Assembly: GCF_007827795.1 (NCBI RefSeq)
Contig: NZ_VITI01000001.1
Location: 1 to 64,000 of the forward strand
Length of the DNA: 64,000 bases
Reading direction: 5' to 3'
Source: Azospirillum brasilense
Lineage (GTDB): Bacteria > Pseudomonadota > Alphaproteobacteria > Azospirillales > Azospirillaceae
In this document: piece by piece, positions 1 to 64,000 of the stretch
Position numbering within the stretch: position 1 is the stretch's first letter
Layout of the letters: each line of letters opens with the position of its first letter
Program-made: the position numbers and the translations under genes
The notes under the pieces: generated by a model
Told to the model about the DNA's origin: nothing
Databases searched by the model: none
The model's input: the letters and a program-made list of their open reading frames with translations, nothing else

Positions 1-2191
1 ACCACCGCCACCGGCGGGACCTGGAGCATCGACCTTGCCACCGCGACCCCGGTCACCGGTTCGCTCAGCCTGAACGCCAACGGTGCCAACCCGGTCTCGG
101 CCACCGCGACCGACGCGGCGGGCAACACCTCCTCGGCCGGCAGCCAAGCGCTGACCATCGACACCACGCTGCCCGACGCCCCGGCGGTGACCAGCGCCGC
201 GCTGAGCAACAGCGCCACGCCGACCGTCAGCGGCACGGCGGAAGCGGGCAGCACGGTGACGGTCACGGTGGGTGGCGCCACCTACACCACGAACGCGACG
301 GGCGGGAACTGGTCCATCGACCTCGCCACGGCGACGCCGACCTCCGGCGCGCTGAGCCTGAACGCCAACGGCGCCAACCCCGTCTCGGCCACCGCGACCG
401 ACGCGGCGGGCAACGTGTCGGCTCCGGGGACGCAGTCGCTGACCATCGACACCACGGTTCCGAACACTCCGGCGGTGACCTCGGCGGCGCTGACCAACAG
501 CGCGACACCGACCGTCACCGGCACGGCGGAAGCGGGCAGCACGGTGACCGTCACGGTGGGTGGGGCGACCTACACCACGATCGCGACGGGCGGAAACTGG
601 TCCATCAACCTCGCCACGGCGACGCCGGTCACCGGCGTGCTGAGCCTGAACGCCAACGGCGCCAACGCCGTCTCGGCCACCGCGACCGATGCGGCGGGCA
701 ACGTGTCGGCAGCGGGCACGCAGTCGCTGACCATCGACACCACGGCTCCGAACGCTCCGGTGGTGACCACGGCACTGACCAACAGCACGACGCCGACCCT
801 GACCGGCACGGCGGAAGCCGGCAGCACGGTGACGGTCACGGTGGGTGGCGCCACCTACACCACCACCACCACCGGCGGGACCTGGAGCATCGACCTTGCC
901 ACCGCGACCCCGGTCACCGGTTCGCTCAGCCTGAACGCCAACGGTGCCAACCCGGTCTCGGCCACCGCGACCGACGCGGCGGGCAACACCTCCTCGGCCG
1001 GCACCCAATCGCTGACCATCGACACCACGCTGCCCGACGCCCCGGCGGTGACCAGCGCCGCGCTGAGCAACAGCACGACGCCGACCCTGACCGGCACGGC
1101 GGAAGCCGGCAGCACGGTGACGGTCACCGTCGGCGGTGCCACCTACACCACCACCGCCACCAACGGCGGCGCCTGGAGCCTCGACCTCGCCACGGCAACG
1201 CCCGCCACCGGCACGCTGAGCCTCAACGCCAACGGCACGAACACCGTGTCGGCCACCGCGACCGACGCGGCGGGCAACGTGTCGGCTGCGGGGACGCAGT
1301 CGCTGACCATCGACACCACGGTTCCGAACACTCCGGCGGTGACCTCGGCGGCGCTGACCAACAGCACGACGCCAACTCTGGCCGGAACGGCGGAAGCGGG
1401 CAGCACGGTGACCGTCACGGTGGGCGGCGCCACCTACACCACCACGGCGACGAATGGGGCCTGGTCCATCGACCTCGCCACCGCGACGCCGACCACCGGT
1501 TCGCTCAGCCTGAACACCAACGGTGCCAACCCGGTTTCGGCCACCGCGACCGACGCGGCGGGCAACACGTCCTCGGCCGGCACCCAATCGCTGACCGTCG
1601 ACACCACGCTGCCCGACGCCCCGGCGGTGACCAGCACCGCGCTGAGCAACAGCACGACGCCGACCCTGACCGGCACGGCGGAAGCGGGCAGCACGGTGAC
1701 GGTCACGGTGGGCGGCGCCACCTACACCACCACCGCCACCGGCGGGACCTGGAGCATCGACCTTGCCACCGCGACCCCGGTCACCGGTTCGCTCAGCCTG
1801 AACGCCAACGGCGCCAACCCGGTCTCGGCGACGGCCGCCGACGCCTCGGGCAACGTGTCGGCGCCGGGCACGCAGACGCTGACCATCGATACCACGCTGC
1901 CCGATGCCCCGACCGTCACCACGGCGCTGAGCAACAGCACGACGCCGACCCTCACCGGTTCGGCGGAAGCCGGCAGCACGGTGACGGTCACCGTCGGCGG
2001 TGCCACCTACACCACCACCACCACCAACGGCGGCGCCTGGAGCCTCGACCTCGCCACCGCGACGCCGGTCACCGGCGTGCTGAGCCTCATCGCCAACGCC
2101 GCCAACCCGGTCTCGGCCACCGCCACGGATGCCGCTGGAAACACGTCCTCGGCGGGGACGCAATCGCTGATCATCGACACCACCGCCCCGA
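1..2191 (+). repeat. Tandem Ig-domain repeat array, 285–291 bp units
   Basis: Seven complete units and one cut by the left edge repeat the pattern GGATYTT…GTWSIDLATATP…LSLNANGANPVSATATDAAGN…TQSLTIDTT. Unit length varies as 285, 288 or 291 bp, always a multiple of three. Some units are almost identical at DNA level: the first ~100 bases of the window recur near 1732 and, with small changes, near 862. That indicates recent duplication or gene conversion. Confidence 0.95.
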
Positions 2192-3981
2192 CCGCGACCG
2201 TGCTGTTCGAGGACGACAGCATCGACGCCATCGAGCAAACCAGCGCCGCCTTCACCATCAGCGGCGGCGAGGCCGGGGCCGGCTTCACCTGGACGATCAC
2301 CTCGGCGGGCGGCGGCCAGGTCACCGGCAGCGGCGTGATGAGCGGCCCGACCGCGCGGGTGACCGGGCTGGACCTCGCCGGCCTGGGCGACGGCACGCTC
2401 ACCCTGACACTCGGCCTGACCGATCCGGCGGGCAACGTGTCGGCGCCCTTCACCGCGACGACGCAGAAGCTCACCGCCACCGTGGAGAAGCCCGCCCCGG
2501 TCGCCCCGCCGCCGGTCGCCACCGTGGACGGCGCCACCGTCAGCGGTTCGGTCACCACCGGCGGCGACGGCACGCGCACCACCACGGTGACCATCGCGGC
2601 CAGCAATGAGGACCGGGTCGAGGACAGCAACACCGCCAACGCCGATCTGGCCGACGTGCCGGTGGTGCGCGAGCAGGTGGTCGACGCCCGGACCGGGACG
2701 GTGTCCACCGTCACCACCCTGACGGTCAGCGTCTCCAACGGCGTCGCCGTCACCACCAGCGGCAACGCCGAGCGGCAGACCGCCGCGCAGGCCCAGACCG
2801 GGGTGACCGGCCTGATCGCCGCCATCGAGGCGCGCACCGACGCCGGCACGGCCTCGCGCGGCAACCTGACCGGCGGCGGCGACGGCTTCCTCTCGGTGCT
2901 GTCCGCGCAGGCCCAGCTCCTGGTGCGCGCCATCGACTTCAGCACGCCGGGCGTGGCCGCCGGCCAGGCGGTGCAGACCAGGGTGACCGGCAACACGCTG
3001 GGCGGCACCGGCACCGCCAGCACGGCGCCGACCGCGGTGGTGCTGAACACCTCGGCGGCGGCGGGTCCGGTGACCATCCAGCTCGACAACGTCGAGTTCG
3101 CGGCGGTGGTCGGCAACGCCACGCTGGTCGGCGGCGACGGCGAGCAGATCGTCTACGGCGACGACCACCAGCAGTACATGTATCTGGGGGCCGGCGACGA
3201 CGTGCTGCACGGCGGCGGCGGCAACGACACGGTGGCCAGCGCCGGCGGCAACGACACGCTGTACGGCGACGAGGGCGACGACGTGGTGATGGGCGGCGAG
3301 GGCGACGACTGGGTGCTCGGCGGGTCGGGCAACGACCTGATCGGCGGCGGCACGGGCGACGACCGCGGCTTCGGCGGGACGGGCGACGACATCCTGTTCG
3401 GCGAGGAGGGCGACGACACGCTGACCGGCAACGAGGGCGACGACACGGTGGCCGGCGGGTCGGGCAACGACCTTCTGTTCGGCGAGGAGGGCGACGACCT
3501 TCTGGTCGGCGACGCGGGCGACGACACGATCAGCGGCGGGGCGGGCAACGACGTGGCGCTGGGCGGGGCGGGCCGCGACCTGATCGGGCTTGGTGCGGGC
3601 GACGACCTGGCCACCGGTGACGACGGCGACGACACGCTGTTCGGCGAGGACGGCAACGACACGCTGTTCGGCGGGGCGGGCAATGACCTGCTGAACGGCG
3701 GGTCGGGCAACGACGTGCTGTTCGCCGACGGCGGGGCGGACACGCTGTGGGGCGGCGAAGGCGCGGACCTGTTCGCCTTCGGGCGGGCCTCGGGCGGCTC
3801 GGTGGTGATGGACTTCCAGGCGGGTGTGGACCGTTTGGCCCTTTACGACGCCAGCATGGACCTCGGCGCGGTGATCCGCTCGGCGCGGGTGGAGGGCGGC
3901 AACACCACCCTCGACGTCGGCTCGGGCAACCGCATCACCATCCTCGGCCAGACCGGCAACGTCGCCGCCTGGTTCGGCTGA
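1..3981 (+). CDS. Giant Ig-repeat/RTX adhesin (5' end outside window)
   Basis: The frame is open from base 1, so only the last 1,326 residues are present and the true start lies upstream; the GTG at 187 is just a codon inside a repeat. The visible part has three zones. The first (to about base 2190) is a tandem array of roughly 95-residue bacterial Ig-like units. The second (about 2200–3120) is a non-repetitive linker. The third (about 3125–3780) is a run of RTX nonapeptides such as GGSGNDLIGG and GEEGDDTL, which bind calcium, followed by a short C-terminal region that fits a type I secretion signal. Together this is the layout of large secreted biofilm or adhesion proteins (BapA/LapA-like). 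The type I exporter at 8.6–11.7 kb is a candidate exporter. Substrate of adhesion cannot be told from sequence. Confidence 0.9.
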   Translation, partial: TTATGGTWSIDLATATPVTGSLSLNANGANPVSATATDAAGNTSSAGSQALTIDTTLPDAPAVTSAALSNSATPTVSGTAEAGSTVTVTVGGATYTTNATGGNWSIDLATATPTSGALSLNANGANPVSATATDAAGNVSAPGTQSLTIDTTVPNTPAVTSAALTNSATPTVTGTAEAGSTVTVTVGGATYTTIATGGNWSINLATATPVTGVLSLNANGANAVSATATDAAGNVSAAGTQSLTIDTTAPNAPVVTTALTNSTTPTLTGTAEAGSTVTVTVGGATYTTTTTGGTWSIDLATATPVTGSLSLNANGANPVSATATDAAGNTSSAGTQSLTIDTTLPDAPAVTSAALSNSTTPTLTGTAEAGSTVTVTVGGATYTTTATNGGAWSLDLATATPATGTLSLNANGTNTVSATATDAAGNVSAAGTQSLTIDTTVPNTPAVTSAALTNSTTPTLAGTAEAGSTVTVTVGGATYTTTATNGAWSIDLATATPTTGSLSLNTNGANPVSATATDAAGNTSSAGTQSLTVDTTLPDAPAVTSTALSNSTTPTLTGTAEAGSTVTVTVGGATYTTTATGGTWSIDLATATPVTGSLSLNANGANPVSATAADASGNVSAPGTQTLTIDTTLPDAPTVTTALSNSTTPTLTGSAEAGSTVTVTVGGATYTTTTTNGGAWSLDLATATPVTGVLSLIANAANPVSATATDAAGNTSSAGTQSLIIDTTAPTATVLFEDDSIDAIEQTSAAFTISGGEAGAGFTWTITSAGGGQVTGSGVMSGPTARVTGLDLAGLGDGTLTLTLGLTDPAGNVSAPFTATTQKLTATVEKPAPVAPPPVATVDGATVSGSVTTGGDGTRTTTVTIAASNEDRVEDSNTANADLADVPVVREQVVDARTGTVSTVTTLTVSVSNGVAVTTSGNAERQTAAQAQTGVTGLIAAIEARTDAGTASRGNLTGGGDGFLSVLSAQAQLLVRAIDFSTPGVAAGQAVQTRVTGNTLGGTGTASTAPTAVVLNTSAAAGPVTIQLDNVEFAAVVGNATLVGGDGEQIVYGDDHQQYMYLGAGDDVLHGGGGNDTVASAGGNDTLYGDEGDDVVMGGEGDDWVLGGSGNDLIGGGTGDDRGFGGTGDDILFGEEGDDTLTGNEGDDTVAGGSGNDLLFGEEGDDLLVGDAGDDTISGGAGNDVALGGAGRDLIGLGAGDDLATGDDGDDTLFGEDGNDTLFGGAGNDLLNGGSGNDVLFADGGADTLWGGEGADLFAFGRASGGSVVMDFQAGVDRLALYDASMDLGAVIRSARVEGGNTTLDVGSGNRITILGQTGNVAAWFG

Positions 3982-4002
3982 GACGGCATAGAGACCAGCC
4001 GG

Positions 4003-4048
4003 AACGGCGGGTGCCGGGGCCTTCGGGCCTCGGCACCCGCCGTTTCCG
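4003..4048 (+). terminator. Rho-independent terminator after the adhesin gene
   Basis: An 18-bp stem (4003–4020 with 4027–4044, one G·U pair) closes on a CTTCGG loop and is followed by a T-containing tail. It starts 22 bases after the adhesin stop codon. The rest of the gap to 4291 holds no gene that I can support. Confidence 0.85.
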
Positions 4049-4290
4049 TTTCAGGCGGCAGGACGTTGCGATGCGAACCGCAAGCTGTGGGGGTTGGCCT
4101 CCGGAAACGGGGGCCGGTTCAAGCGCCGCACTCCGCACAACCATGATGAGAACTTGTTGAGACACGACCGCGCGGGTTATCCTGCAATCATGCGCGGTCA
4201 TGGCCTCACCATCCTCGTTCGCCGGACCGCCGCGTTCGTTCCGACGCGAGATCGCCCGCTCGTCGCATTCGTTCAAGGAAATCGGCCAAA

Positions 4291-5037
4291 GTGGACATTC
4301 CCCGGATCTTCACGATCAGTGAAAGCGCCCACCGCATCCACAACCCGATCACACCGGAGAAGCTCGCCATCCTCGGCGCGGCGTTGCGTCTGGAAGCAGG
4401 GGACCGGGTGCTCGACCTGGGCAGCGGTTCGGGGGAGATGCTGTGCAGCTGGGCGCGCGATCACGGCATCACCGGGACCGGCATCGACATGAGCCGGCTG
4501 TTCACCGAGCAGGCGAAGCTCCGTGCCGTCGAACTCGGCGTCGCCGATCGGGTCGCGTTCATCCACGGTGATGCCGCCGGTTATGTCTCCGACGAGAAGG
4601 TCGATGTGGCCGCCTGTGTCGGTGCCACCTGGATTGCCGGTGGTGTCGCCGGCACGGTCGAGCTTCTGGCGCGGAGCCTGCGCACCGGAGGGATCATCCT
4701 CATCGGCGAGCCCTTCTGGAGGCAGATGCCGCCGACGGACGATGTCGCCAAGGGGTGCCTTGCCAACGCAACGTCCGATTTCCTCACGCTCCCGGAGCTT
4801 CTCGCGTCCTTCGGCCGCCTTGGCTGCGATGTCGTTGAGATGGTTCTGGCCGATCAGGACGGCTGGGACCGCTACGAGGCGGCGAAATGGCTGACCATGC
4901 GCCGCTGGCTGGAAGCCAATCCCGGCGACGACTTCGCGAAGGACATTCGAGCCAAACTGACCTCGGAACCGGTGCGCTACGCCACCCACACGCGGGACTA
5001 TCTGGGCTGGGGCGTGTTCGCGCTGATGCCGCGGTAA
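4291..5037 (+). CDS. Class I SAM-dependent methyltransferase
   Basis: The 248-residue product has the methyltransferase motif I, VLDLGSGSGEML (about residues 40–51), which binds S-adenosylmethionine, and a motif II-like acidic turn (GTGIDMSR, about 61–68). The substrate is not predictable. The start chosen is GTG at 4291, preceded by AAGGAA at 4275–4280; no in-frame ATG nearby fits better. The gene stands alone on the plus strand and converges on the LysR gene with a 9-base gap, so the two share a 3' region without an obvious terminator. Confidence 0.75.
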   Translation: MDIPRIFTISESAHRIHNPITPEKLAILGAALRLEAGDRVLDLGSGSGEMLCSWARDHGITGTGIDMSRLFTEQAKLRAVELGVADRVAFIHGDAAGYVSDEKVDVAACVGATWIAGGVAGTVELLARSLRTGGIILIGEPFWRQMPPTDDVAKGCLANATSDFLTLPELLASFGRLGCDVVEMVLADQDGWDRYEAAKWLTMRRWLEANPGDDFAKDIRAKLTSEPVRYATHTRDYLGWGVFALMPR

Positions 5038-5046
5038 CACCTCGCC

Positions 5047-5967
5047 TCAACCCTGACGTGACGCTCTCGGCGACGCGCCGTTCCGCACGCGCAAATGGTC
5101 GATGAAGGCGCGCAGCCGCGGCGGCACCGTCCGGCGGCTGGGGTAGTAGAGATGGAAGCCGGCAAAGGGCGGGCAGAACGCCTCCAGGACGGCCACCAGC
5201 GCGCCGCGTTCCAGATGGGGCCGGAAGGTCTCCTCCATGCCGCAGGTGATCCCGGCGCCGGCCAGAGCCAGCCGGACCATCATCCCCATGTCGTTGGTCG
5301 CGACCCGCGGATTCACCGCGATATCGAAGTCGCGGCCGTCCTCGGTGAACTCCCAGCGGTAGGGCGCCACGTCCGGCGCCGGACGCCAGCCGATGCAGCG
5401 GTGGGCGAGCAGGTCGCGCGGATGGGCTGGACGGCCAAACTCTGCCAGATAGGCCGGTGAGGCCACCACCAACTGCCGCTGCGGGGCGGAGACCGGGACC
5501 GCGATCATGTCCTGCTCGATGGCTTCGCCCAGCCGGACGCCCGCGTCGAAACCCGCCGCGACGATGTCGAACTCCTCGTCGGTCACCAGGATGTCGACGC
5601 CGACCGATGGGTGGGCGGCCAGAAAGCCGGCCAGCGCCTCCCCCTCCAGGATGCTCTCCGCGATGGATGAGACGGCCAGCCGCAGCGTCCCGCCCGGCGC
5701 CCCGTGCGCCGAGGCGATGACCTCCAGCGCCGTGCCGATCTCCGCCAGCGCCGGGCGCGTCGCGGCCAGCAGATGCGCGCCCGCGTCGGTCAGCCGCACG
5801 CTGCGCGTCGTCCTTTGGAGAAGCGGCACGCCGATCCGATCCTCCAGCCGGCGGACCGCCTGGCTGACGGCGGAACGGGTGACGCCCAGGCGCTCGGACG
5901 CCCGGCGGAAGTTGAGCGTCTCGGCCACCGCCAGAAACGCCGCCATGCCTTCGAAAGGATCGCTCAT
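5047..5967 (-). CDS. LysR family transcriptional regulator
   Basis: This 306-residue protein has an N-terminal winged helix-turn-helix (residues 5–63, AFLAVAETLNFRRASERLG then VTRSAVSQAVRRLE), typical of LysR regulators, and a C-terminal periplasmic-binding-fold effector domain (about 90–295). It is divergent from the SDR operon starting at 6075, the usual arrangement when a LysR protein controls its neighbour. A perfect inverted repeat lies right at its start (5969–5985). The inducer is unknown. Length is normal for the family. Confidence 0.92.
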   Translation of the reverse strand: MSDPFEGMAAFLAVAETLNFRRASERLGVTRSAVSQAVRRLEDRIGVPLLQRTTRSVRLTDAGAHLLAATRPALAEIGTALEVIASAHGAPGGTLRLAVSSIAESILEGEALAGFLAAHPSVGVDILVTDEEFDIVAAGFDAGVRLGEAIEQDMIAVPVSAPQRQLVVASPAYLAEFGRPAHPRDLLAHRCIGWRPAPDVAPYRWEFTEDGRDFDIAVNPRVATNDMGMMVRLALAGAGITCGMEETFRPHLERGALVAVLEAFCPPFAGFHLYYPSRRTVPPRLRAFIDHLRVRNGASPRASRQG

Positions 5968-5968
5968 T

Positions 5969-5985
5969 GGTTAGAGAACCTAACC
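5969..5985. promoter_or_regulatory. Candidate LysR-box (T-N11-A palindrome)
   Basis: GGTTAG-N5-CTAACC is a perfect inverted repeat that contains the T-N11-A core of LysR sites. It lies one base upstream of the lysR start codon and about 90 bases from the divergent SDR gene, so it fits an autoregulatory and activating site. Confidence 0.65.
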
Positions 5986-6074
5986 AGCCTGTTCATGATT
6001 GGCAACTCGAACTATCGACCGGTTGATCATAGCTTTTCTCCGTCACCGCAACGATCGACGGAAGGGAGCACGAT

Positions 6075-6806
6075 ATGACCGCGATCACCGACAAAACGAT
6101 TCTCATCACCGGCGCCTCCAGCGGCATCGGCGAAGGCACCGCCCGCGTCCTCGGCGCCGCCGGGGCGAAGCTGCTGCTCGGCGCCCGCCGGACGGACCGG
6201 CTGGAGGCCCTGGCCGCTGACATCCGGTCCGGGGGCGGGACCGCCGAGGTCCGCGCGCTGGACGTGACGAGCCGCGCGGACATGGCCGCCTTCGCCGCCT
6301 TCGCGCAGGAGCGGTTCGGGCGCATCGACGTGCTGGTCAACAACGCCGGGGTCATGCCGCTGTCCCCCATCGCCTCGCTGAAGGTCGAGGAATGGGACCG
6401 CATGATCGACGTGAACATCCGCGGTGTCCTCTACGGCATCGCCGCGGTGCTGCCGGTCATGAACGGCCAGGGCTTCGGCCAGATCATCAACATCGCCTCC
6501 ATCGGGGCGCTCGCCGTGTCGCCGACCGCCGCCGTCTACTGCGCGACGAAATACGCGGTGCGGGCCATTTCCGACGGGCTGCGCCAGGAGAACGAGCGGC
6601 TGCGCGTCACCTGCGTCTGCCCCGGTGTCGTGGAATCGGAGCTGGCCCACACCATCACCGACCCGGAGGCCGAGGAGCTGATGCGGAGCTACCGCGCCGT
6701 CTCCATCAAGCCGGACGCCATCGGGCGGGCCATCCTGCACGCCATCGAGCAGCCGGACGACGTGGACACCAACGAGATCGTGGTCCGTCCCACGGCCAGC
6801 CATTGA
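6075..6806 (+). CDS. Short-chain dehydrogenase/reductase (SDR)
   Basis: A 243-residue classical SDR. The cofactor-binding motif TGASSGIG is at residues 13–20, the structural NNAG motif near 92, and the catalytic Tyr and Lys in VYCATKYAV near 154–158, with a Ser (NIASIG) upstream. It should reduce a ketone or oxidise an alcohol with NAD(P)H; the substrate is not predictable. An AAGGGAGC ribosome-binding site lies about 9 bases before the ATG. It is first of three co-directional genes, probably controlled by the divergent LysR regulator. Confidence 0.88.
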   Translation: MTAITDKTILITGASSGIGEGTARVLGAAGAKLLLGARRTDRLEALAADIRSGGGTAEVRALDVTSRADMAAFAAFAQERFGRIDVLVNNAGVMPLSPIASLKVEEWDRMIDVNIRGVLYGIAAVLPVMNGQGFGQIINIASIGALAVSPTAAVYCATKYAVRAISDGLRQENERLRVTCVCPGVVESELAHTITDPEAEELMRSYRAVSIKPDAIGRAILHAIEQPDDVDTNEIVVRPTASH

Positions 6807-6831
6807 GCCAGCCAAAGCGAAGGAAGTCAGC

Positions 6832-7329
6832 ATGACCCACGCCACCGACACCCTCGGCCGTCCGCCCGCGCGCCTGCGCACCCTCGTCGCGGCGGGGCTG
6901 CTCGCCGCGGTTCCGGCGATGCCCGCCGCCGCCCTGACCACGGAGGAGCGCGCTAAGCGCGGCGGCGAGGTGATCCGCAGCCTGAACAACAGCCAGCCCC
7001 AGCCCACACTGGAGCGGATGCGCGAGGAGTTTCCCTTCCTGGCGGAGGCCACCGAGGCCTACGCGCTGGGTGACGTCTGGTCCCGGCCGGGGCTGGACAC
7101 GCGGACCCGCCAGCTGGCCGCCGTCGCCGCCTTCGCCGCCATCGGCGAGACGGCCTTCATGAAGATCCACGCCGGCTACGCGCTCAACGCCGGCGTCTCC
7201 GAGGACGAGTTGAAGGAGATCGTCTACATGGTGACGGTCCCGGCGGGCTTCCCCCGCGCGATCTCCGCCGCACGCACCCTGTCGGAGCTGTTCGGCGAGC
7301 GCCGCCCGTCGGAAGGAGGCACGCCATGA
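6832..7329 (+). CDS. Exported carboxymuconolactone decarboxylase-family protein
   Basis: The 165-residue product begins with a basic segment and a hydrophobic stretch (about residues 17–35, ending AAALT) that reads as a signal peptide. The mature part matches the CMD fold: a TRQLAAVAAFAAIG helix and a C-terminal KIHAGYALNAGVSEDELKEIV segment. The CxxC redox pair of AhpD-type members is absent, so a peroxidase role is unlikely. It lies 25 bases after the SDR gene and overlaps the next gene by 4 bases, pointing to one transcript. An AAGGAAG ribosome-binding site precedes the ATG. Confidence 0.8.
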   Translation: MTHATDTLGRPPARLRTLVAAGLLAAVPAMPAAALTTEERAKRGGEVIRSLNNSQPQPTLERMREEFPFLAEATEAYALGDVWSRPGLDTRTRQLAAVAAFAAIGETAFMKIHAGYALNAGVSEDELKEIVYMVTVPAGFPRAISAARTLSELFGERRPSEGGTP

Positions 7330-7682
7330 AACGCGCTTTCGCCCGAACCGCCACCCTGACGGCCGCCCTGCTCGCCGCCGGCGCCGAGGCCCTGCCCGAC
7401 CGCAAGGCGCTGGCCCAGTCCGCCGACCGGCCTGGGGTGGCGCAGGCGGATCACCCCTATGTCGGCCTGTGGGTGACGGAAGACGGCCGCGTCCGCCACG
7501 AGCTTCTCCCCGACAACCGCTACGTCGAGGCGCGGGGCAACCGGGAGAAGGCGTACCAAGGCCGCTATCGGGTCACCGGCGACCACATCGACTATTGGGA
7601 CGACACCGGCTTCACCGCCGACGGCGACTTCATCGACGGGGTGCTGCACCATGGCGGGATGATCCTGCACCGGAGGCGCTGA
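7326..7682 (+). CDS. Atu4866-domain small exported protein
   Basis: A 118-residue protein with an N-terminal hydrophobic leader (about residues 1–31) and a compact beta-rich domain beginning HPYVGLWVTEDGRVRHEL, with the pattern GRYRVTGDHIDYWDDTGF. This resembles the small Atu4866 family, which often sits beside SDR and CMD genes; no biochemical function is established to my knowledge. Its ATG overlaps the stop of the CMD gene (ATGA), so translation is probably coupled. Confidence 0.7.
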   Translation: MKRAFARTATLTAALLAAGAEALPDRKALAQSADRPGVAQADHPYVGLWVTEDGRVRHELLPDNRYVEARGNREKAYQGRYRVTGDHIDYWDDTGFTADGDFIDGVLHHGGMILHRRR

Positions 7683-7698
7683 TCGCAGCGCTTTTTCT
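7676..7698 (+). terminator. Short rho-independent terminator
   Basis: GCGCT (7676–7680) pairs with AGCGC (7687–7691) and is followed directly by TTTTT. It overlaps the stop codon of the Atu4866-like gene and would end the SDR operon. The stem is only 5 bp. Confidence 0.5.
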
Positions 7699-7859
7699 CT
7701 CCTGTGCAAAACTGTGAAGTGGACAACAGTGCCGGATGCCCGATCCGGGAAGAATGGCTGTGCAAGGGCGAGGTCTTCGGAACGAACCGGCAAAAGGAAC
7801 GCCGAAGAATACGCCTCCCCCTGCATGGCACAATCCCCTGATCCGAAGGAAACGCATCA

Positions 7860-8489
7860 ATGGCAAACGTCTATGGCACCAACAACGCCGACTATCTCGA
7901 CATGATCAAGTACGGCGTCAGCAATGACTACGTGCAAGGTTATGACGGCAACGACACCATCCTCGGCTGGTCCGGCAACGACACGCTGGACGGCTGGAAC
8001 GGCAACGACGTGCTCTACGGCGAGTCGGGCAACGACCTGCTGATGGGCTATTACGGCACCGACACGCTCTATGGCGGCAGCGGCAACGACCAGCTCTATG
8101 GCGAGAGCGGGTACGACAAGCTCTACGGCGGCGAGGGCAACGACACGCTGAGCGGCGGCGACACTTTCGACGACCTCTACGGCGGCATGGGCAAGGACCA
8201 GATGACCGGCGGGGCCGGGGCCGACTGGTTCTTCTTCGAGACGAAGGACAGCGGCGACATCTACGCCGGCAACGCCGACACCATCACCGACTTCAAGGAC
8301 GAGGACCAGATCTGGCTGAAGGGCAGCTACAGCTACGCCGGCTCGACCAGCGCGCCCGCCGACGGCCAATACAGCATCTGGCAGAAGGACGGCAATTACG
8401 TTGTCACGTGGAACGCGGCCAACGACACCGGCTATCACGACCTGATCGTGAAAGGCGACAACCCGATGGGCGACATCTCCTTCTACTGA
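7860..8489 (+). CDS. Small RTX calcium-binding protein, likely type I secretion substrate
   Basis: A 209-residue protein with no N-terminal signal peptide. Residues 20–115 hold about eight RTX-like nonapeptides, unusually rich in aromatic residues (GWSGNDTLDGWNGNDVLYG). The C-terminal third is a serralysin-type beta domain (ADWFFFETKDSGD, then TITDFKDEDQIWL) ending DISFY, which fits an uncleaved C-terminal secretion signal. The start has a good GAAGGAAA ribosome-binding site. It is immediately upstream of the ABC exporter and adaptor genes, the normal position for a type I substrate. There is no enzymatic domain, so a structural or calcium-binding surface role is more likely than a protease. 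Confidence 0.88.
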   Translation: MANVYGTNNADYLDMIKYGVSNDYVQGYDGNDTILGWSGNDTLDGWNGNDVLYGESGNDLLMGYYGTDTLYGGSGNDQLYGESGYDKLYGGEGNDTLSGGDTFDDLYGGMGKDQMTGGAGADWFFFETKDSGDIYAGNADTITDFKDEDQIWLKGSYSYAGSTSAPADGQYSIWQKDGNYVVTWNAANDTGYHDLIVKGDNPMGDISFY

Positions 8490-8508
8490 TCCGCCTGACC
8501 GAGGTTCC

Positions 8509-8540
8509 GGGCGCGCCGTCCTTCCCGGCGCGCCCCTTTC
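8509..8540 (+). terminator. Intra-operon hairpin between RTX substrate and exporter
   Basis: A 10-bp perfect stem (GGGCGCGCCG at 8509–8518 with 8526–8535) is followed by a pyrimidine-rich tail CTTTCCTTT. It sits between the substrate gene and the ABC exporter gene and could act as a partial terminator that keeps substrate mRNA above exporter mRNA. Confidence 0.6.
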
Positions 8541-8570
8541 CTTTCTCCGGACGACAGGAGCGCCCTTCCC

Positions 8571-10316
8571 ATGGCCGCACGGGAAACCCGCCGCAGCCCA
8601 TCCACCGGCCCATCCGCCCACCCGCCCGCCCTGGGCGCGATCCGGCGGCGCATCGCCACCGGCCTCGCCGCCGCGGGCGGGTTCAGCGTCTTTCTCGCCC
8701 TCATCCAGCTGGCGATGCCGCTCTACACGATGCAGGTCTACGACCGCGTTCTGGGCAGCCGCAGCGTGGAGACCTTGGTGGCCCTGTCGCTGCTGGCCCT
8801 GGGCTGCTTCGCCGTGTTCGGGCTGGTCGAGGCGATCCGCGGGCGGCTGACCCAGGCCATGGGGCATCTCGCGGCGCGCAGCCTGACCATGGACGCCCTG
8901 GAGGCGTCGATGGGCGGCCTGCTGCGCGGCGGCCCCAGCCGCCCGGCCCAAGTGCTGCGCGACGTGAACGAATTGCGCCAGTTCCTGTCCGGACCGAGCC
9001 TCACGGCACCGCTCGATGCCGCGCTCAGCCTCGTCTTCCTGCTGTTCCTGACGCTGATCCACCCGATCTACGGCCTCGTCTGCGGAGCAAGCATCCTGTG
9101 TCTGGTCGGGGTGAGCCTGTTGGGCCGGATGCTGACCATGCCGGGTGCGGCGGAGGCCAACCGCGCCCTGTGCCGCCACGGCGCCGAGGTCGAGGCGGCG
9201 TCGCACGGCGTGGAGGCCGTCGCCGCAATGGGCATGATGGGCAACCTGCGCCGCCGCTGGCAGGCGGTTCAGGACGATCATCTGCGCTTGGTCAACCAAA
9301 CCGCCGGACGGGCGCAGGCCGTCGCCTCGCTCGCCAAGGTCTTCCGGATGACCGCCCAGGTGGCGATCCTCGCCGCCGGCACGATGCTGGTGCTGGACCG
9401 GCAGGTGTCGCCGGGCAGCATGCTGGCCGCCTCCATCCTGATGGGCCGCGCGCTGGCGCCCTTCGAACAGCTGATCGACTCCTGGCGGAACTGGTCCTCG
9501 GCCCGCGAGAGCCTGCGCCGCCTGCGCGTCCTGTTCACCGCGGACGCGGCACCCGCGCCGGGCGCCCCCCTGCCCTGCCCCAGCGGTTCCCTGCTGCTGG
9601 ACCGCGTGACCTACGTCCCGCCGGGGTCGGACCGTCCGACGCTGCGCGGCCTCTCCTTCTCGGTCGAGCCGGGGGAGGCGGTGGGCATCGTCGGCCCCTC
9701 GGCGGCGGGCAAGTCCACGCTGGCCCGGCTGCTGGTCGGCGTGCTGGAGCCGACCCAGGGCGGCGTCTATCTCGACGGCCACAATGTGTGGCGCTGGCAC
9801 CGCGACGACTGCGGGCGGCATGTCGGTTATCTGCCCCAGGGCGTCGGCCTGCTCGGCGCCACCGTGGAGGACGCCATCGCCCGGCTGGGCGACGCCGACC
9901 CGGCACTGGTCACCGCGGCGGCGCGGCGGGCCGGCGTGCATGAGATGATCGGCCGCCTCCCCGACGGCTACCGGACGGAGATCGGCGAGGGCGGCGCCCT
10001 GCTCTCCGGCGGGCAGAGGCAACGCATCGCGCTCGCCCGCGCCCTCTACGGCGATCCCCGCCTGATCGTTCTCGACGAGCCCAACGCGAACCTGGACCAG
10101 GCCGGCGAGGCGGCGCTGCTGCGCGCCATCGCCGAGGCCAAGGCCGGAGGCGCCGCGGTGGTGGTGATCGCCCATCGTCGCTGCGTCCTCGACGCGGTGG
10201 ACCGCATCGTCGTGCTGCGCGACGGCATGATCGACCAGACCGCGACGCGGGCCGAGATGGTCCGGCGTCTGGGCACCGCCACACCGCAGCCGGTTGCCGC
10301 CACCGCCACCCCCTGA
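8571..10316 (+). CDS. Type I secretion ABC permease/ATPase (PrtD family)
   Basis: This 581-residue half-transporter has an N-terminal six-helix membrane domain (about residues 25–310) and a C-terminal nucleotide-binding domain with Walker A GPSAAGKST (about 374–382), signature LSGGQRQR (about 478–485) and Walker B LIVLDEP (about 499–505). It lacks the N-terminal C39-like domain of HlyB, matching the PrtD/AprD/RsaD group that exports RTX proteins. It acts in the inner membrane as a dimer with the adaptor encoded 14 bases downstream. The small RTX protein upstream is the obvious substrate. Confidence 0.93.
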   Translation: MAARETRRSPSTGPSAHPPALGAIRRRIATGLAAAGGFSVFLALIQLAMPLYTMQVYDRVLGSRSVETLVALSLLALGCFAVFGLVEAIRGRLTQAMGHLAARSLTMDALEASMGGLLRGGPSRPAQVLRDVNELRQFLSGPSLTAPLDAALSLVFLLFLTLIHPIYGLVCGASILCLVGVSLLGRMLTMPGAAEANRALCRHGAEVEAASHGVEAVAAMGMMGNLRRRWQAVQDDHLRLVNQTAGRAQAVASLAKVFRMTAQVAILAAGTMLVLDRQVSPGSMLAASILMGRALAPFEQLIDSWRNWSSARESLRRLRVLFTADAAPAPGAPLPCPSGSLLLDRVTYVPPGSDRPTLRGLSFSVEPGEAVGIVGPSAAGKSTLARLLVGVLEPTQGGVYLDGHNVWRWHRDDCGRHVGYLPQGVGLLGATVEDAIARLGDADPALVTAAARRAGVHEMIGRLPDGYRTEIGEGGALLSGGQRQRIALARALYGDPRLIVLDEPNANLDQAGEAALLRAIAEAKAGGAAVVVIAHRRCVLDAVDRIVVLRDGMIDQTATRAEMVRRLGTATPQPVAATATP

Positions 10317-10330
10317 TTGGAGACTTCGAG

Positions 10331-11668
10331 ATGACGACGACCGACACGCTGCTGGACCGAAGCGCCATCCCGTCGGAGCCGCGCCGCGCCGAGCCTTCCA
10401 TCGGCGGGGCTGTGCGGGCGGGCTGCGCGGTGATCGCCCTGGCGCTGGGCGCCGGACTCGGCTGGGGCTTCCTGGCCCCGCTGGACAGCGCCGCCCACGC
10501 GCCGGGCACCGTGGTGGTGGACGGCAACCGCAAGACCATCCAGCACTTGGAAGGCGGCATCGTCGCCGAGCTGGCGGTGCGAGACGGCGACACGGTGGCC
10601 GCCGGGCAGACCCTGCTCCGCCTGGAAGGGACGCAGAGCCGCGCCACCCTGGAGGAGCTGTCCACCGAACAGGCCGCCGCCCTGGTACGCATGGCCCGCC
10701 TGCGCGCCGAATACGCCGGCCAGCGCGCCTTCTCCGTCCCGGCGGAGCTGGTGGATGGAAGCGCCGCCGCCCGGCGCGCCCTGGCCGTGCAGCAGCAGCT
10801 GTTCGCCTCCCGCTGGACCCGCCATGACGGCGACATGGCCGTGCTGCGCGAACAGCGTCTGCAGGCCGAGCGCGAGGTGACCGCCCACCGCGCCCAGGAA
10901 CGCGCGGCGGCGGAGCAGATCGTCTACATCGAGGAGGAGTTGGCCGGTGTGCTCGACCTCTTCAACAAGGGGCTGGAACGCAAGCTGCGGGTCCTGTCGC
11001 TGAAGCGCGCCATGGCCGACCTGGCCGGCACCCGCGATCAGTCCCACGCCCGCGCCCTGCTGGCCGAACAGGCGGTGACGGTCGCCGACACCCAGATCCA
11101 CGCCAAGGAGACGGCCCGCCGCTCCGACATCGCCGCGGAGATGGAGGAGGCGCAGAACGCCTTGGACCAGACCGCCGCCCGCTTGAAGGCCGCCCGCGAC
11201 GCGGTGGAGCGCACGGAGATCCGCGCCCCCGTTCCGGGCCGTGTGGTCGGACTGGCCGTCTTCACCGTCGGCGGAGTGGTGAAGCCGGGCGAGCCGCTGA
11301 TGGACATCGTTCCGGACAGCGGCCCGCCGACCATCGAGGCGCGCATCGACCCGCTGGACATCGACGTGGTGAAGGCCGGCCAGACCGCGCAGGTCCGCCT
11401 CAGCGCCTTCAAGCCCCGCCGCACGCCCTCGATCGACGCCACCGTTGTCGACGTTTCCGCCGATCGCCTGACCGATCCGACGACCCACGCTCCCTACTTC
11501 GTGGCCCGCGTCCGCCCCCTGCCCGGCGCGCTGGAGCGCATCGGCCCGGCGGCCCTGCATCCGGGCATGCCCGCCGATGTGCTGATCGCGACCGGCCAGC
11601 GCCGGGCCATCGATTACGTGCTGGCGCCGTTGCAGGACGCCATGGCGCACGCGCTGACCGAGGATTGA
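10331..11668 (+). CDS. Type I secretion membrane fusion protein (HlyD/PrtE family)
   Basis: A 445-residue adaptor with one N-terminal membrane helix (about residues 33–55), a biotinyl/lipoyl-like half-motif (TIQHLEGGIVAELAVRDGDTV), a long coiled-coil region (about 105–285), the second half-motif (EIRAPVPGRVVGLAVFTVGG) and a C-terminal beta-barrel. It bridges the inner-membrane ABC protein to an outer-membrane TolC-type channel, which is not in this window. An ATTGGAGA ribosome-binding site precedes the ATG. Its last 55 bases overlap the 3' end of the convergent glycosyltransferase gene. Confidence 0.93.
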   Translation: MTTTDTLLDRSAIPSEPRRAEPSIGGAVRAGCAVIALALGAGLGWGFLAPLDSAAHAPGTVVVDGNRKTIQHLEGGIVAELAVRDGDTVAAGQTLLRLEGTQSRATLEELSTEQAAALVRMARLRAEYAGQRAFSVPAELVDGSAAARRALAVQQQLFASRWTRHDGDMAVLREQRLQAEREVTAHRAQERAAAEQIVYIEEELAGVLDLFNKGLERKLRVLSLKRAMADLAGTRDQSHARALLAEQAVTVADTQIHAKETARRSDIAAEMEEAQNALDQTAARLKAARDAVERTEIRAPVPGRVVGLAVFTVGGVVKPGEPLMDIVPDSGPPTIEARIDPLDIDVVKAGQTAQVRLSAFKPRRTPSIDATVVDVSADRLTDPTTHAPYFVARVRPLPGALERIGPAALHPGMPADVLIATGQRRAIDYVLAPLQDAMAHALTED

Positions 11669-13269
11669 GGGGCGCCCCGCCCATCGGCCAGTCGTTGCAA
11701 TTCCCCGGCGACTTCGGACACCGGGCCCGGCCAATCGCCCACGCGGCTTTGCCGGAACAGGCGGGCCGTCGGGTACCACGGGCTGTCCGCGCGTCCGAGC
11801 ATCCAACGCCAGTCCGGCGCAAAAGGCAGCAGCACCCATGTCGGCCGGCCCAGGCTGCCGGCCAGATGCGCCACGGCGGTGTCCACGGTGACGACGAGGT
11901 CAAGCGACGCCAGTGCCGCCGCCGTCGCCGCGAAATCGGTCAGGAAGGGCGACGCGTCGAAGGGAGCGTCGGACCAGGAGGCCAGATCAGCCACCGCCGG
12001 GCCGACCTGCAGGGACACCCATTGAACTCCGGCCAACTCCCGGAGCGGCGCGAGGACGGCAAGGGGAAGGGAGCGGCGGCGGTCGTTGGCGTGCTCGCGC
12101 CGTCCGGCCCACACAAGGCCGCAACGAATCCGGGCGCTCGGCGCAGCGGCGGCCAGACGGTCCGTCCAGATGCGTGTGGCGGCCTCCGACGCGCGCAGCA
12201 TCGGGGTGTCCGGCGCCACGGGATGGCTGCGGTTCAGCAGCAACGGCAGGCTCATCAGCGGCGCGTGCAGGTCAAAGGGCGGCAGGTGGCTCCCGCCCGG
12301 AAAGTCGGGGGAACGCGGGATCACCGCCACGCCCTCGACGGCCGGGGACTCCCGCAACAGGGAGAGAAGAGGCGGCTGGACCTCCAGCAGGACGCGCGTC
12401 GCTCCCGCGTCCCGCAGCAGGGGCACAAAGCGCAGAAACTGGAGCGTGTCGCCCAGCCCCTGTTCGGCGTGCAGAAGGATGGTCCGGCCGGTCAGCGGCC
12501 CGCCATTCCACGCCGGCTGGTCGAACCGGCGACGCTGGCCTTGCATGACCGGCGCTTTCCAACGCCATTCGAATTCACGCCATCCGTTTGCGAAATCGCC
12601 GAGCAGCAACCGCGTCAGCGCGCGGTTCCAATGGGCGTCGGCGTTCTCGGGATCGAGGGACAGTGCGCGACCGTAACAATCCAGCGCCTCGTCCACGGCA
12701 CCCAGTTCGCCCAGGGTGTTGCCCAGGTTGTTCAGCGCGCCCATGTGCCCCGGCGCCCGGTCCAGAACCTTTCTATAGTGGCGGGCGGCCTCCTCGAGCC
12801 GGTTCGCCCGCTCGAACGCGACGCCAAGGTTGAACAGAGCATCGGGGGCGCCCGGCGTCAGCCCGAGAAGCCGCTCGAAGCAAGCGATCGCTTCCTCCGT
12901 ATCGCCACGCTCCGTCAATGACACGCCCAGATTGTTGAGCGCGTTGGCGGAGGTCGGGGCGCCGTTGAGCGCCTTGCGATGACATGACACCGCCTCGTCG
13001 AGGCGGCCACGCCCACGAAGCGCGAGCCCGAGGTTGCCGAGCACGCCGGGGTCGTTCGGCGCAAGCCGCAAGGCCGCGCGCAGGCTCTGTTCCGCTTGCT
13101 CCATCCGCCCTTCGACCAAATGGATGGCGCCAAGGTTGCCATGGGCATGCCGCGTCTCGGGCGCGCGGGGATAGCGGCGGATCATGTCCCGGTACAGCGC
13201 CTCGGCGCCACGCAAATCCCCGGCCATATGCTTTGCCAACGCGGCTTGCAGGTTCGTCTTGGCGCCCAT
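11614..13269 (-). CDS. TPR-repeat glycosyltransferase-like protein
   Basis: The N-terminal half has about seven tetratricopeptide repeats (first NLQAALAKHMAGDLRGAEALY, then units with the NLG/ALNNLG pattern). The C-terminal half resembles the GT9/GT41-like fold, with ILLHAEQGLGDTLQFLRFVP and LVVTVDTAVAHLAGSLGRPTWVLLP, typical of proteins that use an ADP-heptose or nucleotide-sugar donor. The frame stays open to 13422; ATG at 13269 is chosen because the first TPR starts right there (551 residues), but GTG at 13320 is possible and neither has a strong ribosome-binding site. Targets might be surface glycan or flagellin; that is inference. Confidence 0.8.
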   Translation of the reverse strand: MGAKTNLQAALAKHMAGDLRGAEALYRDMIRRYPRAPETRHAHGNLGAIHLVEGRMEQAEQSLRAALRLAPNDPGVLGNLGLALRGRGRLDEAVSCHRKALNGAPTSANALNNLGVSLTERGDTEEAIACFERLLGLTPGAPDALFNLGVAFERANRLEEAARHYRKVLDRAPGHMGALNNLGNTLGELGAVDEALDCYGRALSLDPENADAHWNRALTRLLLGDFANGWREFEWRWKAPVMQGQRRRFDQPAWNGGPLTGRTILLHAEQGLGDTLQFLRFVPLLRDAGATRVLLEVQPPLLSLLRESPAVEGVAVIPRSPDFPGGSHLPPFDLHAPLMSLPLLLNRSHPVAPDTPMLRASEAATRIWTDRLAAAAPSARIRCGLVWAGRREHANDRRRSLPLAVLAPLRELAGVQWVSLQVGPAVADLASWSDAPFDASPFLTDFAATAAALASLDLVVTVDTAVAHLAGSLGRPTWVLLPFAPDWRWMLGRADSPWYPTARLFRQSRVGDWPGPVSEVAGELQRLADGRGAPQSSVSACAMASCNGAST

Positions 13270-13496
13270 GACGGGATGAAGGGTCTCGATTTTTCGGAAG
13301 GCGGTGGCAGGCGTATGCACGCCTGATAACCTACCCGAACGCCACCCGCCGCCCAGCGCGACATGTTCGCGCACGTCCTTCCAACCACGCCGCTTCAAGG
13401 CCCCTGCCGTTGACGCCAACACGCGCGGAACAGCCGCGGTGCCTGACCTGTCTAACCGGGAGTCTAACGGCGCTCATGGGGCATGGGTCGGAAATG

Positions 13497-13533
13497 AAAA
13501 AGGCCAGCCAACCCATTGGATTGACTGGCCTTT
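13497..13533 (-). terminator. Rho-independent terminator of tRNA-Met
   Basis: On the minus strand AAAGGCCAG…CTGGCCTTTTT forms an interrupted ~12-bp stem followed by a T run, starting 4 bases after the tRNA 3' end. Confidence 0.85.
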
Positions 13534-13537
13534 ATGA

Positions 13538-13612
13538 TGGTAGCAGCGGAGGGATTTGAACCCCCGACCAAGGGATTATGATTCCCCTGCTCTACCACTG
13601 AGCTACGCTGCC
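13538..13612 (-). tRNA. tRNA-Met (anticodon CAU), elongator type
   Basis: The minus strand folds into a complete 75-nt cloverleaf with encoded CCA: acceptor GGCAGCG/CGCTGCT, D arm GCTCAGTGGTAGAGC, anticodon arm GGGGA-ATCATAA-TCCCT, T arm GGGGG-TTCGAAT-CCCTC. The CAU anticodon could also mark tRNA-Ile2. The G1·U72 pair, rather than the C1×A72 mismatch, argues against the initiator, and the anticodon arm resembles elongator tRNA-Met. Confidence 0.9.
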
Positions 13613-13683
13613 ATCGTGCTTACCATCATCTCCCAGCGCGGTCCGTTTCGGTGTTGGCCGCCGCGGTTCGTGCCGGGGCCGCT

Positions 13684-13712
13684 TATGTATTCCAGGGGGA
13701 CCGGGGTGTCAA
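13684..13712 (-). promoter_or_regulatory. Sigma-70 promoter of tRNA-Met
   Basis: On the minus strand a perfect -35 TTGACA (13707–13712) and -10 TACATA (13684–13689) are separated by 17 bases. The run after -10 is GC-rich (GCGGCCCCGGC), as in stringently controlled stable-RNA promoters. Transcription would start about 65 bases before the mature tRNA. Confidence 0.75.
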
Positions 13713-13743
13713 CGCTGAAATTTCACTTTTTGCGAAGTTCTCG

Positions 13744-14877
13744 TCAGGCTCCCGTGCCGGCGATCCAGCCACCGCCCAGCACCCGGTCGCCCTGGTAGAC
13801 GACGCAGGCTTGGCCGGGGGCGACGCCGTATTGCGGCTCGTGCAGTTCGGCCTGTGCGGTGCCGTCCGCGCCCAGACGCCACACCGCCGGAGCGGGCGGC
13901 TGTGCGGAGCGGAGCTTCACCTCCACCTCCAGCCCCTCGCCGGGAGCCAGGGCGGGGCCGAGCCAGTTGACCTCGCGGATCGTCACCACGCTGCGCGCCA
14001 GCTCGCGGCGCGGGCCGACGACGACGCGGCGCTGGCCGGGCTCCAGGCGCACGACGAACAGCGGCTCCTCCTCGCCCCGGATGCCGCCGATGCCCAGCCC
14101 CTTGCGCTGGCCCACCGTGTAATGAACCACGCCGCGGTGACGCCCGAGCACGCGCCCGTCGACATGGACGATGTCGCCGGGCTCGACCGAGCCGGGACGC
14201 AGCTTCGCCACCACGTCGGCGTAGGAGCCGTTGGGAACGAAGCAGATGTCCTGGCTGTCCGGCTTGGCCGCCACCTCCAGCCCGTGGCGCTCGGCCAGCG
14301 CGCGGGTCTCCGGCTTGGTCAGGCCGCCCAGCGGGAAGCGCAGGAACTCCAGCTGCTCGCGCGTCGTGGCGAACAGGAAGTAGCTCTGGTCGCGTCCGGG
14401 ATCGATGGCGCGGTGCAGCTCCGCCCCCGCCGCCCCCTGGACGCGGCGCACGTAATGGCCGGTCGCCAGGGCGTCGGCGCCGAGGTCGCGGGCGGTGTTC
14501 AGCAGGTCGCGGAACTTGACCCGCTGGTTGCAGCGCACGCAGGGGATCGGCGTCTCGCCGCGCAGATAGGTGTCGGCGAAGTCGTCGATCACGTCCTGGG
14601 AGAACTTGCCCTCGTAATCCAGCACATAGTGCGGGATGCCGATGCGGTCGGCCACCTGACGGGCGTCGTAGATGTCCTGCCCGGCGCAGCAGGCGCCCGG
14701 CTTCTGCAGGGCGATGCCGTGGTCGTAGAGCTGGAGCGTGATGCCGACCACGTCGTAGCCCTCCTCCCGCAGAACGGCGGCGGTGACGGAGGAATCGACG
14801 CCGCCGGACATGGCGACGACCACGCGGGTGTCCTGGGGACGCTTGGCGATGCCGAGGGAGTTGGCGTAGGAGATCAT
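13744..14877 (-). CDS. mnmA: tRNA-specific 2-thiouridylase MnmA
   Basis: The 377-residue enzyme adds sulfur to U34 of tRNA-Lys, -Glu and -Gln. The PP-loop ATP-binding motif SGGVDSS is at residues 25–31. Two catalytic cysteines are seen: one in [11 protein letters not shown] and one in the QDICFVPNG segment. Sulfur normally comes from a cysteine desulfurase relay, which fits its place downstream of iscS and fdx on the same strand, although a 138-base gap separates it from fdx and it may have its own promoter. Length is normal for the family. Confidence 0.95.
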
Positions 14878-15015
14878 GGCGCCCTATATGGGCTGGTTCC
14901 CAAAAAATTCACCACCGGAGAACCGGGGCGCTCCGCCCGCGAACGGGGCTGGCGCGCCGGTTCCCCGGTGGCGGGTGCGGACCGCGGCGGCCCCGGAAGG
15001 CGCCGCGGCGGTGGG

Positions 15016-15345
15016 TCAGCGCATGGCGTTGTTGGTGCCGCCGGGCAGGCGCACGGCCAAGCCGTCCAGCTCCTCGCTGATGATGATCTGGCAGCCCAGG
15101 CGCGAGGTCTTGGTCAGGCCGAAGGCGAGGTCGAGCATGTCCTCCTCGTCCTCCGAGGCCTCGTTCAGCACGTCGAACCACTCCGGCTCCACGATGACGT
15201 GGCAGGTCGAGCAGGCGAGCGAGCCCTCGCAGGCGCCTTCCAGATCCAGGCCGTGCTTATGCGCGACCTCGAGCACGGACAGGCCGAGCGGGGCGTCCAC
15301 CTCGTGGCGGGTGCCGTTCGGCTCGATGAAGGTCATCTTGGGCAT
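15016..15345 (-). CDS. fdx: Adrenodoxin-type 2Fe-2S ferredoxin (Isc Fdx)
   Basis: This 109-residue ferredoxin has the 2Fe-2S ligand set C-x5-C-x2-C ([10 protein letters not shown], about residues 39–48) and a distal Cys (RLGCQ, about 85). The acidic segment [13 protein letters not shown] is typical of the ISC-associated, adrenodoxin-like group, which supplies electrons for cluster assembly. AGGAGAG stands 8 bases before the ATG. It follows hscB, as in isc operons, but the usual hscA between them is missing. Confidence 0.92.
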
Positions 15346-15390
15346 TGGGGTGCTCTCCTGAACAAAGGCGTCGATGTGCGGTGGCGATGA

Positions 15391-16056
15391 TTATGGTGTC
15401 TTCGAGGCAGGGACGGAGCGCCGCGTCCGGCATTCGACCGCCAGCGCCTCCAACCGCTCCAACCGCGCGAGGATGCGCGCGGCGTTGTCGGTCTGCCCGT
15501 TGCGGAAGGCAATGGCAAGATACTTGATGCAACTTTCCACGCGCTGACCGATGTCCTGGGCCAGCCGGTCCACCGCGGTGACGTCCGGGGTGCCGTCCAG
15601 CCGGTCGGCGAGCGCCGCCACCTCCTCGTCCTCCTCGACGGAGAGGACGGCGGTGGGGGCGTTCAGTTGGTCCAGCAGATAGCGGGCGCGGCGCACCGGG
15701 TCGCGCAGCGTCTCATAGGCGTCGCCCAGCGCGTCGGCCTGGGCACGGGCGTTGGCCTGCTGCCGCGCGCCGCGCGCCGCGAAGCGCTCCGGGTCCATGG
15801 CGCGGGAGAAACCGGCGTGCTGGCGGGCCAGCGCCTCCGGCTCGATGTCGAAGCGGCGCTCCAGACCCAGCCGGGTGAAATGGTCGAGCGGGCGCGGCGC
15901 CTGCACCGCCCCGCAGGAATGGCAGAACATCGCGCGCGCCGCGACCGAATGACCGCACAGCCAGCACGGCTCCAGGTCGCCGTCGATGGCCCCGGCGATG
16001 CCCATGGAAGCCTTCCCCTTGGGAAAGCGCGGCGGGCCGGAATCGGATGTCGTCAT
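15391..16056 (-). CDS. hscB: HscB-like J-domain co-chaperone with degenerate HPD motif
   Basis: A 221-residue protein with an N-terminal zinc-ribbon (C31, C34, C45, C48), a J-like domain (about 57–125: HFTRLGLERRFDIEPEALAR…DAYETLRDPVRRARYLL) and a C-terminal IscU-binding three-helix region. This is the HscB layout, and its neighbours iscS and fdx support it. The HPD tripeptide, needed to stimulate the Hsp70 HscA, reads D88-P89-E90 here (FSRAMDPERF). Neither hscA nor iscU is nearby. It may be a decayed gene, or a protein that keeps only the client-binding role. Confidence 0.85.
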   Translation of the reverse strand: MTTSDSGPPRFPKGKASMGIAGAIDGDLEPCWLCGHSVAARAMFCHSCGAVQAPRPLDHFTRLGLERRFDIEPEALARQHAGFSRAMDPERFAARGARQQANARAQADALGDAYETLRDPVRRARYLLDQLNAPTAVLSVEEDEEVAALADRLDGTPDVTAVDRLAQDIGQRVESCIKYLAIAFRNGQTDNAARILARLERLEALAVECRTRRSVPASKTP

Positions 16057-16200
16057 GCTTGCCGTCCGTTGAAACGCTGCACAGGTCGGCCGTGAGGCCG
16101 GCGGGTCGCCGCCGTCCCTTCGGCCGGGTGATACCCAGAAGCGGAGCGCCGCGCAACCTTACACGGCCCGCGGCGGGAGGAGGAGGTCATGGAGAGGCGA

Positions 16201-17313
16201 TTACGCCGCAGGGGCACGGGCCAGCCTTGCCGCCATGGCGGCGTAGGCGGCGGCGAAGCGCTCCACCGCCGCGTCGTCGCTGTCCCAGCCCAGGCTGACG
16301 CGGATGGCGCAGGCAGCGTCCCCGGCGCTCTCGCCCATGGCGGCCAGGACGTGGGACGGCTTCACCTTGCCGCTGGAACAGGCCGAGCCGGCGCTGACCG
16401 CCACACCGGCGAGGTCCAGCGCCATCACCTGCGTCTCCCCCGCCACGCCGGGCAGCAGCAGGTTGCTGGTGTTGCCGACCCGCGCCGCGCCGGCCCCCAT
16501 CACCCGCGCAGCCGGAACGGCGGCGAGCGCAAGCACCTCCAGCGCGTCGCGCATGACGGTCAGGCGGGCGCTGTCGGGAAGCTCCTGCCGCGCAAGACGG
16601 GCCGCGGCGCCGAAGCCGGCGATGCCGACGACGTTCTCGGTCCCGGCGCGGCGGCGCTTTTCCTGCCCGCCGCCGCGGATCAGCGCCTCCGGCTCCAGCC
16701 CGTCGGCGAGAATCAGGGCGCCGACACCGGCGGGGCCGCCGATTTTGTGGGCCGACAGGGTCAGCAGGTCGGCGCCAAGCGCCCCGAGATCGAGTGACAG
16801 GCGGCCGGCGGCCTGCACCGCGTCGCAATGGAACAGCGCGCCGTGGGCGTGGGCGATCCGCGCCGCCTCGGCCACCGGCTGGATCGCCCCGGTCTCGTTG
16901 TTGGCGAGCATCAGGGAAACCAGCGCCGGGCCGTCGCCGCTGGCGAGCATCCGGTCGAGCGCGGCGAGGTCGGCGACGCCGTCGCGGCTCACCGGGATGC
17001 GGGCGGCGCCGGGCACCGCCTCCAGCACCGAATCATGCTCGATGGCGGAGGTCACGACTTGCCGGCCCGGAAAGCCGCGCAGCGCCAGATTGTTGGCTTC
17101 CGTTCCGCTGCCGGTGAAGAAGACCTGGGCGGGCCGCACCCCGGCCAGGGCGGCGACCTGGGCGCGCGCCTCCTCCACCGCGCGGCGGACCGTGCGGCCG
17201 AAGCCGTGCACCGACGACGGGTTGCCGGCGAGATCCATGGCCTGGATCATCGCCGTCTTCACCGCCGGCTTCAGAGGCGCCGAGGCGTTGTGGTCGAGAT
17301 AGACGCGGGTCAT
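16201..17313 (-). CDS. iscS: Cysteine desulfurase (IscS/NifS family)
   Basis: The 370-residue PLP enzyme takes sulfur from cysteine. The PLP lysine is K190 in LSAHKIGGPAG, the PLP-stacking His is in AIEHDSVL, and the persulfide Cys is C312 in SAGSACSSGKVKPSHVL. It is shorter than E. coli IscS (404) and closer in length to NifS/type-I short forms, but its position between iscR and hscB supports a general Fe–S role. A separate NifS lies at 59468. The gap to hscB (144 bases) holds no iscU or iscA. Confidence 0.88.
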   Translation of the reverse strand: MTRVYLDHNASAPLKPAVKTAMIQAMDLAGNPSSVHGFGRTVRRAVEEARAQVAALAGVRPAQVFFTGSGTEANNLALRGFPGRQVVTSAIEHDSVLEAVPGAARIPVSRDGVADLAALDRMLASGDGPALVSLMLANNETGAIQPVAEAARIAHAHGALFHCDAVQAAGRLSLDLGALGADLLTLSAHKIGGPAGVGALILADGLEPEALIRGGGQEKRRRAGTENVVGIAGFGAAARLARQELPDSARLTVMRDALEVLALAAVPAARVMGAGAARVGNTSNLLLPGVAGETQVMALDLAGVAVSAGSACSSGKVKPSHVLAAMGESAGDAACAIRVSLGWDSDDAAVERFAAAYAAMAARLARAPAA

Positions 17314-17340
17314 CGGAACGAAGGGCCGGAAGGCGCTCCC

Positions 17341-17823
17341 TTACTCCGCCGCGACCGCGGCACCCTCGTCCGCCGGCTGCGGGCCGCGGATGGTCAGGCT
17401 GCTGGTGCCGATGATCCGGCGCTCCACCACGTCGGCCACGGTGACCGAGCTGAGATACATGTGGATCTGGTTGCCCAGCTCCTCCCACAGGTCGTGGGTC
17501 AGGCAGCGCGACCGGTTGGTGCGGCAGCCCTGCGGCGTGCCGTTGGCGCAGCGGGTCGTGCGGATCGGCTCGTCCACCGCCAGGATGATGTCGGACACCC
17601 GCGTCGCGTCCGCCGGATGGGCCAGCAGATAGCCGCCGCCGGGGCCGCGCACGCTCTTCACCAGACCGCCCTTGCGCAGCTTGGCGAACAGCTGCTCCAG
17701 ATAAGAGAGCGAAATCTCCTGCCGGTCGGCGATGTCGGCAAGGGCGACGGGGCTCCCCTGGCTGGTGGCAGCAAGATCGACCATGGCCATGACGGCATAG
17801 CGTCCCTTGGTGCTGAGTCTCAT
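17341..17823 (-). CDS. iscR: Rrf2-family Fe–S regulator IscR
   Basis: A 160-residue Rrf2 regulator with an N-terminal winged helix (MRLSTKGRYAVMAMVDLA) and cluster ligands C92, C100, C107 followed by H110 (CLTH). The CLTH ending matches IscR, which senses the 2Fe-2S state and represses isc genes. The first Cys spacing (seven residues between) is wider than in E. coli. AAGGAGGG precedes the ATG. It follows cysE, so it should be co-transcribed and autoregulated. Confidence 0.92.
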   Translation of the reverse strand: MRLSTKGRYAVMAMVDLAATSQGSPVALADIADRQEISLSYLEQLFAKLRKGGLVKSVRGPGGGYLLAHPADATRVSDIILAVDEPIRTTRCANGTPQGCRTNRSRCLTHDLWEELGNQIHMYLSSVTVADVVERRIIGTSSLTIRGPQPADEGAAVAAE

Positions 17824-17900
17824 TTTACCCTCCTTACCCTTCCTTCACCCCGGCCCGACCGTTCAGCGGATCGGCGCCAAGCCTCGTGTTTGTGTTTGGT

Positions 17901-18674
17901 TCAACAGGACGCCGCCGGACCGCTGTCGGCGGACACCGGCTCGCGCACCCCATTGTCGGGCCGGGCGCTCCCGTTGGAAACGCCCGATGTTTCGTATACG
18001 GATGAATTATGCGCGTCACCGCGCTCCGATTCCAGTTCCTCGACGCGCCGGCGCAGGGTCGACACCTGATCGAGCAGGCCGTTCAGCGCGCGCGCCACCG
18101 GATCGGGGATGTCGCCGCAGGGCGTGCCGTAGGGCATGAACTTCTGCGTCTCGACGCGGTCGCGCGTCACCACCGCCTTGGCCGGGATGCCGACCACGGC
18201 GATGCCCGGCGCCACGTCCGCCACCACGACGGCGTTGGCGCCGACGCGGGCGCCGCGCCCGATGGTGATGGCCCCCAGCACCTTCGCTCCCGCGCCGACG
18301 ATCACGCCGCTCTCCAGCGTGGGGTGTCGCTTGCCCTGGTTCAGCGAGGTTCCGCCCAGCGTAACCCCATGATAAAGCATCACATCGTCACCGATCTCGG
18401 CGGTCTCGCCGATGACGACGCCCATGCCGTGGTCGATGAAGAAGCGGCGCCCGATGGTGGCGCCCGGATGGATCTCGATGCCGGTCAGCGCGCGGGCGAT
18501 CTGCGAGACGGCGCGCGCCATCAGGTGCCAGCGGCGATCCCAGCAATAGCGCGCGACGCGGTGCATGACGATGGCGTGGAAGCCCGGATAGCACAGCGCG
18601 ACCTCGGCCCGTGACCGCGCGGCCGGGTCGCGGGCCATGATACCGTCGATCTCTTCGCGAAGATGCTTGAACAC
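17901..18674 (-). CDS. cysE: Serine O-acetyltransferase
   Basis: CysE makes O-acetylserine, the precursor of cysteine. The left-handed beta-helix hexapeptides run from about residue 75 to 170, with the catalytic histidines in [17 protein letters not shown] and [13 protein letters not shown]. The C-terminal tail is long and charged. The frame is open upstream to 18860, but homology-like sequence starts at VFKHLREEI, so the GTG at 18674 is chosen (257 residues); its ribosome-binding site is weak. Placing cysE first in the iscR–iscS block couples cysteine supply to cysteine use. Confidence 0.92.
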
Positions 18675-18789
18675 CGGAACACCCGCCGTGGTATAGTCCG
18701 CCCTCTTGCCGGAAGAGGTGATCTTTCGCAAGAGCCCTCGACCCGTGCCTCGCCGGTCGCGCGGGTTGCCCTTGAAGGACGCATCGACG

Positions 18790-18818
18790 CATATATGATG
18801 ACCAAGCAAAACGGTCAA
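18790..18818 (-). promoter_or_regulatory. Sigma-70 promoter for cysE–isc block
   Basis: On the minus strand -35 TTGACC (18813–18818) and -10 TATATG (18790–18795) are separated by 17 bases. Transcription would start about 110 bases before the cysE GTG. The leader carries a second TATACC sequence close to the GTG, which might be a regulated second start. Confidence 0.65.
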
Positions 18819-18939
18819 GAATTGTGTGCGAAAAATCCATGCTTGTCCATGGGCAACCACGTCCGCTTGCCGTGGCGTCCGCTCACCGCTCCGCCGGTGG
18901 TCCGGATCACCTTATATTCGCGTCAGGATCGCCGTTCCC

Positions 18940-19602
18940 ATGCCTGAAGTGATGATCAACGGTCCGGCCGGACGTCTGGAAGGGCGCTACACACACGGCA
19001 CGATCCCCAACGCGCCGATGGCCTTGCTGCTGCATCCGCACCCGCATCACAACGGGACCATGAACAACAAGGTGGTCTTCACCCTGTTCCAGTCCTTCAC
19101 GAAGCGCGGCTACTCGGCCCTGCGCTTCAATTTCCGCGGGGTCGGCCGCAGCCAGGGGACCTACGACAAGGGCGAAGGGGAACTGGCCGACGCGGCGGCA
19201 GCGCTGGACTGGCTGCAGACCCACAACCCCAACGCCCCGGTCTGCTGGATCGCCGGGGTCTCCTTCGGGGCGTGGATCGGCATGCAGCTTCTGATGCGCC
19301 GCCCGGAGATCGACGGCTTCGTGTCCGTCTCCCCGCCGGCCAACCTGTTCGACTTCTCCTTCCTGGCGCCCTGCCCCTCCTCCGGCCTGATCATCCACGG
19401 CGACAAGGACGAGTTGGTTCCGGGGGCGGCGGTGAACAAGCTGGTGACCAAGCTGTCGCACCAGAAGGACATCCGCATCGACCACCGCGTCGTCCCCGGC
19501 GCCAACCATTTCTTCGCCAACCGCAGCGACGATCTGGCGGTGCAGGTGGACGATTATCTGGACCGCGCGATGGGCAACCCCGTCGCCGCGGTGGCGGAGT
19601 GA
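18940..19602 (+). CDS. Alpha/beta hydrolase (dienelactone-hydrolase-like)
   Basis: A 220-residue alpha/beta hydrolase of the short family: HPHPHHNGTMNNKVV forms the oxyanion turn, the nucleophile elbow is GVSFGAW (Ser about residue 110), the acid is in IIHGDKDELVP and the His in VPGANHFF. It is cytoplasmic, with unknown substrate. ATG at 18940 is chosen over the longer frame start at 18826 because similarity begins at MPEVMINGPAGRLEG. It is divergent from cysE. Confidence 0.85.
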   Translation: MPEVMINGPAGRLEGRYTHGTIPNAPMALLLHPHPHHNGTMNNKVVFTLFQSFTKRGYSALRFNFRGVGRSQGTYDKGEGELADAAAALDWLQTHNPNAPVCWIAGVSFGAWIGMQLLMRRPEIDGFVSVSPPANLFDFSFLAPCPSSGLIIHGDKDELVPGAAVNKLVTKLSHQKDIRIDHRVVPGANHFFANRSDDLAVQVDDYLDRAMGNPVAAVAE

Positions 19603-19619
19603 GTGGCGGAGTGACCGTT

Positions 19620-19763
19620 GTGAAAACCCTTCGCCTCACCGTCGTCACCGGCCTCGCGGCGCTCCTGCTGTCCGGCTGCAGCAACGCCCAGATCGCCAGC
19701 ACCTTCGGCAACTGGTGCAAGCACGCCGACAACTGCACCGACAACAGCCGTCCGCGCCCGTAA
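19620..19763 (+). CDS. Small lipoprotein
   Basis: A 47-residue ORF starting with GTG, 17 bases after the hydrolase stop. It has a hydrophobic signal (TLRLTVVTGLAALL) and a lipobox LLSGC with Cys20, then a 27-residue tail with two further cysteines (NWCKHADNC) that could form a disulfide. Function unknown. The compact lipobox and the fit into the gap before anmK support a real gene. Confidence 0.6.
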   Translation: MKTLRLTVVTGLAALLLSGCSNAQIASTFGNWCKHADNCTDNSRPRP

Positions 19764-19772
19764 CCTCCGGCG

Positions 19773-20837
19773 TCACACCGGGTGGAAGCGCCCGCCGCTC
19801 ATCGGCCGCGGGACACCGGTGGTGGCCGGCAGGCTGAGCGGCAGCCCCTTGCGGCTGCGCACCGCCAGATAGGCGAAGGCTTCGGCCTCCAGCGCGTCGC
19901 CGTTCCAGCCCACCGCCTCGACCGGATCGACCGGCACGCCCAGCCGGTCGGCCAGCATGTCAATCAGCGTCGCGTTGTGCCGCCCGCCGCCGCAGACCAG
20001 CCAGCGCAGCGGCGCCTCCGGCAAATGCGGGACGATGCGGGCGACCGACGCGGCGGTGAAAGCGGTCAGGGTCGCCGCTCCATCCTCCACCGACAACCCG
20101 CGCACGGGCGCCGGATCAAAGGCGTCGCGGTCCAGCGACTTCGGCGCCGGCTGGTCGAAATAGGGATGGGCGAGCAAGGCCGCCAGAGCGCCTTCATCCG
20201 CTTTGCCCCGCGCCGCCAGCGCCCCGCCGGAATCGTAGCGGGCACCCTGGCCGGACAGCACCCAATCGTCCACCAGCGCGTTGCCCGGCCCGGTGTCGCA
20301 GGCGATGACCGCGTCCTCCCCCGCGCCGATCCAGGTGACGTTGGCGACGCCCCCGATGTTCAGCACGGCCAAGGGCCGCGGCAGGGCATCGGCCAGCGCG
20401 CGGTGGAACAGCGGCACCAGCGGGGCGCCCTGCCCGCCCGCCGCCACGTCCGCCGCGCGGAAGTCGTTGACCACGGCGATGCCGGTCGCCCGCGCCAGCC
20501 GCGCGCCGTCGCCGATCTGCCAGGTGCGGCGCTGCGCCGGGTCGTGGAAAATCGTCTGGCCGTGGAAGCCGATCAGGTCCACCGCGGCGGCCTCCGTTCC
20601 GGCCTCCGCCAGCAGGCGGCGCACGGCGTCGGCGTGGGCGTCGGTCAGGGCGCGTTCGACCGCCTCCACCGGCCCCTTGCCGCCGAGGCAGGAGCGCAGG
20701 TCGGCGCGGAAGCCGTCCTCGTAGGGGATGGTGACGAAGGCCAGCGGCTCCACGCGGCGTTCGCCGTCGGTGCGGACCAGCGCCGCGTCGATCCCGTCCA
20801 TGGAGGTGCCGCTCATCAGCCCGACGACCGTCTGCAT
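19773..20837 (-). CDS. anmK: Anhydro-N-acetylmuramic acid kinase
   Basis: AnmK phosphorylates and opens 1,6-anhydroMurNAc during peptidoglycan recycling. The N-terminal ATP-binding signature [18 protein letters not shown] (residues 3–20) is diagnostic, along with [29 protein letters not shown] and a C-terminal VCGGGRHN. The ATG at 20837 is preferred to the TTG at 20849 because GAGG sits 10 bases before it. It converges on the small lipoprotein gene with 9 bases between stops. Confidence 0.95.
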
Positions 20838-20943
20838 TCCCTGCCTCAATCTCCGATCAAACCGGCCCCGAGAATTGTGGGGCCGCGCGTTCCATGCTAA
20901 CAGACGCGACCCTGGACCCTACCACGACAGCCGGATCGCGGCC

Positions 20944-22197
20944 ATGACGACGCTGACATCGGATTTCCTCCGCACGCTGCAGGAACGCGGCTTCATCCAC
21001 CAGTGCACCGACCTCGCCGGGCTCGACGAGCGCGCGGCGAAGGGGCCGATCATCGCCTACATCGGCTTCGACTGCACGGCGGACAGCCTGCATGTGGGCA
21101 GCCTGCTGCCGATCATGATGCTGCGCTGGCTGCAGAAGACCGGCCACAAACCAATCGTCCTGATGGGCGGCGGGACGACCAAGATCGGCGACCCCTCCGG
21201 CAAGGACGAGGCGCGCCAGCTCCTGACCGACGAGGCCATCAACGCCAATATGGCGGGCATCAAGCGCATCTTCGGGCGCTACCTGTCGTTCGGCGACGGC
21301 CCCACGGACGCGGTGATGGTCAACAACGCCGACTGGCTGGACGCGCTGAAATACATCCCGCTGCTGCGCGACATCGGCCGGCACTTCACGATCAACCGCA
21401 TGATGACCTTCGAATCGGTCAAGCTGCGGCTTGAGCGCGAGCAGCCGCTGACCTTCCTGGAATTCAACTACATGATTCTCCAGGCCTATGACTTCGTGGA
21501 GCTGTTCCGGCGCGAGAAGTGCGTGCTCCAGATGGGCGGGTCGGACCAGTGGGGCAACATCATCAACGGCGTGGAGCTGGGCCGCCGCACCGACGGTGCG
21601 GAGCTGTTCGGCCTGACCACCCCGCTGCTGACCACCTCGTCGGGCGCCAAGATGGGCAAGACCGCCGCGGGCGCGGTGTGGCTGACCGCCGACAAGCTCA
21701 GCGCCTATGATTTCTGGCAGTACTGGCGCAACACCGAGGACGCTGACGTCGGCCGCTTCCTGCGTCTCTACACCGAACTGCCGCTGGACGAGGTGGCGCG
21801 GCTGGAAGCCCTTGAGGGCGCCGGCATCAACGAGGCCAAGAAGATCCTCGCCCACGAGGTGACCAGGCTCGCCCACGGCGAGGAGGCCGCCCTGGAGGCC
21901 GCCGAGACCGCCCGCCGCACCTTCGAGCAGGGGGCCGCCGCCGAGGGCCTGCCGAGCATCGACGTGCCCCGCGCCGAGCTTGAGGCCGGGGTCGCGGTGG
22001 TGGACCTGCTGGTCTCCGCCGGGCTGGCCGCGTCGAAGGGCGAGGCGCGCCGTCTCATCAAGGGCGCCGGCGCGAAGATGAACGACGCCGCCATCCCCGA
22101 CGAGGCCGCCAAGGCCACCGCCGCCGACCTGAACGCCGACGGCGTCATCAAGCTGAGCGCCGGCAAGAAGCGCCACGCGCTGGTCAAGGCGGTGTGA
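20944..22197 (+). CDS. tyrS: Tyrosyl-tRNA synthetase
   Basis: The 417-residue class I synthetase charges tRNA-Tyr. The HIGH-type motif is HVGSLLP (about residue 52), the tyrosine-binding residues are in [14 protein letters not shown] and [10 protein letters not shown], and the KMSKS-type motif reads KMGKT (about 237). An S4 RNA-binding domain is at the C-terminus ([20 protein letters not shown]). The frame is open upstream to 20728, but the conserved start is [12 protein letters not shown] at 20944. Confidence 0.96.
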
Positions 22198-22210
22198 GGC
22201 AACGCTGGGT

Positions 22211-22233
22211 CCCTCTCCCGCCCCGGGAGAGGG
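22211..22233. repeat. Dispersed palindrome copy 1 (tyrS/yhdP-like gap)
   Basis: CCCTCTCCCG (22211–22220) and CGGGAGAGGG (22224–22233) form a perfect 10-bp hairpin with a 3-base loop. It lies between two convergent genes and may also serve as a bidirectional terminator. It belongs to a family seen at six other places in the window. Confidence 0.85.
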
Positions 22234-22245
22234 AAAATCAACCCC

Positions 22246-25200
22246 CTACTTCTCGAAGGTCCCCGGCGACGGCGCTTCCTTCCCGTCGCCACCTTCGCCC
22301 AGGAAGAACAGGTTGCGCAGGAAGCCCGGCGCCAGCATGGCGAGCGGGTTCACCGTCACGTCCGGGTCGGCCAGCGGCCCGCGGACGTGCCAGGTGGCGC
22401 TGAAGATGCCCTGCCCCTCGCCGCCGCTCAGCGCGTCGCCCAGCAGCGGAATCTGGCCGATCAGGCGGTTCAGCCCATAGATGGGCACGATGGTGCCGCG
22501 CAGGTTGGCGGTGTCCGTTTCGATGTCGATTTCCCCTCCCAGGGTGAGGCCGAGCGCGGAGCCTGAGGTGCGCAGGTCCTTGATCGTCAGCAGGCGACCG
22601 TCCTTGCGGTAATCGCTGACCGCCCGCCCGAAGCGGATGCCCGCGCCGCCGCCCATCAGCTCGGCGAAGCCGGAGGGGGAGATGGCGTTCAGGATGCGGG
22701 CCAGGACCGGCGCATCGACCAGCGCGTAGTCGGTCAGCTCCATCCGGCCTTCGATGGCGGCGTCGGCCCGCGGCTCCACCGTGCGGCCGGTGATCGCCAG
22801 CGCGCCGCCCTGCACCCGGTCGTTGATGTCGAGCGCGCGGAAGGTCGCGCCCGCGTTGCTGGCCGAGATGGCCACGTCGTGGAAGCCCTGGGCACCCGGC
22901 AGATAGCGCAGGGACACCGCGCCGTCGCGCCCCGCCCGCGCCGTCACGTCGAGCGCGGTCCAGGACAGGCGGTCGCGCCTGATCCGCCCGGCCACGTCGG
23001 ACAGATGGCGGCCATCCCCGAAGACGACGCGGTTCAGCTTCAGGTCGAAATCGAGCGGCAGCGGCTTCTCGTCGCTCGGGCCGGGCTTCTTGCCGCCGGG
23101 CGGGTCGGCCTTGCCGGCCAGGACGCGGGCGTCGAGGCTCTGGCCCGTGATGGTTCCGGAATAGCCGCTCTTGCCGCCGTCGTGCACCGTCACGTCGGCC
23201 TTCAGGTCGGTCTGGCCGACCGACAACTGCCCGACCGCCACCTTGGTGACCGCCATGGTCTGCGGCGCGAGATCGACGACCGCCTGGGCGCGCAGCCCCC
23301 CGGCATCGACCGACAGGCCGGTGATGCGGGTCACCCGGTCCTTCTGGAACTCCAGCGCCAGCTTGCCGGCGCCGGGCACGCCGGGCTTCTTCTCCCAGCC
23401 CAGCTCGTCGATGCGCAGGTGGGTCTTTTCCAGGTTCAGCCCGGCGGTCAGGCCGAAGCGGCGGCGCTGGTCCACGGTGAACAGCACGTCCGCCCCCAGC
23501 GGCCCCGCGACATGCTCGCCGAGGTCGATGCCGTGGCTGCGCAGGTCCTGGGCGTCCACGTCGCCCTTCACGGCAATGCGGGTGCGCGGCCCCTTGGCGG
23601 TGGAGGTGAACTGCTCCTTCCAGTCGATGGTGACGGGGATGCCGTCCAGCTTGGTGTTGCCCTTGACCGTCATGGCGTTCATATCGAGCGCCAGCGTCAG
23701 GTCGCCCTCGGTCGCGGTCAACCCGGCGGCCACCTTCTCCACCCCGACGCCGCGCAGCTTCGCCGCGACGTCCAGGTTCAGCTGCTCCACCTTCAGATCG
23801 ACCAGCAGCGGGAACTGGAAGTGCAGCTGCGCGTCGGCCTGCCCCTGCGTGCGCTTCGGGTCGAGGTCGAGCCGGCTGGGATAGCCCAGCGGCGGACTGT
23901 CCAGAACCGTCAGGATGGTGCGCACCGGCCCGCGGACCGGGACGCGGATCTCCATGGTCTCCTTGCCGGTGTCCAGCCCGCCGATGACGACGGTGCCCTC
24001 GCCGAGCTGAACGTCGTCGATCCGCCCGCCCTTGGTGTGAATGGTGAAGGTCTTGCCGTCGGTGGACACCTCCGCCGCCAGACCGGTCACCTTGGGCAGC
24101 GGGTGGAAGTAATCCACCGTCATGTCCTCGGCCTGGATGCCGGCCTGGAAATGCGTCACGTCGATCGCTGCGAGGTCAGACAGCGGCCCGCTGGCGGCGA
24201 CGGTGGCCGTCGCCTCCGGGACGACGCCGTGCGACAGGTTTTCGGTCACCCACTCCCGCGCGTTCTTCCCCAGACCCAGCGGCCACAGCCGGGGCAGCTC
24301 GTCCGCCGGCACCCGCCGGGCCGTCACGGCGGCCTCCACCGACAGGCGGGCGTCCGGCGTGCCGAACTGGGCGACGGTGGCCTGCGCCGTTCCCTCCACC
24401 GTCGGGCCGCCGAGGTCGATCGCCAGCCGCTCCACATCCAGCCGGCCCGAAACGCGATCCCCGGCCACCGTCAGGGCGGCGGAGGCGACGGGCAGCGGTT
24501 CCGGGAACAGGTCCGGCCGGAGGACGCGGCCGGCGCCGGCCGTCAGCTCCGCCCGCCCGCTGCGCGGCTGTCCGTCGGGGTCCAGCTCGACGCTGGCCGT
24601 GCCGGACAGGGGAAGCTGCGCCGCGCCCAGTGGGGCCAGCGCCGGGGCGAGCCCGGCCAGCGCGGCGGGCACCAGCCCGTCGAGCCTTGCGGCCAGCGAC
24701 GCGCCCTTGTCGGGAACCTGTGTGCCGTCGAGGTCGAGCGAGGCCCGCTCGCCGCCCGCCGTCAGGTCGAGCCGCAGGCTGCCGCTGCGTTGCCCGCCCT
24801 GCTCCCGCAGGTCGCCCCGCCCAGAGATCGCCACCCCGTCGAGCGCGAGGTCGAGCCGCTCCAGCTCCGCCCGCCGGCCCGGCACGTCCAGCCCGCCGCG
24901 CAGCCGCAGACGGTCGACGCGGTAGGGGTCGGGCCGCAGCGCGGGCAGGCTGACCTCCCCGGCACCGCCCTGCAGATCGAAGCCGAAGCGCACCGGCTCG
25001 AACCGCGAATCCAGGGTCGCGTCGATGCGCCCGCCCAGCGGCACGGTCACCGCCGACAGCGGCGCCAGCAGCGGCCCGATCTTGGCGAGCGCCGCCGGCT
25101 GCAGCCCTTCGAAGCGGGTGGACAGCGCGGTTTCCGCATCCGCCATGCGATGGACGCCCGACGCCTCCACCGCCGCCGTCCGCCCGTCGAGGTCGAGCAG

Positions 25201-25878
25201 CAATTGCGCTCCGCCGACGATCTCCGTCCCGTCGCGGGTCAGCACGATGTCGGCGCGGTTGGCGTGCCAGGACAGGCCCAGCATCCGGTTCGTCACCGTC
25301 AGGTCGGCGCCGATGATGGTCAGCCGCCGCAGCAGGCCCAGCGGGCGGGCGATGTCCGGGGGCTGCATCAGGGTGGAGACGATCTCCCCCGCGAAATCGG
25401 GGCTTCCGGCCGGCTCCTCCTTCTCCGGCTCGCCAGGAGACGGAAGCGAGCGCACGTCGAAATCCAGGCTGCCGTCGGCCCGGCGCACCACCTGGAGGCG
25501 CGGCCGCACGAGGTCGAGCCGGGTCGGCGACAGCTTGCCCTGGAACAGCGCGCGCACGGAGAAGCCGACGCCCAGCTCCGGCACCGCCGCAAGCTCGTCC
25601 CCTTCGGCGTTGACCGCGTGCACATCGATGGCCCGCAGATCCAGCCGGGTCAGCCCGTCGCTCTCCTCCTCGTCCACCCAGGACAGGACGAGCTGACCGA
25701 CATCGACGCGGTAGCGGCCCTGCGGATCGCTCAGCGCCCGCTCCACATAGGGGGTCAGCGGGTCGAGCGCGATCGGCCCCTGGGCCAGCCGCCAGGCGAA
25801 CAGCCCGCCCGCGGCGCCGACGACGACGACCGCGCCCGCGGTGGTCCAGGCGAGAATCTTCGCGGTGCGCCGGATCAC
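22246..25878 (-). CDS. AsmA/YhdP-like (DUF3971) giant envelope protein
   Basis: A 1,210-residue protein with a single N-terminal membrane helix (about residues 9–30) and a very long periplasmic beta-rich region. The N-terminal half has AsmA/DUF3971-like repeats of the form …LDLVRPRLQVVRRADGSLDFD. The C-terminal end (LLTIKDLRTSGSALGLTLGGEIDIETDTANLRGTIVP…) matches the conserved AsmA-like tail (…IPLLGDALSGG…). YhdP, TamB and related proteins bridge the two membranes and move phospholipid outward in E. coli. That role is inferred here. It is divergent from glnE. Confidence 0.82.
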   Translation of the reverse strand: MIRRTAKILAWTTAGAVVVVGAAGGLFAWRLAQGPIALDPLTPYVERALSDPQGRYRVDVGQLVLSWVDEEESDGLTRLDLRAIDVHAVNAEGDELAAVPELGVGFSVRALFQGKLSPTRLDLVRPRLQVVRRADGSLDFDVRSLPSPGEPEKEEPAGSPDFAGEIVSTLMQPPDIARPLGLLRRLTIIGADLTVTNRMLGLSWHANRADIVLTRDGTEIVGGAQLLLDLDGRTAAVEASGVHRMADAETALSTRFEGLQPAALAKIGPLLAPLSAVTVPLGGRIDATLDSRFEPVRFGFDLQGGAGEVSLPALRPDPYRVDRLRLRGGLDVPGRRAELERLDLALDGVAISGRGDLREQGGQRSGSLRLDLTAGGERASLDLDGTQVPDKGASLAARLDGLVPAALAGLAPALAPLGAAQLPLSGTASVELDPDGQPRSGRAELTAGAGRVLRPDLFPEPLPVASAALTVAGDRVSGRLDVERLAIDLGGPTVEGTAQATVAQFGTPDARLSVEAAVTARRVPADELPRLWPLGLGKNAREWVTENLSHGVVPEATATVAASGPLSDLAAIDVTHFQAGIQAEDMTVDYFHPLPKVTGLAAEVSTDGKTFTIHTKGGRIDDVQLGEGTVVIGGLDTGKETMEIRVPVRGPVRTILTVLDSPPLGYPSRLDLDPKRTQGQADAQLHFQFPLLVDLKVEQLNLDVAAKLRGVGVEKVAAGLTATEGDLTLALDMNAMTVKGNTKLDGIPVTIDWKEQFTSTAKGPRTRIAVKGDVDAQDLRSHGIDLGEHVAGPLGADVLFTVDQRRRFGLTAGLNLEKTHLRIDELGWEKKPGVPGAGKLALEFQKDRVTRITGLSVDAGGLRAQAVVDLAPQTMAVTKVAVGQLSVGQTDLKADVTVHDGGKSGYSGTITGQSLDARVLAGKADPPGGKKPGPSDEKPLPLDFDLKLNRVVFGDGRHLSDVAGRIRRDRLSWTALDVTARAGRDGAVSLRYLPGAQGFHDVAISASNAGATFRALDINDRVQGGALAITGRTVEPRADAAIEGRMELTDYALVDAPVLARILNAISPSGFAELMGGGAGIRFGRAVSDYRKDGRLLTIKDLRTSGSALGLTLGGEIDIETDTANLRGTIVPIYGLNRLIGQIPLLGDALSGGEGQGIFSATWHVRGPLADPDVTVNPLAMLAPGFLRNLFFLGEGGDGKEAPSPGTFEK

Positions 25879-25974
25879 GGACGGGGTCCCAGCGGCGGCG
25901 CATTGTCACGGTTGACCGGAAGGGCGGGACCGCGCACCTTCCTGCTCAGTTCTTGTGCAGGGATAGCCGCGACC

Positions 25975-28959
25975 ATGACCATTACGCTGCCGAAACCCTT
26001 CGACGCCGCCCTTGCCGACCGGGGGCTGGAGCGCTGGCGCCAGGAGGCGGCCAGCACCGGCGACGACGCCTTGCGCGCCTGGGCCGAGGCGTACGCCGAT
26101 TCGCCCGAGGGCCGGGCGCTGATCGACGCGGTGTGCGGCAACAGCCCGTATCTCGGCCAGATCCTGACGCGCGAGCTGCCCTTCGTCCAAGGGATGGTGA
26201 CGCAGGGGTACGACGGCGCCTTCGCCGCGCTGCTGCGCCGGCTGGAGGCGGACTGCGCGGAGGAGCGCAACATCGACCGGCTGATGACGGCCCTGCGCGT
26301 CGCCAAGCGGCGGGCGGCGCTGCTGATCGCGATCGCCGACATCACCGGCGCGTGGGAGTTGGAGGCGGTCACCGGCGCGCTGTCCGACATCGCCGAGACG
26401 TCGGTGCGGATGGCGGCAATCCACCTGCTGCGCCGCGCCGCGGAGGCGGGCACGCTGACGCTGCCGGAACCGCAGCGGCCATGGGTCGGGTCGGGCCTGA
26501 TCGTGCTTGGCATGGGCAAACTTGGTGCGCGCGAGCTCAACTATTCCAGCGATATCGACCTGATCGTCCTGTACGACGACGCCGTCGTGCAAACGCCCCA
26601 GCCGGACAACCTCGCCCGCACGTTCATTCGTATCGCGCGCGATCTTGTCCGCATTATGGATGAACGGACCAAGGACGGCTACGTCTTCCGTACAGATCTG
26701 CGGCTGCGTCCCGATCCGGGTGCCACGCCGCTCGCGGTGTCGGTCTCGGCGGCCGAAATTTACTACGGCAGCGTCGGGCAGAACTGGGAGCGCGCGGCCA
26801 TGATCAAGGCCCGCCCCATCGCCGGCGATCCCGAGGCCGGGGCGCATTTCCTGCGTTTCCTCGAACCGTTCGTGTGGCGGCGCCACCTCGACTTCGCGGC
26901 CATCCAGGACATCCATTCCATCAAGCGTCAGATCAACGCCCACAAGGGCCATCGTGAAGTGACGGTGAACGGCCACGACATCAAGGTCGGCCGCGGCGGA
27001 ATCCGCGAAATCGAGTTCTTCGCCCAGACCCAGCAGTTGATCTTCGGCGGGCGCGACATCCGCGTGCGCATCGCCCCCACCCTGCTGGCCAACAAGGCGC
27101 TGTGCGCGGTCGGCCGCGTGCCGGAGGCGGCGGTGGAGGAGCTGGAGGAGGCCTACCGCTTCCTGCGCCGGGTCGAGCACCGCATCCAGATGACCGACGA
27201 CCGCCAGACCCACCAGATCCCGGCGGACGACGAGGGGGTGGGCCATCTCGCCACCTTCCTCGGCTACGGGCGGGCGGAGGACTTCCGCGCCGACCTGCTG
27301 GCGCAGCTCGGCCGGGTGGAGGACCGCTACGCCGAACTGTTCGAGGAGGCGCCGTCGCTGTCCGGTCCCGGCAACCTCGTCTTCACCGGCACCGACGACG
27401 ACCCCGGCACGGTGAAGACGCTGGCTGGCATGGGCTACCGCGACCCCAGCCGGGTCATCGCCGTGGTCTCCACTTGGCACCGCGGGCGCTACCGCTCCAC
27501 CCGCTCGGGCCGCGCGCGGGAGCTGCTGACCGAGCTGGTGCCGGCGATGCTGAACGAGCTGGCCAAGACGCCCGCCCCGGACGACGCGCTGGTCAAGTTC
27601 GACAGCTTCCTGGAACGGCTGCCTGCGGGGGTCGGGCTGTTCTCGCTGTTCATCGCCAACCCCTGGCTGCTCGCCCTGGTGGCGGAGATCATGGGCACGG
27701 CGCCGCAACTGGCCGAGACGCTGTCGCGCAACCCGTCGCTGCTCGACGCCGTGCTGTCGCCCGACTTCTTCGACCCGCTGCCCGACGCGGCGGGGCTGAC
27801 GCCGGAGTACAAGCGGTTCATCGCCGGGGCGCACAATTTCGAGGACGTGCTGACCCTGTCGCGGCGCTGGACCAACGACCAGCGCTTCCGCGCCGGGGCG
27901 CACATCCTGCGCGGCATCACCGACGGCGACCGCTGCGGCCCCTTCCTGGCCGATCTGGCCGACGTGGTGGTGCCGGAGCTGGCCGCCCGCGTCGAGGAGG
28001 AGTTCGCCGCCCGCCACGGCCGCATCCCCGGCGGCGCCTGGGTGGTGGTGGCGATGGGCAAGCTGGGCAGCCGGCAGCTCACCATCACCTCCGACATCGA
28101 CCTGATCGTGGTCTACGAGGTGCCGCCGGGAACCCGGCAGTCGGACGGGACCAAGCCGCTGGCCCCCAACGAGTATTACATCAAGCTGACTCAGCGCCTG
28201 ACCAACGCCATCACCGCCCCAATGGCGGACGGGCGGCTGTACGAGGTGGACATGCGGTTGCGCCCGTCGGGCAACGCCGGGCCGCTCGCCACCTCGCTGG
28301 ACGCCTTCACCGCCTATCAGGCCAAGGACGCCTGGACGTGGGAGCACATGGCCCTGACCCGCGCCCGCGTCATCGGCGGCGATCCGGCGCTGGCCCGCAA
28401 GGTCGAGTCGGCCATCCGCGGCGTGCTGACCGGCCCGCGCGACCCGGCCAAGGTGCTGTGGGACGTCGCCGACATGCGCCGCCGCATCGACAAGGAGTTC
28501 GGCACCACCAACCCGTGGAACGTCAAATACGCCCGCGGCGGCCTGATCGACATAGAGTTCACCGCCCAGTATCTCCAGCTCCGCCACGGGCACGCACACC
28601 CGGAAATCCTGTCCATCGCCACCAGCCGCGCCCTGCTCAACACCGCCGCGGCCGGGCTGCTGGCGCCGGAGGTGGCGGAGGAGCTGGTGGAGACGCTGAA
28701 GCTGTGGCGCCGGGTGCAGGGTTTCCTGCGGCTGACCACCGACGGGGTGCTCGATCCGCGGCAGGTGTCGCCCACGCTGCGGGAAGGTCTGTCCCGCGCC
28801 GCCTTCCCGGATGAGGAGCCGGCGGTTGACTTCGCCGCTCTGGACAGCAGAATCCGGGACATCGCCGCCCGCGCCCACCGCCATTTCGTGGCGCTGGTCG
28901 AGGAGCCGGCATCCAGGCTGCCTCCCCCAGAGACCAAAGAAGAAGCCAAACTCCCATGA
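25975..28959 (+). CDS. glnE: Glutamine synthetase adenylyltransferase/deadenylase
   Basis: GlnE adds and removes AMP on glutamine synthetase in response to PII proteins and glutamine. The 994-residue protein has two nucleotidyltransferase halves, each with its Asp pair: GKLGARELNYSSDIDL (about residues 178–193) and GKLGSRQLTITSDIDL (about 692–707), and a C-terminal helical region. The reading frame is open for 3 kb upstream, opposite the yhdP-like gene, but MTITLPKPFD at 25975 is the sensible start. In diazotrophs this enzyme links nitrogen status to ammonium assimilation. The next gene overlaps by 4 bases. Confidence 0.96.
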   Translation: MTITLPKPFDAALADRGLERWRQEAASTGDDALRAWAEAYADSPEGRALIDAVCGNSPYLGQILTRELPFVQGMVTQGYDGAFAALLRRLEADCAEERNIDRLMTALRVAKRRAALLIAIADITGAWELEAVTGALSDIAETSVRMAAIHLLRRAAEAGTLTLPEPQRPWVGSGLIVLGMGKLGARELNYSSDIDLIVLYDDAVVQTPQPDNLARTFIRIARDLVRIMDERTKDGYVFRTDLRLRPDPGATPLAVSVSAAEIYYGSVGQNWERAAMIKARPIAGDPEAGAHFLRFLEPFVWRRHLDFAAIQDIHSIKRQINAHKGHREVTVNGHDIKVGRGGIREIEFFAQTQQLIFGGRDIRVRIAPTLLANKALCAVGRVPEAAVEELEEAYRFLRRVEHRIQMTDDRQTHQIPADDEGVGHLATFLGYGRAEDFRADLLAQLGRVEDRYAELFEEAPSLSGPGNLVFTGTDDDPGTVKTLAGMGYRDPSRVIAVVSTWHRGRYRSTRSGRARELLTELVPAMLNELAKTPAPDDALVKFDSFLERLPAGVGLFSLFIANPWLLALVAEIMGTAPQLAETLSRNPSLLDAVLSPDFFDPLPDAAGLTPEYKRFIAGAHNFEDVLTLSRRWTNDQRFRAGAHILRGITDGDRCGPFLADLADVVVPELAARVEEEFAARHGRIPGGAWVVVAMGKLGSRQLTITSDIDLIVVYEVPPGTRQSDGTKPLAPNEYYIKLTQRLTNAITAPMADGRLYEVDMRLRPSGNAGPLATSLDAFTAYQAKDAWTWEHMALTRARVIGGDPALARKVESAIRGVLTGPRDPAKVLWDVADMRRRIDKEFGTTNPWNVKYARGGLIDIEFTAQYLQLRHGHAHPEILSIATSRALLNTAAAGLLAPEVAEELVETLKLWRRVQGFLRLTTDGVLDPRQVSPTLREGLSRAAFPDEEPAVDFAALDSRIRDIAARAHRHFVALVEEPASRLPPPETKEEAKLP

Positions 28960-29441
28960 GCGAAGCCCAGAACGCCGCCGCCATCGAGGCCGGCACCCCC
29001 GCCCCGGACTTCACCATGCCGACCGACGGCGGCGGCAGCGTCACGCTGTCCGCCCTGCGGGGCAAGCCGGTGGTGCTGTACTTCTACCCGAAGGACGACA
29101 CCTCCGGCTGCACGTCGGAGGCTTGCGGCTTCCGCGACCAGCTCCCGGACTTCAGCGGGCTGGACGCCGTCATCATCGGCGTGTCCAAGGACAGCGTGGC
29201 CAGCCACGACAAGTTCAAGGCCAAGTACGAGCTGCCCTTCACGCTGGCCTCCGACAAGGAAGCGGGTGTCGCCGAGGCCTACGGCGTCTGGGTCGAGAAG
29301 AGCATGTACGGCCGCAAATACATGGGGCTGGAGCGCGCGACCTTCCTGATCGACAAGGACGGCATCGTCCGCAACGTCTGGCGCAAGGTCAAGGTCACCG
29401 GCCATGTGGCAGCGGTGCTGAAGGCGTTGCAGGCGCTGTAA
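28956..29441 (+). CDS. bcp: Thioredoxin-dependent peroxiredoxin (BCP/PrxQ)
   Basis: The 161-residue atypical 2-Cys peroxiredoxin reduces hydroperoxides. The peroxidatic Cys is in YPKDDTSGCTSEACGF, with the resolving Cys five residues later (C-x4-C), the pattern of the PrxQ/BCP subgroup. Its ATG overlaps the glnE stop (ATGA), so it is translated with glnE. A defence of the nitrogen-fixing cell against peroxide is plausible but not specific. Confidence 0.95.
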   Translation: MSEAQNAAAIEAGTPAPDFTMPTDGGGSVTLSALRGKPVVLYFYPKDDTSGCTSEACGFRDQLPDFSGLDAVIIGVSKDSVASHDKFKAKYELPFTLASDKEAGVAEAYGVWVEKSMYGRKYMGLERATFLIDKDGIVRNVWRKVKVTGHVAAVLKALQAL

Positions 29442-29454
29442 TCGTTTCGCGATG

Positions 29455-29482
29455 CGGTGGGGGACATCATCCCCACCGTTTC
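29455..29482. terminator. Bidirectional terminator hairpin after bcp
   Basis: CGGTGGGG (29455–29462) pairs with CCCCACCG (29471–29478) and is followed by TTTC. It separates bcp from the convergent glycosyltransferase gene at 29496. Confidence 0.65.
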
Positions 29483-29495
29483 AGCCGACCCAGGT

Positions 29496-30491
29496 TCAAC
29501 TGACGCCGACCCCGGCAAGGCATTCGCGCAACGCGTCGAGCGGAACGACGTAGTCCCGCTCGATGATGTCATGATGGCTGTCGGGCCGTTCCGGACAGGC
29601 GAGATCGAGATAACGCATCCCCCGCTGGGCGGCGAGATTTCCAAAGAAGGGTTGCAGAACGCGGCCACGAAGTTCGATCAGGGTCGCGCCCGCCGGAGCG
29701 AACAGGATGTTGGTCAAGGCCGCCCCGTGGCAGCCGACGACCAGCTCCGCCCCGCTGAACAGGGCGATCTGTTCCTCGAACGTGAGGCTTCCCGGATCGA
29801 CGGCGAGGAAGCCCAGCGGCTCAAGCGCCTCCGCCACCTCGTCCTGATTCACGGCGAAGCGCTTGGTGGCGTTCTTTCGCAGAACGAACAATCGCTTTAC
29901 GCCGGATGGCGCCGGCAGGACGTCGCGAGCATGGTTCAGGACCACGTTCCAGATCGCCACCGCTTGCGACCGCAACGGCAGCGGCACGAGGCAATCGGGA
30001 TAGCTGCTCCAATCGCTCCGGCTGACATGGAGATCCAGCGCATCCAGCTTCAGCCCGGTCATGAAAAGACGCAGCGAGGCCGCTTGCCATGGGTTGGGCG
30101 TCCCATCCATGATGACCCGCCGCTCCGCACCGTCCGGGGCGAGCGCGCCGAAGACCAGACGCGGCAGGTAATCCAGACACCAATGGAAATAATTGTCGTT
30201 GCCGCCCATCGCCAGATACTTGCCGGGCGGCTCGGGCTCGGCGAGCGCCTGCAGGAAAACCGGCGAGGGGACCTGCCCCACCATTCCGTAGGCCATCTCA
30301 TGGAACATGCCGAAATGACGGCGGAAGCAGCGCAGATCCGGCGTCACCGGGAACATCAGGTGGTTGTTCAGAACGCAGCGGTCGAAGACGGCCGCGACCG
30401 GGTTGCCGTCGCCGCCCCGCAGGAGGTGGCCGAGATGCGGGTTGGCCGTCAGATGCCCGACGAGATCGACGCTCTGAATTGTGCTGTCCAT
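29496..30491 (-). CDS. Glycosyltransferase family 61 (DUF563) protein
   Basis: A 331-residue protein whose core matches GT61: GNDNYFHWCLDYLPRLVF (about residues 100–117), a conserved RLFVLRKNATKRFAVNQDEV segment and the C-terminal ELVVGCHGAALTNILFAPAGATLIEL (about 255–280). These enzymes build surface polysaccharides or decorate proteins. The frame runs to 30818, but similarity starts at MDSTIQSVDLVG; ATG at 30491 has GGGGGCC upstream. The next gene upstream (ParA-like) lies 38 bases away on the same strand. Confidence 0.85.
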   Translation of the reverse strand: MDSTIQSVDLVGHLTANPHLGHLLRGGDGNPVAAVFDRCVLNNHLMFPVTPDLRCFRRHFGMFHEMAYGMVGQVPSPVFLQALAEPEPPGKYLAMGGNDNYFHWCLDYLPRLVFGALAPDGAERRVIMDGTPNPWQAASLRLFMTGLKLDALDLHVSRSDWSSYPDCLVPLPLRSQAVAIWNVVLNHARDVLPAPSGVKRLFVLRKNATKRFAVNQDEVAEALEPLGFLAVDPGSLTFEEQIALFSGAELVVGCHGAALTNILFAPAGATLIELRGRVLQPFFGNLAAQRGMRYLDLACPERPDSHHDIIERDYVVPLDALRECLAGVGVS

Positions 30492-30529
30492 GAGGCCCCC
30501 ATGCCGGTGTCCATGCAAGCGCCCCGGAT

Positions 30530-31177
30530 TTATGCCGCCCGGCGCAAGATTTCCTCGGCCAGCGCCTGCATCTCCGCCGCCGCCTGGGTCTTGCGCGCCG
30601 CCTCGGTCACCGACAGGCCGGACAGCAGGGTCCCCGCATAGGCGGTGCGGTTGCCGATCTGCGCCTCCGCGAGGTCCACGGCCGGCGGGTTCACGAGGTC
30701 GCGCACCCGCGCGATCAGCTCGTCCGCGATGCGGGCGCGCGGCGGCACGCGGTTCAGCACCAGCAGCAGGCGGCGCTTCTCCTGCGAGGCGAGGTCCAGC
30801 GTCGGCTGCACCGCCCACAGGTCCATCGGGCTGGGCTGCACCGGGGCGATGACGAGGCTGGCGGCGCGCACGGCGATCCGCGCCTCCGTCTGGGCGTGGG
30901 GCGGGCTGTCGATCAGCACGATGTCGTGGTCGCGGGTCAGCTTCTCGACCTCGGTCTGGGTGCGCCAGCCGGTGATCTGGACGTGGGTGAAGCCGGGTTC
31001 GCCGCCCGTGGCCTCAGCCCGCACCGCGTGCCAGCGGGTCAGGCTGCCCTGCGGGTCGATGTCCACCGTGGCGACCGACCGCCCGAGCTGCATCCAGGCG
31101 ATGGCGAGATGGGCGACCAGCGTGGTCTTGCCGGCCCCGCCCTTCTGCTGAGCCACGGTGAAGACCTTGCCCGCCAT
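30530..31177 (-). CDS. ParA-family ATPase, orphan
   Basis: A deviant Walker A motif, QQKGGAGKTT (about residues 10–19 from the chosen ATG), the Walker A' DIDPQGSL and the Walker B-like IVLIDSPPHA show a ParA/MinD-type ATPase (215 residues). No parB or partition site is next to it, and the chromosomal parAB should be elsewhere, so it may position another cargo. The start is uncertain: ATG at 31177, 31189 or 31213, none with a strong ribosome-binding site. It is divergent from the sua5-type gene. Confidence 0.85.
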   Translation of the reverse strand: MAGKVFTVAQQKGGAGKTTLVAHLAIAWMQLGRSVATVDIDPQGSLTRWHAVRAEATGGEPGFTHVQITGWRTQTEVEKLTRDHDIVLIDSPPHAQTEARIAVRAASLVIAPVQPSPMDLWAVQPTLDLASQEKRRLLLVLNRVPPRARIADELIARVRDLVNPPAVDLAEAQIGNRTAYAGTLLSGLSVTEAARKTQAAAEMQALAEEILRRAA

Positions 31178-31288
31178 GCCCGCACCCATCATTTGGTTGT
31201 TTATCGCGCACACCCGTCATAAGGCTTGGACAGAGCCGGCGCAACCGCGCGAATTGACTTCATCCTCCCACGCTTTACAAATCGCCCC

Positions 31289-32260
31289 GTGACCGACAAG
31301 CATCCCGACATCATCCCCGCCACGCCCGCCGGCCTCGCCCGCGCCGGCGAGGCCCTGCGCGGCGGCGACCTGGTCGCCTTCCCGACCGAGACCGTCTACG
31401 GGCTCGGCGGCGACGCCACCGACGACCGGGCCGTGGCCGCGATCTTCGCCGCCAAGGGCCGCCCGCAGTTCAACCCGCTGATCGCCCATGTGCCGGACCT
31501 GGAGTCCGCCGAGGCCATCGCCGTGCTCGACGAGCGCGCGGTGGAACTGGCCCACCAGTTCTGGCCCGGCCCGCTGACCCTGGTCCTGCCTCGCCGGGCC
31601 GAGGCCGGGCTGTCGCTGCTGGTGTCCGCCGGGTTGGACAGCGTGGCGGTGCGGGTGCCCGCCCACCCGGTGGCGCAAGCCCTGCTGAAGGCCGCCGGCA
31701 AACCGATCGCCGCGCCCAGCGCCAACCGCTCCGGCGCGGTCAGCCCGACCGCCCCCCACCACGTGATCGAGAGCCTGGGCGACCGGGTCAGCATGGTGGT
31801 GGCCGGCGGCAAGTGCCAGGTCGGGGTGGAATCCACCGTGCTCGACCTGACCGGCGCGACGCCGGTGCTGCTGCGCCCCGGCGCCGTGCTGCGCGAGGAG
31901 ATCGAGCGGCTGATCGGCCCCATCCAGGTTTCCGCCGGCAATCCGGACGCCCCGAAGTCGCCCGGCCAGCTGGAAAGCCATTACGCCCCCAACGCCCCGG
32001 TGCGGCTGAACGCCACGAGTGCGGAGGAGGACGAGGCGTTCCTGACCTTCGGCCCCGACCGCTTCATCCGCGGCGGCAAGGCCCGGCTGAACCTGAGCCT
32101 CCAGGGCGATCTGAACGAGGCGGCGGCGAACCTGTTCGCCCACCTCCGCGCACTCGACCAGGAGGGTGCCCGCGCCATCGCGGTGATGCCGATCCCGGAC
32201 GAGGGGCTGGGTGTAGCCATCAACGACCGGCTGCGGCGGGCCGCCGCGCCGCGGGGGTAG
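31289..32260 (+). CDS. sua5: L-threonylcarbamoyladenylate synthase (Sua5 type)
   Basis: The enzyme makes threonylcarbamoyl-AMP for t6A37 of ANN-decoding tRNAs. The YrdC domain occupies residues 10–200 (GDLVAFPTETVYGLGGDA, KGRPQFNPLIAHV, PIAAPSANRSGAVSPT), and the extra C-terminal Sua5 domain starts with SPGQLESHYAPNAP, so this is the long form (323 residues) rather than TsaC. GTG at 31289 is preferred to TTG at 31226 because the conserved region begins soon after. Confidence 0.93.
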   Translation: MTDKHPDIIPATPAGLARAGEALRGGDLVAFPTETVYGLGGDATDDRAVAAIFAAKGRPQFNPLIAHVPDLESAEAIAVLDERAVELAHQFWPGPLTLVLPRRAEAGLSLLVSAGLDSVAVRVPAHPVAQALLKAAGKPIAAPSANRSGAVSPTAPHHVIESLGDRVSMVVAGGKCQVGVESTVLDLTGATPVLLRPGAVLREEIERLIGPIQVSAGNPDAPKSPGQLESHYAPNAPVRLNATSAEEDEAFLTFGPDRFIRGGKARLNLSLQGDLNEAAANLFAHLRALDQEGARAIAVMPIPDEGLGVAINDRLRRAAAPRG

Positions 32261-32296
32261 TGGTAAAACGGACGGCGAGGCGGTAAAAGTTCTGCG

Positions 32297-32405
32297 GTTT
32301 GCCCCCACCCTCCCGCTTCGCGGGTCCCTCCCTTCCCCGCTGTCGCAGGGGAGGGACAGAGAGCCCCCTCCCCTGCGACAGCGGGGAAGGGTTGGGGTGG
32401 GGGCA
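32297..32405. repeat. Dispersed palindrome copy 2 (long form)
   Basis: A ~109-bp imperfect inverted repeat between two plus-strand genes. Outer arms GCCCCCACCCTCCC / GGTTGGGGTGGGGGC and inner arms CCTTCCCCGCTGTCGCAGGG / CCCTGCGACAGCGGGGAAGG are clear. It could form one long hairpin or two short ones. No gene is present in this gap (32261–32437). Confidence 0.85.
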
Positions 32406-32437
32406 ATGAGTCTCTCCAGCCCGTCCGGACCCCGCCC

Positions 32438-33877
32438 ATGACCTCCGCCAGTCCTGCCGCCGCCAGCCTCGCCGCCGCCCTCGACCAGATCCGCGCCATC
32501 GTCGGCCCGAACGGCCTTCTCACCGCGCCGGAGGACATGGCCCCCTACCTGTCGGAATGGCGCGGGCGCTTCAAGGGCAACAGCCCGGCGGTGGTCCGCC
32601 CGGCCAGCACCGAGGAGGTCGCGGCGGTTGTGAGGATCTGCGCCGAGGCCGGCATCCCGGTCGTCCCGCAGGGCGGCAACACCAGCCTCGTCGGCGGCTC
32701 CATCCCCTACGAGGAGGGGCGCGAGATCGTCATCAGCCTGTCGCGGATGAACAGGATCCGCGGCATCGACACGCTGAACTACACCATGACGGCGGAGGCC
32801 GGCGTTGTGCTGAAGACCGCGCAGGAGGCCGCGAAGGACAAGGACCGCCTGCTGCCGATGAGTCTGGGGGCGGAGGGCACCTGCCAGATCGGCGGGCTGA
32901 TCTCGACCAACGCCGGCGGCATCAACGTGCTGCGCTACGGCAACATGCGCGATCTCGTGCTGGGGCTGGAGGTGGTGCTGGCCGACGGGCGCGTCTGGAA
33001 CGGCCTGCGGTCCTTGCGCAAGAACAACACCGGCTATGACCTGAAGCACCTGTTCATCGGGGCGGAGGGCACGCTGGGCATCGTCACCGCCGCGGTGCTG
33101 AAGCTCTACCCGCGCCCGCGCCAGGCGGAGACGGCCTTCATCGCCGTGCCCAGCCCCGCCGCCGCCATCGAACTGCTGGCCCGCCTGCGCGAGGCGTCGG
33201 GCGACGCCGTCGCCGCGTTCGAGCTGATGTCGCGCCGCTGCCTGGAATTCGCGCTCAAGCACGTCGCCGGCACCATCGACCCGCTGTCGGAGCCGTCGCC
33301 CTGGTACGTGCTGACCGAGCTGACTGCCGGCACCCAGTCCGACGCCTTCCGTGAGACGGTCGAGGCGGCGCTGGGCGAAGCCTTCGAGGCGGAGCTGGCC
33401 ACTGACGCCACCATCGCCCAGTCGGAGACCCAGGCCAACCAGCTCTGGTTCATCCGCGAGGCCATCGTGGAGGCGCAGAAGTTCGAGGGCGGCTCGATCA
33501 AGAACGACGTGTCGGTCCCGGTGTCCCGCGTCGCCGAATTCATTGAGCGCGCCGAGGCCGCCGTGGCCGCGGCCTGCCCCGGCATCCGCCCCACCCCCTT
33601 CGGCCATGTCGGCGACGGCAACATCCACTTCAACCTCAGCCAGCCGGTGGGTGCCGACACCGCCGCCTACCTCGCCCGCTGGGACGAGATCTGCCATGTC
33701 GTGAACGAGGTCATCTTCGATCTGGACGGCTCCATCTCCGCCGAGCATGGCGTGGGCCGCTTCAAGAAGGACGAGATGCCGGTCATCAAGAGCCCGGTCG
33801 AGTTCGACCTGCTGCGCGCCATGAAGGCGGCGCTCGACCCCAAGGGCCTGCTGAACCCCGGCAAGATGCTGCCGTAA
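32438..33877 (+). CDS. FAD-linked 2-hydroxyacid dehydrogenase (GlcD/D2HGDH-like)
   Basis: A 479-residue flavoprotein. The N-terminal FAD-binding-4 domain has PVVPQGGNTSLVGGS (about residues 75–89) and GLISTNAGGINVLRYGNMRDLVLG; the C-terminal FAD-oxidase domain has HVGDGNIHFN and EHGVGRFKKDEMP. These patterns occur in D-2-hydroxyglutarate and D-lactate dehydrogenases as well as GlcD. It stands alone, unlike the true glcDEF operon at 41–44 kb, so D-2-hydroxyglutarate is a reasonable guess only. Confidence 0.88.
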   Translation: MTSASPAAASLAAALDQIRAIVGPNGLLTAPEDMAPYLSEWRGRFKGNSPAVVRPASTEEVAAVVRICAEAGIPVVPQGGNTSLVGGSIPYEEGREIVISLSRMNRIRGIDTLNYTMTAEAGVVLKTAQEAAKDKDRLLPMSLGAEGTCQIGGLISTNAGGINVLRYGNMRDLVLGLEVVLADGRVWNGLRSLRKNNTGYDLKHLFIGAEGTLGIVTAAVLKLYPRPRQAETAFIAVPSPAAAIELLARLREASGDAVAAFELMSRRCLEFALKHVAGTIDPLSEPSPWYVLTELTAGTQSDAFRETVEAALGEAFEAELATDATIAQSETQANQLWFIREAIVEAQKFEGGSIKNDVSVPVSRVAEFIERAEAAVAAACPGIRPTPFGHVGDGNIHFNLSQPVGADTAAYLARWDEICHVVNEVIFDLDGSISAEHGVGRFKKDEMPVIKSPVEFDLLRAMKAALDPKGLLNPGKMLP

Positions 33878-33977
33878 GGGGCGCTGCCCTAAGAGGTGCT
33901 CTGCCTGCCCCGTGCGACCTTTCGCGGTTCCGGCCTGTTCGTAGGAGTCGGTCGGTAACCGCGGAACGGAGGCGGCA

Positions 33978-34643
33978 ATGCTTCTCGCGATGTCGGCGTG
34001 GATGCGCCTGATGCTGGGTGAGGCCGAGACGGCGCCGATGCCCGGCACGCCCACCACATGCGCCCTGCCGCCGGAGCGGGAGCGCATCCGGCAGGCGGTG
34101 CACGGGGCCGTGACCGCCCACCCGCTGCACCGCGAACTGGTCCACACCCACCGGCTGGGCGGCTGCCAGTATTACGCCTTCGCCGGGGCGATGCTGCTGG
34201 AGGCCCTGGGCCACGGGCGGGCCGAGGTCGCGCTGGGCCGCGTGGCGTTCCGCAAGTCCGATGCCCACGGCCGGGCGCGCTGGCTCGGCTATCCCGAGGC
34301 GACCGCCGACGTCCGTCCTCCCGACCCGGCGCAGCGGCGGCAGGAGACGGAGTCCTTCCCGTTCCATGCTTGGATTCGCCTGACCGGCCCTGGCGGGCGG
34401 CGGCTCCTGATCGACTTCGACCTGACCAACGTGCTGCGGGAGGTGCGGCTGCGCGAACCGCGCCATGCGCCGGGCCTGCGCCACCGGCCGCCGGCTTTCT
34501 GGGGAAGCGCCGCGGCGGCGCACCGGGCGGGGTTGCGGTTCGAGCCGCACCGCCAATTGACCGCCGACGCGCTGCTGCCCGGCGACCGCCGGGTCTTCGC
34601 GGCCATCGCCGCGGAGGCCCGCGAGCGGCTCAAGGACGCTTAG
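33978..34643 (+). CDS. Uncharacterised protein with possible Cys-His-Asp (papain/transglutaminase-like) core
   Basis: I do not recognise this 221-residue protein. GGAGG sits 5 bases before the ATG, so it is probably translated. No signal peptide or clear membrane helix. Three spaced segments recall the transglutaminase/papain fold: Cys63 at the start of a helix (GGCQYYAFAGAMLLEALG), His130 before a strand (FPFHAWIRL), and an Asp (LLIDFDL, D146 or D148). If real, it would be a cysteine hydrolase or acyltransferase. It lies between a dehydrogenase and a lytic transglycosylase with no operon link. Confidence 0.6.
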   Translation: MLLAMSAWMRLMLGEAETAPMPGTPTTCALPPERERIRQAVHGAVTAHPLHRELVHTHRLGGCQYYAFAGAMLLEALGHGRAEVALGRVAFRKSDAHGRARWLGYPEATADVRPPDPAQRRQETESFPFHAWIRLTGPGGRRLLIDFDLTNVLREVRLREPRHAPGLRHRPPAFWGSAAAAHRAGLRFEPHRQLTADALLPGDRRVFAAIAAEARERLKDA

Positions 34644-34659
34644 CCCGACGTTCCGCCGG

Positions 34660-35694
34660 TCAGGCCGCCTTGCTCGTCTCCGCTCCAGCCGCAGTCCCGG
34701 CTGACGTCCCCTGACCGATCACCTTGGACAGGCCAAGCCCGAGGCCCAGCCCGGTGTGCTCGTTCTGATCCGTGCGGACCGGTTGGTCGCGCATGCGGCG
34801 GTTGTCCTTGTCCTCGCCGTCCGGACGGCGGCCGCGTGCGGGCCTGCCGGAGATGCTGTCCACCTCATCCGGAGTCTCCAGGGCGTTCAGCGCCAGCACA
34901 TGGTAGATCGACAGCGGCGTGCCGTTCAGCGCCTTCTGCGGCATGCTTGGCACCTGGGTGGTGAAGCCGTCCGGCATGTCCTGGCGGCGCACCCGGTCGA
35001 TGGCGGTCTGGGCCGGCGCGAAATCGGCGGCGGGCGTCTCCGCGAACTTCGTCGCGAAGCGGTCGTAGATGTCCTTCAGCGATTTGGCACGGCCGGTGTC
35101 CTTGTCGAAGAACACCGCCTTGTTGGCCGAGGCGGCGTCGGGGAACAGCTCCTTGGCGGCGCGGTTGGGGTTGTCCTGCATGGCGGTCAGGAACTTCGAC
35201 GCCCCGCCCGCCCCGAGGAAATGCGCCATGTAGAGTTCGGTGGACCCAACCTTCCCTTTGACCGTGTCCTCCAGATACTCCTTGTTGTCGCGGGTGTATT
35301 CCGCGGCCATCAGGGCCGAGGCGTTGGGGTCCTTGCGCAGGTCCAGGATCTCGCGCTTCAGGTCGGGATCGGTGACGTAGGGGCGCCCGTCGCCACGCGT
35401 CTGGATCGCGTTGGCGTATTTTGCGTAGCCATGGTCCGCCCCATGGTCGCGCATCGTCGCCAGCCACGTGCTGTCGATGAACTGGTAGAGCCCGGTCGCC
35501 GAGGAGGAGGAGGACTTCACGTCCGTCCGGTACCCGCTCTCCACGGCAGCTTTTTCCATGAGGTAGGAAAAATCGACCCCGGTCTTGGCGCTGGCGTTGC
35601 GGACCGCCTTCTCGACATTCTCCGGCCCACGGGTGGTCTTCGCGGCCTGGACGGCGGATTCGGCCTGACGGGCAAGGGCGGAGGCGATGGTCAT
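34660..35694 (-). CDS. Lytic transglycosylase (SLT-like) domain protein
   Basis: The 344-residue protein has an SLT-type lysozyme-like core: catalytic Glu in EKAAVESGYRTD (about residue 54) and the ATGLYQFIDSTWLATM motif (about 67–82). Residues 140–200 hold helices such as YMAHFLGAGGASKFL, also seen in this family. The C-terminal 70 residues are low-complexity (GLGLGLGL). It cleaves peptidoglycan, perhaps for passage of a machine. No signal peptide is apparent from MTIASALARQ; the frame extends to 35877, and an ATG at 35730 is an alternative. Confidence 0.82.
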   Translation of the reverse strand: MTIASALARQAESAVQAAKTTRGPENVEKAVRNASAKTGVDFSYLMEKAAVESGYRTDVKSSSSSATGLYQFIDSTWLATMRDHGADHGYAKYANAIQTRGDGRPYVTDPDLKREILDLRKDPNASALMAAEYTRDNKEYLEDTVKGKVGSTELYMAHFLGAGGASKFLTAMQDNPNRAAKELFPDAASANKAVFFDKDTGRAKSLKDIYDRFATKFAETPAADFAPAQTAIDRVRRQDMPDGFTTQVPSMPQKALNGTPLSIYHVLALNALETPDEVDSISGRPARGRRPDGEDKDNRRMRDQPVRTDQNEHTGLGLGLGLSKVIGQGTSAGTAAGAETSKAA

Positions 35695-35934
35695 GGGAGG
35701 AACCCCTGTGAGCGGTGCTGCCCCAATCATGCAACCGCGATGCCAAGTCCGGCCGCCTCTCCTGCGTCGCAGGCGCGCTGTTCGCGCCGCAACCCAGACA
35801 CCAATATCCATGTCCGTCCGGAACACTCGCCACGCACCATTCGGTACGGTATGGTGACGCGCACGTAAGCCGCCCAAGAAGCATTCACGCGCAATCGGGC
35901 ACGCACAATCGGGTCACGGGAGGCCGCTCCATCC

Positions 35935-37734
35935 ATGATTCCCTACACCGCTCCGGTCGATGACCTCCGCTTTGTCCTGAACGAGGTGGTCGGCCTCGAA
36001 ACGGTCGCCGCGCTGCCGAACTGCGATTCGGCCGCCCCCGATCTGGTGGACGCCGTGCTGGAGGAAGCCGGCAAGTTCGCCTCCGGCGTGCTCGCCCCGC
36101 TGAACCGGGTCGGCGACAAGGAAGGCTCGGTGCTGGAAAACGGCGTGGTCCGCACGCCGACCGGCTGGAAGGACGCCTACAGCCAGTTCATCGAGAGCGG
36201 CTGGAACAGCCTGCCCTTCGAGCCGGAGTATGGCGGGCAGGGCCTGCCATGGACCGTCGCCTTCGCGGTGAACGAGATGTGGCAGGCGTCGAACCTGTCC
36301 TTCGGCCTGTGCCCCCTGCTGACCCAGGGCGCCGTCGATCTGCTGACCGAGCACGCCAGCGCGGAGCAGAAGGCGCTCTATCTGCCGAAGATGATCGCCG
36401 GCACGTGGAACGGCACCATGAACCTGACGGAGCCGCAGGCCGGCTCCGACCTCGCCGCCGTGCGCACCCGCGCGGTGCGGGCCGAGGACGGGACCTACCG
36501 CATCACCGGCCAGAAGATCTTCATCACCTACGGCGAGCATGACCTGACGGACAACATCGTCCATCTGGTGCTGGCCCGCCTGCCCGACGCGCCTCCGGGC
36601 ATCAAGGGCATCAGCCTGTTCATCGTGCCCAAGTTCCTGCCCAACGCGGACGGCACGCCGGGGGCGCGCAACGACCTGCGCTGCGCCAGCCTGGAGCACA
36701 AGCTGGGCATCATGGCCAGCCCCACCGCCGTGATGGCCTTCGGCGACGACGGCGGCGCCACCGGCTTCCTGGTCGGCCAGGAGAACCGCGGCATCGAATA
36801 CATGTTCACCATGATGAACAACGCCCGCCTCGGCGTCGGCATCCAGGGCGTGGCGATCGCCGAGCGCGCCTACCAGCAGGCCCGCGACTACGCCAAGGGC
36901 CGCGTGCAGAGCAAGGATCTGGCCGATCCGAAGGGCTCCGGCGTCGCCATCATCCGCCACCCGGACGTGCGCCGGATGCTGCTGGACATGCGCGCCAAGA
37001 CGGAGGCCGCCCGCGCGCTGGCGCTCTACGCCGGCACCCAGCTCGACGTCTCCCGCCACCACGAGGACGCCGCGACCCGCGCCGCCGCGACCGCCCGCGT
37101 GGACATCCTGACCCCCATCGTGAAGGCGTGGAGCACCGACATCGGCTGCGACGTCGCCTCGACCGGCGTGCAGATCCACGGCGGCATGGGATTCATCGAG
37201 GAGACCGGCGCCGCCCAGCATTACCGCGACGCCCGCATCACCCCGATCTACGAGGGCACCAACGGCATTCACGCCAACGACCTGACCTTCCGCAAGACCG
37301 GCCGCGACGGCGGCGAGTCGGCCCGGACCTTCATCGCGGAGATGCGCGCCACGGTGACGGAGCTGGAGAGCATCCCCGGCGACGACATGGAGGCGATCCG
37401 CACCAACCTGTCCGCCGGTCTGGACGCGCTGGAGCAGGCGGTGGCCTGGGTGGTGAAGACGCAGGCCGACGGCGACCTGCGCGCCGCCGCGGCGGGGGCG
37501 GTGAACTATCTGAAGCTGTGGGGCACGGTGGCCGGCGGCTGGATGCTCGCCCGCTCCGCCGCGAAGGCGCTGGAGGGGCTGCGCCAGCCCGGCGCCAACG
37601 CGCCCTTCCTGGAGGCCAAGCTGGTCACCGCCCGCTTCTACGCCGAGCAGATCCTGGCCCAGGGGCCGGGCCTGCTGCTGCCCATCCTGACCGCCCACCG
37701 CACGGTCATGGCGCTGAGCGAGGATCAGTTCTGA
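35935..37734 (+). CDS. Acyl-CoA dehydrogenase, long (FadE/DmdC-like) form
   Basis: A 599-residue flavoprotein that oxidises an acyl-CoA to the enoyl-CoA. It has the middle-domain FAD motif MNLTEPQAGSDLAAVRTRA (about residues 162–180), the R/YQQARDYAKGR region, and the catalytic Glu in PIYEGTNGIHAN (about 440). The extra ~130-residue C-terminal domain marks the long subgroup that includes FadE5-like and DmdC-like enzymes; substrate chain length is not predictable. GGGAGG lies about 11 bases before the ATG. No beta-oxidation partner is adjacent. Confidence 0.92.
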   Translation: MIPYTAPVDDLRFVLNEVVGLETVAALPNCDSAAPDLVDAVLEEAGKFASGVLAPLNRVGDKEGSVLENGVVRTPTGWKDAYSQFIESGWNSLPFEPEYGGQGLPWTVAFAVNEMWQASNLSFGLCPLLTQGAVDLLTEHASAEQKALYLPKMIAGTWNGTMNLTEPQAGSDLAAVRTRAVRAEDGTYRITGQKIFITYGEHDLTDNIVHLVLARLPDAPPGIKGISLFIVPKFLPNADGTPGARNDLRCASLEHKLGIMASPTAVMAFGDDGGATGFLVGQENRGIEYMFTMMNNARLGVGIQGVAIAERAYQQARDYAKGRVQSKDLADPKGSGVAIIRHPDVRRMLLDMRAKTEAARALALYAGTQLDVSRHHEDAATRAAATARVDILTPIVKAWSTDIGCDVASTGVQIHGGMGFIEETGAAQHYRDARITPIYEGTNGIHANDLTFRKTGRDGGESARTFIAEMRATVTELESIPGDDMEAIRTNLSAGLDALEQAVAWVVKTQADGDLRAAAAGAVNYLKLWGTVAGGWMLARSAAKALEGLRQPGANAPFLEAKLVTARFYAEQILAQGPGLLLPILTAHRTVMALSEDQF

Positions 37735-37869
37735 ACGGGGCCATGCCCCACCATCGTGGCGGTTTGGTCACAGTCAGCTGAAACGCGGCCGGCGCCCCAC
37801 GCCGGCCGCAACCTTTGCGGTTGGTCCGCGTTCCCCGTTCGATCGAGACGTCTCAAGGGGAAACGCCGC

Positions 37870-38547
37870 ATGCGCACCGCCGCCCTTCTCGCCTTCGCCC
37901 TCGCCGTTGCCGGAGCCTCCGCCGCGACCGCCCAGACCATGGATGGTCCGGTCGAGTCCCCCTTCCATGTCGGCGCGCAGGCCAGCACGCTCGGCCTGGG
38001 GTTGGAGGCCGGCTATCGGGTGAATCCGATGTTCGGGCTGCGCCTGGGCGGCAACATGTTCACCTTCAGCACCGACCGCGGCATTTCCGGCGTCGATTAC
38101 GACCTGGATGTGAAGCTGCGCAGCTTCGGGGCGGTGCTGGACGTCTATCCCGTCGCCGGTACCGGCTTCCGCATCAGCGGCGGCGCGCGGATCAACTACA
38201 ACAAGGCCGACCTGACCGGCACCCTGTCCGGCCCGCGCAGCTTCGGCGGGGTGGTGGTCACGCCGCAGCAGGCCGGCCAACTCGACGGCGAAGCCAAGTT
38301 CGACCGCTTCGCCCCCTATGTCGGGGTCGGCTACAACGGCACGGTCTTCAGCCCGAACTTCAGCGTCGGCGTGGATCTCGGCGTGCTGTTCCAGGGCAGC
38401 CCGCGCGTCAGCCTGACCGCCCCTGGCGTGGCGACCACGCCGGCCATCGCCGCCGTGCTGGAGGACCAGCGCCGCGAGGTCGAGGATTCGATCCGCGCCG
38501 CCCGCTTCTGGCCGGTGGTCGCCATCACCGCCTCCTACCGCTTTTGA
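37870..38547 (+). CDS. Outer-membrane beta-barrel protein
   Basis: A 225-residue protein with a signal peptide (MRTAALLAFALAVAGASAATAQ) and alternating hydrophobic strands typical of small barrels, ending in aromatic Phe (ITASYRF), the usual signal for barrel insertion. Its GLGLEAGYRVNPMFGLRLGGN and YVGVGYNGT strands resemble OmpW/outer-membrane adhesin-like porins. AAGGGG precedes the ATG. No partner genes nearby; transport or structural role unknown. Confidence 0.82.
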   Translation: MRTAALLAFALAVAGASAATAQTMDGPVESPFHVGAQASTLGLGLEAGYRVNPMFGLRLGGNMFTFSTDRGISGVDYDLDVKLRSFGAVLDVYPVAGTGFRISGGARINYNKADLTGTLSGPRSFGGVVVTPQQAGQLDGEAKFDRFAPYVGVGYNGTVFSPNFSVGVDLGVLFQGSPRVSLTAPGVATTPAIAAVLEDQRREVEDSIRAARFWPVVAITASYRF

Positions 38548-38633
38548 GGAAGACTCCCCTTTTGATGGAGGGCGGGCACAAAACGCCCCCGTGAACCGTT
38601 ACGCCTCCATGGATCAACTGTGGAGACCAGTCC

Positions 38634-38909
38634 ATGGCTCGTCGTAACGGGATTCGCACCGCTGTCCTTGCCCTTCCGCTCCTCGCCCTGCCGCTGCTGG
38701 CCGCCTGCGACGACCAGCAGTCGGCGGAGAAGACCGGCCAGGAGATCGGGCGCACGGTGGACCAGACCGCGGAGCGCGTGGGCGAGGCCGCCAAGGGCAT
38801 CGGCGCCGAAGCGGGCCGTATGATGCAGGACGCCGGGGCGGCCATCCAACAGAAGGCCCGCGACGCCAAGGACGACATCAACCGGGAGACCGCCCCCGAG
38901 AAGCCCTGA
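38634..38909 (+). CDS. Small lipoprotein with amphipathic helix
   Basis: A 91-residue protein with a signal peptide and lipobox LLAAC (Cys25), followed by about 65 residues of charged, helix-forming sequence (TGQEIGRTVDQTAERVGEA…) with an 11-residue periodicity like LEA or YtxH-type stress proteins. It is probably anchored in the outer membrane. The 3' end is 6 bases from the convergent pcs gene. Confidence 0.75.
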   Translation: MARRNGIRTAVLALPLLALPLLAACDDQQSAEKTGQEIGRTVDQTAERVGEAAKGIGAEAGRMMQDAGAAIQQKARDAKDDINRETAPEKP

Positions 38910-38915
38910 GGCGTT

Positions 38916-39701
38916 TTACGCCTCGGCCGGTCCGCGCAGCGTCCGCCACAGGCAAATCGCGGCGTAATAGGCGCTGCTGGCCAGCCAGACGTACCAGACG
39001 GCGTCGGGCCGGTCCGGATGGAGGACCACCAGCGCCGCGCTGGAGGCCAGCCAGGCCCCGCTGACCAGAAGATTCAGGCGCATCCAGCGGCGCACCCGGA
39101 AGGGATGCAGGAACTTGACCGTCGTGAAGGTCAGCAGGCCGAGGATGAGCACCACCGCGGTGTTGATCCACGGGTCGAGCGCGAGAAGCCACAGATAGAG
39201 GGCGACCACGTTCCAGATCGCCGGAAAGCCGACGAAGTAGTTGTCGCCGCTTTTCATCCCGGTGTTCGAGAAGCAGTAGAGCGAGGTCATCATGATGAAG
39301 GCGGCAAGCGCCACGCCGAACCCGTCGGGCAGCAGGCCGAAGCGGTACAGGAAAACCGCCGGAACGACGACGTAGGTCAGATAGTCGATCACGAGGTCCA
39401 GCGCCGACCCGTCGATCCCCGGCAGCACCTCCTTCACCGAGGCGCGTCGGGCCAGCGTGCCGTCCACCCCGTCGACGACCAGCGCCAGCCCCAGCCAACC
39501 CAGGCACGCCTTGGCCTCACCGTTGACCGCGGCGAGCAGCGCCAGCAGCCCCAGCACCACGCCGCTGCCCGTGAAGGCGTGCACCCCCCAGGCCGACAGA
39601 CGCCGTACGATCCCGTACCCACCGTCCTGGCGGTGGCTATCGCCCCCGAGACCGCCTTCCTTCAAACCGCCCTTCAAACCGGAGTCCACTGGATGCCTCA
39701 T
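38916..39701 (-). CDS. pcs: Phosphatidylcholine synthase
   Basis: The 261-residue integral membrane enzyme condenses choline with CDP-diacylglycerol. It shows the CDP-alcohol phosphotransferase motif in its Pcs form (VDGVDGTLARR…GIDGSALDLVID, about residues 75–105), and about eight hydrophobic helices. Pcs occurs in rhizobia, Azospirillum and other host-associated proteobacteria. The N-terminus to residue ~30 is glycine-rich and the start could be later (for example near RLSAWGVHAF). Confidence 0.9.
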   Translation of the reverse strand: MRHPVDSGLKGGLKEGGLGGDSHRQDGGYGIVRRLSAWGVHAFTGSGVVLGLLALLAAVNGEAKACLGWLGLALVVDGVDGTLARRASVKEVLPGIDGSALDLVIDYLTYVVVPAVFLYRFGLLPDGFGVALAAFIMMTSLYCFSNTGMKSGDNYFVGFPAIWNVVALYLWLLALDPWINTAVVLILGLLTFTTVKFLHPFRVRRWMRLNLLVSGAWLASSAALVVLHPDRPDAVWYVWLASSAYYAAICLWRTLRGPAEA

Positions 39702-39770
39702 CGTCCCGTTGGCGCCAACCTAGCCATACGGCGCGAAAAGTCCAAGCGGGTCGGCGGTCCCTCTTCCAGC

Positions 39771-41117
39771 CTACTCCGCCGCGCGCACCGCAGCACCCGG
39801 CGCCTGGGCAGGACCGGCGAAGGCCGGGCTGTCCCGCAGCGCGTCGGGCTTCGGGCCGCCGGTCGCCCAATCCAGCAACTCGACCGTGTGAACGACGGGC
39901 AGCCCGGTCCCGGTGGCGATCTGGGTGATGCAGCCGAGATTGCCGGCGGCGATGGCGGCGGCCTTCGTGCTCTCGATGTTGCGGACCTTGCGGTCGCGCA
40001 ACTGCATGGCGATCTCCGGCTGAAGCATGTTGTAGGTGCCGGCGGAGCCGCAGCAGATGTGCGCCTCCGGGATCTCCTTCACCTGGAAGCCGGCGCCGTG
40101 CAGCAGATGGCGCGGCGGGTCCTTGATGCGCTGGCCGTGCTGCATGGAGCAGGCGGAGTGGTAGGCGATGGCCTGCCCCGTCTCGATCACCGGGGCGGAC
40201 AGCCCGATCTCCGCCAGGAACTCCGTCACGTCGCGGGCGATGGCCGCCACGCGCAACGCCTTGGGCGCGTATTCCGCGTCCTCGCGGAACTGGAAGGCGT
40301 AGTCCTTCACCGTGGTGCCGCAGCCCGAGGTGTTGACGATGATTGCGTCCAGCCCCTCCCCGTCCATCTCGGCGATCCAGGCGTCGATGGTCTTCCGCGC
40401 CGCGGCGTCGCTGAGGTCGGTCTTGCCCATGTGATGGGTCAGGGCGCCGCAACAGTCGGCCCCCTTGGCCACCACCACCTCGACCCCCTGGCGGTTCAGC
40501 AGGCGGATGGTCGCCTCGTTGATCTGCGGGGCCAGCACCTGTTGGGCGCAGCCGACCAGCAGGGCGGCGCGCTTGCGGCGCGGCCCGACCGCCGGATGGC
40601 TGCCCGGACGGTCGCTGTGGCTCGGCCCCGGCACCGACTTCGGGGCCAGCGCCAGCAATGCGCCGAGCCGCCCCGGCAGCAGACCGGCGAAGGGCTTGCC
40701 GAACCAGGCGGCGATCAGGGCCAGCCGGAACAGCCGCGGGTTCGGCAGCACGCGCGCCAGCAGGGCGCGGATGGCGCGGTCGGCGGGCGGGCGGGCGTGG
40801 GTCGCCTCGACATGGGCGCGGGCGTGGTCGACCAGATGCATGTAGTTGACGCCCGACGGGCAGGTCGTCATGCAGGACAGGCAGGAGAGGCAGCGGTCGA
40901 TGTGCTTCACCTGATGCTCGGTGGGCGGTCCGCCCTTCTCCAGCATGTCCTTGATCTGGTAGATGCGGCCGCGCGGGCTGTCCAGCTCGTCCCCCAGCAG
41001 GACGTAGGTCGGACAGGTCGCCGTGCAGAAGCCGCAATGGACGCACTTGCGCAGGATCGCTTCCGAGTCCCGGTAGTCGGCGTTGGCGAGCTGGGTGAGC
41101 GTGAAGTTCGTCTGCAT
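39771..41117 (-). CDS. glcF: Glycolate oxidase iron–sulfur subunit
   Basis: GlcF passes electrons from GlcDE to the membrane chain. The 448-residue protein has two 4Fe-4S motifs, CVHCGFCTATCP (about residues 25–36) and CLSCLSCMTTCP (about 76–87), and two CCG domains (DCCGAL, ICCGSAGTYN) in the C-terminal half. It is third in the glcD–glcE–glcF operon, with 7 bases between the glcE stop and its start. Confidence 0.95.
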   Translation of the reverse strand: MQTNFTLTQLANADYRDSEAILRKCVHCGFCTATCPTYVLLGDELDSPRGRIYQIKDMLEKGGPPTEHQVKHIDRCLSCLSCMTTCPSGVNYMHLVDHARAHVEATHARPPADRAIRALLARVLPNPRLFRLALIAAWFGKPFAGLLPGRLGALLALAPKSVPGPSHSDRPGSHPAVGPRRKRAALLVGCAQQVLAPQINEATIRLLNRQGVEVVVAKGADCCGALTHHMGKTDLSDAAARKTIDAWIAEMDGEGLDAIIVNTSGCGTTVKDYAFQFREDAEYAPKALRVAAIARDVTEFLAEIGLSAPVIETGQAIAYHSACSMQHGQRIKDPPRHLLHGAGFQVKEIPEAHICCGSAGTYNMLQPEIAMQLRDRKVRNIESTKAAAIAAGNLGCITQIATGTGLPVVHTVELLDWATGGPKPDALRDSPAFAGPAQAPGAAVRAAE

Positions 41118-41124
41118 GGATGCC

Positions 41125-42390
41125 TTACACTCCCGCGTGCATGCGGCCGGGGTTCAGGATGCCGCAGGGGTCGAAGCTCTCCTTCACCCGGCGGCTCAGC
41201 GCCATCACCGTGTCGGGCAGCGGATGGAACACCTCCGTCGTGGTCCGCACGTCCTCGGGCGCACGCACCAGCGTCGCGTGGCCGGCGGTGCCCAGCGAGC
41301 CGCGGATCGCGGAGGCGGCATCGGGCGTCGGCGCCACCGCCGCCCAGATCAGCCCGCCACCCCAGTCGAAATACAGTTCAGCGTCCAGCGCCCATCGGAT
41401 CGACTCCGCCACGCGCGGCCCTTCGGAGGGTTGGACGGAGATTTTCCAGACATGGCGGGAGATGTGGCGGGAGTCGTCGCCCCCACCCCGGCCCTCCCCC
41501 GCTGACGCAGGGGAGGGAGCGGGGCCAAAATACGCCACGTCCCGAACCTCCCTCCACACCGCCCGCGACTCGTCCTGATCCAGCACGGCGTCGGCGCCAA
41601 GCTCCTCCGTCAGCGCGGCGACGCGGGCGGTGACGGACGGGCCGAAGCCTTCCACCCGCACCAGGGTCACCGCCCCGCCCACCGCGGCGACCGCCCGCAC
41701 ATCGGACCGCGCCGCCACGGCGGCCGGCAGATGGGCGGCGCCGGACACGTCGTAGGGGCTCTGCAGCGCCGCGGTCAGCGCCGCCACGGCCTGACGGTCC
41801 TCGCGCCCGGCCAACAGAAGCGTTCGAACGTCCTCCGGCGCCGGCAGCACCTTCACCGTCAGCTCGGTCAGAGCGGTCAGCGTGCCGAAGGACCCGGCCA
41901 TCAGCTTGGGCACGTCGTAGCCGGTGACGTTCTTCACCACCTTGCCGCCGCCCTTGTAGAGGTCGCCGCGCCCGTTCACCCCCGCGATGCCCAACGTGTG
42001 GTCGCGGGCGGAGCCGGCGCTGATGCGCCGCGGCCCGGCCAGCCCGCTGGCGACCACCCCGCCCAGCGTCCCCTGCCCCTCCGGTTGCCCGAACAGCGGG
42101 CCGAGGTCCTGCGGCTCGAAGGCGAGCTGCTGCCGCCGCTCCGCCAGCATCGGCAGGATCTCGGCCATCGGCGTGCCGGCCTTGGCGGTCAGCACCAGCT
42201 CCTCCGCCTCGTAGGCGACGACTCCGGACAGGCCGGACAGATCGAGTGTGTGGGCGGCCTGGATCGGACGCCCGAGGCCGCGCTTGGACCCCGAACCGGC
42301 GACGTCCAGCGGCGTCCCTTCCGACAGGGCCCAGCGCACCGCGTCGGCGGTCTGGGCCGCCGAATCGGGCTTGATGGTGGTCACGGTCAT
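41125..42390 (-). CDS. glcE: Glycolate oxidase FAD-binding subunit, with in-frame palindrome insertion
   Basis: GlcE is a truncated GlcD-like subunit. The N-terminal FAD-binding part shows DVAGSGSKRGLGRP (about residues 30–43) and GTLGGVVASGLAGPRRI; the end PLPDTVMALSRRVKESFDPCGILNPGRM is typical. Length is 421, longer than usual. Between DVAYF and WKISV lie about 25 extra residues, GPAPSPASAGEGRGGG and a short hydrophilic stretch, encoded by a dispersed palindrome (41479–41526). The gene starts 10 bases after glcD ends. Confidence 0.93.
   Translation of the reverse strand: MTVTTIKPDSAAQTADAVRWALSEGTPLDVAGSGSKRGLGRPIQAAHTLDLSGLSGVVAYEAEELVLTAKAGTPMAEILPMLAERRQQLAFEPQDLGPLFGQPEGQGTLGGVVASGLAGPRRISAGSARDHTLGIAGVNGRGDLYKGGGKVVKNVTGYDVPKLMAGSFGTLTALTELTVKVLPAPEDVRTLLLAGREDRQAVAALTAALQSPYDVSGAAHLPAAVAARSDVRAVAAVGGAVTLVRVEGFGPSVTARVAALTEELGADAVLDQDESRAVWREVRDVAYFGPAPSPASAGEGRGGGDDSRHISRHVWKISVQPSEGPRVAESIRWALDAELYFDWGGGLIWAAVAPTPDAASAIRGSLGTAGHATLVRAPEDVRTTTEVFHPLPDTVMALSRRVKESFDPCGILNPGRMHAGV
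41479..41526. repeat. Dispersed palindrome copy 3, inside glcE
   Basis: 48 bases (16 codons) related to the CCCTCCCC…GGGGAGGG hairpins elsewhere in the window, with arms around 41492–41499 and 41511–41518. Read in the glcE frame it gives GPAPSPASAGEGRGGG without a stop. Confidence 0.75.
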
Positions 42391-42400
42391 AACGGCTCCC

Positions 42401-43888
42401 TCAGAAGCGGGGAATGTCCGGGAAGCGCAGCTCCCCCTTGTGGATGTGCACGCGGCCCAGCTCGGCGCAGCGGTGCAGCTTGGGGAAGACCTTGCCGGGG
42501 TTCAGCAGCCCATCGGGGTCGAAGGCGCATTTGATCCGCTGCTGCTGATCGAGATCGACCTCGTCGAACTGGTCGGTCATCAGGTCGCGCTTCTCCACCC
42601 CCACGCCATGCTCGCCGGTCAGCACGCCGCCGACCTCGACGCACAGCCGCAGGATGTCGTTGCCGAAGGCCTCCGCCCGCTCCAGCTCGCCCGGCTTGTT
42701 GGCGTCGTAGAGGATCAGCGGGTGCAGGTTGCCGTCCCCGGCGTGGAAGACGTTGGCGACCCGCAGGGCGTAGCGGTCCGACATCTCCTGCATGCGGTGC
42801 AGCACCAGGGGCAGCGCCTTGCGCGGGATGGTGCCGTCCATGCAGTAGTAATCGGGGCTGATGCGTCCCACCGCCGGGAAGGCCGCCTTGCGCCCGGCCC
42901 AGAAGGACAGCCGCTCCTCCTCCGAGGTCGAGACTCGGGAGTAGCAGCAGCCCTTCGACCGCGCGATCTCCGCCACCCGGTCGATCAGATGGTCGACCTC
43001 CGCCGCCGGACCGTCCAACTCGACGATCAGCAGCGCCTCAACGTCCAGCGGGTAGCCGGCATGGACGAAATCTTCCGCCGCGTGGATGGCCGGCTGGTCC
43101 ATCATCTCCATGCCGCCGGGGATGATCCCCGCGGCGATGATGGCGGCCACGCAGTCGCCGCCCTGCTCGCTGGTCGGGAAGCCGATCAGCACGGCGCGGG
43201 CGGTGGCCGGCTTCCTGAGGATGCGCACCGTGACCTCGGTCACCACGCCGAGCAGCCCTTCGGAGCCGGTGACGACGCCCATCAGGTCGTAGCCGCCGGC
43301 GTCGAGATGCTTGCCGCCCAGCCGCAGGACGGTGCCGTCCATCAGCACCATCTCCAGCCCCAGCACATTGTTGGTGGTCAGCCCGTATTTCAGGCAATGC
43401 ACCCCGCCGGAATTCTCCGCGATGTTGCCGCCGATGGTGCAGGCGATCTGGCTGGAGGGATCGGGCGCGTAATAGAAGCCCTCATGCGCCACCGCGTTGG
43501 AGATGCCGAGGTTGGTCACCCCCGGCTGGGTCACCACGCAGCGATTGGCGAAGTCGATGTCGAGGATGCGGTTGAACTTGCCCATCCCCAGCAGCACGCC
43601 GTCGGCCAGCGGTAGCGCACCGCCCGACAGGGAAGTGCCGGCGCCGCGCGGCACCACCTTTACCCCCATCGCCTTGCAGGTCCTGAGCACCCGGCTCACC
43701 TGCTCCACCGTGCTGGGGAGCACCACGACCATGGGGAGCTGGCGGTAGGCGGTCAGCCCGTCGCATTCATAGGCGCGCAGTTCGCTTTCGTCGGCGATCA
43801 CCCCCTCGCCGGGCACGATGGCCCGCAGCGCTGCGATGATCTCGCGGCGGCGCGCGATGACGCCGTCGTCGGGCGCGGGCATCCGCAT
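42401..43888 (-). CDS. glcD: Glycolate oxidase catalytic subunit
   Basis: The 495-residue FAD enzyme oxidises glycolate to glyoxylate. FAD-binding-4 residues are in VVPRGAGTSLSGGALP (about 80–95) and the domain end; the FAD-oxidase-C domain has VFHAGDGNLHPL and EHGVGVEKRDLM, with FDPDGLLNPGKVFP near the end. ATG at 43888 is preceded by GGAGGA with 6-base spacing, better than upstream starts up to 44023. First gene of the glcDEF operon, which salvages photorespiratory or plant-derived glycolate. Confidence 0.96.
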   Translation of the reverse strand: MRMPAPDDGVIARRREIIAALRAIVPGEGVIADESELRAYECDGLTAYRQLPMVVVLPSTVEQVSRVLRTCKAMGVKVVPRGAGTSLSGGALPLADGVLLGMGKFNRILDIDFANRCVVTQPGVTNLGISNAVAHEGFYYAPDPSSQIACTIGGNIAENSGGVHCLKYGLTTNNVLGLEMVLMDGTVLRLGGKHLDAGGYDLMGVVTGSEGLLGVVTEVTVRILRKPATARAVLIGFPTSEQGGDCVAAIIAAGIIPGGMEMMDQPAIHAAEDFVHAGYPLDVEALLIVELDGPAAEVDHLIDRVAEIARSKGCCYSRVSTSEEERLSFWAGRKAAFPAVGRISPDYYCMDGTIPRKALPLVLHRMQEMSDRYALRVANVFHAGDGNLHPLILYDANKPGELERAEAFGNDILRLCVEVGGVLTGEHGVGVEKRDLMTDQFDEVDLDQQQRIKCAFDPDGLLNPGKVFPKLHRCAELGRVHIHKGELRFPDIPRF

Positions 43889-44013
43889 GGCCGGCCGTCC
43901 TCCCCCATGATTCGCACCGGTTGGCTCCGGATGCATTCCGTAACCAGTGGTATCATTGCCGGCGGGACGCGCACAAGCCGGTGAGGGATCGGCCAATGGG
44001 CGAACCGATCCCC

Positions 44014-44053
44014 CAAAACGCAAGAGCCGCGCCCGAAAGGCGCGGCTCTTGCG
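44014..44053 (-). terminator. Rho-independent terminator of rpmJ
   Basis: A perfect 15-bp stem (44019–44033 with 44039–44053) is followed on the minus strand by GTTTTGG. It begins about 44 bases after the rpmJ stop codon. Confidence 0.85.
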
Positions 44054-44096
44054 AGAAACCCGATGCTCGTCGGCCGGGCGGACCCGGCCGCCGGTC

Positions 44097-44222
44097 TCAG
44101 CCCTGGCGGGCCTTGAAGCGCGGGTTCTGCTTGTTGATGACGTAGACGCGGCCCTTGCGGCGGATCACGCGGCAGGCCTTGTGGCGCGTCTTCATCGACT
44201 TCAGAGAGTTAACGATCTTCAT
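44097..44222 (-). CDS. rpmJ: 50S ribosomal protein L36
   Basis: A 41-residue product, [18 protein letters not shown] then [23 protein letters not shown], matching the longer L36 type that lacks the full C-x2-C…zinc ligand set of the other paralogue. It has a strong promoter and a terminator of its own, so it is a monocistronic unit. Too short to appear in most ORF calls. Confidence 0.95.
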
Positions 44223-44265
44223 AGTTCTTCATCCTGGTCGGTCGGCGGCTCGATCGAAGGCGCGC

Positions 44266-44294
44266 ACCATAGTGCGGCGCACCCCCGCTGTCAA
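44266..44294 (-). promoter_or_regulatory. Sigma-70 promoter of rpmJ
   Basis: On the minus strand -35 TTGACA (44289–44294) and -10 TATGGT (44266–44271) are 17 bases apart. The start site would lie about 37 bases upstream of the ATG. Confidence 0.75.
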
Positions 44295-44342
44295 CGGCCC
44301 CCGTCGCGGTTGCGTTTCCCGCAGGATGCGGCCGTTTCGACG

Positions 44343-45371
44343 CTACTCCGCCGGTTTCAGCGCGTAGAAACGACACACCCGCATCCCCGCCTCGATGGCG
44401 GACACGCGGCGGACCCACAGCTCCACCTCGTCCATCACGGCGAGCTTGGTCTCGTGGTCGAGATGATGGCGCTCCAGATGCTCGACCAGCCCCTGGATGG
44501 CGCTCACGATCAGGCCGCGATGGGTGTCGGTGATGTCCTCGGCGATTCGCAGGTCCAGATTCCGCTGGGCGAAGGCGGCGGCCATCTGGTCCTTGGACCA
44601 CAAATGCGGCTGCATCGGCTCCTTGTCGCACCAGACCTGGACGGCCTTGGCTCCGGCCAGCGCCGGCTCGATCACGTAATCGGTCATCAGCAGATGGCCG
44701 CGCGGCTTCAGCGCCAGCTCCATCCCGTCGAACAGCTGGTCCTTGCCGCGCACGGAGAACATCCCCTCCTTGTAGACGATGGCGTCCACGCGCTTGGGAT
44801 AGCTGAAATTCTCCGGGTCGTAGGTTTCGATCGGGGCCTTCTTCTCCAGCCCCTCCTTGAAGGAGCGGATCATCCCCTCCTTGGCCAGAATTTCAGCCGC
44901 CTCCAGCCCGGTGACCCAGCAGCCGTACTTGCTCGCCATGGTGCGGCTGGTGCCGCCCAGACCGGCGGACAGGTCCAGCACGCTCATCGCCGGATTGAGT
45001 CCCAGCGGCTTCACCAGATAGGGGATGTGGTCGTGGCCGCCCGGCGTGTTGAAGCCCTCGCCCCACAGCTTCTCGGCCACCTCGATCCGCGTGGCGCTCC
45101 ACAGCGGCTTGCCCCAGCGGTTCACGCCGGGGCCATGGCCCCGGACGGCGGGCTGGGCCGGAACGGCGCCGGCCCGCGGCTTGCCGTCCTCCTCCCCGCC
45201 CTTGCCCTTCAGGCCGGAGAGGTCGTACCCCTCCCACCAGGCGTGAAGGCGGGTCTTGAGCGTGATGCGGGGAGCGCCCGCGTGGTCGTGTCCGCTGTTA
45301 TCGCTCATCGCCTTCGCGCCTGCCCCGTTGCCTGGACCGCCGGACGACCGGTTCGTTCGCGGGGTGGACAT
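44343..45371 (-). CDS. SAM-dependent methyltransferase, class I
   Basis: A 342-residue protein with the SAM-binding motif I SVLDLSAGLGGTSRTM (about residues 129–144) and a motif II-like VTGLEAAE. The region NFSYPKRVDAIVYKEGMFSV is typical of methyltransferases with an N-terminal extension, and the first 60 residues look disordered. Substrate not predictable. ATG at 45371 has GGAAAG close upstream; a second possible start is at 45308. Confidence 0.78.
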   Translation of the reverse strand: MSTPRTNRSSGGPGNGAGAKAMSDNSGHDHAGAPRITLKTRLHAWWEGYDLSGLKGKGGEEDGKPRAGAVPAQPAVRGHGPGVNRWGKPLWSATRIEVAEKLWGEGFNTPGGHDHIPYLVKPLGLNPAMSVLDLSAGLGGTSRTMASKYGCWVTGLEAAEILAKEGMIRSFKEGLEKKAPIETYDPENFSYPKRVDAIVYKEGMFSVRGKDQLFDGMELALKPRGHLLMTDYVIEPALAGAKAVQVWCDKEPMQPHLWSKDQMAAAFAQRNLDLRIAEDITDTHRGLIVSAIQGLVEHLERHHLDHETKLAVMDEVELWVRRVSAIEAGMRVCRFYALKPAE

Positions 45372-45409
45372 GGTCTTTCCACCGCGCGAACGAATTCATT
45401 CCGACTTTC

Positions 45410-45437
45410 ACAGTATCCGGGCGCTCCGTTCGTGCAA
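45410..45437 (-). promoter_or_regulatory. Possible promoter of the methyltransferase gene
   Basis: On the minus strand TTGCAC (45432–45437) and TACTGT (45410–45415) are 16 bases apart, about 32 bases before the longer start codon. Confidence 0.4.
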
Positions 45438-45457
45438 GCGCAAAATCCTGCGTCACA

Positions 45458-46405
45458 TTACCGTAACGCCTTCTCCGTATGCGAATCGTCGATGGCGGCG
45501 ACCCGCGTGCCGGCGGCGCGCAGCACCGCTGTGCAGGCGGGCGGCATGTTGACGTAGCGCGGCTGCGGCTTGCCGTTGTGCTTCTCCACCACCGGATAGA
45601 CGGAGCCGAGCCAGGATTCGACCTCGTCCCCGCAGCCGTCGCCGTCGGGAATGTCGCGCTGGTCCTCGCATTGCGGGCTTCCCGCCGGGCAGCCGAGCCG
45701 GATGTGCATGTGCCCGTCATGGCCGTGCCAGGGGCGCAGCTTGCGCAAAAAGGCGCGGTCCGGCCAGGAATGGCGGCACATGGCGAGCTTGATCGCCGGG
45801 TTGACGAAGATGCGGGTCACCCGCGGATCGCTGGCGGCGATGCGGACGAGCTGGGCCTGCCGCTCCGACCAGTCCTCGGTGACGCGGACGCGCCCGTAAT
45901 CGACGTACTTGATCTCGGTCAGGCCTTCCCGCGCGTTGCGCCCCATCGGCGGGTGGTCGAGCCGCAGCCAGACGTCGGCGTCCAACCCGATCTGGTGGCT
46001 GGCATGGCCGAAGCTCATCGGGCCGCCGCGCGCCTGCCCCATGTCGCCGATCAGCGCGGTCCCCAGCCCGGCCGCGGCGACCTTCCGCCCGAAACCCTTC
46101 AGATAGTCGATCAGTTCCGGATGGCCGTAATAGCGTTGGCGGGACATGCGGATCACCTGATAACCGGTGCCTTCCCCCGGCAGGGCCTGAGCGCCCGTGA
46201 CGCAGCCCGCGGCGTAGCCGCCGATCGACTGGGCCGGCCCCAGGGCCGGGCCGCTCACCTGACTCCAGGCGATGGAATTGGGGGCCGGCGGCGCGGGCTT
46301 CTTCTTCTTGTGCGATCCGGCCTCTGCCGGGCCGGCCAGACCGGCGGCGATCAGAACCGCCGCGAGAACCCCAACCGTCGGGCCAACCGCCGAGCGCCGC
46401 ATCAT
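45458..46405 (-). CDS. mepA: Penicillin-insensitive murein endopeptidase
   Basis: MepA is a periplasmic zinc (M74) endopeptidase that cuts D-Ala–mDAP and related cross-links. The 315-residue protein has a signal peptide (ending AGPAEAG, about residue 30) and the two metal motifs GHASHQIGLDADVWL (about 132–146) and HGHDGHMHIRL. Six cysteines near the C-terminus could form the disulfides known in the family. It is on its own between the methyltransferase and the ABC permease. Confidence 0.95.
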   Translation of the reverse strand: MMRRSAVGPTVGVLAAVLIAAGLAGPAEAGSHKKKKPAPPAPNSIAWSQVSGPALGPAQSIGGYAAGCVTGAQALPGEGTGYQVIRMSRQRYYGHPELIDYLKGFGRKVAAAGLGTALIGDMGQARGGPMSFGHASHQIGLDADVWLRLDHPPMGRNAREGLTEIKYVDYGRVRVTEDWSERQAQLVRIAASDPRVTRIFVNPAIKLAMCRHSWPDRAFLRKLRPWHGHDGHMHIRLGCPAGSPQCEDQRDIPDGDGCGDEVESWLGSVYPVVEKHNGKPQPRYVNMPPACTAVLRAAGTRVAAIDDSHTEKALR

Positions 46406-46540
46406 CTTCCCCCACGGACCGCCAATCGGGAAAGATTAGAGCCAATGTTCCTTAACGAAAAGTGAGGCTCACGCCCATGTCACAGCCGATGTCGACTTGG
46501 CGGCGACGATGACGGGCCATACCCAGCCCCCGTTTAATGC

Positions 46541-47674
46541 TCAGTCCAAGGTCTGCCGGTAGCGTTTCAGCGCGACGACGGTGACCACCGCCAGGAAAAT
46601 CAGCAGCGCCGCCACCTCCCCCGCGATCTCCGCCGGGCCGTTGCCCTTCAGGAGAATGCCGCGGACGATGCGCAGGAAATGGGTCAGCGGCAGGACCTCC
46701 CCCACCGCCTGCGCCCAGCCAGGCATGCCGCGGAAGGGAAACATGAAGCCGGACAGCAGCATCGACGGCAGAAAGAAGAAGAAGGACATCTGCATCGCCT
46801 GAAGCTGGTTCTTCGCCACCGTCGAGAAGGTGAACCCCACCGCCAGATTGGCGGCGATGAACAGCACGAGCACCGCCGAGAGCAGGGTCAGGCTGCCGAC
46901 GATGGGCACACCGAACAGCAGCCGGGCGGCCAGGACGATGATGACGACCTGGATGTAGCCGACCAGGATGAAGGGCACGATCTTGCCCAGCATCACCTCG
47001 AACGGGCGGACGGGCATCGCCAGCAGGTTCTCCATCGTTCCGCGCTCCCGCTCGCGGGTGACGGCCAGCGCGGTCATCATCACCATGGTCATGGTCAGGA
47101 CCACCCCCATCAGGCCGGGCACCACGTTGTACTGGGTGATGCCCTCCGGGTTGTAGCGGCGGTGGACCCGCAGTTCGACCGGGTCGGGGGTGGAGCGCAG
47201 ATGGGCCAACGGTCCGGTCAGGTCGGGGTCCAGCGCCTGCCGCGCGAGGGTGGACAGGGCGGCCAGCGCGTTGCTGGTCGCCGCCGGGTCGGTCGCGTCG
47301 GCCTCGACCAGCAGCACGGGACGCTCGCCCCGCTGCAGATCGCGGGCGAATCCGGTGGGGATGGTGACGGCGAACTGCACCCGTCCTTCGGCCAGCAGGC
47401 GGTCCAGCTCCGCCGGGCTGTCGGCGCCGCGGGCCACGTCGAAATAGCCGGAGTTCGCCATGGCCGACACCAGCGTGCGCGCGAAGGGGCTGGAGTCGGC
47501 GGCGTGGACGGCGGTCGGCAGGCTTTTCGGGTCGGAATTGATGGCGAAGCCGAACAGCACGAGTTGGAGCACCGGCACCCCCACCATCATGGCGAAGGTC
47601 AGCCGGTCGCGCCGCATCTGGATGAACTCCTTCACCATCACCGCGACGAAGCGCGCAAAGGAAAACCGCGCCAT
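46541..47674 (-). CDS. ABC-2 type export permease
   Basis: A 377-residue permease of the YbhR/YhhJ type: an N-terminal helix (TFAMMVGVPVLQLVLFGFA), a large extracytoplasmic domain (about residues 45–180), then five helices with the ABC-2 signature RERERGTMENLLAMPVRPFE (about 208–227). ATG at 47674 has GGAGGTGG upstream. The matching ATPase is at 48259–49200 on the same strand, separated by a gene in the opposite direction. It likely exports a toxic or lipophilic compound with the HlyD-type adaptor. Confidence 0.9.
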   Translation of the reverse strand: MARFSFARFVAVMVKEFIQMRRDRLTFAMMVGVPVLQLVLFGFAINSDPKSLPTAVHAADSSPFARTLVSAMANSGYFDVARGADSPAELDRLLAEGRVQFAVTIPTGFARDLQRGERPVLLVEADATDPAATSNALAALSTLARQALDPDLTGPLAHLRSTPDPVELRVHRRYNPEGITQYNVVPGLMGVVLTMTMVMMTALAVTRERERGTMENLLAMPVRPFEVMLGKIVPFILVGYIQVVIIVLAARLLFGVPIVGSLTLLSAVLVLFIAANLAVGFTFSTVAKNQLQAMQMSFFFFLPSMLLSGFMFPFRGMPGWAQAVGEVLPLTHFLRIVRGILLKGNGPAEIAGEVAALLIFLAVVTVVALKRYRQTLD

Positions 47675-47818
47675 ACCGCCACCTCCGTTTCGCGTGCTTC
47701 GGGACGGAAGCACAACTTTCCACTTCAAAGCCTCATCCAGTCACTTGGCGCCCATTGACATATCGAAATTGCCTCAAGCATCGTCCAAATGGATTAACTC
47801 GTATACGGGAGACATGCC

Positions 47819-48187
47819 GTGACATCTATTCTTGCCAAGAGCGCCGCCGCCGTCGCCGCCATGTTCCTGTTTCACGGCGTTGCCCTGGCCGGGCAACAGG
47901 ATTTCACCATCGCGAATGAGACGGGCTATGCGCTGAAGCACATCTACGTCAGCGAGTCCGCCAACGAGAAGTGGGACGAGGACATTCTCGGCCGCGACGT
48001 CCTCGAGGACGGCGAAGAGTTCGAACTGAGCTTCGACAAGGCCGAGAAGACCTGCAAGTGGGACATGAAGGTCATCTACGACGACGGCGAGTCGGCGGTC
48101 TGGCAGAACCTGAACCTCTGCAAGATCTCCAAGCTGACGCTGCGCTGGAACAAGAACACCGGCGTGACCTCCGCCAAGTTCGAGTGA
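47819..48187 (+). CDS. Small secreted protein of unknown function
   Basis: A 122-residue protein with a signal peptide (AAAVAAMFLFHGVALAG). The mature part, FTIANETGYALKHIYVSES…WDEDILGRDVLEDGEEFEL, matches a small beta-rich family of alphaproteobacterial exported proteins without known function; the two cysteines (KTCKWDM, LNLCK) may pair. The GTG start has GGGAGA upstream. It lies inside the exporter locus but on the opposite strand, so it is not part of that operon. Confidence 0.75.
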   Translation: MTSILAKSAAAVAAMFLFHGVALAGQQDFTIANETGYALKHIYVSESANEKWDEDILGRDVLEDGEEFELSFDKAEKTCKWDMKVIYDDGESAVWQNLNLCKISKLTLRWNKNTGVTSAKFE

Positions 48188-48193
48188 CCGCGC

Positions 48194-48233
48194 GCCGTCC
48201 CCACACCGGCTTTCGCACCGGTATGGGGACGGC
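48194..48233. terminator. Hairpin between secreted protein and ABC ATPase genes
   Basis: GCCGTCCCCACACCGG and CCGGTATGGGGACGGC pair around a short loop with one mismatch. It lies between two convergent genes and has no U tract, so termination is likely but not certain. Confidence 0.55.
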
Positions 48234-48258
48234 CCGATCCTGCCCGCCGACGGCGCGG

Positions 48259-49200
48259 TCATGCGAAGTTGTCCGTGCTGCGGTTCATCAGATGGATGAA
48301 CACGTCCTCCAGTGTCGGCTCCGTCCGCCTGACCAGCAGGCCCGAGTCGCCGGCCCAGGGGCGCAGAGCCTCGTCCAGGGCCGCGCCGCCGCCGCCGCTG
48401 ACATGCAGCCGGGCGCCGAAGGCGGCGACCATCTCGACGCCGGGGCAGTCCCGCAGCGCCGCCGCGACACGCCCGAGGTCCGGCCCGCCCATCCCTCGTG
48501 AACCCACCTCGTAGGTGACCAAGCCCGATGTGGCGATCACCTGCTCCACGCTGCCCTGGGTCATCAGCCGGCCGTAGGCGAGGTAGGCGATGGCGTGGCA
48601 GCGTTCCGCCTCGTCCATGTAATGGGTGCTGACCAGCACGGTCAGCCCTTCGTCGGCCAGCCGGTGAATCTCGTCCCAGAACTCCCGTCGCGCCTTGGGA
48701 TCGACCCCGGCGGTCGGCTCGTCGAGCAGCAGCAGCTTCGGCTCGTGCAGGATGCAGGCGGCCAGCGCCAGACGCTGCTTCCAGCCGCCGGATAGCTCGC
48801 CCGCCAGCTGCGCCCGCCGGTTGCCCAGCCCCAGCCGCTCCAGCGCCGCCGCGACCTTGGCCCTCCGGTCCGGCAGCCCGTACATGCGGGCGACGAAATC
48901 CAGGTTCTCGGCGATGCTCAGATCCTCCCAGAAGCTGAACCTCTGGGTCATGTAGCCGACCTGCCGCTTGATGGCGGCGCTCTGGCGGCGGATGTCGAGC
49001 CCGAGGCAGGCCCCCTCCCCGGCGTCGGGGGTCAGCAACCCGCAGAGCATGCGGATGGTCGTCGTCTTGCCCGACCCGTTCGGCCCCAGGAAGCCGTAGA
49101 TCTGCCCGCGCTCCACCCGGATGGAAAAGCCGTCCACCACCGTCTTGGCGCCGAAGCGCTTGACCAGACCGCGCACATCGATGGCGGGCTCCCCGCTCAT
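48259..49200 (-). CDS. ABC exporter ATPase
   Basis: A 313-residue ATPase of the DrrA/CcmA-like group: Walker A GPNGSGKTT (about residues 39–47), signature LSGGWKQRLAL, Walker B LLLLDEPTAGVD, and an extended C-terminal region. It is a single NBD, not the tandem YbhF type. The start overlaps the stop of the HlyD-like gene by 4 bases (ATGA), showing translational coupling. It powers the permease at 46541. Confidence 0.93.
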   Translation of the reverse strand: MSGEPAIDVRGLVKRFGAKTVVDGFSIRVERGQIYGFLGPNGSGKTTTIRMLCGLLTPDAGEGACLGLDIRRQSAAIKRQVGYMTQRFSFWEDLSIAENLDFVARMYGLPDRRAKVAAALERLGLGNRRAQLAGELSGGWKQRLALAACILHEPKLLLLDEPTAGVDPKARREFWDEIHRLADEGLTVLVSTHYMDEAERCHAIAYLAYGRLMTQGSVEQVIATSGLVTYEVGSRGMGGPDLGRVAAALRDCPGVEMVAAFGARLHVSGGGGAALDEALRPWAGDSGLLVRRTEPTLEDVFIHLMNRSTDNFA

Positions 49201-50144
49201 GGCGGCAATTCCACATCGACCGGCAGGCCGGGATTGAGCGTTGCCCCGTCCTCCAGCCGCGCCTCGACGCGGAAGACCAGCTTCTCGCGGCTGCCGACGC
49301 TGTAGATCACCGGCGGGGTGTACTCGACCCGCGGCGCCACATAGGTCACGCGCGCCGACAGGCCGGGCGGACAGCCGTCGCAGCGCACCGTCACCCGGTC
49401 ACCCGGACGGACGCGGGCCATCAGCGGTTCCGGAACGAAGACCACCAGCTTCCGCTTTCCCGGCGGCAGCAGCGACACCACCGGGGCGCCCGCCGGCACC
49501 CATTCGCCGGGGTTGAACAGCGTGTCCTCGACCAGCGCCGCCTCAGGCGCCGGCGGGGCCAGCTCGGCGAGGCGCTTGTCCGCCTGGGCCAGGGCCGCCT
49601 CGGCCTGGGCGACGGCGTTCTCGGCGGCGCGGATCTGGTCGGGACGGGCCGGCAGGTTGGAGACGGCCAGTTGCGCGGTCAGTTCCTCCAGCCGCGCGTG
49701 GTCGCGGTCGCGGCTGGCGCGGGCGGCGTCCAGCCGGTCGTCGGAGCTGACCTTGCGCGCCACCAGCGTCTGCTGCCGCGCCAGTTCCGCTTCGGAATAG
49801 CGCAGCGCCGCCTCGGCCTGCGCGCGCTGGGCGGAAACCACCGCCAGCTCGTCGGGGCGCCGGCCCGTCCGCAGATCGGCCAGCTCCGCCCGCGCCTGCG
49901 CCAGCGCGGCGGCCAGCCGGTCGCGCTCCGCCCGCGCGCTGGTGCGGTCGAGTGCGAAGAGGGGTGCGCCCGCCTCCACCCGCCCGCCGCGCGTCACCGC
50001 CAGCGAGTCGAGCGTCCCGGCCACCGGGGCGGCGATGCGCAGATACTCCCCTTCGGCGTAGCCGTGGGCCAGGGGCACGGCGTCCCCGCCGCCCAGCCCG
50101 AGGACGGACAGGGCCGCCACCAGCGTTTCGGCGATCCAGCTCAT
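49197..50144 (-). CDS. HlyD-family periplasmic adaptor
   Basis: A 315-residue adaptor: short hydrophobic N-terminus, then a split lipoyl domain (LRIAAPVAGTLDSLAVTRGGRV at about 34–55) around a coiled-coil hairpin rich in Ala, Glu and Arg (about 65–190), and a C-terminal beta domain. This matches YbhG/YhiI-like fusion proteins of tripartite ABC exporters. Its ATG overlaps the tetR stop (ATGA), and its stop overlaps the ATPase start, so the three genes are one operon. Confidence 0.9.
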   Translation of the reverse strand: MSWIAETLVAALSVLGLGGGDAVPLAHGYAEGEYLRIAAPVAGTLDSLAVTRGGRVEAGAPLFALDRTSARAERDRLAAALAQARAELADLRTGRRPDELAVVSAQRAQAEAALRYSEAELARQQTLVARKVSSDDRLDAARASRDRDHARLEELTAQLAVSNLPARPDQIRAAENAVAQAEAALAQADKRLAELAPPAPEAALVEDTLFNPGEWVPAGAPVVSLLPPGKRKLVVFVPEPLMARVRPGDRVTVRCDGCPPGLSARVTYVAPRVEYTPPVIYSVGSREKLVFRVEARLEDGATLNPGLPVDVELPP

Positions 50145-50791
50145 GATGACGGCCCTCCCTCCGGGGCGAGCGTCCGGCGCAGCGCGTCGAGGTGCGCGGC
50201 CACCAGCCTCCGAACGTCCAGCGGCCGGTCCTCCAGCGCTTCGAAGGAGGAGCGCCACAGCGCGCTCATCAGCATCGGCGCGACGATCAGCCGGACGGTC
50301 GAATCGACGTCCACCGGGCGGAACTCCCCGCGCGCCATGCCGCGCTCCAGTACCGCCGCCAGCAGGGCGAAGGCGCGGCGGATCACCTCGTCGTGATAGA
50401 AGCGGGCGAGATCGGGGAAATTGCCGGCCTCCGCGATGACCAGCTTGGGGATGGCCCCGGCGCGGGATTTCAGGATGCGCGTCGCGAAGAGGGTCAGCAG
50501 CGTTTCCAGAACGGCGAAGCTCGGCCCCAGCGCCCCGGCGAGCAGGCGCTCGGCCATGTCCAGGTTGGGCAGGATGGCCTCGCGGACCACCGCCTTGAAC
50601 AGCTCCTCCTTATTCGGGAAGTAGAGATAGAGCGTGCCCTTGCTGACACCGGCCCGCGCCGCGACATCCTCCAGCCGCGTTGCTGCGAAGCCGCGCTCGC
50701 CGAAGACGGTCAGGGCCGCGTCGACGATCTCCCGGGGACGCGCCTCCTTCCGGCGGCGCCAGCGCGGAGCGGCGGGAACATCCTCCGGCAT
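50141..50791 (-). CDS. TetR-family repressor of the exporter
   Basis: A 216-residue repressor with the TetR helix-turn-helix, [37 protein letters not shown] split over residues 22–59, and a C-terminal ligand domain. It is first in the operon tetR–hlyD–ATPase, so it should repress itself and the exporter until an exported compound binds. A palindromic operator lies 28 bases upstream of its start. Confidence 0.93.
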
Positions 50792-51158
50792 TCCGTCCCC
50801 CAGGGTGGAGAAAATATTACTGACCAGTCAGTTATTAGTTCATTTCCGGCCGAAACACCAGTTTTCTCAAGGGTTGCGCCGTTCTGCCGCAGCCATAAGT
50901 CATTGTGCGCCGCAGCAACTGATATGCAAAAGGGCTTGCCTTTCGACCGAGAGTTTCCGAAACTTTCGACAGTCCGCAGCGCGAACGGCTTGTCACGGAA
51001 GCACGCGCGGCGGGCGCACCGGTGGTCAAAGGCGCCGATCAGCAACGAGCGCACACCCCACCCCGGGAGGAACGGTTCAAGGCGCCGTGCCGGGATCAAT
51101 GCGACGGGCGCGCTGGTGCGCGGCGTCCGGAGTCCCGGTTGAGCAGGGGGTGTCGATC
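50792..51158. other. 367-bp tetR–nifA intergenic region
   Basis: No gene is seen. The left part is AT-rich and carries the tetR operator; the rest must hold the nifA promoter. I found no TGGC-N8-TTGC sigma-54 element and no TGT-N10-ACA site here, so nifA transcription probably uses another sigma factor, consistent with nifA being under nitrogen and oxygen control but not autoactivated. Just before nifA an AGGGGG ribosome-binding site is present. Confidence 0.5.
50819..50832. promoter_or_regulatory. TetR-type operator palindrome
   Basis: ACTGACCAGTCAGT is a near-perfect dyad (ACTGAC/GTCAGT) in an AT-rich stretch (AAAATATT…TTATTAG) directly upstream of tetR. It resembles the TGAC…GTCA operators of TetR/AcrR regulators. 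Confidence 0.7.
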
Positions 51159-53042
<1,884 letters not shown>

Positions 53043-53095
53043 GGGGTGGGGAGTCACTTGGCGCCTGCGTTCCCTTCCGGGCAACAACGGGCCGA

Positions 53096-54139
53096 TCAGT
53101 AACGGGTGGCCAAACCAAGCATGTATTGGCGCCCCACCGGCTCTCCCTGAGCAATGGGGGCGCCCGCTGATGAAGGCGTGGGGAGGTCCTGGGGGCGCGG
53201 GATATGGTCGGGACGGTCGACCTGATACACCGTGTGCCCTCCCAACTCACCGACCTTGCGCAGTTCCGAGAAGGACGCCTGGAGAAACTCGCGCAGCTTT
53301 TTGCCGTAGTCGAGGGGGTTCGGGTAATCGCGGGCATCCGGCGGCGAAGCGCCCGGTGGCGCGGTCAGGGGCTTCACCAGGGCGTCGTCCACCGAATAGT
53401 CCTGATCGGCTGCCACCTTTCGGGAGGTCGGCAAGCCCGCCCGCTCCGACAGGATGGCGGCGGCATCCTCTTCGCCGGTCTTGCGCAGCGCCTTGTCGAT
53501 CGCGTCGAGATCGACGCCCAACGCCTTCAGGCTGTAGGTGGCATCCCCCTGCTTTTTGGTGGAATTCAGGCGGGAATCGGAAAAGTCCATCGAGAAGAAG
53601 CCGGGCATGATGTAGCGCGACATCCCCATCCGGTCCTTCGCCAGGAGCGGATTCATCGTCCGCGCTGCGAGATCGTTCGACGCCGCCGCCCGTTCATCCT
53701 CGCCCATCACCGCGGTCAGCTTGTCCATCAGCGACGACCGCCGGGCCAGAGTCTGGGACAAGGCACCGCGCAGATCGTCGACGCTGGTCGCCTCATCAAA
53801 GAAAAGATCGGCGTGATCGTTGTTGTACATGCGCTGCGTCGCGCCCATGGCGCTTACGCGGGCCTGCTTCAGCCGCTGCGTGAGCGCGTCGTTGACCGTC
53901 TCGCCACTGATCTTCCCGCTGGCGACGAGATCGGCCAACTGCTGGCGCTGAGCGTCCGATAGGTTACCGAAGGCGGTCAATCCGTCGCCGCGAAGCGCCC
54001 CGCCCAACCCGCTCAGCGCCACGCGATCGGACGCAGTACCGCCGCTCGTGGCGGTCGCCCCCGGCGATGGGGACGCCCCGGTGGATCGGGACAGGACCGG
54101 AAACGACGAAGCGGCCGACGTCACACCCGATACCGTCAT
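53096..54139 (-). CDS. Uncharacterised protein between nifA and the cyclase gene
   Basis: I do not recognise this 347-residue protein. It begins with a Ser/Thr/Ala/Gly-rich segment (about residues 1–60) followed by a mostly helical, charged middle (LSDAQRQQLADLVASGK…TQRLKQARVSAMG, then RSSLMDKLTAVMGEDERA) and a Pro-rich end. No signal peptide, membrane helix or enzyme motif. GGAGGGG lies 4 bases before ATG 54139, so it is translated. The style recalls flagellar or exported structural proteins, but this is weak. It points toward nifA, tail to tail, in an otherwise nif-related stretch. Confidence 0.7.
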   Translation of the reverse strand: MTVSGVTSAASSFPVLSRSTGASPSPGATATSGGTASDRVALSGLGGALRGDGLTAFGNLSDAQRQQLADLVASGKISGETVNDALTQRLKQARVSAMGATQRMYNNDHADLFFDEATSVDDLRGALSQTLARRSSLMDKLTAVMGEDERAAASNDLAARTMNPLLAKDRMGMSRYIMPGFFSMDFSDSRLNSTKKQGDATYSLKALGVDLDAIDKALRKTGEEDAAAILSERAGLPTSRKVAADQDYSVDDALVKPLTAPPGASPPDARDYPNPLDYGKKLREFLQASFSELRKVGELGGHTVYQVDRPDHIPRPQDLPTPSSAGAPIAQGEPVGRQYMLGLATRY

Positions 54140-54404
54140 GATCCCCTCCCTGAAAGGCATGCCGGCGGCGGCACACTTTCCAACCGCGGCCAACGCTCCG
54201 CCATGCATCTTATAAGGGAGGAAATATATGCACAATATAACCTTCGAGGGCCGGCTGGTGTTCCGGCTGCGGCAAGACGCCGGCGCGGCCTGCGGGTCCC
54301 AAGGCCCCTGTAACCGTTACGAACGGTTGTGATATGACGGTGGGACATCGGCTGTACGCTGTAACCCGCGTCCCGCAACCTCCAGCTTCGGGCCTTTGCA
54401 CGGG

Positions 54405-55298
54405 ATGGAAAAGCCCCTCGCGCTCCTCTTCGTGGACATCGCCGACAGCACGCTGCTTTATGAACTGGCGGGCGACCGCAAGGCGGCGGCGCTGACTCAA
54501 CGGGTGCTGGAGGGCTTGCGCCGGATCGTCGGGGAGAACGGCGGCACGGTGGTGAAAAGCCTGGGCGACGGGCTGTTGGCCTGCTTCCCCATGAGCGACG
54601 GCGCTACCCGCGCCGCGCTCGCCATGATGGAAGGACAGGCGGCGTTCGGACTGCGCCTGCGCGCCGGGCTGCATTTCGGCCCGGTGATCGCCGGCCCCGG
54701 CGACCTCTACGGCGACGCCTGCAATGTCGCCGCCCGCCTGGAATCCATCGCCCGCCCCGGCGAGATCCTGGCGACCGACGATCTGGTCGACCGCCTCTCC
54801 CCGCCTCTGCGGAAGCGGACCCGCCTTCTGAACAGCGTTGCGGTGAAGGGAAAGGCGGCCCCGGTCCGCGTCCACCAGATCCGCGACGGCAATGCCCCGC
54901 CGGAGGCCGAGGACAACGCCACCGTCGCCCTGACCACATCGGTTCCCGGCAGCGGGCGCGGCCTGCCGTCCCTGCGCCTGTCCGGGCGCGGCGCCGACGC
55001 GACGCTGACTCCCCTGCTGCCGCGCGTCACGGTCGGGCGTGACGAGGGCTGCGGCCTGCGCATCCCCTCCCGCCGCACCTCGCGCCAGCACGCGGTGATC
55101 GATTTCAGCCGCGGCGGCTTCCTGCTGACCGACCATTCGACCAACGGCACCTTCATCCGCACGGGCGAGTCCCCCTCCCTGCTGCTGCGCCGCGATTCGA
55201 CGAAGCTGACCGGCAGCGGGCTCATCGGGTTCGGAGGAGAACCGCTGCGGCCGGACGAGGACCATGTCCTGACCTTCCAGGTCGGGAGCGCCCACTGA
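54405..55298 (+). CDS. Adenylate cyclase–FHA fusion protein
   Basis: A 297-residue cytoplasmic protein. Residues 5–165 are a class III cyclase domain with metal aspartates D11 (LLFVDIADS) and D55 (LGDGLL), the adenine-selecting pair K51 and D100, and transition-state residues N107 and R111 (NVAARLES), so it should be an active adenylate cyclase working as a homodimer. Residues 195–297 form an FHA domain (TVGRDEGCGLRIP, TSRQHAVIDF, STNGTFIR), which binds phosphothreonine. Start ATG 54405 is preferred to TTG 54396. It is just upstream of nifB but separated by the nifB promoter, so it is not in the nifB transcript. Confidence 0.88.
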   Translation: MEKPLALLFVDIADSTLLYELAGDRKAAALTQRVLEGLRRIVGENGGTVVKSLGDGLLACFPMSDGATRAALAMMEGQAAFGLRLRAGLHFGPVIAGPGDLYGDACNVAARLESIARPGEILATDDLVDRLSPPLRKRTRLLNSVAVKGKAAPVRVHQIRDGNAPPEAEDNATVALTTSVPGSGRGLPSLRLSGRGADATLTPLLPRVTVGRDEGCGLRIPSRRTSRQHAVIDFSRGGFLLTDHSTNGTFIRTGESPSLLLRRDSTKLTGSGLIGFGGEPLRPDEDHVLTFQVGSAH

Positions 55299-55301
55299 AT
55301 C

Positions 55302-55322
55302 CTCTCCCGCCCCGGGAGACGG
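55302..55322. repeat. Dispersed palindrome copy 4 (cyclase/nifB gap)
   Basis: CCTCTCCCG and CGGGAGACGG around CCC, one mismatch from the copy at 22211. It directly follows the cyclase stop and may terminate it before the nifB control region. Confidence 0.75.
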
Positions 55323-55357
55323 AACCATCGCGCACTCCGCTGCTCTGTGAGCCCTCA

Positions 55358-55373
55358 TGTCGGGTCCCCGACA
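55358..55373 (+). promoter_or_regulatory. NifA upstream activator site (distal)
   Basis: TGT-N10-ACA: TGTCGGGTCCCCGACA, a perfect NifA-binding consensus and also a dyad. It is about 147 bases upstream of the predicted nifB start of transcription. Confidence 0.85.
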
Positions 55374-55414
55374 GGCAGCGTGTTTGTCGGCCATTGTTTG
55401 GCTTTGTCCGCCTT

Positions 55415-55430
55415 TGTCGGATTACCGACA
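55415..55430 (+). promoter_or_regulatory. NifA upstream activator site (proximal)
   Basis: TGT-N10-ACA: TGTCGGATTACCGACA. Its centre is 57 bases from the distal site and about 73 bases before the -24 element, within the usual 80–150 base range from the start of transcription. Confidence 0.87.
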
Positions 55431-55486
55431 TGGCCCACAGGCCCGACACAACCGTCTAACCTTCTGAAACTCCACAATTCACGCGG

Positions 55487-55503
55487 TTGGCCCCGAACTT
55501 GCT
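55487..55503 (+). promoter_or_regulatory. Sigma-54 (-24/-12) promoter of nifB
   Basis: TTGGCCCCGAACTTGCT fits the -24 GG (55489–55490) and -12 GC (55501–55502) consensus with exactly 10 bases between them. Transcription should start near 55513, 43 bases before the nifB ATG. Confidence 0.88.
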
Positions 55504-55555
55504 TTTAACGACCTGACCAAGGGCGCCGACGGCGCGGCTGGGAAGGGAGTGGACG

Positions 55556-57112
55556 ATGGCCAACGTTATTTCGCTCGACAGCATCCTGGGCGTGGGTGAG
55601 CTGAAGGCTCCCGCCGAGGCGCCGCCCGCCGCCGCCGCCGGCTGCGCGTCGTCCTCCTGCGGGTCGTCGGACGGCCCCGCCGACATGTCCCCGGAGGTGT
55701 GGGAGAAGGTGAAGAACCACCCCTGCTACTCCGAGGAGGCGCATCACTATTTCGCCCGCATGCACGTCGCGGTGGCGCCGGCCTGCAACATCCAGTGCAA
55801 CTACTGCAACCGCAAATACGACTGCTCGAACGAGAGCCGGCCGGGCGTGGTCTCCGAGAAGCTGACCCCCGATCAGGCGCTCCGCAAGATTCTGGCTGTC
55901 GCCAAGGAGATCCCGCAGCTCTCCGTCATCGGCATCGCCGGCCCCGGCGACAGCCTGGCGGCGGGCGGCAGGAACACCTTCAAGACCTTCGAAATGCTGG
56001 CGAAGAAGGCGCCGGACCTCAAGCTGTGCCTGTCCACCAACGGTCTGGCCCTGCCCGACCATGTGGACACCATCGCGAACTACAACATCGACCACGTCAC
56101 GATCACCATCAACATGGTCGATCCCGAGGTCGGGCAGCACATCTATCCCTGGATCTTCCACGACCACAAGCGTTGGACCGGCCTGGACGCCGCGAAGATC
56201 CTGCACGAGCGCCAGATGCTCGGGCTGGAGATGCTGACCTCGCGCGGCATCCTGGTGAAGGTGAACTCCGTCATGATCCCGGGGATCAACGACGAGCACC
56301 TGATGGACGTGAACAAGGCCGTGAAGTCGCGCGGCGCCTTCCTGCACAACATCATGCCGCTGATCTCCGACCCGGCGCACGGCACCCATTTCGGCCTGAC
56401 CGGCCAGCGCGGGCCGACCGCCCAGGAGCTGAAGGTGCTTCAGGACCAGTGCGAGGGCGGGGCCAAGCTGATGCGCCACTGCCGCCAGTGCCGCGCCGAC
56501 GCGGTCGGCCTGCTCGGCGAGGACCGCGGTTCCGAATTCACCATCGACCGCATCGAGGCAATGGGCGAGGTCGAATACGACCAGGAGGCCGCCCGCACCT
56601 ACCGCGAGCATGTCGAGGGCGAGCGCTCCGGGCGCCACGCCGCCAAGGCCGCCGCGCAGGCCGATGTGGTCGAAACCGTCGGCACCGAGGTGCAGCCGAT
56701 CCTGATCGCCGTCGCCACCAAGGGCGGCGAGCGCATCAACGAGCATTTCGGCCACGCCAAGGAATTCCAGATCTACGAGGTCGGCCCGAAGGGCGCCAAG
56801 TTCGTCGGCCACCGCCGCGTCGACCAGTATTGCGAAGGCGGCTCGGGCGACGAGGACGCGCTCGGCTCCGTCCTGTCGGCGATCAACGACTGCACCGCGG
56901 TCTTCGTCGCCAAGATCGGCGGCTGCCCGTCGCAGAACCTCAAGGACGCGGGCATCGAGCCGGTTGACCGCTTCGCCTTCGAATACATCGAGGAGTCGGC
57001 ATTGACCTACTTCAAGGACTACGCCGAGCGCCTCGGCCAAGGTGCGATCAACGCGCGCGAGGGGCAGGACGCGGTGATCCGCACCGGCGCCTTCACCGCC
57101 CTGCGCGCCTGA
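55556..57112 (+). CDS. nifB: NifB, FeMo-cofactor precursor synthase
   Basis: NifB is a radical SAM enzyme that fuses two 4Fe-4S clusters with a carbide to form NifB-co. The 518-residue protein has a Cys-rich N-terminus (C30, C35), the radical SAM triad C77-x3-C81-x2-C84 in ACNIQCNYCNRKYDC, further conserved cysteines (MRHCRQCRADAVG), and a C-terminal NifX-like domain (from about 385, LIAVATKGGERINEHFGHA) that holds the product. GGGAG stands before the ATG. First gene of the operon that continues to 63.3 kb. Confidence 0.97.
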   Translation: MANVISLDSILGVGELKAPAEAPPAAAAGCASSSCGSSDGPADMSPEVWEKVKNHPCYSEEAHHYFARMHVAVAPACNIQCNYCNRKYDCSNESRPGVVSEKLTPDQALRKILAVAKEIPQLSVIGIAGPGDSLAAGGRNTFKTFEMLAKKAPDLKLCLSTNGLALPDHVDTIANYNIDHVTITINMVDPEVGQHIYPWIFHDHKRWTGLDAAKILHERQMLGLEMLTSRGILVKVNSVMIPGINDEHLMDVNKAVKSRGAFLHNIMPLISDPAHGTHFGLTGQRGPTAQELKVLQDQCEGGAKLMRHCRQCRADAVGLLGEDRGSEFTIDRIEAMGEVEYDQEAARTYREHVEGERSGRHAAKAAAQADVVETVGTEVQPILIAVATKGGERINEHFGHAKEFQIYEVGPKGAKFVGHRRVDQYCEGGSGDEDALGSVLSAINDCTAVFVAKIGGCPSQNLKDAGIEPVDRFAFEYIEESALTYFKDYAERLGQGAINAREGQDAVIRTGAFTALRA

Positions 57113-57190
57113 CGCCCGAACACCCGATCACCCCACGGACTTACCCGGCGGCCCACCGCAACAGCCGCCACCACACCCAAGGAGAGTGTC

Positions 57191-57382
57191 ATGGCTTACA
57201 AGATCAAGGCTTCCGACTGCACCGCCTGCGGCGCCTGCGAGGCCGAGTGCCCGAACAACGCCATCAGCTTCAAGAAGGGCGCCTACGCCATCAACGCGGA
57301 CCTGTGCACCGAGTGCAAGGGCCAGTTCTCCAGCCCGCAATGCGCCTCGGTCTGCCCGGCCGACTGCTGCGTCCCGGCCTGA
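57191..57382 (+). CDS. fdxN: 2[4Fe-4S] ferredoxin FdxN
   Basis: A 63-residue ferredoxin with two cluster motifs: [12 protein letters not shown] (residues 10–21) and the expanded [18 protein letters not shown], where eight residues separate the second and third cysteines, characteristic of nif-linked FdxN. In rhizobia and Azotobacter such ferredoxins serve NifB or nitrogenase electron transfer. AAGGAGAG precedes the ATG. 78 bases after nifB. Confidence 0.95.
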
Positions 57383-57394
57383 TCGCCCGAAACC

Positions 57395-57421
57395 CCTCTC
57401 CCGTCCCATCACGGGAGAGGG
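57395..57421. repeat. Dispersed palindrome copy 5, carrying the ribosome-binding site of the TPR gene
   Basis: CCCTCTCCCGT (57395–57405) and ACGGGAGAGGG (57411–57421) form a perfect 11-bp hairpin. Its right arm GGGAGAGGG is the only Shine–Dalgarno-like sequence of the next gene. Confidence 0.85.
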
Positions 57422-57426
57422 TGTCC

Positions 57427-57975
57427 ATGGAGCGCACCGCCATGCTGGACGAGGTGGATGAAGGCTGGCTCAACCGCCGTTACTACGGCGGCGACCTGCC
57501 GCCCGAGGCGGAGCGGTTCCTGCATCTCGCCGCCGCCAGCCACGCCGACGCCGAGGCGGCGGAGCGCTACCTCGCCCGCGCCGCCGAGCTGGCGCCGGGG
57601 CACCGGCTGGTCGATCTCGGCCATTACAAGTTCCACTTCTACAAGGCCAACCTGGACACCGCCCTGCTCTACGGCGAGCGGATGCTCGGCCACGCCATGG
57701 CGGCCATCGGCCTGAACCACACCGACTGGCGCATGGTCGGCCAGGATTCTTCCAGATCATTGGGGGCTGACTTTGCGGGTCTGGAGCCGGCCCCGCGCCT
57801 GTTCCTGTTCGCCCTGACCGCGGTCGGCTACCTGCATCTGCGCCTGGGCCGTCTGGCCGAAGGGCGCGAGGCCCTGAACAAGGTCCGGGAGCTGGACCCG
57901 AAGGACCGCTTCGGAACCACCCGCCTGCTCGCCGCCGCCGATCGTTTCGAAGCCGGCCCGGAGGACGATGCATGA
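57427..57975 (+). CDS. TPR-like nif accessory protein
   Basis: A 182-residue helical protein. Two stretches have TPR character: AAERYLARAAELAPGHRLVDLGHYKF (about 40–65) and LHLRLGRLAEGREALNKVRELDP (about 138–160). No cofactor motif. Small TPR proteins between fdxN and LRV/nifZ occur in other diazotrophs, and a role in protein–protein contacts during nitrogenase maturation is inference. The alternative GTG start at 57421 differs by two residues. It overlaps the next gene by 4 bases. Confidence 0.8.
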   Translation: MERTAMLDEVDEGWLNRRYYGGDLPPEAERFLHLAAASHADAEAAERYLARAAELAPGHRLVDLGHYKFHFYKANLDTALLYGERMLGHAMAAIGLNHTDWRMVGQDSSRSLGADFAGLEPAPRLFLFALTAVGYLHLRLGRLAEGREALNKVRELDPKDRFGTTRLLAAADRFEAGPEDDA

Positions 57976-58745
57976 GCGACGACATCGACAAGGCGCTGGA
58001 CTGGCTGGGCAACCCCGTCGATTGCGACGGCTGCGCCTTCCGCGACCGTCTGGCCGAGGGGCGCTGCGAACCGCTGCGCGCCTGCGTGCACGACCGCTAC
58101 GCCAAGCGCATCCAGCGCTTCTTCCAATGGAACGACGATCTGGCCGGCGAGCATCTCGACCATCCCTATTTCGAGGTCCGCGCCAACGCCGCCCGCTTCG
58201 CGCCGATCTTCATCGTGCCGCGGCTGATGGACGATCCGGACGAGACGGTGCGCGCCGCCGTCGCCCGCCGCCTGCCGCGCCGCCTGCTGCTGAAGATGCG
58301 CGGCGACCCCGACCGCGAGGTGCGCATCGCCGTCGCCTCCCGGCTGGAGGAGGCCGACCTCGCCCCGCTGATGCGCGACCCCGACTATTCCGTCCGCCTG
58401 CGCGTCGCCCGCCGCGTGCCCGAGGGCATGCTGCCGGCTATGATGCACGACGAGGACCCGGAAATCCGGCTGGAGGTCGCCAACCGCATCGGGCTGGAGT
58501 GGCTGATGAGCATGGCCTGGGACGACAGCGCCCGCGTGCGCATGGTCGTGGCCCGGCGCCTGCCGCCGGAAAAGCTGGCCGCGCTGATCCGCGACGCCGA
58601 CTGGTGCGTGCGTTTCGTCGTCGCCAGCCGCCTGCCGCCCGAAGACCTCGCCCCACTGACCGAAGACCCGGTGGACGACGTCCGCACCGTGGCGCAGAAG
58701 CGCCGCGCCGGACTGCCCGCCACCGGCGACCTGATCCCCGACTGA
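57972..58745 (+). CDS. 4Fe-4S leucine-rich-variant (LRV) protein
   Basis: A 257-residue protein whose N-terminus has four cysteines (CDGCAFRDRLAEGRC then LRAC; C-x2-C-x10-C-x5-C), the ligand set of the Azotobacter LRV Fe–S protein, followed by about eight LRV repeats of the form DPDxxVRxxVAxRL-PxxxLxxLMRD (about residues 65–235). LRV proteins are solenoids found next to nifB/nifZ in several diazotrophs, with function unproven. ATGA overlap with the TPR gene. Confidence 0.9.
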   Translation: MSDDIDKALDWLGNPVDCDGCAFRDRLAEGRCEPLRACVHDRYAKRIQRFFQWNDDLAGEHLDHPYFEVRANAARFAPIFIVPRLMDDPDETVRAAVARRLPRRLLLKMRGDPDREVRIAVASRLEEADLAPLMRDPDYSVRLRVARRVPEGMLPAMMHDEDPEIRLEVANRIGLEWLMSMAWDDSARVRMVVARRLPPEKLAALIRDADWCVRFVVASRLPPEDLAPLTEDPVDDVRTVAQKRRAGLPATGDLIPD

Positions 58746-58780
58746 CCGGCCCCCTGACTGACCGGACCAAGGAGCACCGA

Positions 58781-59077
58781 ATGCGCGAGCGCGCCCGCGA
58801 TCCGAACGAACCGATCGAACTGGAAGACCGCCCCGCCTTCGAGGAGGGCCAGAAGGTCCGCGCCCTTCGCGACGTGCGCAACGACGGCACCTATCCCGGA
58901 CGCCCGATGGGCGACTTCCTGATCCGCACCGGCGATGTCGGCTACGTCAAGTCGATCGGCACTTACCTGCAGATGTATTACATCTACGGCATCGATTTTT
59001 ATGAGAAGCGCATCATCGTCGGCATGCGCGCCAAGGAACTCGAACTGGTCGACGCGCACTGCAACGATCCGCAGTGA
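58781..59077 (+). CDS. nifZ: NifZ (first copy)
   Basis: A 98-residue NifZ, needed for formation of the second P-cluster pair of the MoFe protein in Azotobacter. The SH3-like core shows FEEGQKVRALRDVRNDGTYP (residues 19–38), GDVGYVKSIGTYLQ and VGMRAKELEL. AAGGAG lies 6 bases before ATG 58781. It is too short to be called by length and is hidden in a longer open frame. Confidence 0.92.
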   Translation: MRERARDPNEPIELEDRPAFEEGQKVRALRDVRNDGTYPGRPMGDFLIRTGDVGYVKSIGTYLQMYYIYGIDFYEKRIIVGMRAKELELVDAHCNDPQ

Positions 59078-59115
59078 CTTATCCCCACAGTGACCCACCG
59101 CCTGAGGAGCACGCG

Positions 59116-59427
59116 ATGAGCGACGCCGTTACCGAAGCGAAGAAGCCCGGCTTCATCCCGCCGCGCGAACCGCTCTACGACTGGGGTCTGGCGGTCATTG
59201 CCACGGTGGACCTGCACAACGACGGCAGCCACCCCAACGCCGAGGATGGCGCTCTGCTGGCCCCGAAGGGCACGCCCGGCACCATCGTGCGCATCGGCCA
59301 CGCCGAGGGCACGCAGATCCCCGTCTATCTGGTGGAATTCCCGGCCGGTGTCGTCGTCGGCTGCCTGGAGGAGGAGATCGCCCCCGCCGACGGCCGCCGC
59401 CGCGGCGTCCCCGGCGTGATGGACTGA
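59116..59427 (+). CDS. nifZ: NifZ-like protein (second copy)
   Basis: A 103-residue NifZ paralogue with the same order of motifs, LAVIATVDLHNDGSHP, GTIVRIGHAEGTQIP and VVVGCLEEEIAP, but a longer N-terminus and clear sequence divergence from the first copy (GYV replaced by GTIV). GAGGAG precedes ATG 59116. 38 bases after the first nifZ. Confidence 0.85.
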   Translation: MSDAVTEAKKPGFIPPREPLYDWGLAVIATVDLHNDGSHPNAEDGALLAPKGTPGTIVRIGHAEGTQIPVYLVEFPAGVVVGCLEEEIAPADGRRRGVPGVMD

Positions 59428-59467
59428 TGCGGTTCCGCCCACCCGTGCCACGGCTTCCGATGGACCC

Positions 59468-60619
59468 ATGATCTATCTCGACAACAACGCGACGACCCCG
59501 CTGGCGCCCGAGGTGCGGGAGGCGATGCTGCCGCACCTGTTCGGGGAGTTCGGCAACCCCTCCAGCCCGCACGCCGCCGGCATGGCGGCCAAGCGGGCGG
59601 TGGGCGAGGCGCGCGCCCAGGTGGCGGCGCTGGTCGGCGCGAAGACCGCGGACATCCTCTTCACCGCCAGCGCGACGGAGGCCAACCACACGGCCCTGAT
59701 CGGCACGCTGCGCGCCGTCGCGGCGGAGCATCCGGAACGCCGCCACCTCGTCACCACGGCGATCGAGCATCCCTCGACCCTGATGCTGGCGGGGGATCTG
59801 GAGCGGCAGGGCTGGCGGGTCACCGTCCTGCCGGTGGACGGCACCGGCACCATCGCGCTCGCCGACCTGCGCGACGCGGTGACGCCCGACACGGCTCTGG
59901 TTTCCGTCATGTGGGCGAACAACGAGACCGGGGCGATCCAGCCGGTCGGCGCCGCCGCCGACATTGCCCAGGCCCGCGGCGCCCTGTTCCACACCGACGC
60001 GGTGCAGGCCGCCGGACGGGTGCCCATAAAAGTGGACGCGGTGAACGCCGACCTGCTGACCCTGTCCGCCCACAAGATGCACGGGCCGAAGGGCATCGGC
60101 GCCCTCTTCATCCGCAAGGGCGTGCCCTTCACCCCGCTGATCCACGGCCATCAGGAGCGCCACCGCCGCGGCGGAACGGAGAATGTGCCGGCCATCGTCG
60201 GCTTCGGCGCCGCCGCCGGCCGCGCCGCCGCCATGGTGGCGGAGGCCGGGGACATGGCGATCCTGCGCGACCGGCTGGAGCGCGGCGTGCTCGCCGGCTG
60301 GCCGGGCAGCCGGGTCAACGGCGAGGGGGCGGACCGCCTGTCCAACACCAGCAACATCCGCTTCGCCGACCCGCAGGGCCGCCCGCTGGACGCGGAGGAA
60401 TTGCTGATGCGGCTCGACCGCGCCGGCATCGCCGTCTCCATGGGGGCGGCCTGTGCTTCCGGCGGCAACGAACCGAGCCACGTCCTGACCGCCATGGGCC
60501 TGACCCCGGCGGAGGCGGCGGCCAGCCTGCGCTTCTCCCTCAGCCGCTACAACACGGCGGAGGAGGTGGAATCGGTCCTCAACGAGTTTCCCGCGCTCTA
60601 CGCGCGGATCGCGGCCTGA
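59468..60619 (+). CDS. nifS: NifS cysteine desulfurase
   Basis: The 383-residue PLP enzyme supplies sulfur for nitrogenase clusters. PLP lysine K203 (LSAHKMHGPKG), conserved His in AIEHPSTL, and persulfide Cys C329 in GAACASGGNEPSHVL, the nif-type loop. MIYLDNNATTPLAPEV is the classic N-terminus. nifU is not adjacent, so the scaffold must be encoded elsewhere. 40 bases after the second nifZ. Confidence 0.95.
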   Translation: MIYLDNNATTPLAPEVREAMLPHLFGEFGNPSSPHAAGMAAKRAVGEARAQVAALVGAKTADILFTASATEANHTALIGTLRAVAAEHPERRHLVTTAIEHPSTLMLAGDLERQGWRVTVLPVDGTGTIALADLRDAVTPDTALVSVMWANNETGAIQPVGAAADIAQARGALFHTDAVQAAGRVPIKVDAVNADLLTLSAHKMHGPKGIGALFIRKGVPFTPLIHGHQERHRRGGTENVPAIVGFGAAAGRAAAMVAEAGDMAILRDRLERGVLAGWPGSRVNGEGADRLSNTSNIRFADPQGRPLDAEELLMRLDRAGIAVSMGAACASGGNEPSHVLTAMGLTPAEAAASLRFSLSRYNTAEEVESVLNEFPALYARIAA

Positions 60620-60657
60620 CCAAACGACAGCCAAACACACGACGACTGGAGAGTGAC

Positions 60658-60867
60658 ATGAAGGTGATGGTGCGCAAGGCCGGTGAGCAATACACGATCT
60701 ACGTCGCCAAGAAGGACCTGGAGGAGCCCATCACCGAGATGGAAAAGCCGGGCCTGTGGGGCGGCTGGGTCAAGGTCGCCAACGGCTGGACGCTGGACCT
60801 GCCGGAGATGCCGGCGGACACCCGCCTGCCCATCACCGTCGAGGCCAAGAAGCGCGGCGCGGAGTGA
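60658..60867 (+). CDS. nifT: NifT/FixU protein
   Basis: A 69-residue small beta protein with the family pattern MKVMVRK…YTIYVAKKDLEEPI…GGWVKVANGWTLDLPEM. NifT is conserved in nif clusters; deletion has little effect in Klebsiella and Azotobacter. CTGGAGAG lies before the ATG. Confidence 0.92.
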   Translation: MKVMVRKAGEQYTIYVAKKDLEEPITEMEKPGLWGGWVKVANGWTLDLPEMPADTRLPITVEAKKRGAE

Positions 60868-60872
60868 CGGCC

Positions 60873-61157
60873 ATGGCCCTGACCCCGGAACGGATCGACG
60901 CCATCGCCGCCCTGGCCGGCAGACTCTTCGCGGACGGGACCCGGCTCGACGCCGTGGTCCGCGCCGTGCGCGAGGCGAACCCGGACCTGTCCAACGTCAC
61001 CGGGGCACACGCCGCGGTGATGGCGGAGGACGCCTTCCGGGAGGAGCCCGGCTTCAACCTCTACCTCGTGGACGGCACCAACCATTGCTGGCTCATCACC
61101 AACAAGCCGGAGACGGCGACCGGCGTGGTGATCGCGCAACGGGACGAGGACGACTGA
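60873..61157 (+). CDS. Nif-associated small protein (DUF6129-like)
   Basis: A 94-residue protein: a helical N-terminus (MALTPERIDAIAALAGRL) and a C-terminal part with FNLYLVDGTNHCWLITNKPETATGVVIAQRDEDD-like ending (about residues 63–94). It resembles the DUF6129 family that is found only in nif clusters as far as I know; no function assigned. Six bases after nifT. Confidence 0.75.
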   Translation: MALTPERIDAIAALAGRLFADGTRLDAVVRAVREANPDLSNVTGAHAAVMAEDAFREEPGFNLYLVDGTNHCWLITNKPETATGVVIAQRDEDD

Positions 61158-61171
61158 ATGAGGATCGCGGA

Positions 61172-62359
61172 ATGACGACGCCCCCGGACGACTCAGCCGA
61201 AGACGGCGAACTCGGCGACTACATCCCGCTGATCGACCCGGATATTTCGGAAGCGGAGGTGGCGGTCATCAGCCGCATCCTCACCTCCGGCAGCCTCAGC
61301 GACGGACGGATGACGGAGGGGTTCGAGAACGCCTTCGCCGCCTGGCTCGGCCGCGCCCACGCGGTGGCGGTGTCCAGCGGCACCATCGCCACGCTGATGG
61401 TCCTGAAGGCCTACGGCATCGGGCCGGGAGACGAGGTTCTGTGCTCCCCCTTCGGCTGGCATCAGGTGCAGCACGCCATCGCGCTGGCCGGCGCGGAGCC
61501 GGTCTTCGTCGACATCGACTACTGGCAGCACACCATCAACCCGGCCAAGGCCGAGGCCAGGATCACGCCACGGACCAAGGCCATCCTGGCCGGCAACGTC
61601 AACGGCCACCCCGCCCACTGGGACGAGCTGCGCGCGCTCGCCACCGACAAGGGGCTGATCCTGATCGAGGATTCGACCGAAGCCATCGGCTCCTCCTACA
61701 AGGGGAAGCTGGTCGGCAGCTTCGGCGACTGCGCGGTCTTCGACTTCTCCGAACCCGGCGTGCTGGTGACGGGTGAAGGCGGGATGATCGTCACCGACGA
61801 CCGCAACCTCGCTCACCAGCTCCGCTACCTGCGCCGCCGCGAGATGGAGCACCGCAACACGGTGGTCATCACCCGCACCATCCCCTTCCAGGCGGGCATG
61901 AGCAACCTGACCGCCGCTCTGGGACTCGTCCAGTTGAAGCGCCTGCCGGAGATCCTGGCGAAGCGCCGGGAGGTGGTCGGCTTCTACGAGGCGGCCATGG
62001 CCTCCTTCGAGGGCATCAAACCACCCTACAAGGGGCCGGGCGCCGACGACGTTCATCCGATGGTCTACGCCGTCCATCTCGGCACCCGCTTCACCGCGTC
62101 GGGGCGCAAGGCGGTGCTGGAGGATCTGTCCACCCACGACGTGGAGGCGTCCGACTACGGGCAGGCGCTCTACACCCAGCAATATTACCAGGAACGCGGC
62201 GCCAGCCGGGCCGACTGCCCGGTCTGCCAGAAAACGGTCGACCGCGTTCTGGCCCTGCCGCTGCACCACAAGGTCACCGCCGACGAGGTGCAGTTCATCG
62301 TGGAGACGCTAAAGGACGCCACCGTCAACACGGGGGCGGGCGCGGCGATCTATTTGTGA
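61172..62359 (+). CDS. DegT/DnrJ-fold protein lacking the PLP lysine
   Basis: A 395-residue protein with the whole fold of DegT/DnrJ/EryC1/StrS sugar aminotransferases: HAVAVSSGTIATLMVLKAYGIGPGDEV, VFVDIDYWQHTINP, LIEDSTEAIGSSYKGK, GEGGMIVTDD, and the closing CPVCQKTVDRVLALPLHH. The catalytic site differs: where the PLP-binding lysine (FSF-x3-K-x4-GEGG) is expected, this protein has Gly196 (DFSEPGVLVTGEGG), and the Gln stacking on PLP (EDAAQA) is Glu170. It should not form the usual internal aldimine. It follows nif genes directly, so it is probably co-transcribed. Confidence 0.85.
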   Translation: MTTPPDDSAEDGELGDYIPLIDPDISEAEVAVISRILTSGSLSDGRMTEGFENAFAAWLGRAHAVAVSSGTIATLMVLKAYGIGPGDEVLCSPFGWHQVQHAIALAGAEPVFVDIDYWQHTINPAKAEARITPRTKAILAGNVNGHPAHWDELRALATDKGLILIEDSTEAIGSSYKGKLVGSFGDCAVFDFSEPGVLVTGEGGMIVTDDRNLAHQLRYLRRREMEHRNTVVITRTIPFQAGMSNLTAALGLVQLKRLPEILAKRREVVGFYEAAMASFEGIKPPYKGPGADDVHPMVYAVHLGTRFTASGRKAVLEDLSTHDVEASDYGQALYTQQYYQERGASRADCPVCQKTVDRVLALPLHHKVTADEVQFIVETLKDATVNTGAGAAIYL

Positions 62360-62366
62360 AACGCGA

Positions 62367-62415
62367 CCCCCTCCCTGACCCTCCCCCGCCCAGCGGGGGA
62401 GGGTCAGGGAGGGGG
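62367..62415. repeat. Dispersed palindrome copy 6
   Basis: A perfect 23-bp hairpin (62367–62389 with 62393–62415) around a CCA loop, in the gap between the DegT-like and SIR2-like genes. Confidence 0.9.
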
Positions 62416-62440
62416 CAAACGCCAGCCGAACGGGGTTAGC

Positions 62441-63316
62441 ATGACCGACACCGCCGTCATCGACAGCATGGACACCGACACCATCGTGGCGGAGATCGCC
62501 GCGGCGCTGAAGGCGCGGGGCGTGGTGCCCTATCTCGGGCCGGGCGCCTTCGCGCTGCTGCCGGAGGCCGACTGCCCGATCCCGCGCACCTCGCTGGAAC
62601 TGGCGCAGCGGCTGAACGCCAAGGTCGCCGCACCGGGCCGCATCCGCAGCCAGTTGACCGCCGTCGCCCAGTTCATCGAATCGCGGCGCCACCGCAAGAC
62701 GCTGGACGGCATCCTGAACGAGATCTTCAAGCGCGATGTCCCGGCGACGCCGGTGCACCAGTGGCTGGCCACCCTGCCCGCCCCGCCGATGATCGTCGAT
62801 GTCTGGTACGACAACACGCTGGAAAGCCTGCTGACCGCCGCTCCGGACCGGAGCTGGGGCCAGATCCAGGGCCTGTCCCATCCGCAGGGCGTCGGCGAAT
62901 GGGTGAAATACTACGCCCCCGGCGGGGCGGAGGTCGAGGCCGGGGCGGCGTCGGGCTGGGAAACGCTGCTCTACAAGCCATCGGGCAGCGCGGCCCCGGC
63001 GGGAAACTACCTGATCTCCGACAGCGACTTCGTCGAGATCCTGACGGAGATCGACATCCAGACGCCGATCCCCGCCGTCGTGCAGGAGCGCCGGGCGGGC
63101 CGGAGCTTTCTCTATCTCGGCTGCCGCTTCGACCAGGAAATCCAGCGCACCTTCGCCCGCCAGATCGCCAAGCGCTCGTCCGACCGGCATTGGGCGGTGA
63201 TCGAAGGCGAGCTGTCGAAGAACGAGGCGCGCTTCCTGGAGCTGCAGAACATCACCCGCCTCGACCTGCCTCTGGACGAGGCCGTCCGGCGGATTGGCGA
63301 CGCGATGGGGACGTAA
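62441..63316 (+). CDS. SIR2-like protein at the end of the nif block
   Basis: A 291-residue protein with a Rossmann-type start VVPYLGPGAFALLPE (about residues 27–41), a PMIVDVWYDNTLESLL segment where SIR2 proteins have TTNYD, and a late RSFLYLGCRFDQEIQRTF like the FLGYSLxD of SIR2_2 proteins. The catalytic HG motif and the GAGxS are not intact, so NAD-dependent deacylation is doubtful. It may bind NAD or ADP-ribose. No nif role is known to me. Confidence 0.65.
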   Translation: MTDTAVIDSMDTDTIVAEIAAALKARGVVPYLGPGAFALLPEADCPIPRTSLELAQRLNAKVAAPGRIRSQLTAVAQFIESRRHRKTLDGILNEIFKRDVPATPVHQWLATLPAPPMIVDVWYDNTLESLLTAAPDRSWGQIQGLSHPQGVGEWVKYYAPGGAEVEAGAASGWETLLYKPSGSAAPAGNYLISDSDFVEILTEIDIQTPIPAVVQERRAGRSFLYLGCRFDQEIQRTFARQIAKRSSDRHWAVIEGELSKNEARFLELQNITRLDLPLDEAVRRIGDAMGT

Positions 63317-63321
63317 AACAC

Positions 63322-63441
63322 TCCTCTCCCCTCTGGGGAGAGGGTGGCCCGAAGGGCCGGGTGAGGGGGGTGCGCTTGTACCGGACGGTCCGCCACGCGC
63401 ACCCCCCTCACCCTAACCCTCTCCCCAGAGGGGAGAGGGGA
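63322..63441. repeat. Dispersed palindrome copy 7 (long, nested)
   Basis: About 120 bp of nested inverted repeats: a local hairpin CCTCTCCCC/GGGGAGAGG at each end, outer arms that pair with each other, and an inner pair GGTGAGGGGGGTGCGC / GCGCACCCCCCTCACC. It lies between the convergent SIR2-like gene and azoR and could terminate both. Confidence 0.85.
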
Positions 63442-63463
63442 CATTCTTGTGTCGCTTGTTCCC

Positions 63464-64000
63464 TTACGCCGCGACCGGGGTCGCCAGGGCGTCGATCTCC
63501 TGCTGAGCGGCGGCCAGCGCCTTGGCGCGGGCGTCCGGCCCCATGCCGACGCCCTCGGCGCGGATCACCGTCACGTCGGTGACGCCCAGGAAGCCCAGAA
63601 CCGTGCGCAGGAAGGCCTCCTGATGATCCAGCGCGCTCATCGCGGCGTTGGTCGAGTAGACGCCGCCGCGCGTCGAGGCGATGTAGACCTTCTTGCCGCC
63701 GGCCAGACCGACCGGGCCGGTCTCGGTGTAGCGGAAGGTGCGGCCCGCCTGGGCGATGCGGTCGATCCAGGCCTTGAGCTGGGTCGGGACCGTGAAGTTG
63801 TACATCGGGGCGCCGATCACCACGACGTCGGCGGCCAGGAACTCGTCGACCAGCGCGTCGGTCAGAGCCAGCTCTTCCTGCTGGCGGGCGGTCAGGCCCT
63901 CCAGGTTGCGGAACTTCACGACCTGCATCAGCTCGCCCGTCAGGTGGTCCGGCGGGGCGACGGTCAGGTCGCGGTGGGAAACCTCGGCGCCCGGAGCCGC
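63464..64000 (-). CDS. azoR: FMN-dependent NADH-azoreductase (5' end outside window)
   Basis: The last 178 residues of an AzoR-type flavodoxin-fold enzyme; the frame continues off the right edge (…[10 protein letters not shown] before the internal Met at 63928). The FMN-binding motif is [18 protein letters not shown], followed by [27 protein letters not shown]. AzoR reduces quinones and azo dyes with NADH. It faces the nif block tail to tail and is not part of it. Confidence 0.92.

Follow-up and report, generated by a model that had tools for sequence, protein, structure and literature searches.

The open reading frame at positions 61172 to 62359 (+ strand) of the window, the 64,000-nucleotide stretch of Azospirillum brasilense DNA that we analyzed, encodes a 395-residue DegT-fold protein that lies in a nif operon and carries a glycine (Gly196) in place of the lysine that forms the Schiff base with pyridoxal phosphate (PLP). 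Further features of the protein are Asp191, Asp167, Glu170, and a C-terminal tail, NTGAGAAIYL. It belongs to a family that is best filed as DegT-fold pseudoenzymes specific to nif operons. The loss of the enzyme active site in this family is well supported. Its exact role we infer, and we give even chances to the proposal that the protein is a conserved pseudoenzyme without PLP aminotransferase activity that helps nitrogenase to mature by binding or scaffolding.

The protein matches the DegT/DnrJ/EryC1/StrS profile PF01041 over residues 24–380 with 307.8 bits against a cut-off of 19.8, and the public annotation of its nif-linked relatives is DegT/DnrJ/EryC1/StrS family aminotransferase. None of the known NCBIfam DegT equivalogs (PseC, ArnB, DesI, WecE, and RfbH) scored above its curated cut-off, the best being PseC with 213.7 against 423.5 bits. 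Set against the motif FxFx3-K-x4-GEGG, the translation reads F190-D-F192-S-E-P-G196-V-L-V-T-GEGG, and E166-D-S-T-E170-A stands where EDAAQA would be expected. Gly196 aligns, in a region free of gaps, with the Schiff-base lysine of GDP-perosamine synthase, the same residue that is mutated in the K186A entry 3dr4; the sequence-only reading, which had put Gly196 at the PLP-lysine position, was thus correct down to the numbering. The AlphaFold model, computed with viral DegT homologues in the alignment, has a pLDDT of 89.3 and a pTM of 0.89 and supersedes a poor earlier model (pLDDT 53) built from Azospirillum sequences only. Its best solved structural match is GDP-perosamine synthase 3dr4 (Z 51, RMSD of 1.6 Å over 365 residues, 33% identity), and the sugar-aminotransferase fold is therefore predicted to be intact and full length.

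We collected family loci from named genomes (27 loci) and added relatives found at the level of order, class, and phylum as well as on Methylococcus, Paraburkholderia, and Bradyrhizobium plasmids, giving 98 distinct near-full-length members of more than 46% identity from alpha-, beta-, and gammaproteobacteria. Not one of the 98 has lysine at position 196, where we observe Gly in 48, Ser in 24, Leu in 18, Val in 5, and Cys, Ala, and Gln in one each. Histidine, the ColD/E1 signature, is likewise found in 0/98. Viral contigs supplied the controls, 77 distinct DegT homologues selected by motifs that exclude the lysine position; 75 of these have Lys, one has His, and one is an alignment artefact. 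These counts bear out the earlier view that the protein is neither an ordinary PLP aminotransferase nor a ColD, and a search for relatives that keep the lysine returned none among the 98. Conservation of the glycine itself, which the same reading had raised, did not hold, with just under half of the members carrying it. The entropy at position 196 exceeds that of about four-fifths of all positions, while Asp191, Pro195, Gly201, and Gly203 around it are invariant. Given the range of residues found, the defining feature is the loss of lysine and not the gain of glycine, and we rejected Gly196 as a functional replacement for lysine since the position drifts. One Azospirillum member (L044, genome G015) has Cys there, its nearest relatives having Gly. 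The same genome as the window holds three further DegT paralogues, two with Lys and a third with His; the last (L004, G000:C20:20632-21252, SFYPAHHITMGEGG) resembles the ColD/RfbH dehydratases in this residue.

In the tree, the nif-linked proteins form one clade with a support of 100/100 that adjoins perosamine-type, lysine-bearing proteins, although the exact sister is unsure because the branches are long. This single clade, together with the 0/98 against 75/77 count, is most simply explained if the lysine was lost once, in the ancestor of the family, before its spread through the alpha-, beta-, and gammaproteobacteria.

The lysine is not the only cofactor ligand to have changed. In the DegT-fold enzyme Spr1654, Ser194 and Thr59 hold the PLP phosphate, Asp170 is the partner of the ring nitrogen, and Tyr345 contacts O3 (PMC5936713). 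Ser194 lies five residues before the lysine of Spr1654, just as Asp191 lies five before Gly196, and position 191 is Asp in 86/86 family members as against Ser in 58/58 controls. On these alignments, aspartate at this position is peculiar to the nif family; serine is not universal elsewhere, as the two closest lysine-bearing relatives (L132 and L133) have Ala. This exchange, which the sequence-only reading did not mention, is the truly odd second change besides Gly196. At position 330, almost every family member has Gly, Cys, or Ser instead of the O3-contacting aromatic that follows the conserved histidine of the C-terminal domain in the controls (Phe or Tyr in 56/58), and positions 240–242 are mostly Gln-Ala-Gly in the family as opposed to mostly Asn-(Phe/Tyr)-Arg in the controls. 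Of the features expected of a PLP enzyme, three are therefore absent (Schiff-base lysine, phosphate serine, and O3 aromatic), whereas Asp167, the partner of PLP N1, is invariant in family and controls alike, and Thr71 and the stacking aromatic at position 96 are retained. The earlier reading also singled out Glu170 in place of a conserved glutamine. The residue was named correctly, but it is not an unusual change: the controls divide into 35 Gln and 31 Glu, and GDP-perosamine synthase itself has Glu, so Glu170 is uninformative and we rejected it as a diagnostic substitution.

The family is conserved well beyond these positions. Invariant among 86 members are Tyr117, Trp118, Glu166, Asp167, Ser168, Glu170, Asp191, Pro195, Lys283, Arg306, Gln336, and His365, and in the tail Asn386, Gly388-Ala-Gly390, and Ala392-Ile-Tyr394 (N-x-GAGAAIY). 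The tail reaches beyond the point where the aligned controls stop, and the model predicts it to be disordered (pLDDT of about 39), which would suit a docking peptide; this is a low value that may be explained by the small number of tail-bearing sequences in the alignment. Against close relatives, dN/dS for degT is 0.09–0.31, within the range of sir2 and nifS2 from the same operon, which indicates that degT is under purifying selection. With lysine in 0/98 members as compared with 75/77 controls, this range also argues that the lysine was not lost by chance or decay.

The gene sits near the end of a same-strand run with short gaps, nifB-fdxN-TPR-LRV/FeS-nifZ-nifZ-nifS2-nifT-DUF6129-degT-SIR2, all on the + strand. 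The presumed operon opens with nifB (55556–57112, TIGR01290 over cut-off) and continues with a 63-residue fdxN-type ferredoxin (57191–57382), a TPR-repeat protein (57427–57975, its start an assumed ATG within the open reading frame), an LRV protein with a 4Fe-4S cluster domain (57972–58745, matching LRV and LRV_FeS), a tandem pair of nifZ genes (58781–59077 and 59116–59427), a second NifS-like cysteine desulfurase, nifS2, with its PLP lysine (SAHK) and active-site cysteine intact (59468–60619), and nifT (60658–60867, TIGR02934). Between nifT and degT lies a gene for a small DUF6129-type protein (60873–61157), so that degT does not directly adjoin nifT. In nearly every member, the gene for this candidate partner immediately precedes degT; the small protein has a conserved HC motif, often HCW. 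In the open-access literature that we searched, no paper was found on DUF6129 by name. Downstream of degT, a SIR2-like (SIR2_2) protein (62441–63316) travels with the operon and accompanies it across alpha-, beta-, and gammaproteobacteria; the nif cluster of Zymomonas also has a SIR2-like protein (PMC8594446), and a role in nitrogen fixation for the SIR2_2-like protein of the operon seems to be undescribed.

Immediately before nifB are two near-palindromic copies of the NifA upstream activator site TGT-N10-ACA on the + strand (TGTCGGGTCCCCGACA at 55358–55373 and TGTCGGATTACCGACA at 55415–55430), a pattern that is not rare in the window, with four found and four expected. They are followed by a sigma-54 (−24/−12) promoter at 55487–55503 (+ strand, TTGGCCCCGAACTTGCT), a motif with no second exact match in the window. 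Because the two sites and the exact promoter precede nifB, NifA control of the presumed operon is likely, and it may extend to degT through the run of same-strand genes with short gaps. A study of NifA in Paraburkholderia phymatum reports nifT and nifB as NifA-controlled; the table passages of that study that we consulted contain no DegT-annotated gene.

Other members of the Azospirillales share this gene order, as do Methylococcus, Paraburkholderia, and Bradyrhizobium; among the genes added to it are those for an IscA-type protein, DUF3024, and a 2Fe-2S protein. Across 82 genomes of the order, degT occurs in 57, every one of which has nifB, and in none of the 16 genomes that lack nifB; the suspected link to nitrogen fixation is thus supported. 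Nine of the 66 nifB-positive genomes do not have degT. In a draw from the whole phylum, degT is present in 6/43 genomes with nifB as against 0/355 without. Among the genomes searched, the nif-linked degT is restricted to those with nifB, and since many diazotrophs do without it, it is an accessory gene tied to nitrogen fixation and not a universal requirement for it.

Two features of the neighborhood co-occur closely with degT. Among 49 nifB-positive genomes, the tandem nifZ pair is found in 18/19 with DegT versus 1/30 without, and DUF6129 in 18/19 versus 4/30, the latter being weaker matches; the Fisher p-values for these co-occurrences are very small but are only a guide, as the genomes are related and the counts are not phylogenetically independent. 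The sole DegT-negative genome with the tandem pair (G078) is missing the end of the operon from within nifS2, and three more DegT-negative, nifB-positive genomes have a second NifZ match that is weaker and non-adjacent. The DUF6129-type reading frame and the matched start of degT are separated by anything from an overlap of a few bases to a gap of about 45 nucleotides in all checked loci except that of G754. This genome (L088/L092) holds the most divergent family member, with Gln at the lysine position, NifT encoded directly upstream of degT, a single NifZ, no DUF6129, and nifB about 4 kb away. Other arrangements vary as well. In G033 (L029/L219, apparently Azospirillum sp. TSH64), nifA-nifB-fdxN is separated by about 612 kb from the rest of the nif operon, an intact block from TPR to sir2; G1149, of the Bradyrhizobium group, has degT, DUF6129, and the nifZ pair each in two copies; and on a plasmid of Bradyrhizobium sp. 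BWA-3-5 (NZ_CP136627.1, L083) degT is frameshifted and carries no annotation.

A role in nitrogenase assembly would fit this neighborhood best. We propose that the family ancestor, with the complete fold of a perosamine-synthase-type sugar aminotransferase, lost or exchanged the lysine that binds the cofactor, the serine that binds the phosphate, and aromatics on the substrate side, and that the nif-linked protein would thereby have abandoned PLP chemistry. Expressed from the NifA/sigma-54 promoter of nifB, it would work by binding or scaffolding, probably as a dimer; its likely partner would be the DUF6129 protein, whose gene lies directly upstream, and the invariant tail N-x-GAGAAIY would be a likely docking peptide. 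NifZ functions in P-cluster maturation, and the site of action may be the NifZ-dependent branch of MoFe-protein maturation. Several points weigh against this reading: the lysine-to-alanine mutants 3dr4, 4oca, and 3nys were all solved with ligand bound, so loss of the lysine alone does not abolish binding; a cofactor or another ring-shaped ligand might still bind since Asp167, Thr71, and the aromatic at position 96 are kept; and the G754 member has neither the tandem nifZ pair nor DUF6129. More tentatively, and at clearly less than even odds, the PLP-free DegT-fold protein and DUF6129 may form a nitrogenase maturation module alongside the tandem NifZ pair, perhaps with the first DegT-fold protein known not to use PLP.

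The main alternative to a scaffold role is that Asp167, Glu170, and Asp191 create a new ligand or metal site, a remodeled acidic pocket devoted to PLP-independent catalysis or to binding a small molecule or metal for nitrogenase cofactor supply. The invariance of these three residues along with Ser168, Lys283, Gln336, and His365 among 86 members seems to go beyond the needs of a pure scaffold inside the former active site, but no DegT protein is known to have such a function, and we regard this reading as unlikely. Continued use of PLP or PMP without the lysine, in the manner of the ColD/E1 dehydratases and perhaps on a nucleotide sugar destined for a protective glycan produced while nitrogen is fixed, is less probable still. 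The retained Asp167, Thr71, and stacking aromatic would suit it, and lysine-less DegT enzymes bearing histidine do exist (ColD, and L004 in the same genome); against it, position 196 never has His and drifts freely among Gly, Ser, Leu, and Val, Asp occupies the phosphate-serine position throughout the family, and Gly, Cys, or Ser has nearly always taken the place of the O3-contacting aromatic. The sequence-only reading had offered a non-PLP or PMP-only enzyme or a binding protein: the changes at Asp191 and position 330 make the PMP-only option less likely. Its suggestion of a protective glycan found no support, as sugar and glycan genes are absent beside degT.

Lysine-less subunits of the same broad fold are known from SPTLC1 and GcvPA, fold-type-I proteins that have lost the PLP lysine, retain a role, and pair with a lysine-bearing enzyme that is a close paralogue. 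By analogy, the nif-linked protein could be a regulatory subunit that serves one of the operon's fold-type-I enzymes with a PLP lysine, for instance the second NifS, whose gene lies three genes upstream in the window and close by in many relatives. We consider this improbable: the operon holds no lysine-bearing DegT paralogue, NifS falls in a different subfamily (class V), the nearest NifS-like match in several genera is just 29–32% identical and lies beyond degT (L066–L075), and in L091 the stretch has no such match. That PLP binds through another lysine is very improbable. The chief invariant candidate, Lys283, is constant in 86 members and variable in controls (Lys381 is nearly invariant), yet it aligns with a threonine of perosamine synthase past a long helix toward the small domain, the phosphate site is altered, and we know of no precedent for a relocated PLP lysine in the DegT fold. 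Finally, the protein might be a decaying former aminotransferase that survives in the operon by chance, as the missing key catalytic residue and the frameshifted Bradyrhizobium plasmid copy could suggest. The dN/dS values, the residues invariant over three proteobacterial classes, and the retention of degT in 57 of the 66 nifB-positive genomes of the order bring this idea close to refutation, and decay of a single copy is rejected by the family-wide conservation and dN/dS.

Compared with known systems, the pseudoenzyme family that we propose is closest in structure to GDP-perosamine synthase (3bn1, 3dr4, and 3dr7) and ArnB, to which it is similar over the whole fold (Z 48–51, 31–33% identity, about 365 residues), sharing Glu170 with the former. 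It differs from both in the absent Schiff-base lysine, the Ser-to-Asp phosphate site, the lost pocket aromatics, the added C-terminal tail, and the location of its gene in a nif operon rather than in a polysaccharide gene cluster. The ColD/E1 (RfbH-type) dehydratases share the DegT fold without the PLP lysine but retain the PMP site and bear His where the lysine would be, whereas the nif-linked proteins have mainly Gly, Ser, Leu, or Val and an altered phosphate site. The protein resembles NifT, NifZ, NifW, and the LRV protein in occurring in some diazotrophs only and probably also in being encoded in a NifA-controlled maturation operon, although none of these has an aminotransferase fold. We found no paper that describes the nif-linked degT, a weak negative as the search covered open-access literature only.

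The database label "aminotransferase" masks what appears to be a dedicated nitrogen-fixation factor, carried by agriculturally important relatives of Azospirillum, Bradyrhizobium, and Paraburkholderia. If a role in nitrogenase maturation is true, degT would be a candidate for gene lists used in nif transfer and for studies of NifZ, and the family would be a clear example of a non-PLP protein derived from a sugar aminotransferase fold, for which a natural series of substitutions at the lost lysine is available. That the protein is kept in nif operons across many unrelated bacteria suggests that nitrogenase assembly has an overlooked helper, either non-enzymatic or re-purposed.
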